DNA of 64,000 nucleotides, from assembly GCF_002127325.2 (NCBI RefSeq), contig NC_035436.2:113607591-113671590 (forward strand), in the 5' to 3' direction. This document shows positions 1 through 64,000 of the stretch, piece after piece. The position numbers were made by a program, and so were the translations under genes. The number at the start of each line of letters is the position of its first letter. The first letter of the stretch is position 1. The notes under the pieces are model-generated. The model was given only the letters and a program-made list of their open reading frames with translations, had not been told where the DNA came from and did not search any database. Source of the stretch: Helianthus annuus. Lineage: Eukaryota > Streptophyta > Magnoliopsida > Asterales > Asteraceae.

Positions 1-2144
1 TCATCCCATAACATCACTACGTTCCATTATAGACAAGTACCAGTAAATAATCAAATCCCATTCCCACCCTGGGAACCCCATGCCTTGGCTGTGTGAACTC
101 ACCTTGGTTTGCTCGGTATGTTATTGCTTCTAGGGTTTATAAATCTCTAAGTACGTAACACACGACCTAGGATGTGTTGCACATGATACGATGTAAGTGT
201 TTGCATCAAATAAGGGTTTACACATCTTTGATATCCAAGCGATTGTGTTGTGTGTGTTTATTGTGTACATGATGATATCACATAGAATGTTCACGCACGT
301 AGAATCATATAGTTGCATTCAATATCATACAATCATTCACGCAGAATCATACATCATGTAAGCATTCCATCCTATTCCCGTAATTCACGCGTAGCGTCCC
401 TGATTTCACGGTTTAATCTTACATGTATAATAATCTAATGGTCATCGTTAACATACCTATCATATTAACATCGTTATTAAACCTTACAAGTTTAACGTAG
501 TCAGGGATTTACAAATTGTCATGCACAGCTAAACAGGTTAACATTATGTAACATGCAATTCATTGATTCAAAGTGAACATCAAGCAATATCAGGCAGGGC
601 CTTGCCATTCTAAACTCAGACAAGTGTGGGGGGGGGGGGCTTCCCCTGTTAAAAGTCGGACAGAACAAGTCATGGTTTAAAACTCAGACAACATAACCTT
701 AACATTTTCGGACCATGAGAGCTTAAAAAGTCGGACCAAAAGGAGAGGAGTTAAACTCGGACTAGGGGGGGATCCTCACAAACTCGGACCCTTGAGCATA
801 ATATAAACTCAGACCTGACTTGATTACTTAAACTCGGTCCATGTGATTCATTAAACTCGGGCCCAAAAGTGTGTTAAACAAACTCGGACAAGCAACAACA
901 TCTTAATAAAACTCGGACATAAGGTTCATCAAGTAACTCGGACCACCTAAGGCCCAAACAAAGTCGGACATAAACATCTTATTAAACTCGGACCAAATCA
1001 CTTGTACATAACTCGGACTGAACTTTATTTGATTAAACTCGGACATAAGATTTTAATACTTAAAGCTCGGACTAAGTAGGGGGGGGGGGTTTCATGCTTG
1101 AAACTCGGGTAGAATCCAAGGGACAAGAAACTCGGACACTTCACAATTGTTTAAAGTCGGACACATCAACCATTAATAAACTCGGTCCAAGGAGAATCCA
1201 ATAAACTCGGTCCAACAACTTCAATAAACTCGGGCAAGCTTATCCATTAACCTAAACTCGGACCTTATGTGATTGTCAACAAAGTCGGACCATGACCCTT
1301 ACCAAATCCTCAGACTTCATCACATATTAAAAACTCAGACACACATTATCATTCAAACTCGGATCTAGCATAATCTCAGACTTTTATCATCCACAAACTC
1401 AGACAATCAGCATCATACAAATATTCAAGTTCGCAGTTACAGCCTTACGACAACAGTTACGTTTCGATGATTATTCCAAACCCTAGTTCATGATTCTCAC
1501 AATGCAAGATCAATTCAATCGACCGATACTTAACAACCAAAAATCATCATAAGATCAATGTATCAAGCAATGCAATTAATCATCATCATCATCACATTAT
1601 TTCATAATTAAATCAAAACCGCAGAACCTTGTATGAAGAACTAGGGCTTCCAAGAACACAAATCAAGAATCAAGAACAACAACAATTCAAAATAATCAAT
1701 AAACAATTAACATCAACGATGATTAAACCATTACCTTGATTCGATTCTAGTTGGATTAGCAATCAAACTTGATGTGAAAGACTTGTGAATCCAAGAATGA
1801 TAAGAAGGTGGTTGTAGAGAGGATTAGGGAATGTGGGTACGTGTTTTGATTCTTAGAGAGTGATTAGTGAATGATTAGGAAGGGGATTAGGGTTATGAGT
1901 TGTTAAAGTTTCACTATCAACCCTACACACCCTTAAGTATTCTTTATTACAGTTTCAACACCACATTCCTTTATTTGACAAATCTTTCACAAGCAACACA
2001 TAACCATGCACAATCACACAATACAATTCGTTGTATCAAAACGTATCTCATTCCATAGCAAATAATTGTGAAATCAATCGACTAAATAATACAAGAACGT
2101 GCAATAAATGCGAAATAGAAATCTTGGAAATTCGAGTTGTCACA
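1..2144 (-). repeat. Tek1 3' LTR, partial
   Basis: It aligns base for base with 6823-8966, the last two thirds of the complete Tek1 LTR. It ends in GTTGTCACA next to the polypurine tract. It holds the CTCGGAC word array (about 610-1405) and an A/C-rich stretch to 2144. There is no gene here; short reading frames such as 130-318 recur in both LTR copies and have no recognisable product. Confidence 0.95.
610..1405. repeat. CTCGGAC word array in Tek1 left LTR
   Basis: About thirty copies of AAACTCGGAC and close variants (AAAGTCGGAC, AAACTCAGAC, AAACTCGGTCC) lie at a step of about 25 bp, for example near 752, 780, 805, 830, 854, 880, 907, 932, 960, 984, 1009 and 1036. The bases between the words are not repeated, so this is a spaced-word array and not a classical tandem repeat. 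Runs of ten G break it near 628 and 1080. Confidence 0.9.
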
Positions 2145-2158
2145 TTATCCCCAACTTA
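2145..2158 (-). other. Tek1 polypurine tract
   Basis: In element sense AAGTTGGGGATAA lies directly against the LTR start TGTGACA. This is the expected position for plus-strand priming. The same sequence sits beside the Tek2 3' LTR at 36555. Confidence 0.75.
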
Positions 2159-2220
2159 AAAGAAATTTCGTCCCGAAATTTGGTACGCACTCACTGAGGA
2201 AGCTAGGTAAGTTATATCGT

Positions 2221-4405
2221 TCACTGGTTTTTCCTGGGGTGTCACATCATCCCCCTGTTAATTTGGAATTTCGTCCCGAAATTCAGTAGTAGTAGCTTCA
2301 GCCTCAGTAGTGGTTGCATTGGTTTCGAAATGACTGGGGTACTTTTCTGTCATCTGATCTTCGCGTTCCCAGGTGTACTCTGGGCCACGTCGGGAGTTCC
2401 AACGAACTCGAACAAGAGGGATTCTCTTGTGCTTGAGGACCTTACATCCCGGTCCGTGATTTCAACTGGTTCCTCGACGAACTGCAACCGCTCGTCGATA
2501 GTGAGTTCCTTAAAAGGAACTATGAGGGTCTCATCTGATAGACATTTCTTCAGATTCGACACGTGAAATACATTGTGAACTGCACCGAGTTCAGCTGGTA
2601 GTTTCAGTCTGTAGGCTACTTGGCCTATTCTTTCAGTGATTTCGAACGGTCCAACATACCGTGGATTGAGCTTGCCTCGTTTACCAAATCTAACCACACC
2701 CCTTTCAGGGTGAAACTTTGAGTAAAACCCGGTCCCCGACCTAAAATTCCAATGGCTTCCTACGCTTATCTGCGTAGCTTTTCTGGCGATCGCGAGTTGC
2801 CGCCCTACGTTGCCGTATCTGTGCAATTCGTTCGGTAGCATCAACTACCATTTCTGGGCCTGTAATCTAACTATCCCCCACCTCTGCCCAACCGAGAGGT
2901 GACCGGCATTTACGTCCGTACAATGCCTCGAATGGAGCGGCTTGAATGCTGGTGTGATAACTGTTATAATACGAAAACTCCACCAAAGGGAGATGCTTTT
3001 CCCAGCCGATGCCGAAATCGATAACGCGTGCCCGAAGCATGTCTTTAAGAGTTTGGATCGTTCGCTCAGACTGTCCATCCGTCTGAGGTTGATATGCTGT
3101 GCTCATGCCTAATCGTGAAACGGAAGATTTGTGCATTGCCTGCCATAGTTCTGACGTGAATCGTGCATCCCGATCCGGAATAATGGAGGTGGGCACCCCG
3201 TGCCTCGAAACAACTTCTTTAAAATAGATGTCTGCGAGAGTTGAGAACTTATCCGTTTCCTTTATAGCCAGGAAGTGTGCAGACTTGGTGAGTCGATCCA
3301 CGATCACCCATATAGTATCTTTCCCACACTGGGATCTGGGTAGGCCTGTAACGAAATCCATGGAAATCTCTTCCCATTTCCATTGCGGTATCCTGGGTTG
3401 CTGAAGTAAGTCTGAGGGTTTCTGGTAGTCTGTCTTGACTCTCGCACAAGTCAAACATTTGCAATGTGGGCCTTCATGCTAGGCCACCAATAAGTAGGCT
3501 GTAGCGCTCGCACGCGCTTAGGTAGGGCGTCTTTCCGACTGAGGGCGTCAGCCACAACATTGGCCTTGCCTGGATGATACTTAATGGCGCATTCGTAGTC
3601 GTTCAGAAGTTCAACCCATCTCCGTTGACGCATATTCAAATCCTTTTGCTTAAGAATATGCTCGAGACTCCTGTGATCGGTGTAAGTCGTGCACCTGGTA
3701 CCGTACAGGTAGTGTCGCCATATCTTAAGCGCGAAAACAACAGCTCCCAGCTCTAAATCGTGCGTCGTGTAGTTCCGTTCATGAATCTTGAGTTGTCGCG
3801 AGCGTAAGCAATAACCTTATCCCGTTGTATCAATACACAACCGAGACCCTGTATCGATGTGTCACCATAAGCCACGAAGTCATCTGTGCTCTCCGGCAGT
3901 GAGAGAATAGGTGCGCTGCAAAGCCTATCCTTAAGGTACTGAAAAGCGGTCTCTTGGGAATCTCCCTAACGGTAGGTGACACCTTCCTGTGTCAGCATAG
4001 CAAGTGGCTGTGCGATCTTGGAGAAGTCTTTGATAAACCGCCTGTAGTATCCCGCCAAACCCAAGAATTGGCGTATTTCTGTTGGTGTACACGGTGCTGG
4101 CCAGTTCCTGCTCGAATCTATCTTGGATGGATCGCATCCCTGTTCACCACATGGCCTAAGAAGTGGACTTCACGTAGCCAGAAGTCGCATTTAGAAAACT
4201 TTGCGTACAATTGCTCCTTTCGAAGAAGTTCCAAGATAAGACGTAAGTGCTGCTCGTGCTCCTCCTGACCCTTGGAGTAGATCAGAATGTCGTCGATGAA
4301 GACAATGACGAATTTGTCCAGGTAGGGTTTGCACACCCTGTGCGTAAGGTCCGTAAATACGGCAGGTGCGTTCAATAATATCAAACCATCCATCATATCA
4401 AACAT
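2221..4405 (-). pseudogene. Tek1 pol remnant: RT C-terminus, RNase H, integrase, chromodomain region
   Basis: Read leftwards from 4405, the translation shows the RT palm with FIDD (about 4300), the thumb/connection region, RNase H ending in VVADALSRK, an integrase core (2867-3454) with [14 protein letters not shown] and [10 protein letters not shown] segments, and the GPF/Y region followed by a chromodomain-like tail (2221-2844). The closest relative in the window is Tek2, which is collinear. Against Tek2, Tek1 has many frameshifts and stops. It lacks protease and the first part of RT, lacks about 260 bp between RNase H and the integrase zinc finger (near 3495), and has lost a few codons of the HHCC finger. 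It cannot encode a functional polymerase. The stop position is inferred from alignment with Tek2. Confidence 0.9.
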
Positions 4406-4526
4406 AAAGTATAGTAGTTAAAAATAATTCATAAAATCCAATACATTTGATGTTCAAACTAAACTTTGTTTGAGTAGCGGAAACATAATAATGAAAAACC
4501 CAAAAAGAAGTTATAAGTTCAAATAT
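4380..4526. other. LTR-derived filler replacing PR and N-terminal RT in Tek1
   Basis: Gag homology stops near 4527 and RT homology resumes near 4380. The roughly 145 bp between them are AT-rich and non-coding. They resemble the U5 side of the Tek1 LTR (about 6215-6340): both carry ATCATATC, then GATGTT, then a GAGTAGCGGAAAC or TTAAGTAGCGGAAGC block followed by ATAATGA. I infer a template switch into an LTR during reverse transcription that removed roughly 1.2 kb of coding sequence. Confidence 0.65.
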
Positions 4527-5826
4527 CGTTCATTGCGTCTCCTCGTCCTAACACGAAAGCTTGACCTCTTGCCTCGTTGCCATTGTTGTTGTTGTTTCCC
4601 CTGTTGTTGTTGTTGTTCCCGTTGCCCTGATTATTGTTGTGGTTCTGATTCTGGTTCAACTGAGGGCAGTCGCGTTTGTAATGACCTTCTGCCCCACACT
4701 GGAAACATCCCCGGTTCCCACGCTGTGGTTGCTGCTGCTGGTTCTGTGGAGCTGGCGGTGGGAGTTGCTGGTTCTGATTTGCTGGCCGTGAGCTTCTACA
4801 ATCCTTAGCCTCATGTCCCACCTTGAGGCATCTTTGGCATTGTTCCCTGCGACATCTTCCGCTGTGGTGTCTGTTGCACTTATTACACAGTGGGTGAATT
4901 CCCCGATATCCACCCTGCCCCTGACTGCCAGATGATTGCTGAGTCGAATTCTGGTAGTCATTTGTCTTGCGCTGCTAAGACTGAACAGTAACCGATCCCT
5001 TGCTGGAATCCCCCTCCCATTTCCTCTTGTTGTCACTGGGGGTAGCAGAAGTGGTGACAGCAGCAGTGGTAGCCTTGACACGCTTTGGCAGTCTGTTCTG
5101 ATCCACTGCCTGATCTGTAATACGGTGAGCGAGGCGCTGAATAGCCTGAATGTTGTCAAGATTAGCCGATGTCACATGGCTCTGGATCTCTGGCGCCAAA
5201 CCCTTGAGATACATCTCAATACGCTTGTATGGTGGGTCTACCATAGTTGGGCATAACACGGCTAGCTCGTTCGACCGTTTAGTATACGCTTCGATCTCTG
5301 ATCCAACCATTTTCAAATTATACAGCTCGTCTTCCAACTTGTGAATATCTTCACGTGTGCAGTACTCCCTTTTGATAAGTTCCTTAAAATCATTCCAGGG
5401 TGTGGCGTTAGCAGCTGCCAACCCTAAGATCTGTACTTGCGCGTTCCACCAAGTCAACGCGATTCCTTCCAAAGTGCCAGTGGCGTACTTGACCTTGCGA
5501 GCCTCAGGGCACTCGCACATTTCGAATACTGACTCTAGCTTTTCAAACCAATGGAGGAGTCCCACTGCCCCCTCGGTGCCACTGAATGAGCTTGGACGAC
5601 AGTCCATGAAGTTCTTGAATGTGCAGACAGGATGCTGCGCTTGTTGACCTATTGTGTACGAATAGGACAAAGTTAAATACGAGAGTTAATGTAGGATCTA
5701 AGGATCCTAGTGTGAGTCTACACTGCAGGGTATACTACCTGCTTGAGCAGCTGCAAGTGCCGCAGCAACTTGAGTTTGAACGAAAGCCTCTAACTGGGCT
5801 TGTGTCATGCTAATTCTTCCAGACAT
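4519..5826 (-). pseudogene. Tek1 gag remnant, two exons
   Basis: Exon 1 (5826-5739, 29 codons plus one base, starting MSGRISMTQAQ) joins across a 90-nt intron to exon 2 (from 5648). Exon 2 holds the Retrotrans_gag domain (motifs FKNFMDCRP, ALTWWNAQV, EAYTKRSNELA) and then CCHC zinc knuckles of the form CX2CX4HX4C (CQRCLKVGHEAKDC, CFQCGAEGHYKRDC). Gag packages element RNA into virus-like particles. One in-frame TAG at 4975-4977 breaks the frame between the domain and the knuckles; Tek2 has sense codons there. The frame is lost at 4526, where filler DNA replaces protease. The Asn/Gln-rich tail is low complexity. Confidence 0.88.
5649..5738 (-). other. Predicted intron in Tek1 gag
   Basis: The interval is 90 nt, begins GTAGTATACC and ends ACACAATAG in element sense. 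It contains stop codons, has a pyrimidine-rich 3' part and carries TTAAC branch-point-like motifs. Removing it joins GCAG to GTCAA in phase 1 and continues the gag frame. Tek2 has an intron of identical length and borders at 41166-41255. Confidence 0.75.
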
Positions 5827-6132
5827 GATCTTCATAGTAAAAGTAATGTAAGTGAGAGTGGTTCGCGAGTAGGGCGATGACAGAAAAGTGTAAGCACGTA
5901 GGTGTTCTCAAGCAATAACAAGTAGTGAGCAAAGTAATGTAAGCATACTACGAGCAAAGTTCTATGCAGTTCTAGCAAGCAGGTAATAAACATAAACCTT
6001 ATTACCTAGGATGTCGAGTCTTGCACGTGGAGCGAAGCGTCGTTGTGGATCGTTGAGAGCACTGTTCTGGTTATAGTCTGGTTTTAATAAAAAACGTTTT
6101 CCCATATTAAAACCAAGTTCTCTATAACCAAT

Positions 6133-6145
6133 GGCTCTGATACCA
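6133..6145 (-). other. Tek1 primer-binding site, tRNA-iMet
   Basis: In element sense TGGTATCAGAGCC lies three bases inside the 5' LTR. It is complementary to the 3' end of plant initiator methionine tRNA, the usual minus-strand primer of chromoviruses. Confidence 0.93.
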
Positions 6146-6559
6146 ATCTGTCACACCCCCGAAATCCACCTGCGGAGTATCACCGCTTGGGAGCGTGACT
6201 GACCAGGATCAAGCCACCAATCATATCGAACAATGTAATTAATGTCAGTTATAATAAACGTAAACCAATCATTCAATACGATTGATGTTTCCAACAAAAC
6301 ATAATTTAAGTAGCGGAAGCGTAATAATGATATCCAATGTATATAAATAGTTCAAGTGTTGTAAGTATAACATAACATCCACGATCCAAGCTCCACAACG
6401 ACCTGCTCATCCCTGTGCAAGCTCCATATGTACCTAATGTCCTGCAAGGCATGTAACGGAGGATCAACAACTAGTTGAGCGAGTTCACAGTTAACAGTTC
6501 AGTAATAGTATAGGGTGAGTAGCAGTATGTTCGTTCGTTCGTTATGTCATGTATCGTAT

Positions 6560-6785
6560 TGGTTTCCATCGCAGCCTCCCAGGCAGGTATGCGAAGATAT
6601 TAGGGGAATGTTCATCCCGAGTATTCTAGACTAGGTTTACCTGTATCGCGGCCTACCAGGCAGGTGTGCGAAGATTAGTAAATTACAGTTCGCGGCCTTC
6701 CAAAGGCAGGTGTGCGAAGTCAGTCATAATATCGCGGCCAACCCTTGGCAGGTGTGCGAAGATCAGTTCAATAAGTGTTACTAGT
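6560..6785. repeat. Four-unit tandem repeat in Tek1 LTR
   Basis: Four imperfect units of 40-60 bp share CGCGGCC...CAGG followed by CAGGTGTGCGAAG. The Tek2 LTR has a four-unit repeat of unrelated sequence at the equivalent place. No function is known to me. Confidence 0.85.
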
Positions 6786-7434
6786 CTAGCAGTAGTTCTA
6801 ACCGTGGAGTATGTACCATAGTTCATCCCATAACATCACTACGTTCCATTATAGACAAGTACCAGTAAATAATCAAATCCCATTCCCACCCTGGGAACCC
6901 CATGCCTTGGCTGTGTGAACTCACCTTGGTTTGCTCGGTATGTTATTGCTTCTAGGGTTTATAAATCTCTAAGTCCGTAACACACGACCTAGGATGTGTT
7001 GCACATGATACGATGTAAGTGTTTGCATCAAATAAGGGTTTACACATCTTTGATATCCAAGCGATTGTGTTGTGTGTGTTTATTGTGTACATGATGATAT
7101 CACATAGAATGTTCACGCACGTAGAATCATATAGTTGCATTCAATATCATACAATCATTCACGCAGAATCATACATCATGTAAGCATTCCATCCTATTCC
7201 CGTAATTCACGCGTAGCGTCCCTGATTTCACGGTTTAATCTTACATGTATAATAATCTAATGGTCATCGTTAACATACCTATCATATTAACATCGTTATT
7301 AAACCTTACAAGTTTAACGTAGTCAGGGATTTACAAATTGTCATGCACAGCTAAACAGGTTAACATTATGTAACATGCAATTCATTGATTCAAAGTGAAC
7401 ATCAAGCAATATCAGGCAGGGCCTTGCCATTCTA

Positions 7435-8229
7435 AACTCAGACAAGTGTGGGGGGGGGGGGGCTTCCCCTGTTAAAAGTCGGACAGAACAAGTCATGGTT
7501 TAAAACTCAGACAACATAACCTTAACATTTTCGGACCATGAGAGCTTAAAAAGTCGGACCAAAAGGAGAGGAGTTAAACTCGGACTAGGGGGGGATCCTC
7601 ACAAACTCGGACCCTTGAGCATAATATAAACTCGGACCTGACTTGATTACTTAAACTCGGTCCATGTGATTCATTAAACTCGGGCCCAAAAGTGTGTTAA
7701 ACAAACTCGGACAAGCAACAACATCTTAATAAAACTCGGACATAAGGTTCATCAAGTAACTCGGACCACCTAAGGCCCAAACAAAGTCGGACATAAACAT
7801 CTTATTAAACTTGGACCAAATCACTTGTACATAACTCGGACTGAACTTTATTTGATTAAACTCGGACATAAGATTTTAATACTTAAAGCTCGGACTAAGT
7901 AAGGGGGGGGGTTTCATGCTTGAAACTCGGGTAGAATCCAAGGGACAAGAAACTCGGACACTTCACAATTGTTTAAAGTCGGACACATCAACCATTAATA
8001 AACTCGGTCCAAGGAGAATCCAATAAACTCGGTCCAACAACTTCAATAAACTCGGGCAAGCTTATCCATTAACCTAAACTCGGACCTTATGTGATTGTCA
8101 ACAAAGTCGGACCATGACCCTTACCAAATCCTCGGACTTCATCACATATTAAAAACTCAGACACACATTATCATTCAAACTCGGATCTAGCATAATCTCA
8201 GACTTTTATCATCCACAAACTCAGACAAT
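7435..8229. repeat. CTCGGAC word array in Tek1 right LTR
   Basis: This is the second copy of the array at 610-1405, with a handful of base changes (for example a CTCAGAC word reads CTCGGAC near 7628). Confidence 0.9.
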
Positions 8230-9751
8230 CAGCATCATACAAATATTCAAGTTCGCAGTTACAGCCTTACGACAACAGTTACGTTTCGATGATTATTCCA
8301 AACCCTAGTTCATGATTCTCACAATGCAAGATCAATTCAATCGACCGATACTTAACAACCAAAAATCATCATAAGATCAATGTATCAAGCAATGCAATTA
8401 ATCATCATCATCATCACATTATTTCATAATTAAATCAAAACCGCAGAACCTTGTATGAAGAACTAGGGCTTCCAAGAACACAAATCAAGAATCAAGAACA
8501 ACAACAATTCAAAATAATCAATAAACAATTAACATCAACGATGATTAAACCATTACCTTGATTCGATTCTAGTTGGATTAGCAATCAAACTTGATGTGAA
8601 AGACTTGTGAATCCAAGAATGATAAGAAGGTGGTTGTAGAGAGGATTAGGGAATGTGGGTACGTGTTTTGATTCTTAGAGAGTGATTAGTGAATGATTAG
8701 GAAGGGGATTAGGGTTATGAGTTGTTAAAGTTTCACTATCAACCCTACACACCCTTAAGTATTCTTTATTACAGTTTCAACACCACATTCCTTTATTTCA
8801 CAAATCTTTCACAAGCAACACATAACCATGCACAATCACACAATACAATTCGTTGTATCAAAACGTATCTCATTCCATAGCAAATAATTGTGAAATCAAT
8901 CGACTAAATAATACAAGAACGTGCAATAAATGCGAAATAGAAATCTTGGAAATTCGAGTTGTCACAGAAAGCATGAAAGTAACAGGTAGGCACATGTGTT
9001 TCACCCCAAAACAGTTTGGAAAACAGTAAAAGAGGGGTTAAATGTACTCACCTGAGATTGCTTTGAAGTTCTTGTATAATAACCAGATAATGCTAGAGAT
9101 CACGGAATATCAAACGGCACCTAATAGGACCAAAATTGGAAGGATCGGATAGTATGCGGGTTCGTAAACCAAACGAGTATGGAGACTCGTGTAATATGGT
9201 CTAACAAAGCCTACATACTAAAATGAAACCTAACCTAAGTGCTTGCGACCCATTACGACCCGTTTAGGTAGCTTATGCTACCTCACGCGTCGTTCGCGTA
9301 GAACGCGTCTGGAACGCCTAACATCGTGACCACAAGGTATAACCTCGGAAGGTTATAGCTATGGTCATCTAATGTGTTTGGTCGGATCCTAATGATCGGC
9401 CAAATGGGTCGGGTTCGAAAGTATAAGCGATGGTTTAGATCGCTTACCTTACGACCCTATATATGCACTAAACTAAAAGTGACGAGCTAAGCATGTTAGG
9501 ACATGCTTAACTAAGTTTAGAAAACAGGTTTGGCACCAAAACGAACGGCTTTGATGCTCACGAGTAGTTTGGTTACAAAATATGCAAGAATGCACATTTT
9601 GGCCGAAACTACGACTCGTCACTAAGCCTAGATAACGTGGTAATAAGTAGGTATAGTCACTACGGACTATAACCATCGTGATCACGCTCACGTTATGAAG
9701 TTCCATGAACTTCGTGTTGACCATAGGCTGGTCAATGCAGAAAGTCAACAA

Positions 9752-9756
9752 AACGT
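9752..9756. repeat. Target-site duplication AACGT, left of Pal
   Basis: AACGT directly precedes the left Pal terminus TGTTGATG and is repeated at 11576-11580 directly after the right terminus CATCAACA. Confidence 0.9.
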
Positions 9757-10183
9757 TGTTGATGCACGGAATGTCTGTTGACTGCGTCTACAAAAAGTCT
9801 GAAGTCAAGATTGGTCTATAAGGGGTTAAAGTGTAAATATTGTGTAAAATAGGCTTAGGATCGCTTATTAGTCATTGTGTTGATGTGGACCGCTTTTGTG
9901 TCACTTATATGGATCTCTTATAGGACAAAGGGTCTGGATCGCTCATGTGTCATGTCTTAAGAGCGACCCTGGATCTCTATATATAGGGGTGAGCGGTTCA
10001 TAAGTTGTAACAGTGTATGTGTGTGCTACGGTGCTGAAACTCTGCCAAATTTTTATCAGAAAGCAATAGAAAGATAAGGAATTGAAAGGATAAGCTGTTG
10101 TAACTTCATATATGTTGATTCCGCCTTCATACATGAAGATGAACTACCTTGACTGACTTATCGGGTCATAGAACGGTCCAACA
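9757..10183 (+). repeat. Pal left LTR, plus orientation (427 bp)
   Basis: It starts TGTTGATGCACGG and ends CGGTCCAACA. TATATATA at 9978-9985 is the probable TATA box. Several GGATCGCT or GGACCGCT words extend the leader word array into the LTR. Confidence 0.94.
9978..9985 (+). promoter_or_regulatory. TATA box of Pal left LTR
   Basis: TATATATA in CTCTATATATAGGGG. The inverted LTR has its counterpart at 11347-11354 on the minus strand. The two promoters therefore converge on the short interior. Confidence 0.75.
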
Positions 10184-10185
10184 AG

Positions 10186-10197
10186 TGGTATCAGAGC
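10186..10197 (+). other. Pal left primer-binding site
   Basis: TGGTATCAGAGC lies two bases inside the left LTR and is complementary to the tRNA-iMet 3' end. Its far side joins directly to reversed gag sequence with no leader. Confidence 0.9.
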
Positions 10198-10542
10198 TAC
10201 ACACTTTTGTTCAGCTACAAAGAGATCAATTTCTTCAGAATTTCTTAAAGCTTCACCTTTTTTCTTTCCCTCAGCATAACCGTTTTTCATACTCTTCCAA
10301 CTGGGGAAAGCGAATGCCATTAGCCAATCTTCGAACTTTGTTGCCCACCTGCTGTAGTCCTCTATAGCCATCAACTTAGGAGGTTTGTTAAACGTTCCAA
10401 ATGCACTTTCGGACTCCCAAGCTTCTTTCTTTTTCTCCTTTTGTTGATTCTCGTTCGTATTGTTCGATGTCGAATCGTTGTTTCCTGAACTTCCCGTGAA
10501 TGCGTACATATCGCTAAATGGATTCAAGAACATATCATCCAT
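10195..10542 (-). pseudogene. Pal gag fragment, Copia N-terminal Gag
   Basis: The first ATG is at 10542. The frame reads about 115 residues with KPPKLMAIEDYSRWATKFED, the typical start of Copia Gag (DUF4219/UBN2 type). Coding ends where the sequence turns into the inverted primer site near 10197, so only the N-terminal part of Gag is present and no zinc knuckle, protease or polymerase follows. An in-frame extension upstream of the ATG has no start codon. Confidence 0.8.
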
Positions 10543-10619
10543 CGTGAACGTACCTGCAAAATCAGACAATCACTTAGCAAAGTTTTGGTTTTTTTTTAAA
10601 AAAATAACAGAACCACAAA

Positions 10620-10925
10620 AGCGATCCTGTTTGTACAGCTTGACAGAAAAGCAGATCAATAGATGTCCGTATACGCGGTCCAGACAACAATGTCCTTTCG
10701 AGCGGACCACAAAGTGTCAGAAAAGCGAGTCACAAGTATCTGTTCGAGCGATTCAGGCTATGATCGTTCGAGCGGTTCGTATATGATCGTTCGAGCGATC
10801 CTAACAATAAAATTGTCCAAAAGAGCGATCCAAACAAATGTTTCGAGCGATCCTAAGGTTAAATTTTCGAGCGATTCAGATTAAATCCAGATAAGCGGTC
10901 CTAATGTCCGAAAAGGCGATCCATT
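10620..10925. repeat. GAGCGATCC word array in Pal leader
   Basis: About twelve words of the form (G/A)AGCG(A/G)(T/A)(C/T)C lie near 10700, 10723, 10746, 10770, 10793, 10823, 10845, 10869, 10893 and 10914, a step close to 23 bp. In element sense they read GGATCGCTC. The array lies between the right primer site and gag. CopA and CopB have the same type of array in the same place. Confidence 0.88.
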
Positions 10926-11134
10926 GTTTTTAGCCTGTTTTTACCAATTTTAATCCGTATTTTCACCTGATTCTTTCTAGGGTTTGTTAATAGTGTGTTT
11001 TACACGTTATACTCGAATTTCAGACAATTTTGACCGTTGGAACCACTAGAAACTGAAAAAGTATGAGAGAAAGTGAGTAGAAAAGAGAGATTTCTGCAGA
11101 TCTATGCTGTAGTAGTATGAACTCCTCGTCCTGA

Positions 11135-11146
11135 GCTCTGATACCA
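11135..11146 (-). other. Pal right primer-binding site
   Basis: On the minus strand TGGTATCAGAGC sits two bases inside the right LTR and is followed by a normal leader leading to gag. This is the authentic 5' end of the element. Confidence 0.92.
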
Positions 11147-11148
11147 CT

Positions 11149-11575
11149 TGTTGGACCGTTCTATGACCCGATAAGTCAGTCAAGGTAGTTCATCTTCATG
11201 TATGAAGGCGGAATCAACATATATGAAGTTACAACAGCTTATCCTTTCAATTCCTTATCTTTCTATTGCTTTCTGATAAAAATTTGGCAGAGTTTCAGCA
11301 CCGTAGCACACACATACACTGTTACAACTTATGAACCGCTCACCCCTATATATAGATATCCAGGGTCGCTCTTAAGACATGACACATGAGCGATCCAGAC
11401 CCTTTGTCGTATAAGCGATCCATATAAGTGATACAAAAGCGGTCCACATCAACACAATGACTAATAAGCGATCCTAAGCCTATTTTACACAATATTTACA
11501 CTTTAACCCCTTATAGACCAATCTTGACTTCAGACTTTTTGTAGACGCAGTCAACAGACATTCCGTGCATCAACA
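11149..11575 (-). repeat. Pal right LTR, minus orientation (427 bp)
   Basis: This is the reverse complement of 9757-10183 with a few substitutions, for example GATATC for GATCTC by the TATA box at 11347-11354. Its outer end CATCAACA is followed by the duplicated target AACGT. Confidence 0.94.
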
Positions 11576-11580
11576 AACGT
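11576..11580. repeat. Target-site duplication AACGT, right of Pal
   Basis: This is the second copy of the 5-bp target; see 9752-9756. Confidence 0.9.
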
Positions 11581-11739
11581 TGACTTTTGGACTCGAAAAA
11601 CGAATAAAAGAACGAAAGAATACTTACGGAGGGTCCCCGAATGCTAATCTAGATCAAAGAGCTCAGGTATGAAGCAATGGCATCAACTTGGAGCATTTTG
11701 ATCAGATTTGTGTGGGTTTTACATCAAAGGGGGGGGGGG

Positions 11740-11749
11740 TATTTATAGG
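11740..11749 (-). promoter_or_regulatory. TATA box of GypL LTR
   Basis: On the minus strand CCTATAAATA follows a run of ten C. It matches the plant TATA consensus and indicates that U3 lies to its right (11750-12823). Confidence 0.7.
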
Positions 11750-12239
11750 AAAAGTAGAGCCGTTAGGATCGTTTCTTGAATATCGTGCCACGATCCAAGC
11801 CGTACACTTGTCACAAAGTTGTGGTGGCTTAACGTGACCCTTGGCTCCTGATTTGGTGAAAGGGCATTGCCCTTTGGGTTGTTTGAAAGGCCAAGTTGTG
11901 CAAGAAAGACAAAATTCTATTACAGAAGGGGCCATGCGGCCCGCATCAGGATTGGACAAAACTCAGGCGGGCCGCCTGGCCCTGTCTGATCTGCACATAC
12001 TTTCAGAAATGGTAGTTTTGGTCCCTGTTGCGTATTTAAGCCATTTCCGACGCTTCTAAGGCCCGTAAAGCCAACTTTAAGGCCCTAAAATGATGCCTAA
12101 ACATTGTGGACATGAAACATGCTCAAAAATATGTCGGATGTTGGTTCGTTTGGCCGTACGATCGCGATGTTCGGTTAATTACGACGGAATGCGCATAAGC
12201 GCGAAAGACGATCCAAATGACGCGACGAACGGATTTTTC

Positions 12240-12660
12240 TCATGCCAAACACTAAGGCATAATATAAGGATGCTTACATAAATTTTTGGATGTCCGGATG
12301 TATTCAGAATGTAAGTTATGCGCGAAAGTGCAAACTTGTGTACTTTTTGACACTTTTAGTCCCTGAATGATCCAAAAGTTTGTTTTAGCATACCAAACCC
12401 TTCAAAGCCTATTTCTAAGATATGTAAAGGATATTTATGGTATGTTTAACTTATGGACATGTTCCGGAATGTTCGTTATAGTTCAAATTGGCATACTTTC
12501 GCAGTTTGTCAAGTTTAGTCCCTGTAAGCGAATTAACTTGTTTTTGCCATACCAAAGCCTTCAAAACTTATTTCTAAGTTATGTAAAGGTTATTTAAGGT
12601 ATGTTAAGTATATGTTGATGTCCCGGAGTATTTGTCGCATTAAACTGAGTACGTTTTCGC
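12240..12660. repeat. Three degenerate repeats of about 155 bp in GypL U3
   Basis: Three successive blocks begin with CATACCAAA-type sequence near 12241, 12391 and 12549. They continue with TTTCTAAG-TATGTAAAGG and end near a TGTTCCGGA/TGTCCCGGA word. The last two are clearly related and the first is more diverged. They lie upstream of the TATA box, where enhancer repeats would be expected. Confidence 0.7.
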
Positions 12661-12823
12661 ACCAGGTTGCGTATAATTCTCCAGAAAGCGATGTAAAGTT
12701 TGAAATTGTACCAGGATTGATATGTGCAATAGATACACATATTTATACAAGATCCCAAGTATGAAATAGGATATTTCATCGGCTTGGTATTTGTTTGATG
12801 GTCGCGGTGACACAGGTGTCACA

Positions 12824-13284
12824 TGAACAGAAGCTCGGGCACGGCCCCGTGTCCATCTGACTCTCTCTTTTTATTAATTGTAATTTGCAATTACAATAAA
12901 TGCGCCTGCAGGAAGTTGACCACGCCCCCGTGTCCGCTGAGCACGGCCCCGTGGTGGGCAACAGAAGCTTTTATGAGTTTGTCTTTTCTGCTGACACTTG
13001 GGCACGGCCCCGTGCTCACTGAGCACGGGGCATGTTCAGTTTTCTGTCTTCTTTGTTTTGCTTGGGAAGATGCTGTCGGGAGGTCGGGCATGCCACTTTT
13101 GTTCCTTTTCTTGTATTTATGTTAGATTTAGCTGTCTTTTTGCTTCTTTTGTTCATTTGAGCTCATTTAATCCTGAAAATACAAAAGGAAGACAAAAACA
13201 CACTTTTTCCAACATTAGTACTAAAAAAGAGTTAGTTTTATGCTACAATTGATATAATTTATATGTTGCATTTTGTGCACATCA
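12824..13284 (-). repeat. Ath1 3' LTR, partial
   Basis: It corresponds to the last roughly 470 bp of the Ath2 LTR (about 20130-20616) and ends GCACATCA next to the polypurine tract. It carries paired CACGGCCCCGTG words near 12837, 12922 and 13003. There is no coding sequence; the overlapping reading frames on both strands here are by-products of the G+C-rich words. Confidence 0.85.
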
Positions 13285-15195
13285 AATACCCCCACACTTG
13301 AATCTTTGCTTGTCTTCAAGCAAAACTCTTTGTAATGTGGCTTTTTCACTCCCAAATGGAATGGGTAGAAGAGAAGGTTTTTGGGCTTGTCATAGACTGT
13401 CGGGATTTCCAAAATTCTTTAATTAAGTTTTATTTTTATTTATTTACAATCCTATTCGTCATGATTTATTAAAAACATTTTTAGGAAAAATTACTTATTA
13501 GGGCATAACATACCTTTTTTAAAATTCCATTTATATACAAGTTCACATACCTCACGGGGAATCACTCAACACTCGGCCGAAGGTGCATTTTTAGTGAATC
13601 ACTCGAGAGCGGCATGGAACTTACTCCTACCGTAAGCTTGCCAAGCAATCAATCCTCCTCCTCTTTAACTATATACCTTTGTAAATATCAAGAGGACTTT
13701 TTGGGTGAAGCGTTAGGCTTGGGCTAAAGGTGGGTGGTTGGGTTAGTGGTAAGTAAAAGGGCGAAAAGCGTAACAAAACGTCGGTTTTTTTTGAAAGACT
13801 TTTTATTTTTCATACTTTTATTTTATTTTGATGAACCATTCTTTTTAAAACAAAGTTATTTTTGATGAACTTGTTTGTTTATTTGGTTTCATCAAAATTA
13901 TATATATATATATTTCAAGTCATAAGAAAACCGAACGTTGTTACTAAAAGAAAGGGGTAAAATAAAAGGGTTTAGGTGGGTAAAAAGGGTGATTGTTTTG
14001 GGTTAAGAAATGAAAAGATTTAGGCTCAAAGGGGTTAACTAGGGGGATTTTGGGTAGGTGGTAAAAAAATGAAAAATAATGGTGTAGAAAGAAAAAAAGT
14101 TAGTCCTAATGCCTCCATCATTTACTTACTTGGGTTTAAGTTGGTAAGGACTGGGAATGTATTGTCGTGGCAAGTTCTAGAGTCGTACAAACCAAGCGGC
14201 TATTCACACAAGAAACGAAAAATAAGCATTTAGTGTAAAGATATGTATTTCTATGCTCAATAAAGGCTCAAAACTCACTTTTGTGGGAAAGGGTGTTTTT
14301 TTATGTGATCAAGTATATATAATCAAATTTTAACTAAGTTTGTTATGCCGTTTCATAATTTTCTCATGTTGGTTCTTTTTATCACGACGCTATCGGTTGT
14401 AAACTTGTAAAAATATAACCTTGTTAGAACTTGAATTCCCAACTTAAACTTAGACAAGAAAAAAGAAAAATGAAAATTTTTGAAAAAAATTTGGGGTGAT
14501 TAGCGGTTCCAATAGAGTTTTGTGTAAGGCTTGTTATTAGGACTTGCAAGATTCAAGGTTTTAGCATCCCCCCCACACATAAATTACACATTGTCCTCAA
14601 TGTGTCCCAAAAATAAGTTTTTAGGTTGATTGAATGTGTAAAAAGGGTGTTAAAAGCAAAATTTTATGTTACTGGTACTTTGGACACGGCCCCGTGTCGG
14701 ATGGACACGACCCCGTGTTCAACTGCCAGTAACGAAAACTTACAGAAGGTGGACACGGGGGCGTGTTGGATGGGCACGGCCTCGTGTGTGGCAAAAATCT
14801 GCAGAATTTAGACAAACAGTAGGTCTGGGAGGTAGGCACAGGGGCGTTTTGGCCGGACACGACCCCGTGTAGACAGTCTGCAGGGTTGAAAAACAAGTTT
14901 CTTTCTCCGGTTTTCCTGCCCCGGCTTTAGTAGCACTAATATTTAGCACTCTAAGCCTCGTATGTACCTGTTTTATCAATAAATACTGCACTAAATAATA
15001 CCAAACATCCTAGATTACCATGCTCAACATCCAAACCATCAAGTTAAAAGATAAAAACAAAAGCAGAAAATAAAAATAAGTTAGGGAAAGTAAATTGTTC
15101 AACACTTCGGCACGCAGGCCGGAAATTGTTTGATAAAAAAGGGAATTTAACCTGTGGGATCACCAACCATCCACTCTTACTCTTACTCCACCCGC
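13285..15195 (-). other. Ath1 non-coding 3' region and polypurine tract
   Basis: CAAGTGTGGGGGTATT (element sense, 13285-13300) is the polypurine tract beside the LTR. The rest is AT-rich, runs parallel to the 3' region of Ath2 (20617 to about 22000), and contains six CACGGCCCCGTG-type words at 14682-14872. No reading frame shows a conserved motif. Confidence 0.8.
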
Positions 15196-16341
15196 CTAGT
15201 CCATGTCTTCATCACTGTCATCACCTCCTTCCCCATGCCCCACCATGTACTCCCGGATGCTTCCGATGTCATCTTGGATATCGGTGATGTTTCTTTCAAT
15301 GGCTTCGACCCGGTGGTATGTGTTGTTGGCGAGGTTGTAGGTGTTCCTGGTGCACATAAGGTTTTCCTGCAAAAGATCATGTAAACTCTGAAAGTTAGGA
15401 AAACCACCTCCTTGTGAGGAGGACGGGCCTGGTTCACCGTGGGGTTGGTACTGGTATTGGGGAGGTGGAGCGTGAAGGACTAGTGCCTCTTGCGGGTTCC
15501 ATGCATGACCTTGCATCCTCTGAAAGCTTACCGACCCGTCTTCCGCCTCATAGATTAGATTCATGGAGGGACAAATGTGTACATCGACCCGTCCTGACCA
15601 TGGGCTCCTTTCAAAAGACCTAGGTATTCACGTGAAATGCTTGAAGAGGCGGTACACCCATCCCCCGAAGAAAATAGGGGTTGGTGCATGAGCAAGCCGG
15701 TTCAGATGCATGTTCCGGAGTAGGAGGAATGGAACATCGAGGGGTTTACGGGTGTGAATGCAGTGAAGGACTACCAAGTCTCTCAATCCAACAATGCCGC
15801 TGCTGTCATGTCTCTGACTAAGAGAGTAAGCGAGGAGCCTATGAATATAGCGATAAAGCGGATCCCTCAGCTTAGTGCTCTTAGTGCTACTCGGATTGTA
15901 GAACCCGTCACCAATCTGAGCCCATGCGGCTTGGCGTTCGTTCTCATCCAACTCTCGTATTCCTCCAGTGTTCTCTTCACTTCCCGAATCCTCCTCCGTA
16001 TACAACCCAACTATTGCCCCGAATTGTGCCATAGAGATAGAGTACCTAGTTCCACCACACCGAAATGCAACCCCATTATTGTCGAAAGGGTTGCACCTTG
16101 AATTGAAAGTGAAGGTGCTGTAGAACTCCATAGTGCACTCGAGTACCGATCGAAGTCGAGTGGTCAGGGCAACCCTTAGTGGGCCGGTAACGAGGTTGTT
16201 AAACCGGTCAAGTTGGTTCACCATAGCTAAGAGGTCCGTGCATGCTTGTCTTGGGTATTCTTCGGGTCTTGTTTGAAGTGTGTCATATCTGGCCCTAGCA
16301 TCGAGCTCATTTGCGTTGAATCTTGTGAACTTCTTTGACAT
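15196..16341 (-). pseudogene. Ath1 env-like ORF remnant
   Basis: From the ATG at 16341 the frame reads MSKKFTRFNANELDARARYD and continues for about 380 codons with a single in-frame TGA at 15628-15630. Athila elements carry an additional ORF downstream of integrase, called env-like, whose role is unproven. The position here (after integrase, before the 3' LTR) and the segment MEFYSTFTFNS...VAFRCGG fit that family. The C-terminal part is acidic (GDDSDEDMD) with a possible coiled-coil around ERNITDIQDDIGSIREY. I see no clear signal peptide or membrane span. A frame extension upstream of 16341 reads through CACGGCCCCGTG words and is not protein-like. Confidence 0.75.
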
Positions 16342-17130
16342 CTGAAAGAATACACTAAAAGTTAGCATGAAACAATGAGATTTTCGAAGAAAAACTGCAA
16401 AACAGTGGGCTGGACACGGCCCCGTGCTCAGCGGGCACGACCCCGTGTCCAAGCGTCTGTTACTAAAAAATTCCATTTTTCGACCCGGTTCCGAAAATCT
16501 GAAAATTTTTTGCCAACTAGGTGCGGTTTCCCCCGAAAATGAAACCCCAAGTGCCGTTTTTCTCAAAACAAACCGTTTACCCCTTCAATTTTATCTTTTT
16601 CGGTTAAAAAACAAGGGTTTGGGGTTTTTGTGAGAAATCGGGCAAATCTATCAACATTACAAGTGGATTTACTTCCCATAACACTAATCTAAACTAATGC
16701 TAACAGATTTAAACAAAAATTTGAGGTTTGATCCGGATGAACTTCAAGAACCCTAGATTTTCCCCAAATTTTTTATGTTTTAACTACATGCAAGTAAATA
16801 ATCTAACTACTAATGATGAGAGAATCATACCTTGATGTTGTTCGAAAGAGAGGAGACGTCGAAAATCTGCGGAAAATCGCCTGGACCAGAGCGTTTTTCG
16901 GGGAAACGGGGCGTGTGGAATGATGTAACTGTTATGAAAAAGGGGTTTTATCCCGACAGTTGCGCGGACACAGCCCCGTGTCCAGCGGACACGGCCTCGT
17001 GCCGAGCAAAGTTTTTTTTTTTCAGTGCTCGTGTGAGTGCCCTGTTTTCCCAAAAACTTGGTTAGAAGACTTACCGGTTTTGATGTTTTACCCGTTTGTT
17101 CGTAACGTACCAGGTATGATGTTGATGTCT
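16342..17130 (-). other. Ath1 spacer between integrase and env-like ORF
   Basis: This stretch is non-coding. It contains two pairs of CACGGCCCCGTG-type words (16413-16455 and 16964-17005). Reading frames on either strand cross these words and show no conserved motif. Confidence 0.7.
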
Positions 17131-18912
17131 TTACTCATCAACCTTTTGAAGCGAGATCTCTTCCTCCTCATCCTCAATAAATCCTTGATAGAGTTTTAGC
17201 CGTTGGCCATTGACTTTGAATGAAATTCCATTCCGAGATTTAATTTCTACTGCACCGTGAGGAAAAATATGGGTGATGGAAAAAGGTCCTGACCACCTAG
17301 ATTTTAGTTTACCCGGAAATAATCGAAGTCGTGAATTAAACAATAGAACTTGATCTCCCACGCGAAATTCATTAGGTTTAATGTGTTTTTCGTGTAAATT
17401 TTTCATTCTCTCCTTATAAATTTCAGAGTTAGAGTATGCGTAATTCCTTAATTCGTCTAATTCATTTATTTGACAAAATCGATTTTTACCTGCAATTTCT
17501 AAATCCAAGTTTATATTTTTTAATGCCCAGTAGGCCTTGTGAGCTATTTCTACTGGCAAATGACAACTTTTTCCATAGACGAGCTTATATGGGGTTGTGC
17601 CTATAGTTGTTTTATAAGCAGTTCGAAAAGCCCATAAAGCATCATCTAATTTATCAGCCCATTCTTTTTTATTTAAACCTATGGTTTTTTTCAAATATTC
17701 GTTTTAAACCTCTATTAGTCACTTCGGCTTGTTCGTTTGTTTTAGGGTGATATGCTGTTGAGACCCAGTGATAGACCCCATGTCTTGTTAAGATTTTTTC
17801 GAGTTGATGATTACAAAAATGGGTACCTCTATCACTTATTAATGCTTTAGGTGTTCCAAAACGAGAGAATAATTTTTTCAGAAATCTTACCACGACTCTT
17901 CCATCATTTGTTGGAAGTGCCTCGGCCTCGACCCATTTAGACAGGTAATCGACTGCCACAAGTATATATTGACGGTGGGAAAGGTCCCATGAAATCGAGT
18001 CCTCACACATCAAAAATTTCACAAACGAGAATGCCATATTGTGGCATTTCATTTTTGGAAGAAATATTACCTTATCTTTGGCAAGCATCACATGTCTTGA
18101 CAAGATTTTGCGCATCTTTGTAAATGGTCGGCCAATAAAATCCTGAATCAAATACCTTTCGTGCGGTACTAGCGGCACCATGATGTCCTCCATATGGACC
18201 TTCATGACAATGGCGGAGAATTCTTCGTGCTTCGTTTCCATGTACGCATCTTCGGATGAGTTGGTCGGCACACATTTTGAAAAGATAAGGATCTTCCCAA
18301 AAGTAATGTTTTACATCAGCAAAGAGTTTCTTTCTTTGGTGATGTGGCCATCCCTTGGTGACTATACCGCTATCCAAGTAGTTAGCATAGTCAGCATACC
18401 ATGGCTCTTGTCTATATTCCGCCATTTCCAGGGACTCTGTTGGAAATTTTTCGTTGATTTGCTCGTCCCTGGTTGCCTCCAAAGCTGGGTCTTCTAAACA
18501 CGAAAGATGATCTGCTGCCGTGTTTTCTGCTCCTCTTTTGTCTTTGATTTCAATATCAAATTCTTGGAGGAGTAGAATCCACCTGATCAAACGGGGTATT
18601 GCGTCTTGTTTCTTGAAGAGGTATCAGATGGCTGCATGATCTGTATAGACTACAGTTTTAGACAGAACAAGGTAAGAATGAAATTTATCAAAAGCAAATA
18701 CCACAGCTAGTAATTCTTTTTCAGTGGTTGTGTAATTCTCTTGTGCATCGTTAAGTGTTTTACTAGCATAATAAATTGGGTGGAAATGCTTTTCTTTCCT
18801 TTGTCCCAAGACTGCTCCAACGACAAAGTCACTTGCATCACACATGATTTCGAAAGGTAATTTCCAATCAGGCGCTATCATGATAGGTGCATTGACTAGC
18901 ATTTCCTTGAGG
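17131..18912 (-). pseudogene. Ath1 RNase H and integrase remnant
   Basis: Leftwards from 18912 come the RT connection and RNase H start (CDASDFVVGAVLGQ, YTDHAAI), an in-frame TGA at 18624-18626, the RNase H to integrase linker, the integrase zinc finger ending TCDACQR (stop at 18072), and the integrase core with VDYLSKWVEAEA (first D), ISDRGTHF (second D) and NEQAEVTNRGLKRIF (E). The C-terminal part (17694-17131) has DDALWAFRTAYKT and SGPFSITHIFPHGAVEI. Frameshifts lie near 18000 and 17690. The sequence is continuous with the RT fragment right of Ath2 once the insertion is allowed for. Confidence 0.9.
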
Positions 18913-18917
18913 GTTAG
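18913..18917. repeat. Target-site duplication GTTAG, left of Ath2
   Basis: GTTAG precedes the Ath2 terminus TGATGTGCG and recurs at 26733-26737 after the right terminus. Confidence 0.95.
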
Positions 18918-20616
18918 TGATGTGCGTGAAGTGTGTTATATTTTTGATGTATATTTAAGCCCCTTTTTACACTTTTAGCCAAGTTTTAAATTTATAAAAC
19001 ACGATATTTACTAACACTAAACACACATATGGGCAAGTGCACCCATCGTGGACGTAGTATAGTGTTGGTAAGATACCGAGGTCGTCCAAGGACACAAGAG
19101 CTTTTAATACCGGTTTATCCTCAACGTCTAATCAAATCAAAAAGTGAGAAAAATATTTTTTTTTAAACTAAGAAAATAAAAACTAACTAAATGCTGAAAA
19201 ATAAAATAAAATAAAAACAGATAGACAAGATGCATCACTTGGATCCGACACGTGTATTAGTATAACCTTTGATTATTTTCGCACTTTTGCACTTGTTTAA
19301 GAGATTATCTTAGTTATTGTAGTAGGCCCCTCTTTTGAAGGCGACGTTACCCTTAACCCAGTAGTTTGAGTCAGCAAGGATACAATCTTAAAGGGTCGGA
19401 TTATTGAAAGATAATGAATTAAGTTACTAATGCAAATTGTGGTAGGCCCCGCTTTCGGCGGTGACGTTACCCTCGGCTAAGTAGTCTAAGTCAGTAGGGA
19501 TACAGTCCTAAATAGCCGGGTTATAGTATTAATAGTAGTTAACTTATGAGGGGGTCAAAGAGTTTGGATACCCGCCATCCAATACCTATGGGCATTGAAG
19601 GAGATCCTACTAAATTTGACCCAGGTCCCAAGCAGGACCTCTAAACGCTGAACAAGGGCAAGACCTTTACCAAACCGTTCCCTTAACCCCCGACCAGGTA
19701 GTCAACATACCTCCATATAGACCGTGGAGATATGAATGGTGAAAATCTTTTATTTTATATAGACAGTAAAATAATGCCAAGACACTACGGACAAACGATA
19801 AGGAAAGATCACCTTCAACATAAGCAACTAATTATTAAAGTCATTAATACAAAACCAAATAAAAAGTGCAAAAGATTAAAAATAAAAAGTATTATACTAA
19901 ACACTTGTCTTCACCAAGTGATGTAAGAGACTTAGGCAAACATGGCCTTGATTGTCAAGAACTCTTACGATCAATCTTGGATCCCGAGACGACTCACACA
20001 CTCTATGATGGACAATGGATGATGGTGGTGGATGATGGTGTTATGGTGGTGGTGGGTGGTGGATGAAGTGTGAGAGAGGTGGTGTGCCAAGGGATGAGAT
20101 GGAATGAAACCAAGCACTCCTATTTATAGGCTGAACAGAAGGCTGGGCACGGCCCCGTGTCCGCTGGACACTCCCCCGTGCCCGTCTGACACTCTCTCTC
20201 CTCATTAATTGTAATTCGCAATTACAATTAATGCGCCTGCTGTACTTTCACTACGCCCCCGTGCCCGCTGGACACGGCCCCGTGGTGGGCAATGGAAGCT
20301 TCTATAAGTTTGTCTTTTATGCTGCTTCTTGGGCACGGCCCCGTGCTGGCTGAGCACGGGGCGTGTTCAGACTTCTGCTTTCTCTTCTTTGCCTTGGAGG
20401 ATGCCGTTGAGGGTCCGAGCAGTCTACTTTTATTCCTTTTCTTGTATTTATGCTAGAATTAGTTGTCTTTTTTGCTTCTTTTGTGAATTTGAGCTCATTT
20501 CATCCTGAAAATACAAAAGAAAGACAAAAACACTCTTTTTCCAACATTAGTACTTAAAAAGGGTTAGTTTTATGCCTTAATTGATGTGATTTATATGTTG
20601 TATTTTACACACATCA
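18918..20616 (-). repeat. Ath2 3' LTR (1699 bp)
   Basis: Same length as the right LTR. On the minus strand a TATA box lies at 20121-20130. CACGGCCCCGTG words fall in U3 at about 20139-20365. The short frames at 19732-20066 recur in the other LTR at the same offset and have no known product. Confidence 0.96.
20121..20130 (-). promoter_or_regulatory. TATA box of Ath2 left LTR
   Basis: CCTATAAATA on the minus strand. The counterpart in the right (5') LTR at 26238-26247 is the one that would drive Ath2. Confidence 0.75.
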
Positions 20617-22402
20617 AATACCCCCACACTTGAACTTTTGCTTGTCCTCAAGCAAAACTCTTTAAATGTGGCTTACACTCCCAAATGGAATAGGTAGAAG
20701 AGAAAGTTTTTGGCTTGTCATAGAGTGTCGGGAATCCAAGATCTTTGTAAGTTTTATTTTTATTTATTTACAATCCTATTCGTTATGATTTATTTAGAAC
20801 GTTTCACAAGATAAATTACTTATTCGGGCATAGCATGCCTTATTAAAATTCCATTTATATACAAGTTCACATACCTCACGGGAGATCACTCAACACTCGG
20901 CCGAAGGTGTAATTTTTTTAGTGAATCACTCGAGAGCGGCATGGAACTTACGCCTTCCATAGGCTTGCCAAGCAATCAATCCTCCTCCTTTTTAACTTTT
21001 TACCTTTGTAAATATCAAGAGGACTTTTTGGGTGAAGGGTTAGGCTTGGGTTAAAGGTGGGTGGTTGGGTTAGTGGTTAGTAAAAGGGTGAAAATCGTAA
21101 AAAGCGTCGGTTTTCGTGACACACCTTGTTTTTAGTGACTTTTTATTTTGAAGTATTTCTCCAAACAAGCTTTTATATAGCTTTTGTTTGTTTTTGACTT
21201 CATCATTTTTTTTGATAAGTCACATAAAATAGCGAGCTTACGAAAAACCGAGCTTGTTACTAAAATAAAGGGTGAAAAATAAAAAAGGGTTTTTGGTGGG
21301 TAAAAAGGGTTTTAGGGTAATGAAATGAAAGGTTTAGGCTCAAAGGGGCTAACTAGGGGGATTTTGGGTAGGTGGTAAAAAAAAATGAAAAATAATGGTG
21401 TAGAAAGAAAAATATGGTTAGTCCTAATGCCTCCATCACTTACTTACTTGGGTTTAAGTTGGTAAGGACCGGAAATGTATCGTCGTGGCAAGTTCTAGAG
21501 TTGTAAGAACCAAGCAGCTATTCACACAAGAAACAAAAAAATGAGCATTTAGTCTAAAGATGTATATTTGTATGCTCAATAAAGGCTCAAAACTCACTTT
21601 TGTGGGAATGGGTTTTTAATGCGATCAAGTATATATAATCGAATTTTTAACTAGACTTGTTATGCCGTTTCGTAATTTTCTTATGTTGGTTCTTTGTTAT
21701 CACGACGCTATCGGTTGTAAATTTGTAAAAATATAACCTTTTTAGAACTTGTTATTCCCAAATTAAACCAAGACAAGTAAAAAAAAAACGAAAAGTTTTT
21801 GAAAAAATTTGGGGTGTTTAGCGGTTCCAATAGAGTTTTGTGTAAGGCTTGTAATTAGGATTCGCAAAATTCAAGGTTTTAGCATCCCCCCCACACTTAA
21901 ATTACACATTGTCCTCAATGTGTCCTAACAATAAGATTTTTGGTTGATTAGAATGTGTAAAAGTGGGTTAAAAAGCAAAGATTTATGTTGCTGGCATCCT
22001 AGACACGGCCCCGTGGTGACCGGGCACGGCCCCGTGGTCAGGTGCCAGTAACAGAAATTAAAGAAATAAGACAGAAGCCTGGACACGGGGGCGTGTCCGC
22101 TGAACACGGCCCGTGTCCAGTTACCTGAACTAGGCGTTTTTTCTACAGGTGGCTCAGCACGGGGCCGTGTTGGTTGGGCACGGCCCGTGTTGAGCCTTCT
22201 GTGATGGAGATTTGTGTCGGGTTGCTCTGTTCTTTGTGCATGGGGCCATTTTTCTCGTTCCCTTTTTCATCCATTACCACCATGAGTGTGTTTTATTCTG
22301 CAAATTAAAACTAAAAGATTAAACTAAACTAAGGATAGTTCCGTGGAATGCCTCCGTGGTGCGCCACGTTTATAAGGGTCCTTGGCTAGACCCAATGCGA
22401 GG
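20617..22402 (-). other. Ath2 non-coding 3' region with polypurine tract
   Basis: In element sense the tract reads CAAGTGTGGGGGTATT at 20617-20632. Most of the region parallels Ath1 13285-14900. Six CACGGCCCCGTG-type words lie at 21999-22195. No coding sequence is seen. Confidence 0.82.
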
Positions 22403-24634
22403 TTATATGTTTTCTGAGTGGGATGCCTGGCGTCCCATGTTACACCGTCGGAGAGCAGCATCCAAGCTCGAATCAATAACCTTCATGTAATTGACCGGGT
22501 CGTCGTCCTCTATTCTCTTCCCAACTCCGAACTTCACTTCATCATCCCCATACCTCAAGGTGAGTGTCCCGTCATTCATATCTACCACTGCTTGGGCGGT
22601 GGCAAGGAAGGGTCTCCCTAGTATGAGGGGGACCTCGGTGTCTTCCTCCATATCGAGTATGACAAAGTCAGCTGGATAAACGAATCTGCTTTCCTTTACC
22701 AAGACATTCTCGATGACACCTTGTGGGAATTTGACGGATCGATCAGCGAGTTGTATGCTCATTTTTGTAGGGCTCGTGGTTCCTAAACCGAGTCTTTTGA
22801 ACATTGATGAGGGCATGAGGTTAATGCTAGCCCCAAGGTCGGCTAAGGCATTACGAACGGGTGATTCCCCTATTGAGCAGGGAATCGTGAAGCTTCCGGG
22901 ATCGATTTTCTTTTGGGGAAGTTTATTGAGTACGAGGGCAGAGCATTCTTCGCCTAAATTGACTAATTGCAAACTTTCAATTTTCTTTTTATGTGTAAGG
23001 AAGTCCCTCATGAATTTAGAGTACTTGGGCATTTGGGTTAGGACTTCGATAAAAGGAATATTGACATGCAATTGTTTTAACAGACTTTCGAACTTTGCGA
23101 ATTGCTCATTGGTCTTTTGACGAATTAACCTACCGGGGTATGGAACTCGAGGAGCCTTGATTGGCTCTGGTGACGGAGGGGAGTTCTTTCCCTGCAGAGG
23201 TGTGGGTACTGTTTCTTCCGTTGGTGGTGGCACTTCTGCAGGCCCTACGGTGCGGTTCCATAGTGTGATGAGGTGAACTTGCGCTTTTGGGTTCGTTTCG
23301 GTATTGCTAGGTAATGCGCCTTGCGGTCTCTCGGCAAAGTTTTGAGCTATTTGATTTAATTGTTTTTCTATGTTTTGAATACTAGCTTGTTGATTTCTAA
23401 AATTTGATTCTAATTGTAGAAATCTTTCCGAGTTTTTCTTATCAGTGTCGGAGACGAGGCGAGATACAGTATCTTCGAGCCTTTCTCGTCCACTTTGTTG
23501 TTGAGTGAAATTTTGTGACTCATTTCTTGGTTGCTGAAAGTTTGTTCGTTGGGTTTGTTGGTTACTACTATTGCCGGGTTCCCTCCAACCAAGGTTTGGG
23601 TGGTTTCGCCATCCTTGGTTGTAAGTTCCCGTTGGGGGACCCGACGGCCTAGGTCTATTATCAATGTAGTTTACCATTTCTTGTTGATCGTCTGTTTCTT
23701 TCATGCAACTCCAATTTTCATGTGACCCACCACACCTTTCACAAGCCATAACCGAGACTATTTTTGTCATTTCCAATTTTTTTATCTTTGAAGAAAGGGC
23801 CTCGATTTGGGCTTGTAAAGAAGCGCTTTCATCGACCTTATGGGTGCCCGGGGCGATAGACTTATTTCCCCGGGGGGTGTGCCATTGAAAATTGGTTTGA
23901 GCAATTTCCTCAATTTGATTATATATTTCGTGTGGGCGTCGATTACCTAAAAGTCCCCCGGAGCTAGAATCAAGTGTCTGCCTAGTGTGTGGCAACAATC
24001 CATTATAGAAAGTGGATACTTGTTGCCATATTGCGAGGCCGTGATGGGGACACTTGCGTAATAGCTCCTTGAACCTTTCGCAAGTTTCATATAAGGATTC
24101 CCCGTCCTCTTGTGAATATGTATTAATTTCAGTCATTAACTTAGCAGTTTTAGCGGGAGGGAAATACTTATATAGAAATTTTTGGGCTAGTTCATCCCAG
24201 GTGTTTACCGATCCAGCTGGGAGGGCGTTGAGCCAAGCTTTCGCTCGGTCTTTTAGTGAGAAGGGAAACATACGGAGGCGGATGGCGTCGTTTGATGCTC
24301 CATTGATCCGAAAGGTATCACATATTTCCAAGAAATTAGTTATATGTAGATGGGGATCCTCGTCCGCAAGCCCGTGGAAGGTTGCGGAGTTTTGGAGCAT
24401 TTGTATCAAATGCGGCCGAAGTTCGAAGTTATTAGCTTCGACATTCGGAGCATTGATAGCGGTGCCTAGATTACCTACGGTGGGTCGTAGGTAATCCATA
24501 AGGGTACGTTGGTCCGCCATTGGAGGTGGGTCACCCGAAACCTTCTCTTGGTTTTTGGCTTTTAACCTTTTTCTGAGAAAGCGTTCGGGTTCTTCTAGTG
24601 GTTCTTTTATGTCTTTATTGGAACTGGAGCTCAT
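22403..24634 (-). CDS. Ath2 Gag-protease polyprotein, intact (743 aa)
   Basis: The ATG at 24634 is the first in frame and the ORF has no internal stop. Residues about 60-200 form the Athila gag domain (RTLMDYLRPTVGNL, AKAWLNALPAGSVNTWDELA, ETCERFKELLRKCPHHG). A zinc knuckle-like CX2CX3HX4C (CERCGGSHENWSC) follows near residue 305, then a Gln/Asn-rich linker and a coiled-coil-prone stretch. An aspartic protease domain starts near residue 590 with DLGAS at about 599 and ILGRPFLA about 70 residues later. The protein should assemble particles and cleave itself. The frame ends shortly after the protease, and no polymerase follows. An open 2.2-kb gag-protease beside a total lack of pol is typical of gag-only (TR-GAG-like) elements. 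Expression is unproven. Confidence 0.9.
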   Translation of the reverse strand: MSSSSNKDIKEPLEEPERFLRKRLKAKNQEKVSGDPPPMADQRTLMDYLRPTVGNLGTAINAPNVEANNFELRPHLIQMLQNSATFHGLADEDPHLHITNFLEICDTFRINGASNDAIRLRMFPFSLKDRAKAWLNALPAGSVNTWDELAQKFLYKYFPPAKTAKLMTEINTYSQEDGESLYETCERFKELLRKCPHHGLAIWQQVSTFYNGLLPHTRQTLDSSSGGLLGNRRPHEIYNQIEEIAQTNFQWHTPRGNKSIAPGTHKVDESASLQAQIEALSSKIKKLEMTKIVSVMACERCGGSHENWSCMKETDDQQEMVNYIDNRPRPSGPPTGTYNQGWRNHPNLGWREPGNSSNQQTQRTNFQQPRNESQNFTQQQSGRERLEDTVSRLVSDTDKKNSERFLQLESNFRNQQASIQNIEKQLNQIAQNFAERPQGALPSNTETNPKAQVHLITLWNRTVGPAEVPPPTEETVPTPLQGKNSPPSPEPIKAPRVPYPGRLIRQKTNEQFAKFESLLKQLHVNIPFIEVLTQMPKYSKFMRDFLTHKKKIESLQLVNLGEECSALVLNKLPQKKIDPGSFTIPCSIGESPVRNALADLGASINLMPSSMFKRLGLGTTSPTKMSIQLADRSVKFPQGVIENVLVKESRFVYPADFVILDMEEDTEVPLILGRPFLATAQAVVDMNDGTLTLRYGDDEVKFGVGKRIEDDDPVNYMKVIDSSLDAALRRCNMGRQASHSENI

Positions 24635-25010
24635 ACACTACGTGAGGTTGGCATCGGGTTCCAAGTCCTGCAATAAAAACAGAAAAGAATGTTGGTCAGA
24701 AGGTTCACCACGGCCCCGTGTTTAGCGAACACGGCCCGTGGTCAGAGTTTCAGTGATTGTTTTCCAGATCCCAGTTACTGGAAGTTGGACACGGCCCCGT
24801 GTTGCACCGGCACGGCCCCGTGGTCAGCCTTCTGTAACTTGGAAAACAAAAACTGCCAGTAACGATGCTGGGCACGGCCCGTGTCCGACCAGGCACGGCC
24901 CGTGCTGAGCCCTGCAGAAGCTGAAAAACTAAGAAAAATCCTAAAAATTAAAAAGAAAAATAAAAATATGATTAGGCCGTTGATTCCTAACTTTCTTAAA
25001 ATCCTTGTTT
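24635..25010 (-). other. Ath2 untranslated leader
   Basis: The leader between primer site and gag contains six CACGGCCCCGTG-type words (24705-24915) in three pairs. It has no upstream coding sequence that I can recognise. Confidence 0.7.
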
Positions 25011-25027
25011 CCCCGGCAGCGGCGCCA
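25011..25027 (-). other. Ath2 primer-binding site, tRNA-Asp type
   Basis: In element sense TGGCGCCGCTGCCGGGG lies six bases inside the 5' LTR. This is the form typical of Athila/Tat elements and contrasts with the tRNA-iMet sites of all other elements here. Confidence 0.88.
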
Positions 25028-25033
25028 AAAACT

Positions 25034-26732
25034 TGATGTGCGTGAAGTGTGTTATATTTTTGATGTATATTTAAGCCCCTTTTTACACTTTTAGCCAAGT
25101 TTTAAATTTATAAAACACGATATTTACTAACACTAAACACACATATGGGCAAGTGCACCCATCGTGGACGTAGTATAGTGTTGGTAAGATACCGAGGTCG
25201 TCCAAGGACACAAGAGCTTTTAATACCGGTTTATCCTCAACGTCTAATCAAATCAAAAAGTGAGAAAAATATTTTTTTTTTAAACTAAGAAAATAAAAAC
25301 TAACTAAATGCTGAAAAATAAAATAAAATAAAAACAGATAGACAAGATGAATCACTTGGATCCGACACGTGTATTAGTATAACCTTTGATTATTTTCGCA
25401 CTTTTGCACTTGTTTAAGAGATTATCTTAGTTATTGTAGTAGGCCCTTCTTTTGAAGGCGACGTTACCCTCAACCCAGTAGTTTGAGTCAGCAAGGATAC
25501 AATCCTAAAGGGTCGGATTATTGAAAGATAATGAATTAAGTTATTAATGCAAATTGTGGTAGGCCCCGCTTTCGGCGGTGACGTTACCCTCGGCTAAGTA
25601 GTCTGAGTCAGCAGGGATACAGTCCTAAATAGCCGGGTTATAGTATTAATAGTAGTTAACTTATGAGGGGGTCAAAGAGTTTGGATCCCCGCCATCCAAT
25701 ACCTATGGGCATTGAAGGAGATCCTACTAAATTTGACCCAGGTCCCAAGCAGGACCTCTAAACGCTGAACAAGGGCAAGACCTTTACCAAACCGTTCCCT
25801 TAACCCCCGACCAGGTAGCCAACATACCTCCATATAGACCGTGGAGATATGAATGGTGAAAATCTTTTATTTTATATAGACAGTAAAATAATGCCAAGAC
25901 ACCACGGACAAACGATAAGGAAAGATCACCTTCAACATAAGCAACTAATTATTAAAGTCATTAATACAAAACCAAATAAAAAGTGCAAAAGATTAAAAAT
26001 AAAAAGTATTATACTAAACACTTGTCTTCACCAAGTGATGTAAGAGACTTAGGCAAACATGGCCTTGATTGTCAAGAACTCTTACGATCAATCTTGGATC
26101 CCGAGACGACTCACACACTCTATGATGGACAATGGATGATGGTGGTGGATGATGGTGTTATGGTGGTGGTGGGTGGTGGATGAAGTGTGAGAGAGGTGGT
26201 GTGCCAAGGGATGAGATGGAATGAAACCAAGCACTCCTATTTATAGGCTGAACAGAAGGCTGGGCACGGCCCCGTGTCCGCTGGACACGCCCCCGTGCCC
26301 GTCTGACACTCTCTCTCCTCATTAATTGTAATTCGCAATTACAATTAATGCGCCTGCTGTACTTTCACCACGCCCCCGTGCCCGCTGGACACGGCCCCGT
26401 GGTGGGCAATGGAAGCTTCTATAAGTTTGTCTTTTATGCTGCTTCTTGGGCACGGCCCCGTGCTGGCTGAGCACGGGGCATGTTCAGACTTCTGCTTTCT
26501 CTTCTTTGCCTTGGAGGATGCCGTTGAGGGTCCGGGCAGTCTACTTTTATTCCTTTTCTTGTATTTATGCTAGAATTAGTTGTCTTTTTGCTTCTTTTGT
26601 GAATTTGAGCTCATTTCATCCTGAAAATACAAAAGAAAGACAAAAACACTCTTTTTCCAACATTAGTACTTAAAAAGGGTTAGTTTTATGCCTTATTTAA
26701 TGTGATTTATATGTTGTATTTTACACACATCA
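25034..26732 (-). repeat. Ath2 5' LTR (1699 bp)
   Basis: It starts TGATGTGCGTG on the plus strand and ends ACACACATCA. TATA box on the minus strand at 26238-26247; CACGGCCCCGTG words at about 26254-26480. Confidence 0.96.
26238..26247 (-). promoter_or_regulatory. TATA box of Ath2 5' LTR
   Basis: CCTATAAATA on the minus strand, 0.5 kb inside U3. The paired hairpin words lie just upstream of it. Confidence 0.75.
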
Positions 26733-26737
26733 GTTAG
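26733..26737. repeat. Target-site duplication GTTAG, right of Ath2
   Basis: Second copy of the GTTAG target. Confidence 0.95.
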
Positions 26738-27138
26738 AAATGCTTGATTGCAATCCTTGTCAAAGATGAAAGGTGCATCTTTTTCAAGTAATTTTGTTTG
26801 AGGTCTTGAGATTTTCGAAAAGTCTTTGATAAACCGTCTATAAAATCCGGTCATGCCCTAAGAAACTTCTGATTGCTCTAACGGAGGATGGTGGAGGTAA
26901 TCGAGAAATTGTGTCTATTTTTGCTCGATCAACTTCCATTCCTTCGCTTGAGATCTTGTGACCAAGTACTATTCCCTCTGTTACCATGAAATGGCATTTT
27001 TCCCAGTTAAGGGCGAGGTTAGTTTCCTCACATCGGGATAGCATTCGTTCAAGGTTATCGAGGCATTGGTCGTATGAATCTCCAAAGATAGAAAAGTCGT
27101 CCATGAAGACTTCCATTGTCTTTTCTATCATGTCTGGG
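26738..27138 (-). pseudogene. Ath1 reverse transcriptase fragment
   Basis: Leftwards from 27138 the translation gives MIEKTMEVFMDDFSIFGDS, containing the RT catalytic motif in the form FMDD, then the thumb region with EGIVLGHKISSEGMEVD. A frameshift near 26860 follows SFLGH. The connection continues to 26738, where Ath2 is inserted, and resumes at 18912. RT upstream of the FMDD region is missing because CopA sequence begins at about 27139. Confidence 0.9.
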
Positions 27139-29047
27139 CTTTTCTTTCTCTCTATCTTCAGACTCCCCCTCTCGATTTACTGGCATTCCTTTGTTCTTCA
27201 GTAACATCTTTAGGATCGTTGTCTGTCTTTTCATCTAACAGCTTCGTATCTTATCCTGCAAATTCTCTACCCAAAACATAAGTTTTACAATTTTAGAATA
27301 AAGATGTATGCACTAAAACAAACTCTTCCTCAAACCAAACTGAAACTTTATCAGTGACAGTATTAATGAACCACCTGAAAGGTTAAAATATGAAAACATT
27401 TAATTCCACACAAACACTCCCCCTCAAATATTGCTCATCATGTTTAGCACTCGGAATTTTGAAAATCAGCTTTCCAATATCAGTTGTCTAAAATCTTTTT
27501 GACTTTTTCAAAATTTATGCTAAAACACACTGAAAATCTTTTTGGATTTTGAAATAAAGAAATATGTAATGCAGTAAAGAAATATTTACAAAACAATATT
27601 TTTGTGAGTTCGTGTAAGAGGATCATATCAGTTTATGAGACAAGTCACCAACATCGTTAAGCTTCATTTCATTTTAAGTTCTAAACAATTCACCTAGATT
27701 GTCAGTATATTTGTCCACTTAAATTTTCACACAAAGTTCAACTGTTCCGAGATACGATATTAATGTTTTAAGAACTTAAACTTATCCGTGTGTCCCACTA
27801 CTTGAATATACTCCCGTATCCAGATCCCAATATTCAGTCTTAAAGGTGAGTATACCACAGATGATATCTGTTCAGGGGTTAATTGCGAAACCGTGAGAGC
27901 TCAGGTCAGAACTTCCGTTCAGCAGAGAGATGACGGCTCGACTTTTGGTGTGTCCCCTTTAGAGGATCTTTTGATTTCAACAGCAGCGACTATCAATTTT
28001 ATTGTTTCATCAGCTTGCTGAGGGCGATGCTATGTTTCAAGCATTTGCGGAAAGCATTATCCGGGGACTAGGTCAGTACTTCCATACAGCAGAAGTCCCG
28101 GGATAATACCCCAGATATCACTGAGCATAAAGACCTAGTATCTCAGAATAAGGGACCTTTCAAACAAGATTTCAGGGGTTACCTATATATCCAAGTTTGT
28201 GTTAACCCACAGAATAAGCAAGTTTGAATTTTAGGTTTATATCTCGTCACAATCTACTAAATGTGTAAAAACCTACTGGCACATCCTCAGTGAAATTGTT
28301 TATCACATTTTATCTTTACATTTCTTTAGCATGTTGTGACAGTTCACTGATGTACTATCATTTCCTCTTTTCACAACGAAACTCATTTTAAATTTTATCA
28401 TGTTTTTGGCTTTTTCAAGTTTTCTAATGTTTTTATTTCCCTACTCCCCCTAAAATGCAAACACATTTCAAAGGAAATTTGAAAATAACTAGATTCTTGA
28501 CCCACTTGAAAACATAGAAAACAACACAAACTATACAGAAACTTGACAACTAATATCAAATCGCCTCAATTCTCCATTCATTAGGCATAAACAATCTGAA
28601 CTCCCCCTTTCACAAACCATTTTCTCATTTAGATTTCAAAACACTTAAGTCTGTTTTAATCAAAATGATTTTTCCGGAAAATGAGTTTGTTAAGATAAAA
28701 ACCACTTGTAGGTTTATCACTTTGTTAAAATCGGGGATATGGTTCATCATCTTGTTCTTAGTAATATCATGAGTTAGTAAATCAAGTACAACTTAATGTC
28801 CCTGATTCACTATTTTGCAATTAAGCAACCTGTACCACTTGTAAAATAACCATACAATACCACTTGTATGTATATACAACATGCCGATTCCTGCTTCGCA
28901 CTTACCAACCTGGAAGCTCCGGCGTAGTCATTCAACCTGTAAATTTTTAACAATTTTAAGAATTTTTCATACAAACTCAAAATACATGAATGATGCCGAT
29001 TCCTGATCCACGATTACAAAATTGGGATCTCCGGCAAGTCAGGTTTT
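27139..29047 (-). other. CopA non-coding region downstream of gag
   Basis: No reading frame with recognisable motifs. In element sense there are two purine-rich GAGGGGGAGT-type tracts (near 27420 and 27165), which could be polypurine tracts, but no LTR follows either. A direct duplication of about 48 bp beginning ATGCCGATTCCTG occurs near 28880 and 28990. The unusually long non-coding 3' part resembles that of non-autonomous elements. Confidence 0.6.
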
Positions 29048-31450
29048 TCAATCGAAGAAAATGTCCACCCAAGCCTGACCAGCCTTGGGTGATTTCAATT
29101 CAGATTTTGTTGGGGTGTAAGTTGCTTTCTTTGTAGCGTAGAAGTCTTTTACCCCTTTCACCTTCCTATCAACCATTTTACCGAAAATTTTCTTTACATT
29201 CCCATTAAAAGCCTTCTCAACATCAAAATTATCTTTTTCAGAAAAATCCTGATTTGAGATATCAGTCTTTCCAGCTTTTCTCTTAAAATTCTCAGTCCTC
29301 AATGGTGGAAAGTTCTCGTCATCCATTGAAGGAACTGAGTTTTCATCACTCTCATCAAACTGTGGCTCCTCTGATTTTGTGGAATCAGATTCATCGCCAG
29401 ATTTTACCTCAGATTTCTTAACAACCCATTTTTGGTTGTCAAGTTTTACACTTCGTCTGTAAAATCTCTTCGAACATTCACCAACTTCAAATGTTGAATT
29501 TTTGAAAACTTTAAATTGTTCAGTTGGTGGTTCGGTTTTATCAACAACAACTTCTTTCAGTTTTCCAGAAACTCCCTGTTTTGTGTTTGTCGCTTTCGGA
29601 CAGTTCCATGCAATGTGACCAACTTCATTGCATCGGAAACAGGTTCTGGTTTCTTTCTTCACGTAAGCTCCATTCTTTTTCTTCTCGGCAAGAAATTCTT
29701 GATTAGATTGTTTCCAGAATGAGCACTTCTTCTCCTCTTCAGCAGACGGACCTGAAACAAATTTTGTAGTTGTTTTAGAAAATTTTTCATTTTTATAGTT
29801 TTCTGAGGGAATAAAACCAAGTCCTTTCTTTTTGTAGCTACGATTTTGGTTTGGTTTCTTTTGAAAACCCGAACCAGAATTGTAACCTTTTTTCTTGTTT
29901 AGTCATTGTTGAACTCTTGAGGTGTAAAATTTAGGTTTTACAATAAGATTTTCATCTTTTATTTCAGAAATATTAATTCCTGTTAGTTTGAAAACCTTTT
30001 TGATCATTTCTGGTTTAACACCTCTTATTGGAAACTCTTTATCAAAATATAATTTGTCAGAACCATTCAAAGTATAGACAACTTCAAATGTTTCATCATT
30101 CAAATTAGATTTTGATAACAAAAATTCTTTACTATAAACCCGTTTTCCCGATGATTTTGAACTCTTTTCGGACGAACTCGAACTCCTGACTGACTGACAC
30201 GAACTTTCGGACTCGGACTTTGACTCTGACTCCTCATCCTTATCCAACACCTGATCGACCACTCGTTTTATCAGTTCGGACTCATGATCTGTGTCGGACG
30301 CTGTGAACGTGACGTCAATATTGTCCGGTAAAACATCGGTTATCTCGGATTCTAACTTAATATTGATCGCCTGTTTTAGTTCTTCCTCGTTAGGTTTTCT
30401 AGGCGAGTACCCTTCCCAAATCGGAGGCGGACACTTATTATAACAGACACCCTGTTTCTTACCAGTATCCTTTCTCTTCTTTGGTTGTTCATCTTTAAAT
30501 GCCTCAAAACCTTCAACTGTTGGATAAATTCTGTCGATTATGTAGTCACAACCTTTGTAACTTTGCAGCAATCTTCTGATTCTTTCATTCTCAGCTGCTT
30601 CATTCTCCAACTCTTTCTTCAACTTTGCACATTCTTCTATGTACATGTTGATCTCTTTTTGCTTTGTCATCATTGTAGCATTCATCATCTTCAATGCTTT
30701 CTCTCGTTCAGAGTTAGTCTTCTCTAGACCATTCACATGCCTGTTCAATACATCATACGACTTTTTCAAGTTCTTTACATCAAATAACAACTGTTCTTTC
30801 AACTTTTCTAACTCACTAAACCTCTCGTCTTTCTCTATACATTGTTTACAAGACTCTAAACATGTAAGACAAGGTTTTGTGACTTCGACAATTTTTTCGA
30901 TCTCTATGATTTTTTCAACTTCAACAACTTTCTTAGCTTCAGTCACCTTTTCTGCTTCAATAATCTTCTCATTAACACTACTATTATCAGTTGGTGATTG
31001 GTCAAACTCTACTGATTTGTCAGAACTATCATCCGAAGAACCAGAGTTAGTTGATGTTTGATCGACAACAATTGCTTCTTCTGAACTTTCATCGGATGAA
31101 ACGGATTTTTCTTCTTGATTCTTCTTATTCACATCATTGTTCTCTATTTGTTCTTCAAGCTTCTTAATGAATTGACAAATTGACAATCTAGAGTATTCTC
31201 CATTTCTTTTTAAATCCAACAGATATGTACCCCATTCTTGTTGAGGTATGGAATTGGCTAATCTCTTAACCCATTCATTTGGATTTTTCTGAATACCCTT
31301 CTCAGACATTAAGCGAACAAGATGACTATACCTCTCAATGATACTCTTTGTACTTTCTCCTGGACAACCTGAAAACAAATCAAATTCTTTCTTTAATACA
31401 TTTATTCTATTAACTGTTTCACTAGTCATATTAAAGAATTTTAAGTCCAT
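29048..31450 (-). pseudogene. CopA gag, one in-frame nonsense codon
   Basis: The ATG at 31450 opens a frame of about 800 codons broken only by TGA at 29903-29905. Both sides are the same frame. The N-terminus is a UBN2-type Copia Gag (FSGCPGESTKSIIERYSHLVRL). A Ser/Glu-rich region, a long coiled-coil-prone stretch (about residues 205-295) and an acidic Ser-rich segment follow. After the nonsense codon come a basic region and a CCHC knuckle CFRCNEVGHIAWNC. The frame ends AWVDIFFD. Gag would form particles and bind RNA; the stop separates the capsid-like part from the knuckle. The protein is longer than ordinary Copia Gag because of the coiled-coil insert. Confidence 0.85.
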
Positions 31451-32849
31451 GATTTGGAAACACGTTTATCGAGACAGTCACTTAAAATGAAATATCAAAT
31501 TCAAACTAGATCCCCTTTTGAATGAAATGATTCACCTCATGAAACACCTGAAACAAACAAACAAAACACAATCAGTTTAACACTTATCAACTAACAGAAA
31601 CGAACTGATACTCGAACCAGTGAATATTCTGTGTGGATCGAAGTTTGAAATTGGCAAACTGTGAGAACTTCTTTGACACGGATCAAAATCAAACGAACAG
31701 ATTCACTATGGACGAACTGATGGACTTTCAAACGACCTTCCCCGACTTCCAATCGACCTGGTTCAAAATTCAAGTGAACTGGACCTTTGAATGATCAAAC
31801 CATGAAATTTGGTCCTTTGAACTGTATTGTATTTCAAACACTCATTTAAACAAAACTAGTTTGACATTTAACAAAATAATGCTGACACGGTTATATAGGC
31901 CGAAGATATCATATATTTGCTTTTAAACACAAAATCAAAATATTGATTGGGCCGAGTTATGAAATTGTGACTTTTAAGAAAAATGCCGACAAACTCTTAT
32001 AACACATGACTTCTCATTGGGCCTTCATTTTGTTTTGGGCGGCAACTGTTAATTGGGCCAATACTCTATGGGGCGGTGGGCGGTGGAACAAAAAATTGGT
32101 ATTGGGCCGTTTATTTAGTGGGGCGGTGCCTTCAGAATTCAAACACCCATTGATTGGGCCTAACACTTTATGGGGGGCGGTGGAAGGACAATGCTATGAT
32201 TACAATTCACAATTCACATAAGCCTACACATCATAACAACAGACAAATGGACGGCAACTTGAAAGTGATTGGTTCATATGAGCGAACCACTATTATTGCA
32301 CAACGAGCGAACCATAATTTTGACTAATAAGCGGATCTGTTATGTTGACATATAAGCGAACTGTAATAATGATCTATATAAGCGAACCATCTGTTTGGAT
32401 TAATGAGCGGACCTCACATGACAGAAAAGCGAACCATGTGTTAAGTTTTGAGCGAACCTAAGTTGGATTGACACAAAAGCGAACTACAATTATGTTTATG
32501 AGCGAACCTGATTTAATTTTTTGAGCGGATCTAACAAATTTCGAGCGAATCTGCCTTAAACGTGTCCTAAAAGCGAACCTGATTACAATTTGGAGCGAAC
32601 CTATCACGATGCCGTAAAAGCGGACCTGTTTGTTTGACGAAAAAACAAACCGAAAAACCTCGATTTCTCCTAAACGGCTAGGAGTTTCGATCTGAAACTT
32701 GGCAGGGTTGTAGATCAGGTATATACGCACAACATATCCAAAAATCAGCTGAAACGGACCGTGAAAACTTGGTCTGACGAAGAAAGAGGTGTAGAAGAAA
32801 GAATATGTGACGAAATCCAGCAAATTTCAATAGAACTCCTCCTCCTGAA
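31451..32849 (-). other. CopA untranslated leader, two word blocks
   Basis: The block near the primer site (32281-32626) is the AGCGAACC array. The block nearer gag (about 31940-32180) repeats GGCCCAAT and CACCGCCC (element sense). CopB has the same two blocks in the same order. No conserved upstream ORF is seen. Confidence 0.8.
32281..32626. repeat. AGCGAACC word array in CopA leader
   Basis: About fifteen words near 32281, 32305, 32329, 32354, 32380, 32405, 32427, 32450, 32477, 32500, 32523, 32543, 32570, 32593 and 32618, mean step about 24 bp. In element sense they read GGTTCGCT, GGTCCGCT or GATCCGCT. Intervening bases are not repeated. Confidence 0.9.
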
Positions 32850-32861
32850 GCTCTGATACCA
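32850..32861 (-). other. CopA primer-binding site, tRNA-iMet
   Basis: In element sense TGGTATCAGAGC lies two bases inside the LTR. Confidence 0.92.
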
Positions 32862-32863
32862 CT

Positions 32864-33293
32864 TGTAGGATCGGATTCTGACCCGAACGAGTCAATCAGA
32901 GGAGTTTGATCAGATACAGGTGCGGAAAACAAGTACCTGTCGTTGAAACAACTAGATATCTTCTTAAATCACTTTTCTGATTATTTTGACAGCTTTTACA
33001 TTCAATTCTCACACCGGCAGCACCTCGGTATGGAAATCTAAGAGTTACAAATGAGGTCCTCTTATATGGTATTTATAGGTGAGTAGGTCCCCTTTTATGG
33101 ACATGACGAATAAGGGGACCTCCTATGTACGAATAAGGGGACCTGTCATAAAAGAGGACCTCCTATGTCCGAATAAGTGGACCTCCTCTCTACAACACAT
33201 ATTCTCTAGTTTTCTCGTAAAACACGCCCTAATCTATACAATACAATGAATAACATGATCCAAGACAAAATCAACAGATGTAGTGCACCAACA
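32864..33293 (-). repeat. CopA 5' LTR (430 bp)
   Basis: On the plus strand it starts TGTAGGATCGG and ends GTGCACCAACA, so in element sense TGTTGG...CCTACA. TATA box on the minus strand at 33070-33079. Words of the type AGGGGACCT recur about every 24 bp between 33085 and 33185. Confidence 0.88.
33070..33079 (-). promoter_or_regulatory. TATA box of CopA LTR
   Basis: CCTATAAATA on the minus strand, in the middle of the 430-bp LTR. Confidence 0.7.
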
Positions 33294-33473
33294 ACTTGAT
33301 CAGCAGTTGTAGGTCAGCAGTTTGCATGATCAGCAGATAGGAGGTCAGCAGATGTTGAAACCACTTTCAAGGGGAGAGATTTGCATGCATAACATTTGCT
33401 TATTCTGGATCCACTGCTCTGATCCAGTTTTGGCTTTTATTATCTGTTCCTTTGGTAGGGTTCAATCCCAACA
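33294..33473 (-). repeat. SIRE 3' LTR, partial
   Basis: It matches 58946-59125 of the 5' LTR and ends TTCAATCCCAACA next to the polypurine tract. The rest is displaced by CopA. Confidence 0.92.
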
Positions 33474-33485
33474 ATCTCCCCCTGG
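33474..33485 (-). other. SIRE polypurine tract
   Basis: In element sense CCAGGGGGAGAT directly precedes the LTR start TGTTGGG, the usual Copia arrangement. Confidence 0.88.
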
Positions 33486-33971
33486 AACAGATAATGCCAA
33501 AACTCTCCATTATTAAAAGATCTTTATTGCCTCATCAGCAGTTCCCTTATTTGCCCTTTGAGTTGTAATTCAAAGGTTAAGGCATCTGTATCATCTTCAT
33601 CCCTGCTAAGTGGAAGATCAAGGAGATCCTGCAAATCTTCAAGACTCTGGCCAAGAGTTTGTTCCCTTGTTAATTTCTTCACTTCTCCACTAGACTTGAA
33701 CACAGTCAGTACGTGGGTCTATTTATCAGTTTTCCACTTTAGTACTTTTGAGCCTAGTGGGTTTCTTGGGAGATTTTTATTAGATGATGTATTTGGTGAT
33801 GCGGGCCTATTCATGACTGGCTGAGCAGTACTTTTAGATTGTTCCAATTCAGGATCTTCTTTCATCATTAACTTAATGGCTTCTTTTACAAGGTCATTTC
33901 TAGCAATTAGATCTTGAACTGTTTCAGTACCCAACTGGTTTTGACTCCTTCTTTTGTAGATGGCAGCACCA

Positions 33972-33976
33972 GTGGG
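33972..33976. repeat. Target-site duplication GTGGG, left of Tek2
   Basis: GTGGG precedes TGTCACACC and recurs at 44244-44248. Confidence 0.95.
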
Positions 33977-34474
33977 TGTCACACCCCCAAATTCCACCTG
34001 CGGAGTATCACCGCTTGGGAGCGTGACTGACCAGGATCAAGCCACCAATCATATAGAACAATACATATAGTAAAAGTAATTGCCATTAAACCAAACCAAA
34101 TCCATATGAAAGGTGTTCCAAAACATAAGTAAGTTATCATTGTTTAGCGGAAGCGTATAATCAAAACCCAACATAATTAAGTACGAAATGTCATAAGTGT
34201 TTAATAAGATAATCACGATCCAAGCCCACAACGACCTGCTCCTCCCTGTGCAAGCTTCATGTATCTAACGACCTGCAAGGCATGTAACAGAGGATCAACA
34301 ACTAGTTGAGCGAGTTCACAGAAAGTAAATGCGTAATAGCGAGTTCGTATGTAACATGTGGCTCTACTGGGCCGATAGTACGTTCTATTGGTGGGGGGCT
34401 TCCCATGTTGTGTATCCACTAGACTATTCGTAACCGTAAGTGTTCTACATATCCCGAGAACAGTAACACGTACA

Positions 34475-34690
34475 AGTTTACGTAGGTTTTATGTAAGTAA
34501 TCCTTCACAACCGAGGATAGGGGTACGCGGGGGTTTACGTAGGTTTTACGTAAGTGCCTGACACAACCGAGGTAGTAGTGAGTATAAATTCACGTAGGTT
34601 TTACGTGAGTATCCTTCACAACCGAGGATAGCGAGTAGCATAAGCATACGTAGGTTTTACGTATGTGTCCTGCACAACCGAGAACGATGG
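34475..34690. repeat. Four-unit tandem repeat in Tek2 left LTR
   Basis: Four units of about 55 bp, each with ACGTAGGTTTTACGT (an imperfect palindrome) followed by CACAACCGAGGA. The copy in the right LTR is at about 42166-42381. Confidence 0.9.
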
Positions 34691-35269
34691 TATGGTAGTC
34701 TAGTAACAGTGTATGTACGAATCTAGTCAATCTCATTCCTTTAATCCCATTCCCAAGCCCTTGGGAATCCCATGCCTTAGTAAGGGTGTGAACTCACCTT
34801 GGTTTGCTCGGTATGCTAAGTGGGTGCTCGCAACAATAAATCAATTAATCAAGGCCTAAGGTAATGCATGTATTCACAGTCAGTACATGTTTGTAAGGTT
34901 TCGCATGCAAAGTTCGTCACATAGTGTGTATAACAGTTAACATTAAGCACTACAACCAGTTAATCATCTTCATACGATTCAAGGAAGAACATGCGGTTAA
35001 CATACTTCATCAAGTTATCACACTGAACAGGATTCACACACTAGAAATGTTACATGTCTAACTGAATTAACTTCTTTACAGCCATAACGGAGTTAATATG
35101 TTTAACTGGTTTTACCACCTGACACAGTTTATTAACTAATAGAGTTAACAGGGTTAATAACTTGATCAAGAGTCGAATCATGTGTATAACACGCAATAGC
35201 TGGGTTATCACATACAATAACAATCAAAGTCTCATACTTAAACATGAAGTCAGTCACCCCACACAAGTA

Positions 35270-35820
35270 AAAGGTCGGACATATTCATATTAAACAAATT
35301 CGGACTTAATGTCCTTGGATAAAACTCGGACATCAGTGTGTTGGGGGGGGGGGGGTTAACAAGGTCGGACAAAGGAGTTTGGCCAAGAAACTCGGACCAG
35401 CCCATGTGGTCATGAAACTCGGACATCTACACACATCACAAAAGCTCGGTCCATTTTATTTAGAAAGTCGGACACATGGTTGGGATCTAAAACTCGGACT
35501 CCTTGTTGATTAATAAAGTCGGACTCCCCATATCAAGGAAAGTCGGACCACAAGTGATTGTTGACAAAGCTTGGACATATCATCATGCAGAAACTCGGAT
35601 CATTACAAGTTACAAAGGTCGGACCATGTAGTTAAAGCATGAAACTCGGATAACCCCTTTATTTACCATTCAAAAGTCGGACATGATTGTTTTTCCAATA
35701 ATGTTCGGACCTGATCCTTTACTTATTCACAAATTTCGGACAACCCTCTATACATTAAACTTCGGACTTCAACTCTTAAAACTCGGACAACCTTATGCAA
35801 AGTTAAAACTCAGACTAACA
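35270..35820. repeat. CTCGGAC word array in Tek2 left LTR
   Basis: About twenty words of the AAACTCGGAC/AAAGTCGGAC type at a step of about 25 bp, same word and same relative place as in Tek1. A G12-type run lies near 35343. Confidence 0.88.
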
Positions 35821-36554
35821 GTAACGTGTGAATTCCAAATCATGGCACAGAATCACAAGAATCCAATCAGTTACGTTCTAGCATTCAAACGATCCCAAAA
35901 CCATAATTCGTACACTACATGGCACAAACCAATTCAACAAATATCATCATCATACAAGCAAATGATTTCACGACTAATCATCATCATAACACAATAACCA
36001 AGAATCGACCAAAGTACAGAACCATCATATGAAAGCTAGGGTTTCAAGTATTACAAGGATCAAGAATTGATACAATCAACCAATCAATTAGGGTTTACAA
36101 GTATCACAATAATCAATAAACAATTACCTTGAATGATTCTAGATGGATTCGTAATCAAACTTGATGCAAAAGAACTTGTGAGTCCAAGAATGATGAGAAG
36201 ATGGTTGTAGAGAGGATTAGAGAGTACAGTGCTTTGGTTTTTTTTGTGAAAATGATTAGTGAAAGGGATTAGGGTTAACAATGATTAGAGTTTCACTAAT
36301 TGCTCTATGCATCCCTAAGTATCATATTTTACACATGTACACCATCTCATAACAATTTCATAGTTTCACCACCAAGTTTACATATTTGACAAGTTTATCA
36401 CAATTAACACATACCCACGCACAATCACACAATACACTTCATTGTAACAAAACGTATACAATTCCATAGCAACTAATTGTGCAATTAATCAACTAAACAA
36501 GACAAGAACGTGCAATAAATGCGAAATAGAATCTTGGAAATTCGAGTTGTCACA

Positions 36555-36568
36555 TTATCCCCAACTTA
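36555..36568 (-). other. Tek2 polypurine tract
   Basis: AAGTTGGGGATAA in element sense against the LTR start TGTGACA, as in Tek1. Confidence 0.75.
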
Positions 36569-36630
36569 AAAGAAATTTCGTCCCGAAATTTGGTACGCAC
36601 TCACTGAGGAAGCTAGGTAAGCTGTATGGT

Positions 36631-39600
36631 TCACTGGTTTTCCTGGGGTGTCACATCATCCCCCCGTTGATTTGGAATTTCGTCCCGAAATTCCGCAGTA
36701 GTAGCTTCAGTCTCAGTAGTGGTTGCACGGTTTTCGAATAACTGGGGGTACTTTTCTTTCATTTGGTCTTCGCGTTCCCAGGTGTACTCTGGGCCACGTC
36801 GGGAGTTCCAACGAACTCGAACAAGAGGGATTCTCTTGCTTTTGAGGACCTTAACATCCCGGTCCGTGATTTCAACTGGTTCCTCGACGAACTGCAACCG
36901 CTCGTCGATAGTGAGTTCCTTAAAAGGAACTATGAGGGTCTCATCTGACAGGCACTTCTTCAGATTCGACACGTGAAATACATTGTGAACTGCACCGAGT
37001 TCAGCTGGTAGGTTTAGCTTGTAGGCCACTTTGCCTATTTTCTCAATGATCTCGAACGGTCCGACATACCGCGGATTTAGTTTGCCTCGTTTACCAAATC
37101 GAACCACACCCTTCCAGGGTGAAACTTTGAGTAAAACCCGGTCCCCGACCTGAAATTCCAACGGTTTCCTACGCTTATCCGCGTATGCTTTCTGACGGTC
37201 GCGTGCTGCCGCCATGCGTTGTCGTATTTGTGCAATCTTTTCTGTGGCGTCCACTACAATCTCCGGACCCGTGATCTGACTACCCCCCACCTCTGCCCAA
37301 CAGAGAGGTGACCGGCATTTACGCCCGTACAATGCCTCGAATGGAGCGGCTTGTATGCTGGTGTGATAACTGTTATTATACGAAAACTCCACCAAAGGGA
37401 GATGCTTTTCCCAGCCGTTGCCGAAATCAATAACACATGCCCGAAGCATGTCTTCAAGAGTCTGGATCATTCGCTCAGACTGCCCATCCGTCTGAGGATG
37501 ATATGCTGTGCTCATGTCTAACCGTGAGCCGAAAGATTTATGCATCGCTTGCCATAGCTCTGACGTGAATCGTGCATCCCGATCCGAAATGATGGAGGTG
37601 GGCACCCCGTGCCTCGAAACAACTTCTTTAAGATAGATGTCTGCGAGAGTGGAGAACTTATCCGTTTCCTTAATAGCCAGGAAGTGTGCAGACTTGGTGA
37701 GTCGATCCACGATCACCCATATAGTATCATTCCCACGCTGGGATCTGGGTAGGCCTGTAACGAAATCCATGGAAATTTCTTCCCATTTCCATTGCGGTAT
37801 CTTGGGTTGCTGAAGTAGGCCCGCTGGTTTCTGATACTCCACTTTGACTTTTGCACAAGTCAAACACTTGCCGACGTAAGTAGCGATGTGGGCTTTCATG
37901 CTAGGCCACCAATATGTTGTTTTGAGATCGTGGTACATTTTATCCGACCCTGGATGTATTGAGTAGCGAGACTTGTGTGCTTCATCCATCACAAGCTCTC
38001 GTAAACCGCCATAGAGTGGGACCCAAATACGCCCCGTTACATAGTAGGCACCGTCTTCCTTTTGTTCCATTCGTTGCCTTGAGCCGCGTAAGGTTTCAGC
38101 TTTGACGTTGTCGGGTTTCAATGCTTCGATCTGAGCAGTTCGTATCTGTGTAGGAAGACTGGACTGAATAATGAGCTGTAAAGCTCGTACACGCCTAGGT
38201 AGAGTGTCTTTCCGACTGAGAGCGTCAGCCACAACATTGGCTTTGCCTGGATGATACTTAATAGCGCATTCGTAATCGTTAAGTAACTCGACCCATCGTC
38301 GTTGACGCATGTTCAATTCCTTCTGCTTGAAGATATGCTCGAGACTCCTGTGATCGGTGTAAATTGTGCACTTGGTACCGTACAGGTAGTGTCGCCATAT
38401 CTTGAGCGCGAAAACAACAGCTCCCAGCTCTAAATCGTGCGTCGTGTAGTTCCGTTCATGAACCTTAAGTTGACGAGAAGCGTAACCAATAACCTTATCC
38501 CGCTGCATCAATACACAACCAAGTCCCTGTATCGACGCGTCACAATAGACCACAAAATCATCCGTGCCCTCTGGCAATGAGAGAATAGGTGCGCTGCAAA
38601 GCCTATCCTTTAAGTACTGGAAAGTAGTTTCCTGAGTGTTGCCCCAACGGTAGGTGACACCTTTCTGTGTCAGTAGTGTAAGCGGCTGTGCGATCTTCGA
38701 GAAGTCTTTGATGAATCGTCTGTAGTATCCCGCCAAACCCAAGAATTGGCGTATTTCTGTTGGTGTACGCGGTGCAGGCCAGTTCCGTATCGAATCTACC
38801 TTGGATGGATCGACATGAATCCCATCCCTGTTCACCACATGGCCTAAGAAGTGGACTTCACGAAGCCAGAAGTCGCATTTTGAAAACTTGGCGTACAGTT
38901 GCTCCTTTCGAAGAAGTTCCAAGATAAGACGTAAGTGCTGCTCGTGCTCCTCCTGACTCTTGGAGTAGATCAGAATGTCGTCGATGAAGACAATGACGAA
39001 CTTGTCAAGATAGGGTTTGCACACCCTGTTCATAAGATCCATGAAAACTGCAGGCGCATTCGTAAGCCCGAATGGCATGACTAGAAACTCGTAGTGACCG
39101 TAGCGAGTTCTGAATGCTGTCTTGGAGACGTCCTCATCCCGGACTCTCAGCTGATGATACCCTGACCTTAGATCAATCTTGGAGTAGTAGCTCGACCCTT
39201 GTAACTGGTCGAATAAGTCGTCAATACGAGGAAGAGGATAGCGGTTCTTCACTGTGACCTTGTTCAGTTCGCGCTAGTCTATGCACATCCTGAAAGTGCC
39301 ATCCTTCTTTTTCACGAATAATACTGGAGCTCCCCAAGGCGAAGAGCTTGGACGAATGAAGCCCTTATCCAAGAGCTCTTGTAGTTGCTTAGACAGTTCT
39401 TCCAGTTCAGTTGGAGCTAAACGATACGGTGCGCGTGCTATAGGTGCTGCTCCTGGAGCTAGCTCGACTTGAAACTCTACTTGACGATGAGGCGGTAGAC
39501 CTGGTAAATCTTCAGGAAACACTTGAGGAAATTCGCGTACAACTGGAATATCCTCTATTCTTTTCTCTTTCGAAATTGCATCAGTAACTAGTGCCAAGAT

Positions 39601-41343
39601 AGCCGTATGCCCCTTTCGTAAACATTTCTGAGCCTTCAAGAAAGAGATGATGCCAACCACAGCACCACTCTTGTCGCCTTGAACTTCGAGAGGTTCCTTA
39701 CCCGAACGAGGAATACGAATGATCTTCTCCTTACAAAGGATCTCTGCCTGCTGCTTGGATAACCAATCCATGCCAATGACGATGTCGAAACTACCCAGAA
39801 CTATTGGAATAAGATCAATCGAGAAGATCTGACCCGCTAGAACGATGTTACAACCCTTGACTACATGCGTGGCTTCTACACTCTTACCATTTGCTAGTTC
39901 TACGACATGTTTGGTGTTTAGGGGTGTTGGTGTACGTTTTAACAATTTACTCATTTTCAAAGACATATAACTCGTATCCGCACCCGAATCAAACAAAACA
40001 GTAACATAAATATCGTCGAGAAGAAACTTACCCATAACTACGTTGGGATCATTTCTGGCATCACCCTGCCCCAACACAAATGCACGACCCCTTGCTTCAT
40101 TGCCGTTGTTGTTCCCACCGTTGTTGTTGTTGCCATTTCCCTGATTGTTGTTATTGTTGTTGTTCTGGTTCCTGTTTAGCTGAGGGCAGTGCCTTTTGAA
40201 GTGACCTTCTGCACCACAATGAAAACAACCCTTGTTGCCCTGTTGTTGATTCTGCTGCGCTTGTGGCTGCTGCTGATTCTGGTTCGCCGGCCGAGGGCTT
40301 CTACAATCTTTGGCCTCATGACCCATCTTGAGGCATCTTTGACAGCGACCCTTGTTACACTGGCCACTGTGGTGTCTGTTGCAGTTGTTACACTTTGGGA
40401 GGTTCCCTCGATATCCGCCCTGCCTGTGACTGCCTGAAGAGTGCTGACTGGGACTCTGATAACTGTCAGTCTTTCGCTGCTGAACCTGTGACTGAACTGA
40501 AGCTGATCCCTTGCTAGAATCCCCATCCCATTTTCTCTTGTTGTCACTGGGAGTAGCAAGTGTAGTAGCAGTGGTAGCGGTAGCAGTAGCGCTGACACGT
40601 TTAGGCAGTTTGTTCTGATCCACTGCCTGATCTGTGATGCGATGAGCGAGGCGTTGAATAGCCTGGATGTTGTCAAGATTAGCCGATGTCACATGGCTCT
40701 GAATTTCTGGTGCCAAACCCTTGAGATACAACTCAATACGCTTAACTGGAGGGTCCACCATAGTTGGGCATAGCACGGCCAGCTCATTCGACCGCTTAGT
40801 ATAAGCTTCGATCTCTGACCCAACCATTTTCAAATGATACAGCTCGTCTTCCAGCTTATGAATGTCTTCTCTAGTGCAGTATTCCCTCTTGATCAGTTCC
40901 TTGAAATCATTCCAGGGTGTGGCGTTAGCAGCTGCCAACCCTAAGATCTGAACTTGGGCGTTCCACCAAGTTAACGCAATTCCTTCCAAAGTACCAGTGG
41001 CATACTTGACCCTGCGAGCCTCAGGGCATTCACACATCTCGAACACAGACTCGAGCTTTTCAAACCAGTGGAGGAGTCCAACCGCTCCTTCAGTGCCACT
41101 AAATGTGCTAGGACGACAATCCATAAAGTTCTTGAAAGTGCAGACGGGCTGCTGAGCATGTTGACCTATTGTGTACGAATAGGACAAGGTTAAACACAAG
41201 AGTTAATGTAGGATCTAAAGATCCTAGTGTGAGTCTAAACTGCAGGGTATACTACCTGCTTGAGCAGCTGCAAGTGCCGCAGCAACTTGTTCATTAACGA
41301 AAGCCGTCAGCTGGGCTTGTGTCATGTTAATTCGTCCGGCCAT
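36631..41343 (-). pseudogene. Tek2 gag-pol polyprotein, two exons, one nonsense codon in RT
   Basis: Exon 1 is 41343-41256 (MAGRINMTQAQ...). A 90-nt intron follows, then exon 2 from 41165 to the stop at 36631. Domains in order: gag (FKNFMDCRP, ALTWWNAQV), CCHC knuckles (CQRCLKMGHEAKDC, CFHCGAEGHFKRHC), protease with DSGAD, RT, RNase H ([21 protein letters not shown]), the integrase HHCC finger (HPGSDKM...KCLTC), the integrase DDE core ([27 protein letters not shown]), the GPF/Y region (YVGPFEII) and a chromodomain-like tail ([18 protein letters not shown]). The RT active site is FIDD, about 54 codons before [11 protein letters not shown] ends. The only break in exon 2 is TAG at 39274-39276, in the RT motif after FRMCID where a tyrosine codon is expected. 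Both sides are the same frame. Confidence 0.93.
41166..41255 (-). other. Predicted intron in Tek2 gag
   Basis: The interval is 90 nt, starts GTAGTATACC and ends ACACAATAG in element sense, with TTAAC motifs 25-40 nt before the acceptor. It contains stop codons. Exon 1 ends GCAG and exon 2 begins GTCAACATG, giving a phase-1 junction that puts 30 residues before the gag domain. Exon 1 has the only ATG in a suitable context; exon 2 alone would have to start at an internal codon. Confidence 0.78.
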
Positions 41344-41651
41344 TGATCTTCACATCAAAGGCAACATAAGTGAGAAAGGTTCGCGAATAGTGCGATGACA
41401 GAAGAGTGTAAGCACATAGGTGTTCTCAAGCAATAACAAGTAGTGAGCAATGTAATCTAAGCATACTACGAGCAAAGTTCTATGCAATTCTAGCATGTAG
41501 GCAATAAACATAAACCTTATTACCTAGGATGTTGAGTCTTGCACGTGGAGCGAAGCGTCGTTGTGGATCGTTGAGAGCACTGTTCTGGTTATAGTCTGGT
41601 TTTAATAAAAACGTTTTTCCCCGTATTAAAACCAAGTTCTCTATAACCAAT

Positions 41652-41664
41652 GGCTCTGATACCA
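41652..41664 (-). other. Tek2 primer-binding site, tRNA-iMet
   Basis: TGGTATCAGAGCC in element sense, three bases inside the 5' LTR. Confidence 0.94.
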
Positions 41665-41667
41665 ATC

Positions 41668-44243
41668 TGTCACACCCCCAAATTCCACCTGCGGAGTATC
41701 ACCGCTTGGGAGCGTGACTGACCAGGATCAAGCCACCAATCATATAGAACAATACATATAGTAAAAGTAATTGCCATTAAACCAAACCAAATCCATATGA
41801 AAGGTGTTCCAAAACATAAGTAAGTTACAATTGTTTAGCGGAAGCGTATAATCAAAACCCAACATAATTAAGTACGAAATGTCATAAGTGTTTAATAAGA
41901 TAATCACGATCCAAGCCCACAAGGACCTGCTCCTCCCTGTGCAAGCTTCATGTATCTAACGACCTGCAAGGCATGTAACAGAGGATCAACAACTAGTTGA
42001 GCGAGTTCACAGAAAGTAAATGCGTAATAGCAAGTTCATATGTAACATGTGGCTCTACTGGGCCGATAGTACGTTGTATTGGTGGGGGGCTTCCCATGTT
42101 GTGTATCCACTAGACTATTCGTAACCGTAAGTGTTCTACATATCCCGAGAACAGTAACACGTACAAGTTTACATAGGTTTACGTAAGTAATCCTTCACAA
42201 CCGAGGATAGGGGTACGCGGGGGTTTACGTAGGTTTTACGTAAGTGCCTGACACAACCGAGGCAGTAGTGAGTATAAGTTCACGTAGGTTTTACGTGAGT
42301 ATCCTTCACAACCGAGGATAGCGAGTAGCATAAGCATACGTAGGTTTTACGTATGTGTCCTGCACAACCGAGGACGATTGTATGGTAGTCTAGTAACAGT
42401 GTATGTACGAATCTAGTCAATCTCATTCCTTTAATCCCATTCCCAAGCCCTTGGGAATCCCATGCCTTAGTAAGGGTGTGAACTCACCTTGGTTTGCTCG
42501 GTATGCTAAGTGGGTGCTCGCAACAATAAATCAATTAATCAAGGCCTAAGGTAATGCATGTATTCACAGTCAGTACATGTTTGTAAGGTTTCGCATGCAA
42601 AGTTCGTCACATAGTGTGTATAACAGTTAACATTAAGCACTACAACCAGTTAATCATCTTCATACGATTCAAGGAAGAACATGCGGTTAACATACTTCAT
42701 CAAGTTATCACACTGAACAGGATTCACACACTAGAAATGTTACATGTCTAACTGAATTAACTTCTTTACAGCCATAACGGAGTTAATATGTTTAACTGGT
42801 TTTACCACCTGACACAGTTTATTAACTAATAGAGTTAACAGGGTTAATAACTTGATCAAGAGTCGAATCATGTGTATAACACGCAATAGCTGGGTTATCA
42901 CATACAATAACAATCAAAGTCTCATACTTAAACATGAAGTCAGTCACCCCACACAAGTAAAAGGTCGGACATATTCATATTAAACAAATTCGGACTTAAT
43001 GTCCTTGGATAAAACTCGGACATCAGTGTGTGGGGGGGGGGGTTAACAAGGTCGGACAAAGGAGTTTGGCCAAGAAACTCGGACCAGCCCATGTGGTCAT
43101 GAAACTCGGACATCTACACACATCACAAAAGCTCGGTCCATTTTATTTAGAAAGTCGGACACATGGTTGGGATCTAAAACTCGGACTCCTTGTTGATTAA
43201 TAAAGTCGGACTCCCCATATCAAGGAAAGTCGGACCACAAGTGATTGTTGACAAAGCTTGGACATATCATCATGCAGGAACTCGGATCATTACAAGTTAC
43301 AAAGGTCGGACCATGTAGTTAAAGCATGAAACTCGGATAACCCCTTTATTTACCATTCAAAAGTCGGACATGATTGTTTTTCCAATAAAGTTCGGACCTG
43401 ATCCTTTACTTATTCACAAATTTCGGACAACCCTCTATACATTAAACTTCGGACTTCAACTCTTAAAACTCGGACAACCTTATGCAAAGTTAAAACTCAG
43501 ACTAACAGTAACGTGTGAATTCCAAATCATGGCACAGAATCACAAGAATCCAATCAGTTACGTTCTAGCATTCAAACGATCCCAAAACCCTAATTCGTAC
43601 ACTACATGGCACAAACCAATTCAACAAATATCATCATCATACAAGCAAATGATTTCACGACTAATCATCATCATAACACAATAACCAAGAATCGACCAAA
43701 GTACAGAACCATCATATGAAAGCTAGGGTTTCAAGTATTACAAGGATCAAGAATTGATACAATCAACCAATCAATTAGGGTTTACAAGTATCATAATAAT
43801 CAATAAACAATTACCTTGAATGATTCTAGATGGATTCGTAATCAAACTTGATGCAAAAGAACTTGTGAGTCTAAGAATGATGAGAAGATGGTTGTAGAGA
43901 GGATTAGAGAGTACAGTGCTTTGGTTTTTTTTTTGTGAAAATGATTAGTGAAAGGGATTAGGGTTAACAATGATTAGAGTTTCACTAATTGCTCTATGCA
44001 TCCCTAAGTATCATATTTTACACATGTACACCATCTCATAACAATTTCATAGTTTCACCACCAAGTTTACATATTTGACAAGTTTATCACAATTAACACA
44101 TACCCATGCACAATCACACAATACACTTCATTGTAACAAAACGTATACAATTCCATAGCAACTATTTGTGCAATTAATCAACTAAACAAGACAAGAACGT
44201 GCAATAAATGCGAAATAGAATCTTGGAAATTCGAGTTGTCACA
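41668..44243 (-). repeat. Tek2 5' LTR (2576 bp)
   Basis: Near-identical partner of 33977-36554. It holds the four-unit repeat (42166-42381) and the CTCGGAC array (42960-43505). The TATA position was not resolved. Confidence 0.96.
42960..43505. repeat. CTCGGAC word array in Tek2 right LTR
   Basis: Second copy of the array at 35270-35820, with a shorter G run near 43032. Confidence 0.88.
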
Positions 44244-44248
44244 GTGGG
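44244..44248. repeat. Target-site duplication GTGGG, right of Tek2
   Basis: Second copy of the GTGGG target; the SIRE env-like ORF resumes here. Confidence 0.95.
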
Positions 44249-47198
44249 AGCAGTGGTTCTTTTGGCTTGCAGCTTTGGTGGTCTTTTTGAGACCTCTGCT
44301 TTGGAGTAGTCAGGCTTTTGTGGAGCTGTTGGATCTTTCTTCCTAAGTTCCTCCAACCTTTTATAGGTGGCCCTGACCCTAGCTTCTCCCCACTTTGACA
44401 CAGAATTTTTTGACCCATAATCAGCTGTTACCAGCTCCTCTTTCATTTCTTCAACTCTAAGGCCTTGTCAGCTTTAAATTGTTTGAATTTTTCAGGAGGA
44501 GTCTGCTTGACCTTATTTTTGATCATTTCATGAATCCTGACTACTTCTTTTTCAAGCTCAGGAATGGTCCAGTTTTTCAATGTAGTCTTTTCTCAAGGAC
44601 TCATCTGCCCTTTCAGAGATTTGCTTACATACATTTTTGGCAAATTGCTCCATAGATCTGACCTGTGTGAGTAGAAACTGATAGTTTTGCTGAAATTCTC
44701 TATCAGATTTCCCTTGTTTATTTTTGATTGAGATATCCTATGCTTTCTTGGCCTTGATTTTCAAATATTCTTTAATGTTATTTGGCCTGGGATATCCTTC
44801 AATTGATGGCAAACTCCTTTTGGCAGGGTCATCCTCATAATAGAAAGATTTAATTTCTTCCCTAACTGCTATGAGTTCCAGAGGAAATACAACACCTGTA
44901 GGAGGTAATGGCTTTTGGATTTGAGCTGAAGAGAGAGGAATGGGTTTTGGAATTGTGACAAGTGCTTTGGATTTTGAAGCTGTTGGTGGTGGTGATGGAG
45001 AATCATCATCTGGTATGATAACCCTTCTCCTTTTTATTGTAGGAGAGGCAGATGATGTCTTGGATGGAACAGTGGTAATGATATGAGAGGCAGTGGTTTA
45101 TGATTGACAAACAGCTGTTGAAACAACTGGTGTTTCAACCACTGTTGTCATTACAACAGATGTTGTAACATCTGCTGTCTTCTGATTTTTGGCAGGAGGT
45201 AATGGTGGAGATGTTGTTTTAAGTGGTGATGGTGGTAAGGCAGTGGTAGTGGTGTGTGTTGAAGTGGTGTGTGTTGAAGTGAGAGTAGATGTTGTAACCA
45301 CTGAAGTACCAGCAGATGTTGATACAGCAGGAGTTTCAGCAGCTGTTTGGGTGGAGGTTTGATGTTGGTGGCTTTTGGATGGTGGTTTTGAAGTATGCTT
45401 TGGAAGACTGGATGGTGTGGACTTGGGTTTCCTTACTTTTCTAGTAAGGTTTCTTTTTGGAACAGGATTTTGATCATCCTTTTCACCAGAACAACCCTGC
45501 GCATTCAGCTTCATGAAAGCTCTCTTCTCCTCATTCCACCTTGACAAATCCTTTGCCGCTCTATCCTTTTTTACACTTATGACACCATCATCAAGTGCAT
45601 TCTGAGTAACATCAACCTTTTTGCTACCATCTGGCAAGGGAATGTTTCTGAGCATTGCATCCTTTTCTGGATCAAGATACAACCCATTATCAATCCCTTT
45701 CTTTATCCACTCCTTAATTTTCTCCCCCTTTTTGGCATTATCTGGGGGGGAGTTCATCAATAAAAAGAACTGTCGGAGGAGCAGTGCCAGTGGTTGTCAA
45801 CAGATGGGCCTTGATAGCCTTGATGTCATCTTTTGTATCCTTGAACCTAGACTCCATTGTATTTTTCAGATCTTGAACATGTTTTTCATGTTGCTGTTCA
45901 GCCAGTTGATGTTGTTGTTGGAGAAAAGGTTGAAAATGGTTCCAGAGCTCATTTGTAACGTCTGCTGGTGGAGGAGCAGGTGCTTGAGGTGGAACAGCAG
46001 TGGATTGTACCATTTGAACTGTCAACAACTGTTGCAACATTTCTTTGATTTCTGCAACAGAGGTATCCAGTTTTTCAACTCTTTCCGTCAATTCCTGGTA
46101 CTTTAAACCATCACCCAACTTAATGGGATCATCTGATTTCCCACTAGCAGTGGTTTTATCAGAGGTTAAGGTAGGGAGTGTACTCCAAACATCACCAACT
46201 GATGCCCCTTTTTCTTGGTACTGGGGTCCTCTTCCTTCAACACTTGATAATCTTTTGATGGAACCAGTGGTTAATACAAACTCACTAGCAGATAACAGAG
46301 GTGTTATGGAAGGAATTGCCTCCAAGGAAGTCTTATTGATGTAACCACTGTCCAAGTGTAAACCTGTAGGTTCAACACTTGTAGTGGCTGCTTCACTTGG
46401 ATTACCACCAAGAGTTACTTGTAACTCAAGGGGTGTAACCTCCTCAGGTTGTGTTGGTGGGTTAGCAAAGATTGATACATCAGGCCCAGTCTCATGTTGA
46501 TGTATATTTTCATGAACAGGTGATTGAGAAGGATTGGTTTGTGCCAGGTTCAAATCAATTGCATCCAACAGTAGTTTGGTGTTTGGGGGAATTGGGGATG
46601 TGAGTTTGGGTGTAGAAAGAGGATTTGCCCCGGGTATTGGGCTGTGGATGATGGAAACAAGTGCTTCCAGAGCATCATGATATGGTGACCCTTGTTGTAC
46701 AACCTGTTCTTTTTGTGAAGAGACAGGAGGAGTTCAAGTTATGGTGTGAGATATTTTTACCAACTGTTGTGAGGAAGAAGCAGCAGTGGTTTGTTGTGAC
46801 TTTTGTGTTGTCACAGGCAGTTGCTCTGGTATCTCATACTCCAGAGTTGCCTTTTTGGTAGGTTTGGGGGGTTTTTGAGTTTTCTTTTTCTGTGGCTTTT
46901 TGGTGATTTTAGGTGTGGGTTTCAAGGCAGTTGTTTTGCTACCTTGATCACCTTGAGCAGTGGGCTCAGCAGCAGATACCTGAGGAGCAGTGTTTGCTGC
47001 TAAATTCTGCTCAGGCGCCTCTGCTTGTATTTTGCAAGGTGTTGACATTCTTGTAAAAGTTTCAGCAGTTAAGCTGTGCATTTGTAGAGCTTCACCTTGG
47101 TTTATTACAGCAATATCATCCTTACTGAATTTTTTCTCAAAATATTAACTTAAAAATCTTGGAAACAGTAAGAATGATTTTGTTTCAACATTTTTAAC

Positions 47199-47614
47199 TG
47201 TTGATGCATTTATTGTCTATCGCCTTCGTCAATCCGAGTCGTAGTGAAAAGCCGGAAGGAATCAAGTGCATAACGTCATATTTAGTTAGAAATGGCAAGG
47301 TGGCAAACTTGTAATTAATGTGAACTTTCATTAAAAGCCTTGACCATATAAATAGGGTGTTATGTCATAGTTTTAGTTAGTTCTTGAAAGAGATTTTGAT
47401 AGAAGTTTAGGAGGAGACTTGGAGGAGAAGACTTTCTAGAGAGAGAAAGTAGAGAGAGAAAGTATTGTATTTGTGATTCTTGTACCGTACACGTCAATTC
47501 TATCAATAGAATCACATTAGTAGTACGTTATCGTGTGTTCGGTCACGTTCGTTCACGGATTCCGCACGTGAAACGTTCGTTACGCAATCGAACGGCGTCA
47601 AAACCGGTCCTACA
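47199..47614 (+). repeat. CopB 5' LTR (416 bp)
   Basis: Starts TGTTGATGCATT and ends CCGGTCCTACA. The start resembles the Pal LTR (TGTTGATGCACGG) and the end resembles the CopA LTR (CCTACA). TATAAATA at 47347-47354 is the probable TATA box. Confidence 0.88.
47347..47354 (+). promoter_or_regulatory. TATA box of CopB LTR
   Basis: TATAAATA in CCATATAAATAGGG, followed by a GA-rich stretch (AGAGAGAGAAAG). Confidence 0.78.
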
Positions 47615-47616
47615 AG

Positions 47617-47628
47617 TGGTATCAGAGC
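47617..47628 (+). other. CopB primer-binding site, tRNA-iMet
   Basis: TGGTATCAGAGC two bases inside the LTR. Confidence 0.93.
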
Positions 47629-47915
47629 TAGGAGCTCGATTGCTTGATCAAACACGTCGTTCTCGTACAGATTTCAGCGTATTCAGAGCCAAATCAGATC
47701 CGGATTCTTCGATTTCTTCATCTTCTACTTGTTTCTTACATTTTTTCTGAAAAACGTCAAATTGAACAGGTAAATTCGGTCCAAATCGTCTGATTTTTGG
47801 ATATGTTGTGCGTTTAGACCCGATCTACAATCCTACCAAATTTCAGCTCGAAACTCCAAGCCGTTTTGGAGAAATCGCGATTTTTCTGTCCGAATTTGCG
47901 TCAAAATTCAGCTGT

Positions 47916-48170
47916 GAACCGCTCTTAGTGCACTATTGAGGATCGCTTATTTGGTTTTCATCGTGGTTCGCTCATTGGAAACTTCTTGGATCGCTCGAAA
48001 TCAGTTGATGTGGAACCACTCCAAAATCAATCCTTTGAACCGCTCAAATGACAATCTTTGAATCGCTTTTATGATCATCGTGTGAATCGCTCATACGTCA
48101 AGTATTGAACCACGTGAACCGCTTTAGTGGACTAATATGGCTCGCTTTTAAGTCAAAGTGTGGAACCGCT
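47916..48170. repeat. GGATCGCT/GAACCGCT word array in CopB leader
   Basis: Words near 47916, 47940, 47965, 47988, 48012, 48037, 48060, 48084, 48107, 48139 and 48162, with steps of 23-25 bp in almost every case. Read in element sense they match the CopA and Pal arrays. Confidence 0.9.
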
Positions 48171-48606
48171 CTTTTGTCATCTTCTTCACGTGAGGTCTGA
48201 AAAGGAAAAACACCGCCCAAGTTTTTGACAGTTCATTAGTCACCGCCCAATCCACTTACATTTGCCCCCCACTAAAATGTTGGCCCAATAGGAATTTTTA
48301 AAGAAACCGCCCATTTAATGATTTGTTATAAGAGGCCCAATCCTAGCCACTGTCACCGTCCATTTACATTAAAATAAGTCCACCATTTGCATGTGTGTGG
48401 ATTATTTGATTTGATCACCGCCCACTATCTAAAGATATTCAAGTGATTGAGTCAACGTGCCCAGTAATCATAGTTGTCGGTTGTTGTTTTTACACCCACT
48501 TGCACCGCCCACATTAATAACTCAAGACCCAATCACAAGCTTTAAAAGAAAGGCCCAATCTCTGTTGTTCTTGCCCACTGTCCCATTTAGATTTTTTTTT
48601 AAAAAA
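48171..48606 (+). other. CopB leader, gag-proximal block
   Basis: It carries repeated CACCGCCC (near 48210, 48241, 48416, 48503) and GGCCCAAT (near 48282, 48333, 48553) words at irregular spacing. GGCCCA is the complement of the plant site II core TGGGCC. CopA has the same words in the equivalent place. An in-frame extension of gag (from 48457) crosses this block and is probably untranslated. Confidence 0.75.
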
Positions 48607-50624
48607 ATGGCAATGGTATTTGATGCACAGGAGAACTATTATTTCGAAAGATTTAATGATTGGCATCACGGATTTCTAGATGAGGGTTATAGAAAAGTGA
48701 GCAAAGATGGATGGGCAAAAAGGTTTAAATATTTCGTGTGTCTGAAAGACGAAACGTTGGATGATCTTAAAGACCGATATAGTGTTTTACTGAATTATCT
48801 GAAAGATCATGAGATATATCCGTCAAATGTTGAAAAATTGGAGAAATTTGCAGATGCATTACCGATTGAATGGGGTGAATGTTTGAAGAATTTAAGGGAG
48901 AACTCAAATTTTTCAAAACTACCTCTAAATCAATTCATCAGCAAACTTAAAGCTCATGAACTTGAAGTTAGAAAGAAAAAGAAAGATTTGATCAAGGTTT
49001 TGGAGTATAATGTGCTAGATCTAAGTTCAGATGTGATTGAAGAGATGCACAAAAGGGTTACTAAATGTATCAGGGCAAAACATGTGCTGAAATACGATTT
49101 CAAACGAGGTTGTTATATTGATAATAATGGAAATCCTCTTGATTTCGTTAAAATGTTCTGTGCAGGTACATTCACAGCAAAGGAAGAAGAAAGTCCAAAA
49201 GCTGAAGAATCGGTGAAGAATGAATCAATGTGCTCAAAATGCGATGACGTCAAGACTGATAATGACAAACTCGTGAAAGACATGGCAAGTTTGGCATCTG
49301 AAGTCAAAAGACTGAACAATGAGAAGCACGCTGCTGAAAACCAGATTCTTTGGTTACATGAAAACTGTGAGAAACTAAAAACAGAAAATGACAAATTGTT
49401 AAATGATTTTAACAGTTTAACTTTAAAAAATCAAGAATTTGAAGAGCAAATGAAAATTCTTGAAGATGGGAGAAATGTGTTTAGTAAAAACAACATTGAA
49501 AAACAGAAAATGATAAATTCCCATCTTCAGAAAATTATCATACTTGAAAAAGAAGGTGAGTATGCTCAAATGAGAATTAAAGAGTTGGAAAAAGAGATTG
49601 AAAGTAAACAGAAATCATCAGAAGATGAAGATTTCTGGATCAAGTTGGAAAACAAGAACTTGAAAGCGAATGAATCAAATTTCAAGAACAGATAAAAGTT
49701 CTGGAAAATAAAACATCTGTTCTTGAAAATTTGAAGATTGAGAATGAAAATTCCATCAAGTCTCATCTTGAGAGAATATCTCGGCTTGAGGAAGAAGCTA
49801 AGAATTCCAGGATCAAGATTGATGAACTTGAGAAGAAATTGATCAGTTTTGCGACGAAATCTGACAAGTTGAATATTCCTTGTCCAAAACCGATCAATTC
49901 AGTTCCAATAAGTGACAATGTCACAAACTTTGACACTGTCAAAGTTGAAGATTGTGATGAGACACCTGATGATGAAAATGTTAAAAAAGAAAAACAAAAA
50001 TTGTTTTTAAATTTGAAAGAAAAATTTCAGAAAACTGTTCTGCAATCAACTGAAAAAGGTGAATGCTCTAAGCAAAAGTCTTTGAAGAAGAAAGCAGAAC
50101 AGAAACAAAAAGATAATAAAAGTTCATCGGGTCGATCATCCAATCAAAAACAAAAATTACAAAAAGTAAAAAATGAAAATTCAAAAATTGTTGGTAATAA
50201 GTGGTGCAGGTTTGACCACAGTGCTCAAGAGACAAATCCAACAATCAAGAGGAGAAAGGAATATCACCAAGCCAAACAGTGCTTTGATCTGAGCGTTTGG
50301 TATGAAGATGGTGATTGGTACGATAACAGAATGTGTTACAAATGTGGTTATCAAGGACACATTGCTGTGAACTGCCAATACTGGAGTTATGAGACCAGGA
50401 GGTGCTTTAACTGCAACATCAAAGGTCACATTGCCCAAGATTGCCCAAGGAGATCGCATGAAAGATTAACGGCCAATTCTCAGAAAATGGCAAAGAAAAT
50501 ACCAGTCGTTGTCAAGCCCAAAGAATTGAAAGCTTCGGGTCAAAACGTCAAAGAACAGAAAGTCAAAGAATCTAAAGTTCAAGAAACAAAAGTGAAATTC
50601 AAACTTGTAATGCCAAATCATTGA
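48607..50624 (+). pseudogene. CopB gag, one frameshift, C-terminus fused to env-like sequence
   Basis: I chose ATG 48607 (MAMVFDAQENYYFERF) because homology to Copia Gag begins there. The UBN2-type domain (LKDRYSVLLNYLKDHEIYPS) is followed by a long Lys/Glu-rich coiled-coil region. The frame stops at 49693-49695 and continues in another frame from about 49670 with the same coiled-coil character, so one small indel is inferred. Two knuckles, CYKCGYQGHIAVNC and CFNCNIKGHIAQDC, lie near 50335 and 50405. The last codons before 50624 run into reversed env-like DNA. The coiled-coil insert is shared with CopA Gag in style, not in sequence that I can align. Confidence 0.82.
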
Positions 50625-51225
50625 AGATTACCTGGGAATACTTAAAGTTTTCTTCTTGAAGAATAGCATACCCCAGGTTTTGAATCTTCAATGGTATTTC
50701 ATTAAAAGAAGTGGTTTTATTGGAAACACACATGAGGAGGGTATGGAATAAAAACCTTGTGGCAGGAGGAAAGAAACCTTTTTGTAAGGTATCCCTCTTC
50801 ATCATTGTGTCTGCATACCCTCTCTCAATGAAGTCAATTTTTAACTCGTTTTAGGGAAAGAATCTTTACCTTCCTGATCATCGAGCTGAAAGACCTCTGA
50901 AATGGTTTTTGGTGTGATGTTGACATCTTTGCCCTTTAGAGAAGAGGTAATGGTAGTGACAGTTTCGCCTTGTTTTTCAAGGGTTGCATTTTTCCAAAAC
51001 TCTCTTTGGGTTGTCAAGTAAATTGGTGCATCGGCGGTCAACAAAGTTTTGTATTTTGAAGCCGTGATTAAATCAAGGATGGAATCAAAGGTTGATATCA
51101 ACGGTGCCGGGTTTTGTGAGAAGACCCAGAAGATTATGAGAAGTTTTGTGTGGAATTTCGGTGGATGTAGCCTTTTGAGAGGCAGCTTTTGAAGATGATT
51201 TTGCAGAAGCCTTTGATTTGGTCAT

Positions 51226-51780
51226 CGTTTTGAAGACGAAGATTGAAGAAATTTATGGAGGAATTTGATGAAATGTGAAGAAACTGCTTTGAGAAGAGAA
51301 TTTTTGTGAATTCAATTCGACAGTAAAGCCCTGTTTGGGGCTTGAAAGGGGGTTTTATGGAGAAAAAAAAGTGAAGGCTGACGTGGCAGCGGTTACAAAA
51401 GGTCTGACCACTATGTACTGTCCACGTACCATCCCCTGATGAAGTGAAGGACAGTACTTTTGTGAAAGTTACTGAAGAAAGCAGTGGTTGTAACGGTACG
51501 GAAGGCAGTGGATGATTTTTGCTATCAGTGGATAACTCATCAGTGGATACAACACTGCTTTTGAACAACAATGTTTATCAAAGAAATGAGAGAACAGAGG
51601 ATGGCTTTCAGCAGTGGACAACCATTTGAAGTAGAACAGACTTTTGAACTCATCAGTGGTTATGGCAGACTTTTAAGGATTTTAATGAAAAATTCATTTT
51701 TAGCTATTTTTAAGGATGGATTTTTGATTTTCTGAAAACATTTTAAGGCTTTTATTCATAGAAAAACAGGATTTTGCCTG
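51226..51780 (-). other. SIRE spacer between RNase H and env-like ORF
   Basis: Non-coding. It contains repeated AGCAGTGG or TCAGTGGAT words near 51480, 51505, 51525, 51550, 51612 and 51652. The same CAGTGG/CAGCAG word is frequent in the LTR and even in coding parts of this element. Confidence 0.65.
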
Positions 51781-54648
51781 TTATTCCATGTTTAGCATGC
51801 CAATCCTAGAAATCAAGCTTTCAAAGGTGGATGTGTCTAATGCTTTGGTTAGCACATCTGCCAACTGATCCTTAGTTGGAACATGATGCACAGAAATCAA
51901 ACCTTTTTCATAGCAATCCCTCACAAAGTGATGTCTGATATCGATGTGTTTGGTGGTTGAGTGTGAAACTGGATTTTTGATGATATTTTCTGCTGCCTGG
52001 CTATCCAACATGAGTGGTGTCTTCAAGGCAGTGATACCAAAATCCAGCAACTGATTTTGAAGCCAGAGCAGTTGGGCTGTACAGCTTGCAGCAGCTATAT
52101 ATTCTGCCTCAGCAGTGGATGTGGAAACAGCTGCTTGCTTTTTGCTTTGCCAAGACACTAAGCAATTGCCTAGGAATTTGCACCCTCCTGAAGTGGACTT
52201 CCTTGTCTTGTCACATCCAGCAAAGTCACTATCTGAGAAACCTGAAAGATCAATTTTACCATTAGCTGGATACCAGATACCATGTGTGGGAGCACCTTTT
52301 AGGTATCTGAATATCCTTTTTACAGCAATAAGGTTTGACTTTCTAGGGGCTGACTGGGATCTTGCACAGACACATGTTGCAAACATGACATCTGATCTAG
52401 ATGCAGTTAGGTACAATAAGGACCTAATCATGCTTCTATATAAGGTCTGATCAACCAAATCATCCTTTTCATCAGACATGACCAATTTATTGGTTGCAAT
52501 GGGTGTACTGCATGGCTTACAATCATCCATATCAAATTTCTTTAAAAGTTCTTTGGTATATTTGCCTTGATGGATGAAAGTGCCATTTTGCAGCTGCCTT
52601 ACTTGGAGACCAAGAAAGCACTGGAGTTCACCCATTGCACTCATTTCAAACTCAGCTGTCATGAGTTGCCTGAATTCTTCACACATTTTATTACATGTGC
52701 TTCCAAAAATGATGTCATCCACATAAATTTGGATAATCATCAAATCCTTCCCTCTCCATTTTAAAAACAGTGTTTTGTCAATTCTGCCTCTGGTGAAACC
52801 TATGGAAAGTAGAAAGGTGGAAAGAGTTTCATACCAGGCCCTTGGTGCTTGTTTCAGGCCATACAAAGCTTTATTCAGCTTGTAGACATGATCTGGATTA
52901 AATGGATCCTCAAAACCTAGAGGTTGACAAACATAAACCTCCTCTTGAATCTTACCATAGAGGAATGCACATTTGATATCCATTTGATACACCTTGATGT
53001 TGTGGTTGACAGCAAAGGCCAGAAAGAGTCTGATAGCTTCAAGTCTTGCTATAGGGGCAAATGTTTCATCATAGTCAATGCCCTCTTCTTGTCTGTAACC
53101 TTGAACCACAAGCCTGGCTTTATTCTTGACAACAATACCCCTTTCATCAGTTTTGTTTTTGAAGACCCACTTTGTGCCAATAGGACTTACATTCTCTGGC
53201 AGTGGAACAAGCTCCCATACTTGTTGTCTTCTAAACTGTTGGAGCTCCTCTTGCATGGCTTCTACCCAGCTGTTGTCTTTTAGTGCCTCTTGGTAGTTGA
53301 CTGGCTGATGGAGTGATAGAAAACCAGCAAAAAGACAAATGTTTTAGGATTGACTTCTTGTGAGCACCCCTTCATTGATGTTGCCAATTATTGGATCTGG
53401 TGGATGAGATTTCAAGAAGATGAGCTCTCCTTGGTATGGAACAATGGCATTGAGTGGTGAGGGTTGCAGATGTGTATCATCTGAGCTAAGCACTGCTGGT
53501 GACTTTGATGACCCAACAATGGCTTCAAAAGGTGGTGGTATAGGTGGTAAAGGAGTGGACACATGCTGACTTTGATCCACTGTTTGAAGACTTTTATCAA
53601 CAGTGCTTGATGATGTGGAAGCAGTGGTTAATGGGCTACTTTGGTCAACAACTGTTGAGGTAGCAGTGGTTGAGCTTTGACAGCTGTTTTGGACATCTGC
53701 TGCTCTCCCCATTGTGGCAAACTTTTGTTGAGGAATGATGATCTCATACCCATAGTCTGGTGATGAATTTTCTGATGGACCTGCACTGTTAGTCTTGACA
53801 ACAGTATTTTCAAAAGTGAATTTTTCAAGATCAAACAATTCTGCAGGATTTGCAGGGATTTTCAGTGATGAAAGTTCATTGAACTTTACATTTAAAGTCT
53901 CTTCCACTGCTTTGGTCCTTGTCTTGAACACTTTGTAGGCCTTAGCAGTGGTTGAGTATCCCAGGTGATATCCCATATCAATTTTGGCTGCAAACTTTGA
54001 GATAGAATCTTTTAAGTTTAGAATGAAACATGGGCAGCCAAAAACTTTGAAATATGAGATTAATGGCTTTATTTTATACATAATTTCATAAGCAGTCTTT
54101 TTGTGCCTGGGGTTGATTAAAACTCTGTTTTGGACATAGCAAGCAGTGTTTACTGCCTCTGCCCAAAAAGTTAATGGCAAACCTGAATCTGCAAGCATGG
54201 TTCTGGCAGCCTTAATCAATGTTCTGTTCTTCCTTTCAACAACCCCATTTTGCTCTGGTGTTCTAGGGATGCTGTACTGCCTTACAATCCCTTTCTTCAC
54301 ACAGAAGGCATCCAACTCCTTATTTTTGAATTCTGTGCCATTATCACTCCTGAAGACTTTCACTGGGAGGTCAAATTGCTTTTCAACCTGTGTCACAAAG
54401 TCTTGCAAAATGCCTGCAGTCTCATCTTTTGAGTGTAAAAATAAGGTCCATGTGAACCTAGAGAAGTCATCAACAATAACCAAATAATATTTCTTCTTTT
54501 TGAGACTCATGACTTGCACTGGGCCAAACAAATCCATGTGCAGCATTTGCAAACACTGGGTTGTTTTGGACTCTTCAATGGGCTTGAAAGAGCTTTTATG
54601 CTGTTTTCCTTTTAGACAGGAAACACAATGCTCAGGACATGAAAACAT
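51781..54648 (-). pseudogene. SIRE integrase, reverse transcriptase and RNase H, one nonsense codon
   Basis: One frame from 54648 to the stop at 51781 is broken only by TAA at 53344-53346, between integrase and RT. Integrase: CVSCLKGKQHKSS at the finger end, core D in LHMDLFGPV, second D in FRSDNGTEF, E in EQNGVVERKNRTL. A Ser/Thr-rich linker follows. RT: VWELVPLPENVSPIGTKWVF, FAPIARLEAIR, YVDDIIFGST. RNase H: SGFSDSDFAGC, STAEAEYIAAASC, ending ADVLTKALD. This is the complete Copia order. All catalytic residues I can check are present, so a single base change in the linker is the visible damage in this segment. Confidence 0.94.
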
Positions 54649-55191
54649 TTTTTTGTGGTAAGCCTCTCACTAAGCCATTTTTTGAAATTTCATTGATTGT
54701 CTTGAGATTTGTGTGCCCCAGTCTTTTGTGCCAAGGCTCTGTCTCTTTGTTAGAGGCAGCTGAGAGCAGACAAGCATCAGATCTGGGACACTCTTTTGAC
54801 ATATCAACAACATAAACATTGCCACTTCTTTGAGCAACAAGTTTTGTTTTTCCTGATTTTATTATTGCTTCAATCTTTTTAACCATTTCTGGTCCAACAA
54901 TCCTACAACACTCCTTTGTGAAGAATGACCCATACCCCTTGTCACTCATTTGTGAGACACTCAGGAGGTTGAATTTCAGATTGTCTATCAGATTGACATT
55001 TTCAAATTTTACATTTCCAGACTGAACTGTACCAGACCCCAGAACTTTTTCTTTACTATTATTTCCAAAGGATATATCACCCCTCCATGAATTTTGAAAT
55101 CTTTGAGTAGGGCTTTACATCCTGTCATGTGCCTGGAGCCTCCACTGTCTACATACCAAAGACTGTCTAAACATGTAGAAGCTCCCTGCAC
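54632..55191 (-). pseudogene. SIRE protease and integrase zinc-finger segment, frameshifted
   Basis: SLWYVDSGGSRHMTG is the Copia protease active-site region; many relatives have Cys where this has the second Gly of DSGG. A frameshift follows near 55090. From 54949 the frame continues to WHKRLGHTN, the start of the integrase HHCC finger, and shifts again near 54640. Confidence 0.85.
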
Positions 55192-55205
55192 ATGAAGTAA
55201 AAGGA

Positions 55206-58200
55206 TTAGTTCATTAAGGTCTCCAAAGCCAATAAGGCTTTGGATGGGGTCTCAACAGTGTCTGGGATGGTGGCAGATGTATGGATAGTGGTTAGCACAG
55301 GGGTTTGAACATTTTTGGGAATGTTTTTCTCTAACCACTGCTGGGGGTCTTGGCCAATCACCTGTTGATAACCAAAAGGATGCCTATTCACTTTTGGTTT
55401 AGAGGGCTTTTTGTAAACCTCATAAACATGTGGGATCCTTTGGTATGATGGTTGTCCTTTGCCTCTCCTGAATTGATTTGCAGGGGGTGCATCAGTCACT
55501 TGAACATCCCTTTGAACTGATGTTTCGTTCAGCTGTTTTGTGACAGCTGTTTGGACTGGCACAAATAGTGGTTGCTTCTTTGTGAATTTGACAGATGATG
55601 TTGATGAACTTAAGGATGTTTTTGCTATGTACTCCTTCTTTTTCTCATCAAAGTTTTTGAGATACACACATTCCTTAGTTTTGTGGTTATTTTTACCACA
55701 GATGGTGCAGCTCTCAGCAGGTACAATGACACTTGTTTTGTTTAGATCATGTGCTTTTAAATGAAAACAGTCTTTTGTTAGATGATTTCTCTTTTCACAA
55801 AAATCACAAAACAGGTTTTTGATCTTTTCTCTTTTCTTCCTTTTCTCAGATTCCTTTGCAACAGAGTTTTAAACCTCTGTTGGGATATCTTTGATAGGAA
55901 TGACCCTTGCTTTTGGAGCTTTTACACCATCAGTGGTTGTGAAATCCATTGGTTTGAAATTTTCCAGGATGTCACACTCATCAGACCATGTGGGTTTAAA
56001 TTGGTATTTCTCAATCTCTTCAAAAGTTGAAGATCCCACAGATCTTTCCAGAGTAATTTTGTTACCAAGTTTGTCAGTTATTTTAACTTCTTGGCCATTT
56101 TTGTTGGTTGGTATTATTTCAGATGAAACAACTTTTTTTTAGCAGTGCTTACAAGTTCATCATACTTTCTATGTCCTATACCAAACTTGACATTGCTTTT
56201 AAGCTATTTTTCAAGCATAACCTCATACCCTTCGCAGGATTCTACCCATCTTTCACAGGTGATCTGGGTAGACTCTAACTCCTTTTTGCAAACTTGGTAT
56301 TTTTCTACCATAGTTTGGAGTTGAGTTTTGGTTATGCTCTGCTCTTCCTTGAGACTGCTGATCTCTTTATCCTTTTCAGCCAATTTATTTCTATGTTCTT
56401 TTAATGACTTTTCAAATTTGACCTCATCAGACAAGACTTTATCCCTAAGGTTTTCATTTACCTCTTTAATGTTAGCAAATGCAATAATACAATTGTCTGA
56501 ACACAGTTTTTCAAGAACTTGAGGTGATACCTCAGCAGCAGCCATCATGGCACAATCACATTGATGATCTTCTTCTTCATCAGCTCTCCCTTCTCCTTCA
56601 CCAGCTTTCTTCAACTCTTCTTTCTCTTTGTTTACTTTGGACCAGGGGTCAGACAGTGATTCAATCAGGGTTTTTGAATTTTCTCCCAGCAGTAGTTCAC
56701 CAGCAACTGCAGTAACCACTGCTTCAGCAACTTCATCCACTGTTTTAGCACTTAGCTGTTCACCTTTAGTTTCAACCTCTTCTGGTATTGACTCTAATGC
56801 CATCAAACAAAATTCATCATCAAAAGCATCATTAGAAGCATAGAGAGCAAAATTTTCATCACCAAGTTCATCTGGCATACTGCTCCAATCAACAAAGCCT
56901 TGTGTGAAAAAGCTTTGTTGATCTGGTTGTGTCACTGTTGGAGCAGCTTGTTGAGGTGCAACAGGTTGCACTTGTGCCTGAGGAACAGGGGCTGGAACAT
57001 ACTGAATTTGTTGAACAGTGGTTTGAACATAATGCATAGGCACAGGGGTTGCAGCATAATGAGCAGTGTTAACATGTGCTGCAGGGGCATATTGGGTATA
57101 GTACACAGTGTTTTGTTGTTGTGGTCTAGGGTTTGAGCTAGGATGAGTAACTATGGGACCAGTGGTTTGACTCCTACATTCCCTAACAAAATAACCTAGC
57201 CTATTACACTTGTAACACTTGATTTTTGACTTATCCAACCCTACCCTTAAATTCCCATGAAGCCCTGGGAATTTTCTCCCTGTTCTTTTGTAGACTTTGC
57301 TTGTTATAACACTAAGCAAAGCCACTTGATGCAAAATGTCCATCTCTTCTAAGTCAGTAGGATCAAAATTTTGCAAATCATTGAGTTCAAAGCATAAGTT
57401 ATCTGACATCTGGTTTTCATTGTTTGCAGTGAAAGCATAATTTGCAGAGTGAGAATCAGAGTTGTTAAAATTAGCACCAGCATGATCATAACTCTGATCC
57501 TTACTGCTGCTACCAGATTCTTCCTGACCAAACAGAGCTGTGCTGCCAAATGAATAGTCATCAGCAACTTTACCAGACTCTTGCAACTTCCTTTTCTGGT
57601 TTAACTCTCTTTCATAGGTCAGGAGTCTACCATGGAGTTGGGTCAGGGTCAGATCTTTGAGTTGCATTTTTCAGGCAGTGATCTAAGGAACCTACTATTT
57701 TGAGTTGCATTTGGAAATGTAACTTTAACAAGCCTTAGTTCACTGATGAGACAGTTGAAACGTTCAAATTGTTGGGTTAGTGATTCCCCTTTGATATGAC
57801 AAAATGTTTCATACTGCTGATTCAAAATTTCCCTGTTGTTTTCAATAACCTCTTCCGTTCCCCCAAATTGTTCCTTCAACGCATCCCACAACTCTTTGGC
57901 ATTGTTACAATGTAACAGCCCAACATAGATTTCATTGGGTAATGCAGAAGCTATGATGCTAAATGCTTTGGCATCGAGTTCGAACTTTTGAAAATCAGTT
58001 TCAGTATAGTTTTCAGTTGGTTTTGGAACGAACTTCTTTGCATCCTCAGCACTTGGCACCATAGGAACATGGGGACCAAAAACAACAGACCTCCAACATC
58101 CAGTATTCTGTTGAGCAAGGATGTGACCCATCCTTCTCTCCCAGATGTTGTACTCATTACGTTTAAGCATGGGTGGTTTGAAAAGAGAACCGATGTTATT

Positions 58201-58228
58201 TCTTATCATCTTGTGATTGTGACGTCAT
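55206..58228 (-). pseudogene. SIRE gag, frameshifted, several zinc knuckles
   Basis: The likely start is ATG 58228 (MTSQSQDDKK) with a slip into the frame that opens at 58209 (SLFKPPMLKRNEYNIWERRM). A UBN2 Copia Gag domain runs to about 57660, where the frame shifts to 57667-56204. A Gln/Pro-rich region and a coiled-coil-prone C-terminal stretch follow. Knuckles: CYKCNRLGYFVREC near 57210 has Tyr in place of the zinc-binding His. Further left, in another frame, FCDFCEKRNHLTKDC (about 55810) and CTICGKNNHKTKEC (about 55710) are canonical CX2CX4HX4C. Stops lie between 56203 and about 55840. The protein is longer than ordinary Copia Gag, as usual for SIRE. Confidence 0.85.
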
Positions 58229-58379
58229 CCTGGTTGTTTTACAGGCACTGATTAATCAACTTTAATGGTGATTCAACCTTGCTCTGTTTTTCAACGAAAC
58301 GAACAAACTATCAGTATCAACGATTGTGAGCTTAACTATTTATGTCAAAATGATTGTTAAATCAAATTTGAATGTCCAA

Positions 58380-58391
58380 GCTCTGATACCA
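58380..58391 (-). other. SIRE primer-binding site, tRNA-iMet
   Basis: TGGTATCAGAGC in element sense, two bases inside the 5' LTR. Confidence 0.93.
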
Positions 58392-58393
58392 AT

Positions 58394-59125
58394 TGTTAGG
58401 ATCTGAGTTTGGATTGATTGTGATTTGTGTTTGAAATAAGATGAACAATGAAAGAGTAGTGCAGCGGAAATTAAATGGAAGCAAACTTTTCACAATCAAA
58501 CAGAAGAAATGCTTTCAATCATACATTTTCAACAAAGAACCAAATGCTTAAAGTTATTTCAAACTTTGATTACAATTGCATGTATGATACGCAAACTCCC
58601 CCTCAGCCCGAGCTCAGTAATTTGTTCGTGCAGGAAGAAGATGGTGAAGAGCTAAACAGAACAGTACAGAGTACTGTTCTATTTATAGGCACTAGCAAAC
58701 CACTAAGCATCTAAGCTGACATCATCATGAAAGTGACATCTAACCTCCTAACAAACTCTTAACAACTAACCTATACAAACACTGCTATGCTAACTACTGA
58801 TGTTACAATTCATTACATAAAATAAACATAAACAGCTGCTGCATCCTTCCACTGCTGTGAACCCAGCAGTACTTGTCATGATCAGCAATGCTTGAAACAA
58901 GGCAGTAGATTGAGCAGCAGAGCTTTAGTTCTTCAACAGTCTTTGACTTGATCAACAGTTGTAGGTCAGCAGTTTGCATGATCAGCGGATTGGAGATCAG
59001 CAGATGTTGAAACCACTTTCAAGGGGAGAGATTTGCATGCATAACATTTTCTTATTCTGGATCCACTGCTCTGATCCAGTTTTGGCTTTTATTATCTGTT
59101 CCTTTGGTAGGGTTCAATCCCAACA
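58394..59125 (-). repeat. SIRE 5' LTR (732 bp)
   Basis: Starts TGTTAGGATCTG and ends TTCAATCCCAACA on the plus strand. TATA box on the minus strand at 58680-58689. CAGCAGT-type words are dense from 58790 to 59000. Confidence 0.93.
58680..58689 (-). promoter_or_regulatory. TATA box of SIRE 5' LTR
   Basis: CCTATAAATA on the minus strand in a GTGCCTATAAATAGAAC context. Confidence 0.8.
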
Positions 59126-59459
59126 CTTCTCAACCCAACGCACAAAAGCTACGGCACCCCCAGTGCCGTCGAAATCCAGGGTCTTGCAGCCCAAGAACTA
59201 CTTGTAGGTGTAGCCTGCTACATAAGAAACATCATTCACATAAGGCATCAGCAAAGCACATTTGGAAATGTCCAAACGTTTTGTAATGTGTCTTAAGTGA
59301 CTAATCATTACCGTTGGGTGGGTTATTTCCTGAGGTACCTCCGCTATGTTCGGAGCGAAGGGCCTCGTGCTGTGCGATGGCCTGTGAGATGCGCTTTTGT
59401 AATTCCGCCTCTGTCGTCGGCAGAGGGTTGTTGGTATCGGTGTTCCTTCGAGGCGACAT
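59126..59459 (-). pseudogene. Gyp5 gag 5' end, two exons, truncated by SIRE
   Basis: Exon 1 runs from ATG 59459 to 59312 (MSPRRNTDTNN..., 49 codons plus one base). A predicted intron follows, then exon 2 from 59214 with LGCKTLDFDGTGGAVAFVRW, the start of a Retrotrans_gag domain. An in-frame TAG lies about five codons into exon 2. Homology ends at 59126 where the SIRE LTR begins. Gag would be the particle protein; only its N-terminus remains here. Confidence 0.78.
59215..59311 (-). other. Predicted intron in Gyp5 gag
   Basis: Starts GTAATGATTAG and ends TTATGTAGCAG in element sense; 97 nt, or 94 nt if the tandem acceptor TAG is used. It is phase 1, as in Tek1 and Tek2, and likewise directly upstream of the gag domain. 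It contains stop codons. Confidence 0.65.
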
Positions 59460-59849
59460 TTTCTAAGAAGAAGATCGGGTAGGTCAGGTCTTATTAAGGA
59501 CACAAGCACATAAGCATCTACTTAGCGAATAAGACCTAGGAGGTGTATTTACATATGTATATAAGCAATCGTCATAGCAAGCAATCATATAACATCATAA
59601 TTATAGCACAAACATGTAAACGGGAATCTGTTTAATGAGAACATAACAAGCAGCACATTGTTGATTTACATGTTTAATGAGAACATGACGATTGGGCTTT
59701 CATTAATCATCGACCACAGAGTATTGTTACATGTTTTACAAAGTGTATCATATCAAAAGGAACACAGGGTCATACTACCCTTTTCCAACAAGTCTACCAA
59801 TCTACAAAAGTCATACAATCAAAAGTGATCTCCAAAAGGCTTCACAAGC
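59460..59849 (-). other. Gyp5 stretch between upstream ORF and gag
   Basis: Non-coding AT-rich DNA. I see no repeat or site in it. Confidence 0.5.
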
Positions 59850-61355
59850 TCAACTCAATAGTGGTGCTCTCATCAAGGGTAATGCATCTGCATAAGACCA
59901 AAAACCTATTGTACTGATGGCGGTGGAGGAGGGGGGAAGGAAAATCAAACTAAGAACATGTGCGAGCTCCTCCTCGAGCTTGTGCACATGACGAAGCAAG
60001 TAACGGATCTGCTGCTCGACCGTAAGAAATCGAGCATCAAACTCTGGAAAAAGAGTAAGAGAAGCAGGTGAACGTGCAAAAGGAGGCGGTGATGAACGAG
60101 GGGGAACGAAAGCAGGCTGACAAGGACACAGTAACGGACGCGGTGTCATCTCAAGTTCCAAAATCCTGCAACTCATAACCTCAAAACGAAGCTGAACCGA
60201 ATAAAGTAACTCATCCTGAGTATAGCCAACAAAATGCGAGGGATGGTAGGGGTCTGAAATCGGCATAGTGTATGTAGGAACCATCGGAATGGCTCGTCCA
60301 GTGGTGAAGAAGTGAAGGGAGCAAACGGTGCAGCCTGAAGGATCTGCAGAAAAAGCTGCTGAAGCAAAAGGATCGTCACACGGGTGCTGACCTGAAGTAC
60401 CTTCCCCTAGACGGGGTGCAGGGATGTCCTGTTAGAAAGCGATCGGTAAGTCGGTGCGATGGACATCGGACTCTATAGGAGGGAGAGGAGCAACATCAGC
60501 GGGTGCAGGTGGATGAGTAAATGGCTCAACAAAAGGAGGATCAACAGGTGTAGGAACTGGGTCAGTTATAAAGGGTGCAATGTCTGGTAATTCAAACGGA
60601 ACGTGGTCAGGATCAGGAATAGGCTCAAGGTTAATAGGTGCAACATTAGGCTGACCCAAGAGGAACAGAAGCTAGCTCAGGAGCAGGCTCTGGGTCGTGT
60701 GGAGGTGTGGGATCTCGAGCAGGTGATAGTGTGGCAAACATAACGGTGTCATCGTCTGAGTCAGTAGCAACAAGCTACAATCCGGCCGTCTGTAAAGCTG
60801 AAGATGTCACAGACTCAAAGGAGTCTGAAACCGAGTGCAAACTGAAATCAGTGGATAACTTGATAACAGGAATCTCAAGAAGTGGAATGGCAACGACGTC
60901 CTCGTCTAGCTCTTCATCACCACGGGCATCATCAGGAGGACCATCAACAAGCAAATCAACGTCATCATCAAGCAAATCGTCAAAAGGCCAATCCTCGGGC
61001 GGAATAGCCACAAGAGGAACATGATCGAGGATCGGGGCCACAACATGCTCACCATCGGGATGACCAATGATGAGGTGGTCATGGGCTGGAACAGGGATGA
61101 CAAAAGGATCCTCGTCAAGGAAACCATCAGCAAGGGTAAATCACCACCAAAGTCTGGTAGCGCGAATGGTTGGAAGTCATCCTCGTCCTTGGACAACATG
61201 TCAGGGTCACTCTCAGTGTCTGACGTATATATCTTTGGCGTGGCATAACCTCGTCGTCTGATGCGACTGCCATCGGGTCGCGGGCATCCGTCAATCCACT
61301 CTCTAAGGATGACAGGCCTGTATTGTTGTAATCCTAACATATGTACATATATCAA
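59850..61355 (-). pseudogene. Gyp5 upstream acidic, proline-rich ORF, frameshifted
   Basis: Successive frames read leftwards give YTSDTESDPDML and DDFQPFALPDFGGD, then long Asp/Pro-rich blocks (IPPEDWPFDDLLDDDVDL, EPIPDPDHVPFELPDIAPF), then PYHPSHFVGYTQDELLYSV and a helix-prone end near EQQIRYLLRHVHKLEEELAHV. At least four frameshifts separate the pieces. Similar stretches precede gag in predicted Asteraceae Gypsy polyproteins that I recall; no domain or function is known to me. It lies 5' of gag in the same sense. Confidence 0.65.
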
Positions 61356-61462
61356 CCAATACTACTTAGCATGCAATCAAAGACAATGTATCATGAAATC
61401 ATGTATCCTTGTTATTCCTCATGAAATCTTTCTATCCTTCCTAGTCTCCCAGACTAAACCAC

Positions 61463-62195
61463 TGATGTGCTAAAAGTGGTTTAAATAAAACAACTAAAAT
61501 TAACCCTAATGTAGACACTCTAAGCTTTAAATTTATAAATCTAGACTCGATCTAAAACTAAAACCACACAACCGGCAAGTGTATTGATCAATGTAGTATA
61601 GCTAAAGTAAGTCCGAGTATCGAACCCACGAGACTCTAATGATTACGCTAAGACTCTATTTAGACTAAGACTGACACGACTCAACTAATTTGTTTATTTG
61701 ATGGGGGGGGGTTTCTAAAAATCCTAAATAAAATATTAAACAAGAATATTAATAAAATACTAAACACGAATGTGGATGAAGACTTTAATCAAAGGCGATG
61801 AAGACTACCTAGGCTAGATGCAAGCTTAACTCGGAAAGGACTTCTATTCGATAGTATTGTGGTATGGAACCGGGATCTTTAAATGCTAAACCTATTAAGA
61901 TACTAACTAAGCCCCTCGATCCTTCTCAAGGTGATTCTTGTGGCACTACCTAGGCTGTTACGATTACCGGTTTTTAGATTTCCTTACAGTCCTCTAACTT
62001 CTTGAAAGTGCCTTAATATGACAATCTACCTTACAGCGCGAAAGTCTAAGGCAACTATGGATTTCAACTTGGTTTAATAGACAAGAGAATGTTTAAAGAA
62101 CTAGACAGATTTCTTACAAAACCTAACCCTAGTTATAAACCAAACTAAGACCTATTAATAACCTCGAGCCTTACATTGGAAAAAGAATGAAGGTT
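61463..62195 (-). mobile_element. AthL: Athila-like LTR fragment
   Basis: Starts TGATGTGCTAAAAGTGG and, like the Ath2 LTR, continues to GGCAAGTG...GTAGTATAG...CCGAG...CGAACCCACGAG. The sequence between these shared words is diverged, so it is a different family. No primer site lies to its left, so it is a 3' or solo LTR. The right end is lost in the LINE 5' region; that border is approximate. A run of G lies near 61702. Confidence 0.6.
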
Positions 62196-62587
62196 CTCTG
62201 GGCGATTAGGGCGACTTGGGCGATCCTATGAAACAATCCTCCTTTCAATCCAACCCTGGTTCTGATCGATCTTGCTTAGCATCTAGGGAGTTCCTGATTA
62301 CGCTCCTTAGTTTATAATCGATTGAAATCAGATTAGGGTTTATTCGAGATTAGGATTTCTGTCTATTTTGTTCGTACGCAAAGCTTTTTTCGAGTTTAGG
62401 GTTCCGGATTTCTTTTCTGATTTCGTTAATCTACTGCTTTCGGTTGTTGAGTTTAGGGTTCCGATTCTTATATCTAGTTTTGGTATGCAAATATTGAACG
62501 ATTTTCTGCTTGACGGCTGCTAGGGTTTGTCAGGGTTCTTTTATTTTTAGCTGTCATACCTATTCTGTTTGATCAGATTAGGGTTTA
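62196..62587 (+). promoter_or_regulatory. LINE 5' UTR with repeated TTTAGGGTT words
   Basis: At least five telobox-like words (TTAGGGTTTA, TTTAGGGTTCCG twice, AGGGTTTG) occur, the last one directly before the ORF1 ATG. Teloboxes are common near plant transcription starts; L1 elements use an internal promoter. The function here is inferred. Confidence 0.6.
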
Positions 62588-62944
62588 ATGGATGAACGCA
62601 GGAAACTTGGTGGCAAGCCACCACTGTCTTTTAAAGAAATTGCTGATCGAATTCTTGATGTTGATGGGAACACTATACAGCCAAAACGTGGCATCAACAT
62701 CATCGAGGAACTTATAAAGGTCACGTCTCCGGTTCAGTTGGATAAACTGTTCTCGCCATCATCAGTTGTTGATGGAGTGAATTTGTCGGCCGATCAGGTG
62801 AGTATAAAGTTTTCTGGGGCTGCGACTCCTTTGGCTGGTCAGTTGAACACAAGATTTTCTGGGGCTGCTGAACCTTTATCATTTGCTAAAATAGTGAATA
62901 ACGCTAAGGAGAATGTGAAGGTTTTTTCGGATGATGGAATCTAG
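62588..62944 (+). pseudogene. LINE ORF1, first frame (118 aa)
   Basis: Starts MDERRKLGGKPPLSFKEIAD directly after TTAGGGTTTA. It ends at TAG 62942-62944. It is the N-terminal part of ORF1, with a duplicated (I/T)(K/R)FSGAA(T/E)PL segment. The main part continues in the next frame, so a one-base shift between about 62925 and 62942 is inferred. Confidence 0.8.
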
Positions 62945-64000
62945 CGAGTCTGTTGACGGAGCTGATGTCGTTATTCCGTTGTCTTCGGTTAAACAAGTAA
63001 CTGGCAGGTATGCCAACACTTTGTATGGATATTTTCTGGGTAAACGTTTGGCTTTTCCTGTGGTGGATTACTTTGCAAAGAATAACTGGGTTAAATATGG
63101 TCTCTCTAGACTAATGATGAATGCAAACGGGTTCTTTTTCTTTAAGTTCAAAACAAAGGAAGGGATGGATAAAATGGTAGAGGATGGACCTTGGATGATT
63201 AGAAATGTTTCGATAATTTTTAAGGAGTGGTCGGCCTCTATCAAGTTGGAAAAGGAAGATATAAAAGCTATTCCAGTTTGGGTCAAGATGCATGATGTGC
63301 CGTTAGCGGCATATACCGAGGATGGTCTTAGTTTGCTTGCTTCTAAGATAGGGGTGCCTAAGATGCTAGATTCGTACACTGCTACGATGTGTGCTGAGTC
63401 TTGGGGTCGAAGCAGTTATGCTAGAGCTCTCATTGAAATTCAGGCAGGGGCTGATTTAAAGAGGAGTGTTACTGTTGCAATCCCATCTTTAGATGGTAAT
63501 GGTCATTCAAAGGTGGAGGTAACAGTTGAATATGATTGGGAGCCTTTAAGGTGCTCATCTTGCTGCGTGTTTGGTCATGAGGATAGCTCGTGCCCAAAGA
63601 ACCCTCAGGTTGGTTCGAGTGGGGAGTCTGGGAAGAAAATTGATGAGTTTCAGGTTGTGGGGGCCAAGAAGAAGAAAGCTACTAACCAAGAGCTTCATTT
63701 GAAAAATCAGAAGCCTAAGTTAGTATATAGACCAGTTGTTAACCCTAAACCTAATTCGTCCTTGAGGAAGCCGATGAACAGTCAAGTATCAACGTCAAAT
63801 CCTTTTGAGATCCTCAAGGACGATGATGGTGGTCAGGGAGGTAGTATTGTGGGTCGTATGGAGAAGAAGGCCATGCAGACTAATGACAAGCAGGATTCAG
63901 ATGAGGAGGAGGTCGTTGAAGTCTACAATGAAACTAATGAATTTATGACTTCGGGAACACATCCTTCTTCTTCTATAGCAAGGGCAAGCAATTCCTCCAC
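62931..64000 (+). CDS. LINE ORF1, main part (DUF4283 and CCHC knuckle), partial
   Basis: From ATG 62931 the frame stays open for 356 codons to the window edge. TLYGYFLGKRLAFPVVDYF and GPWMIRNVSIIFKEW belong to the DUF4283-type RNA-binding-like domain of plant L1 ORF1. CSSCCVFGHEDSSC near 63555 is a CX2CX4HX4C knuckle. A Lys/Ser-rich tail with NPFEIL follows. The protein should coat element RNA. The frame overlaps the upstream one by 14 bases. Its upstream half contains no stop between 62926 and 62931, so a natural fusion broken by one indel is the simplest reading. Confidence 0.85.
   Translation, partial: MMESSESVDGADVVIPLSSVKQVTGRYANTLYGYFLGKRLAFPVVDYFAKNNWVKYGLSRLMMNANGFFFFKFKTKEGMDKMVEDGPWMIRNVSIIFKEWSASIKLEKEDIKAIPVWVKMHDVPLAAYTEDGLSLLASKIGVPKMLDSYTATMCAESWGRSSYARALIEIQAGADLKRSVTVAIPSLDGNGHSKVEVTVEYDWEPLRCSSCCVFGHEDSSCPKNPQVGSSGESGKKIDEFQVVGAKKKKATNQELHLKNQKPKLVYRPVVNPKPNSSLRKPMNSQVSTSNPFEILKDDDGGQGGSIVGRMEKKAMQTNDKQDSDEEEVVEVYNETNEFMTSGTHPSSSIARASNSS

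Follow-up and report, generated by a model that had tools for sequence, protein, structure and literature searches.

The window analysed here, a 64-kb stretch of DNA, contains a Ty1/copia unit of 1819 bp (window 9757-11575) in which two 427-bp LTRs are placed head to head. The unit and its flanking target site duplication (TSD) comprise the following features:

9752-9756, plus strand: left copy of the TSD, AACGT, a sequence present as a single copy in 11 of 11 fetched paralogous empty sites
9757-10183, plus strand: LTR A, 427 bp, U3 end outwards and U5 end inwards, identical to LTR B at 423 of 427 positions
From 9978 (LTR position 222): TATATATAG in LTR A
10186-10197, plus strand: primer-binding site of LTR A, TGGTATCAGAGC, 12 nt, facing inwards
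10192-10198, minus strand: junction overlap AGCTCTG, common to native gag (sense on the minus strand) and the antisense primer site
10199-10542, minus strand: 5' fragment of gag, with its ATG at 10542 (MDDMFLNPF...)
10543-11134, minus strand: 5' untranslated leader of the element, containing repeats of GRAYCGCT, a motif also found in the LTR
11135-11146, minus strand: primer-binding site of LTR B, TGGTATCAGAGC, facing inwards and followed by the native leader TCAGGACGAGG
11149-11575, minus strand: LTR B, 427 bp, U3 end outwards
11576-11580, plus strand: right copy of the TSD, AACGT

Aligning the two LTRs reveals four substitutions and no gaps (99.06% identity), and inward of each LTR the bases AG are followed by TGGTATCAGAGC. 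The inverted arms extend over 443 nt with 99% complementarity, far beyond chance. Both outer ends of the unit begin with TGTTGATGCACGG, the exact U3 terminus of the LTR, and the outer end of a relative on contig C8 is identical. The original prediction had described opposed 427-bp LTRs with inward primer sites, AACGT on both outer sides and U3 ends at both extremities; on re-examination its coordinates and description proved right, including the identity of the outer ends. The reading frame of the gag fragment continues into the antisense primer site and LTR as far as a stop at 10144, giving 132 codons. Scanning the 64-kb window for repeats returned two inverted pairs of at least 60 nt and no second pair of comparable size, the other pair (32633-32761 and 47777-47905) being 129 nt long at 83% with its arms 15 kb apart.

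Two further observations concern the unit and its surroundings. The motif GRAYCGCT occurs four times in LTR B and eight times in the interior of the unit, in a single orientation (none reversed in the interior), which suggests a cis-acting array. Next to the unit, window 1-2144 and 6823-8966 form a direct repeat of 2.1 kb with 99.6% identity, flanking minus-strand pol and gag-like frames at 2350-5670; assigned by eye, this is apparently a young Gypsy element.

Read along its minus strand, the unit is organized as the native copies are, with LTR B, primer site, leader and gag from the ATG, and its primer site is a putative match to the initiator-methionine tRNA. Relatives were sought in a 3.01-Gb assembly of 334 contigs. 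A Pfam search of the unit's 132-aa gag fragment gave no match; in full-length relatives, RVT_2 is detected in a piece of the C7 copy (L053, E 1.3e-76) and Retrotran_gag_2, the 'gag-polypeptide of LTR copia-type', in the gag of the C15 copy (L012, E 1.1e-11). These matches bear out the Copia assignment made from the sequence at the outset. With copia-type gag and RVT_2 in relatives and a 5-bp TSD, the source of the unit's parts carries both Ty1/copia hallmarks, and the source family is Ty1/copia with an element of roughly 10 kb. In the full-length C7 copy, the LTRs lie on the same strand at a distance of about 10 kb and differ at 5 of 422 positions, and GGAGC flanks the copy on both sides. The TSDs are thus AACGT for the unit, GGAGC for the C7 relative and GCTGG for the C8 relative.

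The closest relative of the interior is the C8 copy, with 98.85% identity over 942 nt. This copy (L011 and L052; G000:C8:130490000-130494044) has a full 5' LTR, leader and gag, followed only by LTR positions ~313-427, the U5 end. It is flanked by GCTGG on both sides, and its joint lies at a 5-nt overlap, AGATA, common to native gag and LTR; the truncated form could be the result of a faulty strand transfer or of a later deletion. Elsewhere in G000, three same-strand LTR pairs of this family are 18-19 kb apart rather than 10 kb (C5:5615176-5634333, C3:15343932-15362740 and C3:81542896-81562480). On C5, the two LTRs differ at 2 of 422 positions and the pair is bounded on either outer side by GAGAT; it may be a long form, a three-LTR form or the holder of a nested insert. 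The copy on the short contig C30 (66.6 kb; G000:C30:58760, L003) shares with the C5:5615176 copy (L005) a 5' flank that is identical over the ~20 bases inspected, so that C30 may represent this locus a second time, as a duplicate or another haplotype.

The unit sits within a high-copy repeat, whose paralogous copies provide the empty site. The left flank has 39 scored matches besides its own locus, and eleven of these (L041-L051) were fetched. All 11 read ..AAACGTTGAC.. with a single AACGT, and in each the left flank ends exactly 5 bases past the start of the right flank. The original prediction had named an empty target other than a single AACGT as grounds for abandoning its model; on the paralogues, the outcome went in its favor. 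A single AACGT at all 11 sites indicates that the palindrome entered whole and duplicated 5 bp of the target in the normal way; the comparison shows a clean duplication with nothing lost at the insertion site. Exact U3 termini at both ends, together with a 5-bp duplication around the whole palindrome, imply that integrase inserted the two U3 ends together, in a single concerted reaction. The suggestion that integrase had accepted two U3 ends is thereby supported by the outer termini and the empty sites alike.

The same sites bear on two explanations in which the arrangement is not a product of insertion. Inverted repeats are difficult to assemble, and an assembly artefact might be suspected here. 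An artefact would not be expected to produce an exact 5-bp duplication of a sequence that all the fetched paralogues carry once, nor four substitutions each confined to one of the arms, and we consider it barely credible. Alternatively, a normal element could have been rearranged after insertion, by inversion of one LTR or by recombination with a second insertion, and plant genomes often contain recombinant complexes (PMC1950507). One LTR would then have had to invert exactly at its terminal bases with the target duplication kept, which makes this route very improbable. Two separate insertions would have left different duplications, and the other LTRs of the family that were compared differ from LTR A by at least 3%. 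Post-insertion recombination and nested insertion were both rejected on the empty site and the LTR identity.

LTR A and LTR B were compared with 35 other LTR rows, four of which are places fetched twice, leaving 31 distinct places. Neither is more than 97.0% identical to any of the 35 rows, compared with 99.06% to each other, and in a tree of 33 LTRs with duplicates removed they are sisters with support of 98/88. All four differences between them are absent from the 35 other rows, one being private to A and three to B. Recombination between distinct parental LTRs as templates was rejected as their source, none of the four being found in those rows. Since every difference is private to one arm, the LTRs were probably identical at insertion, and they probably derive from one reverse-transcription event. 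At 1.0 to 1.3e-8 substitutions per site and year, 4 differences in 427 positions correspond to an insertion age of about 0.35 to 0.5 million years, an estimate that could be too young if gene conversion occurred between the arms.

The inner junction of the unit lies in gag. Native gag reads ..GTGTGTAGCTCTG followed by TTGTTTC, whereas in the unit ..GTGTGTAGCTCTG is followed by ATACCACTTGTTGG. Over a longer view, native GTGTGTAGCTCTG continues as TTGTTTCAATC and that of the unit as ATACCACTTGTTGGACC, which is the antisense primer site and LTR. Sense gag therefore switches to the antisense primer site and LTR over the 7-nt overlap AGCTCTG, six bases of which come from the end of the 12-nt primer site. 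The break of gag at GCTCTGATACCA reported in the initial reading is real, the portion common to native gag being AGCTCTG. Overlaps of at least 7 nt at random breakpoints have a probability of 6.3e-4. Searching the genome with the junction DNA gave 40 scored matches (of 1580 first-look candidates), of which one, the unit itself, matches from base 1 and spans the junction. The 39 others all start at query base 33 or 34, which corresponds to CAGAGCT at window 10192 or 10193.

The hexamer GCTCTG was followed through the first 2388 nt after the primer site in 29 native loci. It occurs once in 19 of them, always at the break site, and is absent from the remaining 10, among them the C8 copy, which reads GCTTTG there. 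That the closest interior relative and nine more native loci lack GCTCTG at this site counts against the model set out below, since it leaves the model without an exact donor.

Synthesis of plus-strand strong-stop DNA begins at the U3 end and should end once the tRNA segment corresponding to the primer site has been copied; the transfer of this product in Ty1 was reportedly described by Lauermann and Boeke in 1997. For the present family, this DNA would consist of U3-R-U5 and 12 nt copied from the primer tRNA, with the 3' end ..TATCAGAGC. The arm of the unit formed by LTR and primer site corresponds exactly to this predicted molecule, whose six terminal bases can pair with GCTCTG in gag. We propose that the unit is probably an aberrant product of reverse transcription, generated by mispriming of strong-stop DNA on sense gag and integrated once. 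In the proposed sequence of events, strong-stop DNA would fail to anneal to the minus-strand copy of the primer site, so that the second strand transfer does not take place, and its last six bases, CAGAGC, would instead pair with GCTCTG in sense-strand gag, as DNA or RNA. The simplest template would be plus-strand DNA from another cDNA packaged in the same particle. Extension would then copy back over gag, the leader, the primer site and the LTR until the U3 end was reached. A plus-strand DNA template would yield a complete U3 terminus without a further step, whereas an RNA template would need an additional transfer from R to the 3' end. The product would be a linear DNA with a plus-strand U3 terminus at each end.

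A related route would use a single strand. A nascent plus strand ending in gag at GCTCTG could fold back onto its own primer site and copy its own LTR to the U3 end, the resulting hairpin being made double-stranded and integrated. Such a fold-back would give the same junction, and identical LTRs from a single molecule. Its first product would have one double-stranded end and a closed loop, and an extra second-strand step would be needed before two-ended integration. The position of the overlap also bears on this route. Comparing the native sense strand with the antisense LTR, primer site and early leader reveals, in one native copy, 101 shared stretches of at least 7 nt. Any of these would be usable by fold-back, yet the one used ends at the primer-site end, a position that favors strong-stop DNA. 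We regard fold-back as rather unlikely, although the preference for the primer-site end is based on one junction in the one known instance and cannot settle the choice between the two routes. The original prediction had proposed fold-back or strand switching at the primer site. That location is upheld by the junction overlap and the GCTCTG counts, while fold-back itself gives way to strong-stop mispriming as the favored route.

The junction could also have been made by a repair pathway. Two cDNA fragments, one broken in gag and the other truncated at the primer site, would be joined tail to tail by microhomology-mediated end joining and then integrated. A microhomology of 7 nt is compatible with this pathway. 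The scheme demands both a break of gag at that exact place and a second molecule ending at the primer site, and the latter would again be strong-stop DNA, in a double-stranded form; we consider it improbable, more so than fold-back. Strong-stop mispriming, single-strand fold-back and microhomology joining of two cDNA fragments all yield the same product sequence.

Further copies of the unit were sought in several ways. A 27-nt junction pattern, allowing up to 3 mismatches, has one match in the 3.01-Gb assembly, the unit, and no second copy. No other head-to-head pair was seen by eye among 40 scored LTR places, a small sample of 3796 candidates, and of 30 interior loci fetched, only the unit itself has an inverted LTR within ~1.5 kb. 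The idea that this form is reiterated in the genome as a distinct class thus finds no support, with a single junction match and no other head-to-head pair in that LTR sample; such a class may occur, as far as sequence comparison goes, at other breakpoints or in other families. The unit was also considered as an inverted-repeat DNA transposon of the foldback or MITE type and rejected as such, its arms being Copia LTRs with primer sites, its junction having one match, and no family being found.

Nor does the unit have the form of a canonical LTR retrotransposon, in which the LTRs are direct and the outer ends are one U3 and one U5; here the LTRs are inverted and the ends are U3/U3. The first strand transfer needs R in direct orientation at both ends, and the second LTR of the unit is antisense. 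With no direct R at the 3' end of the transcript, standard reverse transcription should fail. The unit should therefore be unable to move again, in agreement with the finding of no second copy of the junction.

An inverted repeat of this size also affects the predicted folding of a transcript, the aspect examined of the double-stranded RNA and possible silencing trigger put forward in the original prediction. The transcript was modelled as beginning 32 nt downstream of the first base of the TATA box, an assumed position. Of the 206 bases in its first arm, 196 pair in register with the last arm, and the predicted folding energy is -581 kcal/mol, compared with -318 for an equally long native transcript (one control copy). 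The strong predicted fold is due to the inverted repeat and carries no information on expression or silencing. A further, improbable reading is that short U3/U3 palindromes are made that integrate normally and would later act as hairpin-RNA loci against their own family.

Known systems close to the unit include the template-switching complexes of grasses. Sabot and Schulman (2007) took a target duplication and identity of the outer LTRs as evidence of one-piece insertion for these complexes, in which the LTRs are direct (PMC1950507). The Copia (Angela) examples likewise involve aberrant strand transfer in reverse transcription, and the unit shares with them the flanking 5-bp duplication and near-identical outer LTRs. 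They differ in having a third, internal direct LTR, two internal regions and normal outer ends (PMC1950507), whereas the unit has two facing LTRs, one partial internal region and U3/U3 ends. In HIV-1, 26 of 88 proviruses are reported to have asymmetric LTRs, and defective cDNAs ascribed to misalignment during reverse transcription were still integrated (PMC9278108). Some of these proviruses have an intact 5' LTR and a 3' LTR without U3 and part or all of R; their outer ends, as presented there, are the 5' and 3' LTRs in normal orientation. These proviruses resemble the C8 copy more than the unit. A figure legend of the same study mentions inverted regions in some proviruses, and no U3/U3 form appears in the sections of it drawn on here (PMC9278108).

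As regards integrase, one review holds that the U3 end as well as the U5 end must be acted upon for integration to occur during infection; the representative assay of concerted integration in vitro, according to its figure legend, obtains two-end strand transfer with one kind of viral end oligonucleotide (PMC11054761). Set against the assays and the requirement given in that review, two U3 ends on one molecule were used here in a plant genome. Retroviral autointegration offers another comparison: its products, said to have been described by Shoemaker in 1980, are reportedly circles with a strand-transfer joint and inverted cDNA segments. Inverted cDNA segments are common to both, but the joint of the unit is a 7-nt overlap at the primer site. 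Among the open-licence papers listed, surveyed by titles and the beginnings of abstracts, no integrated LTR-retrotransposon unit with inverted LTRs and U3/U3 ends was found, and we do not claim priority.

Such units will escape annotation programs that require LTRs in direct orientation, but they could be counted with present assemblies. Here a Copia integrase acted, in nature, on a single molecule with U3 at both ends and still generated a correct 5-bp duplication, so that integration in the cell does not require a U3/U5 pair. The unit also preserves an apparent failure of the second strand transfer, a stage that can otherwise hardly be observed in plants.
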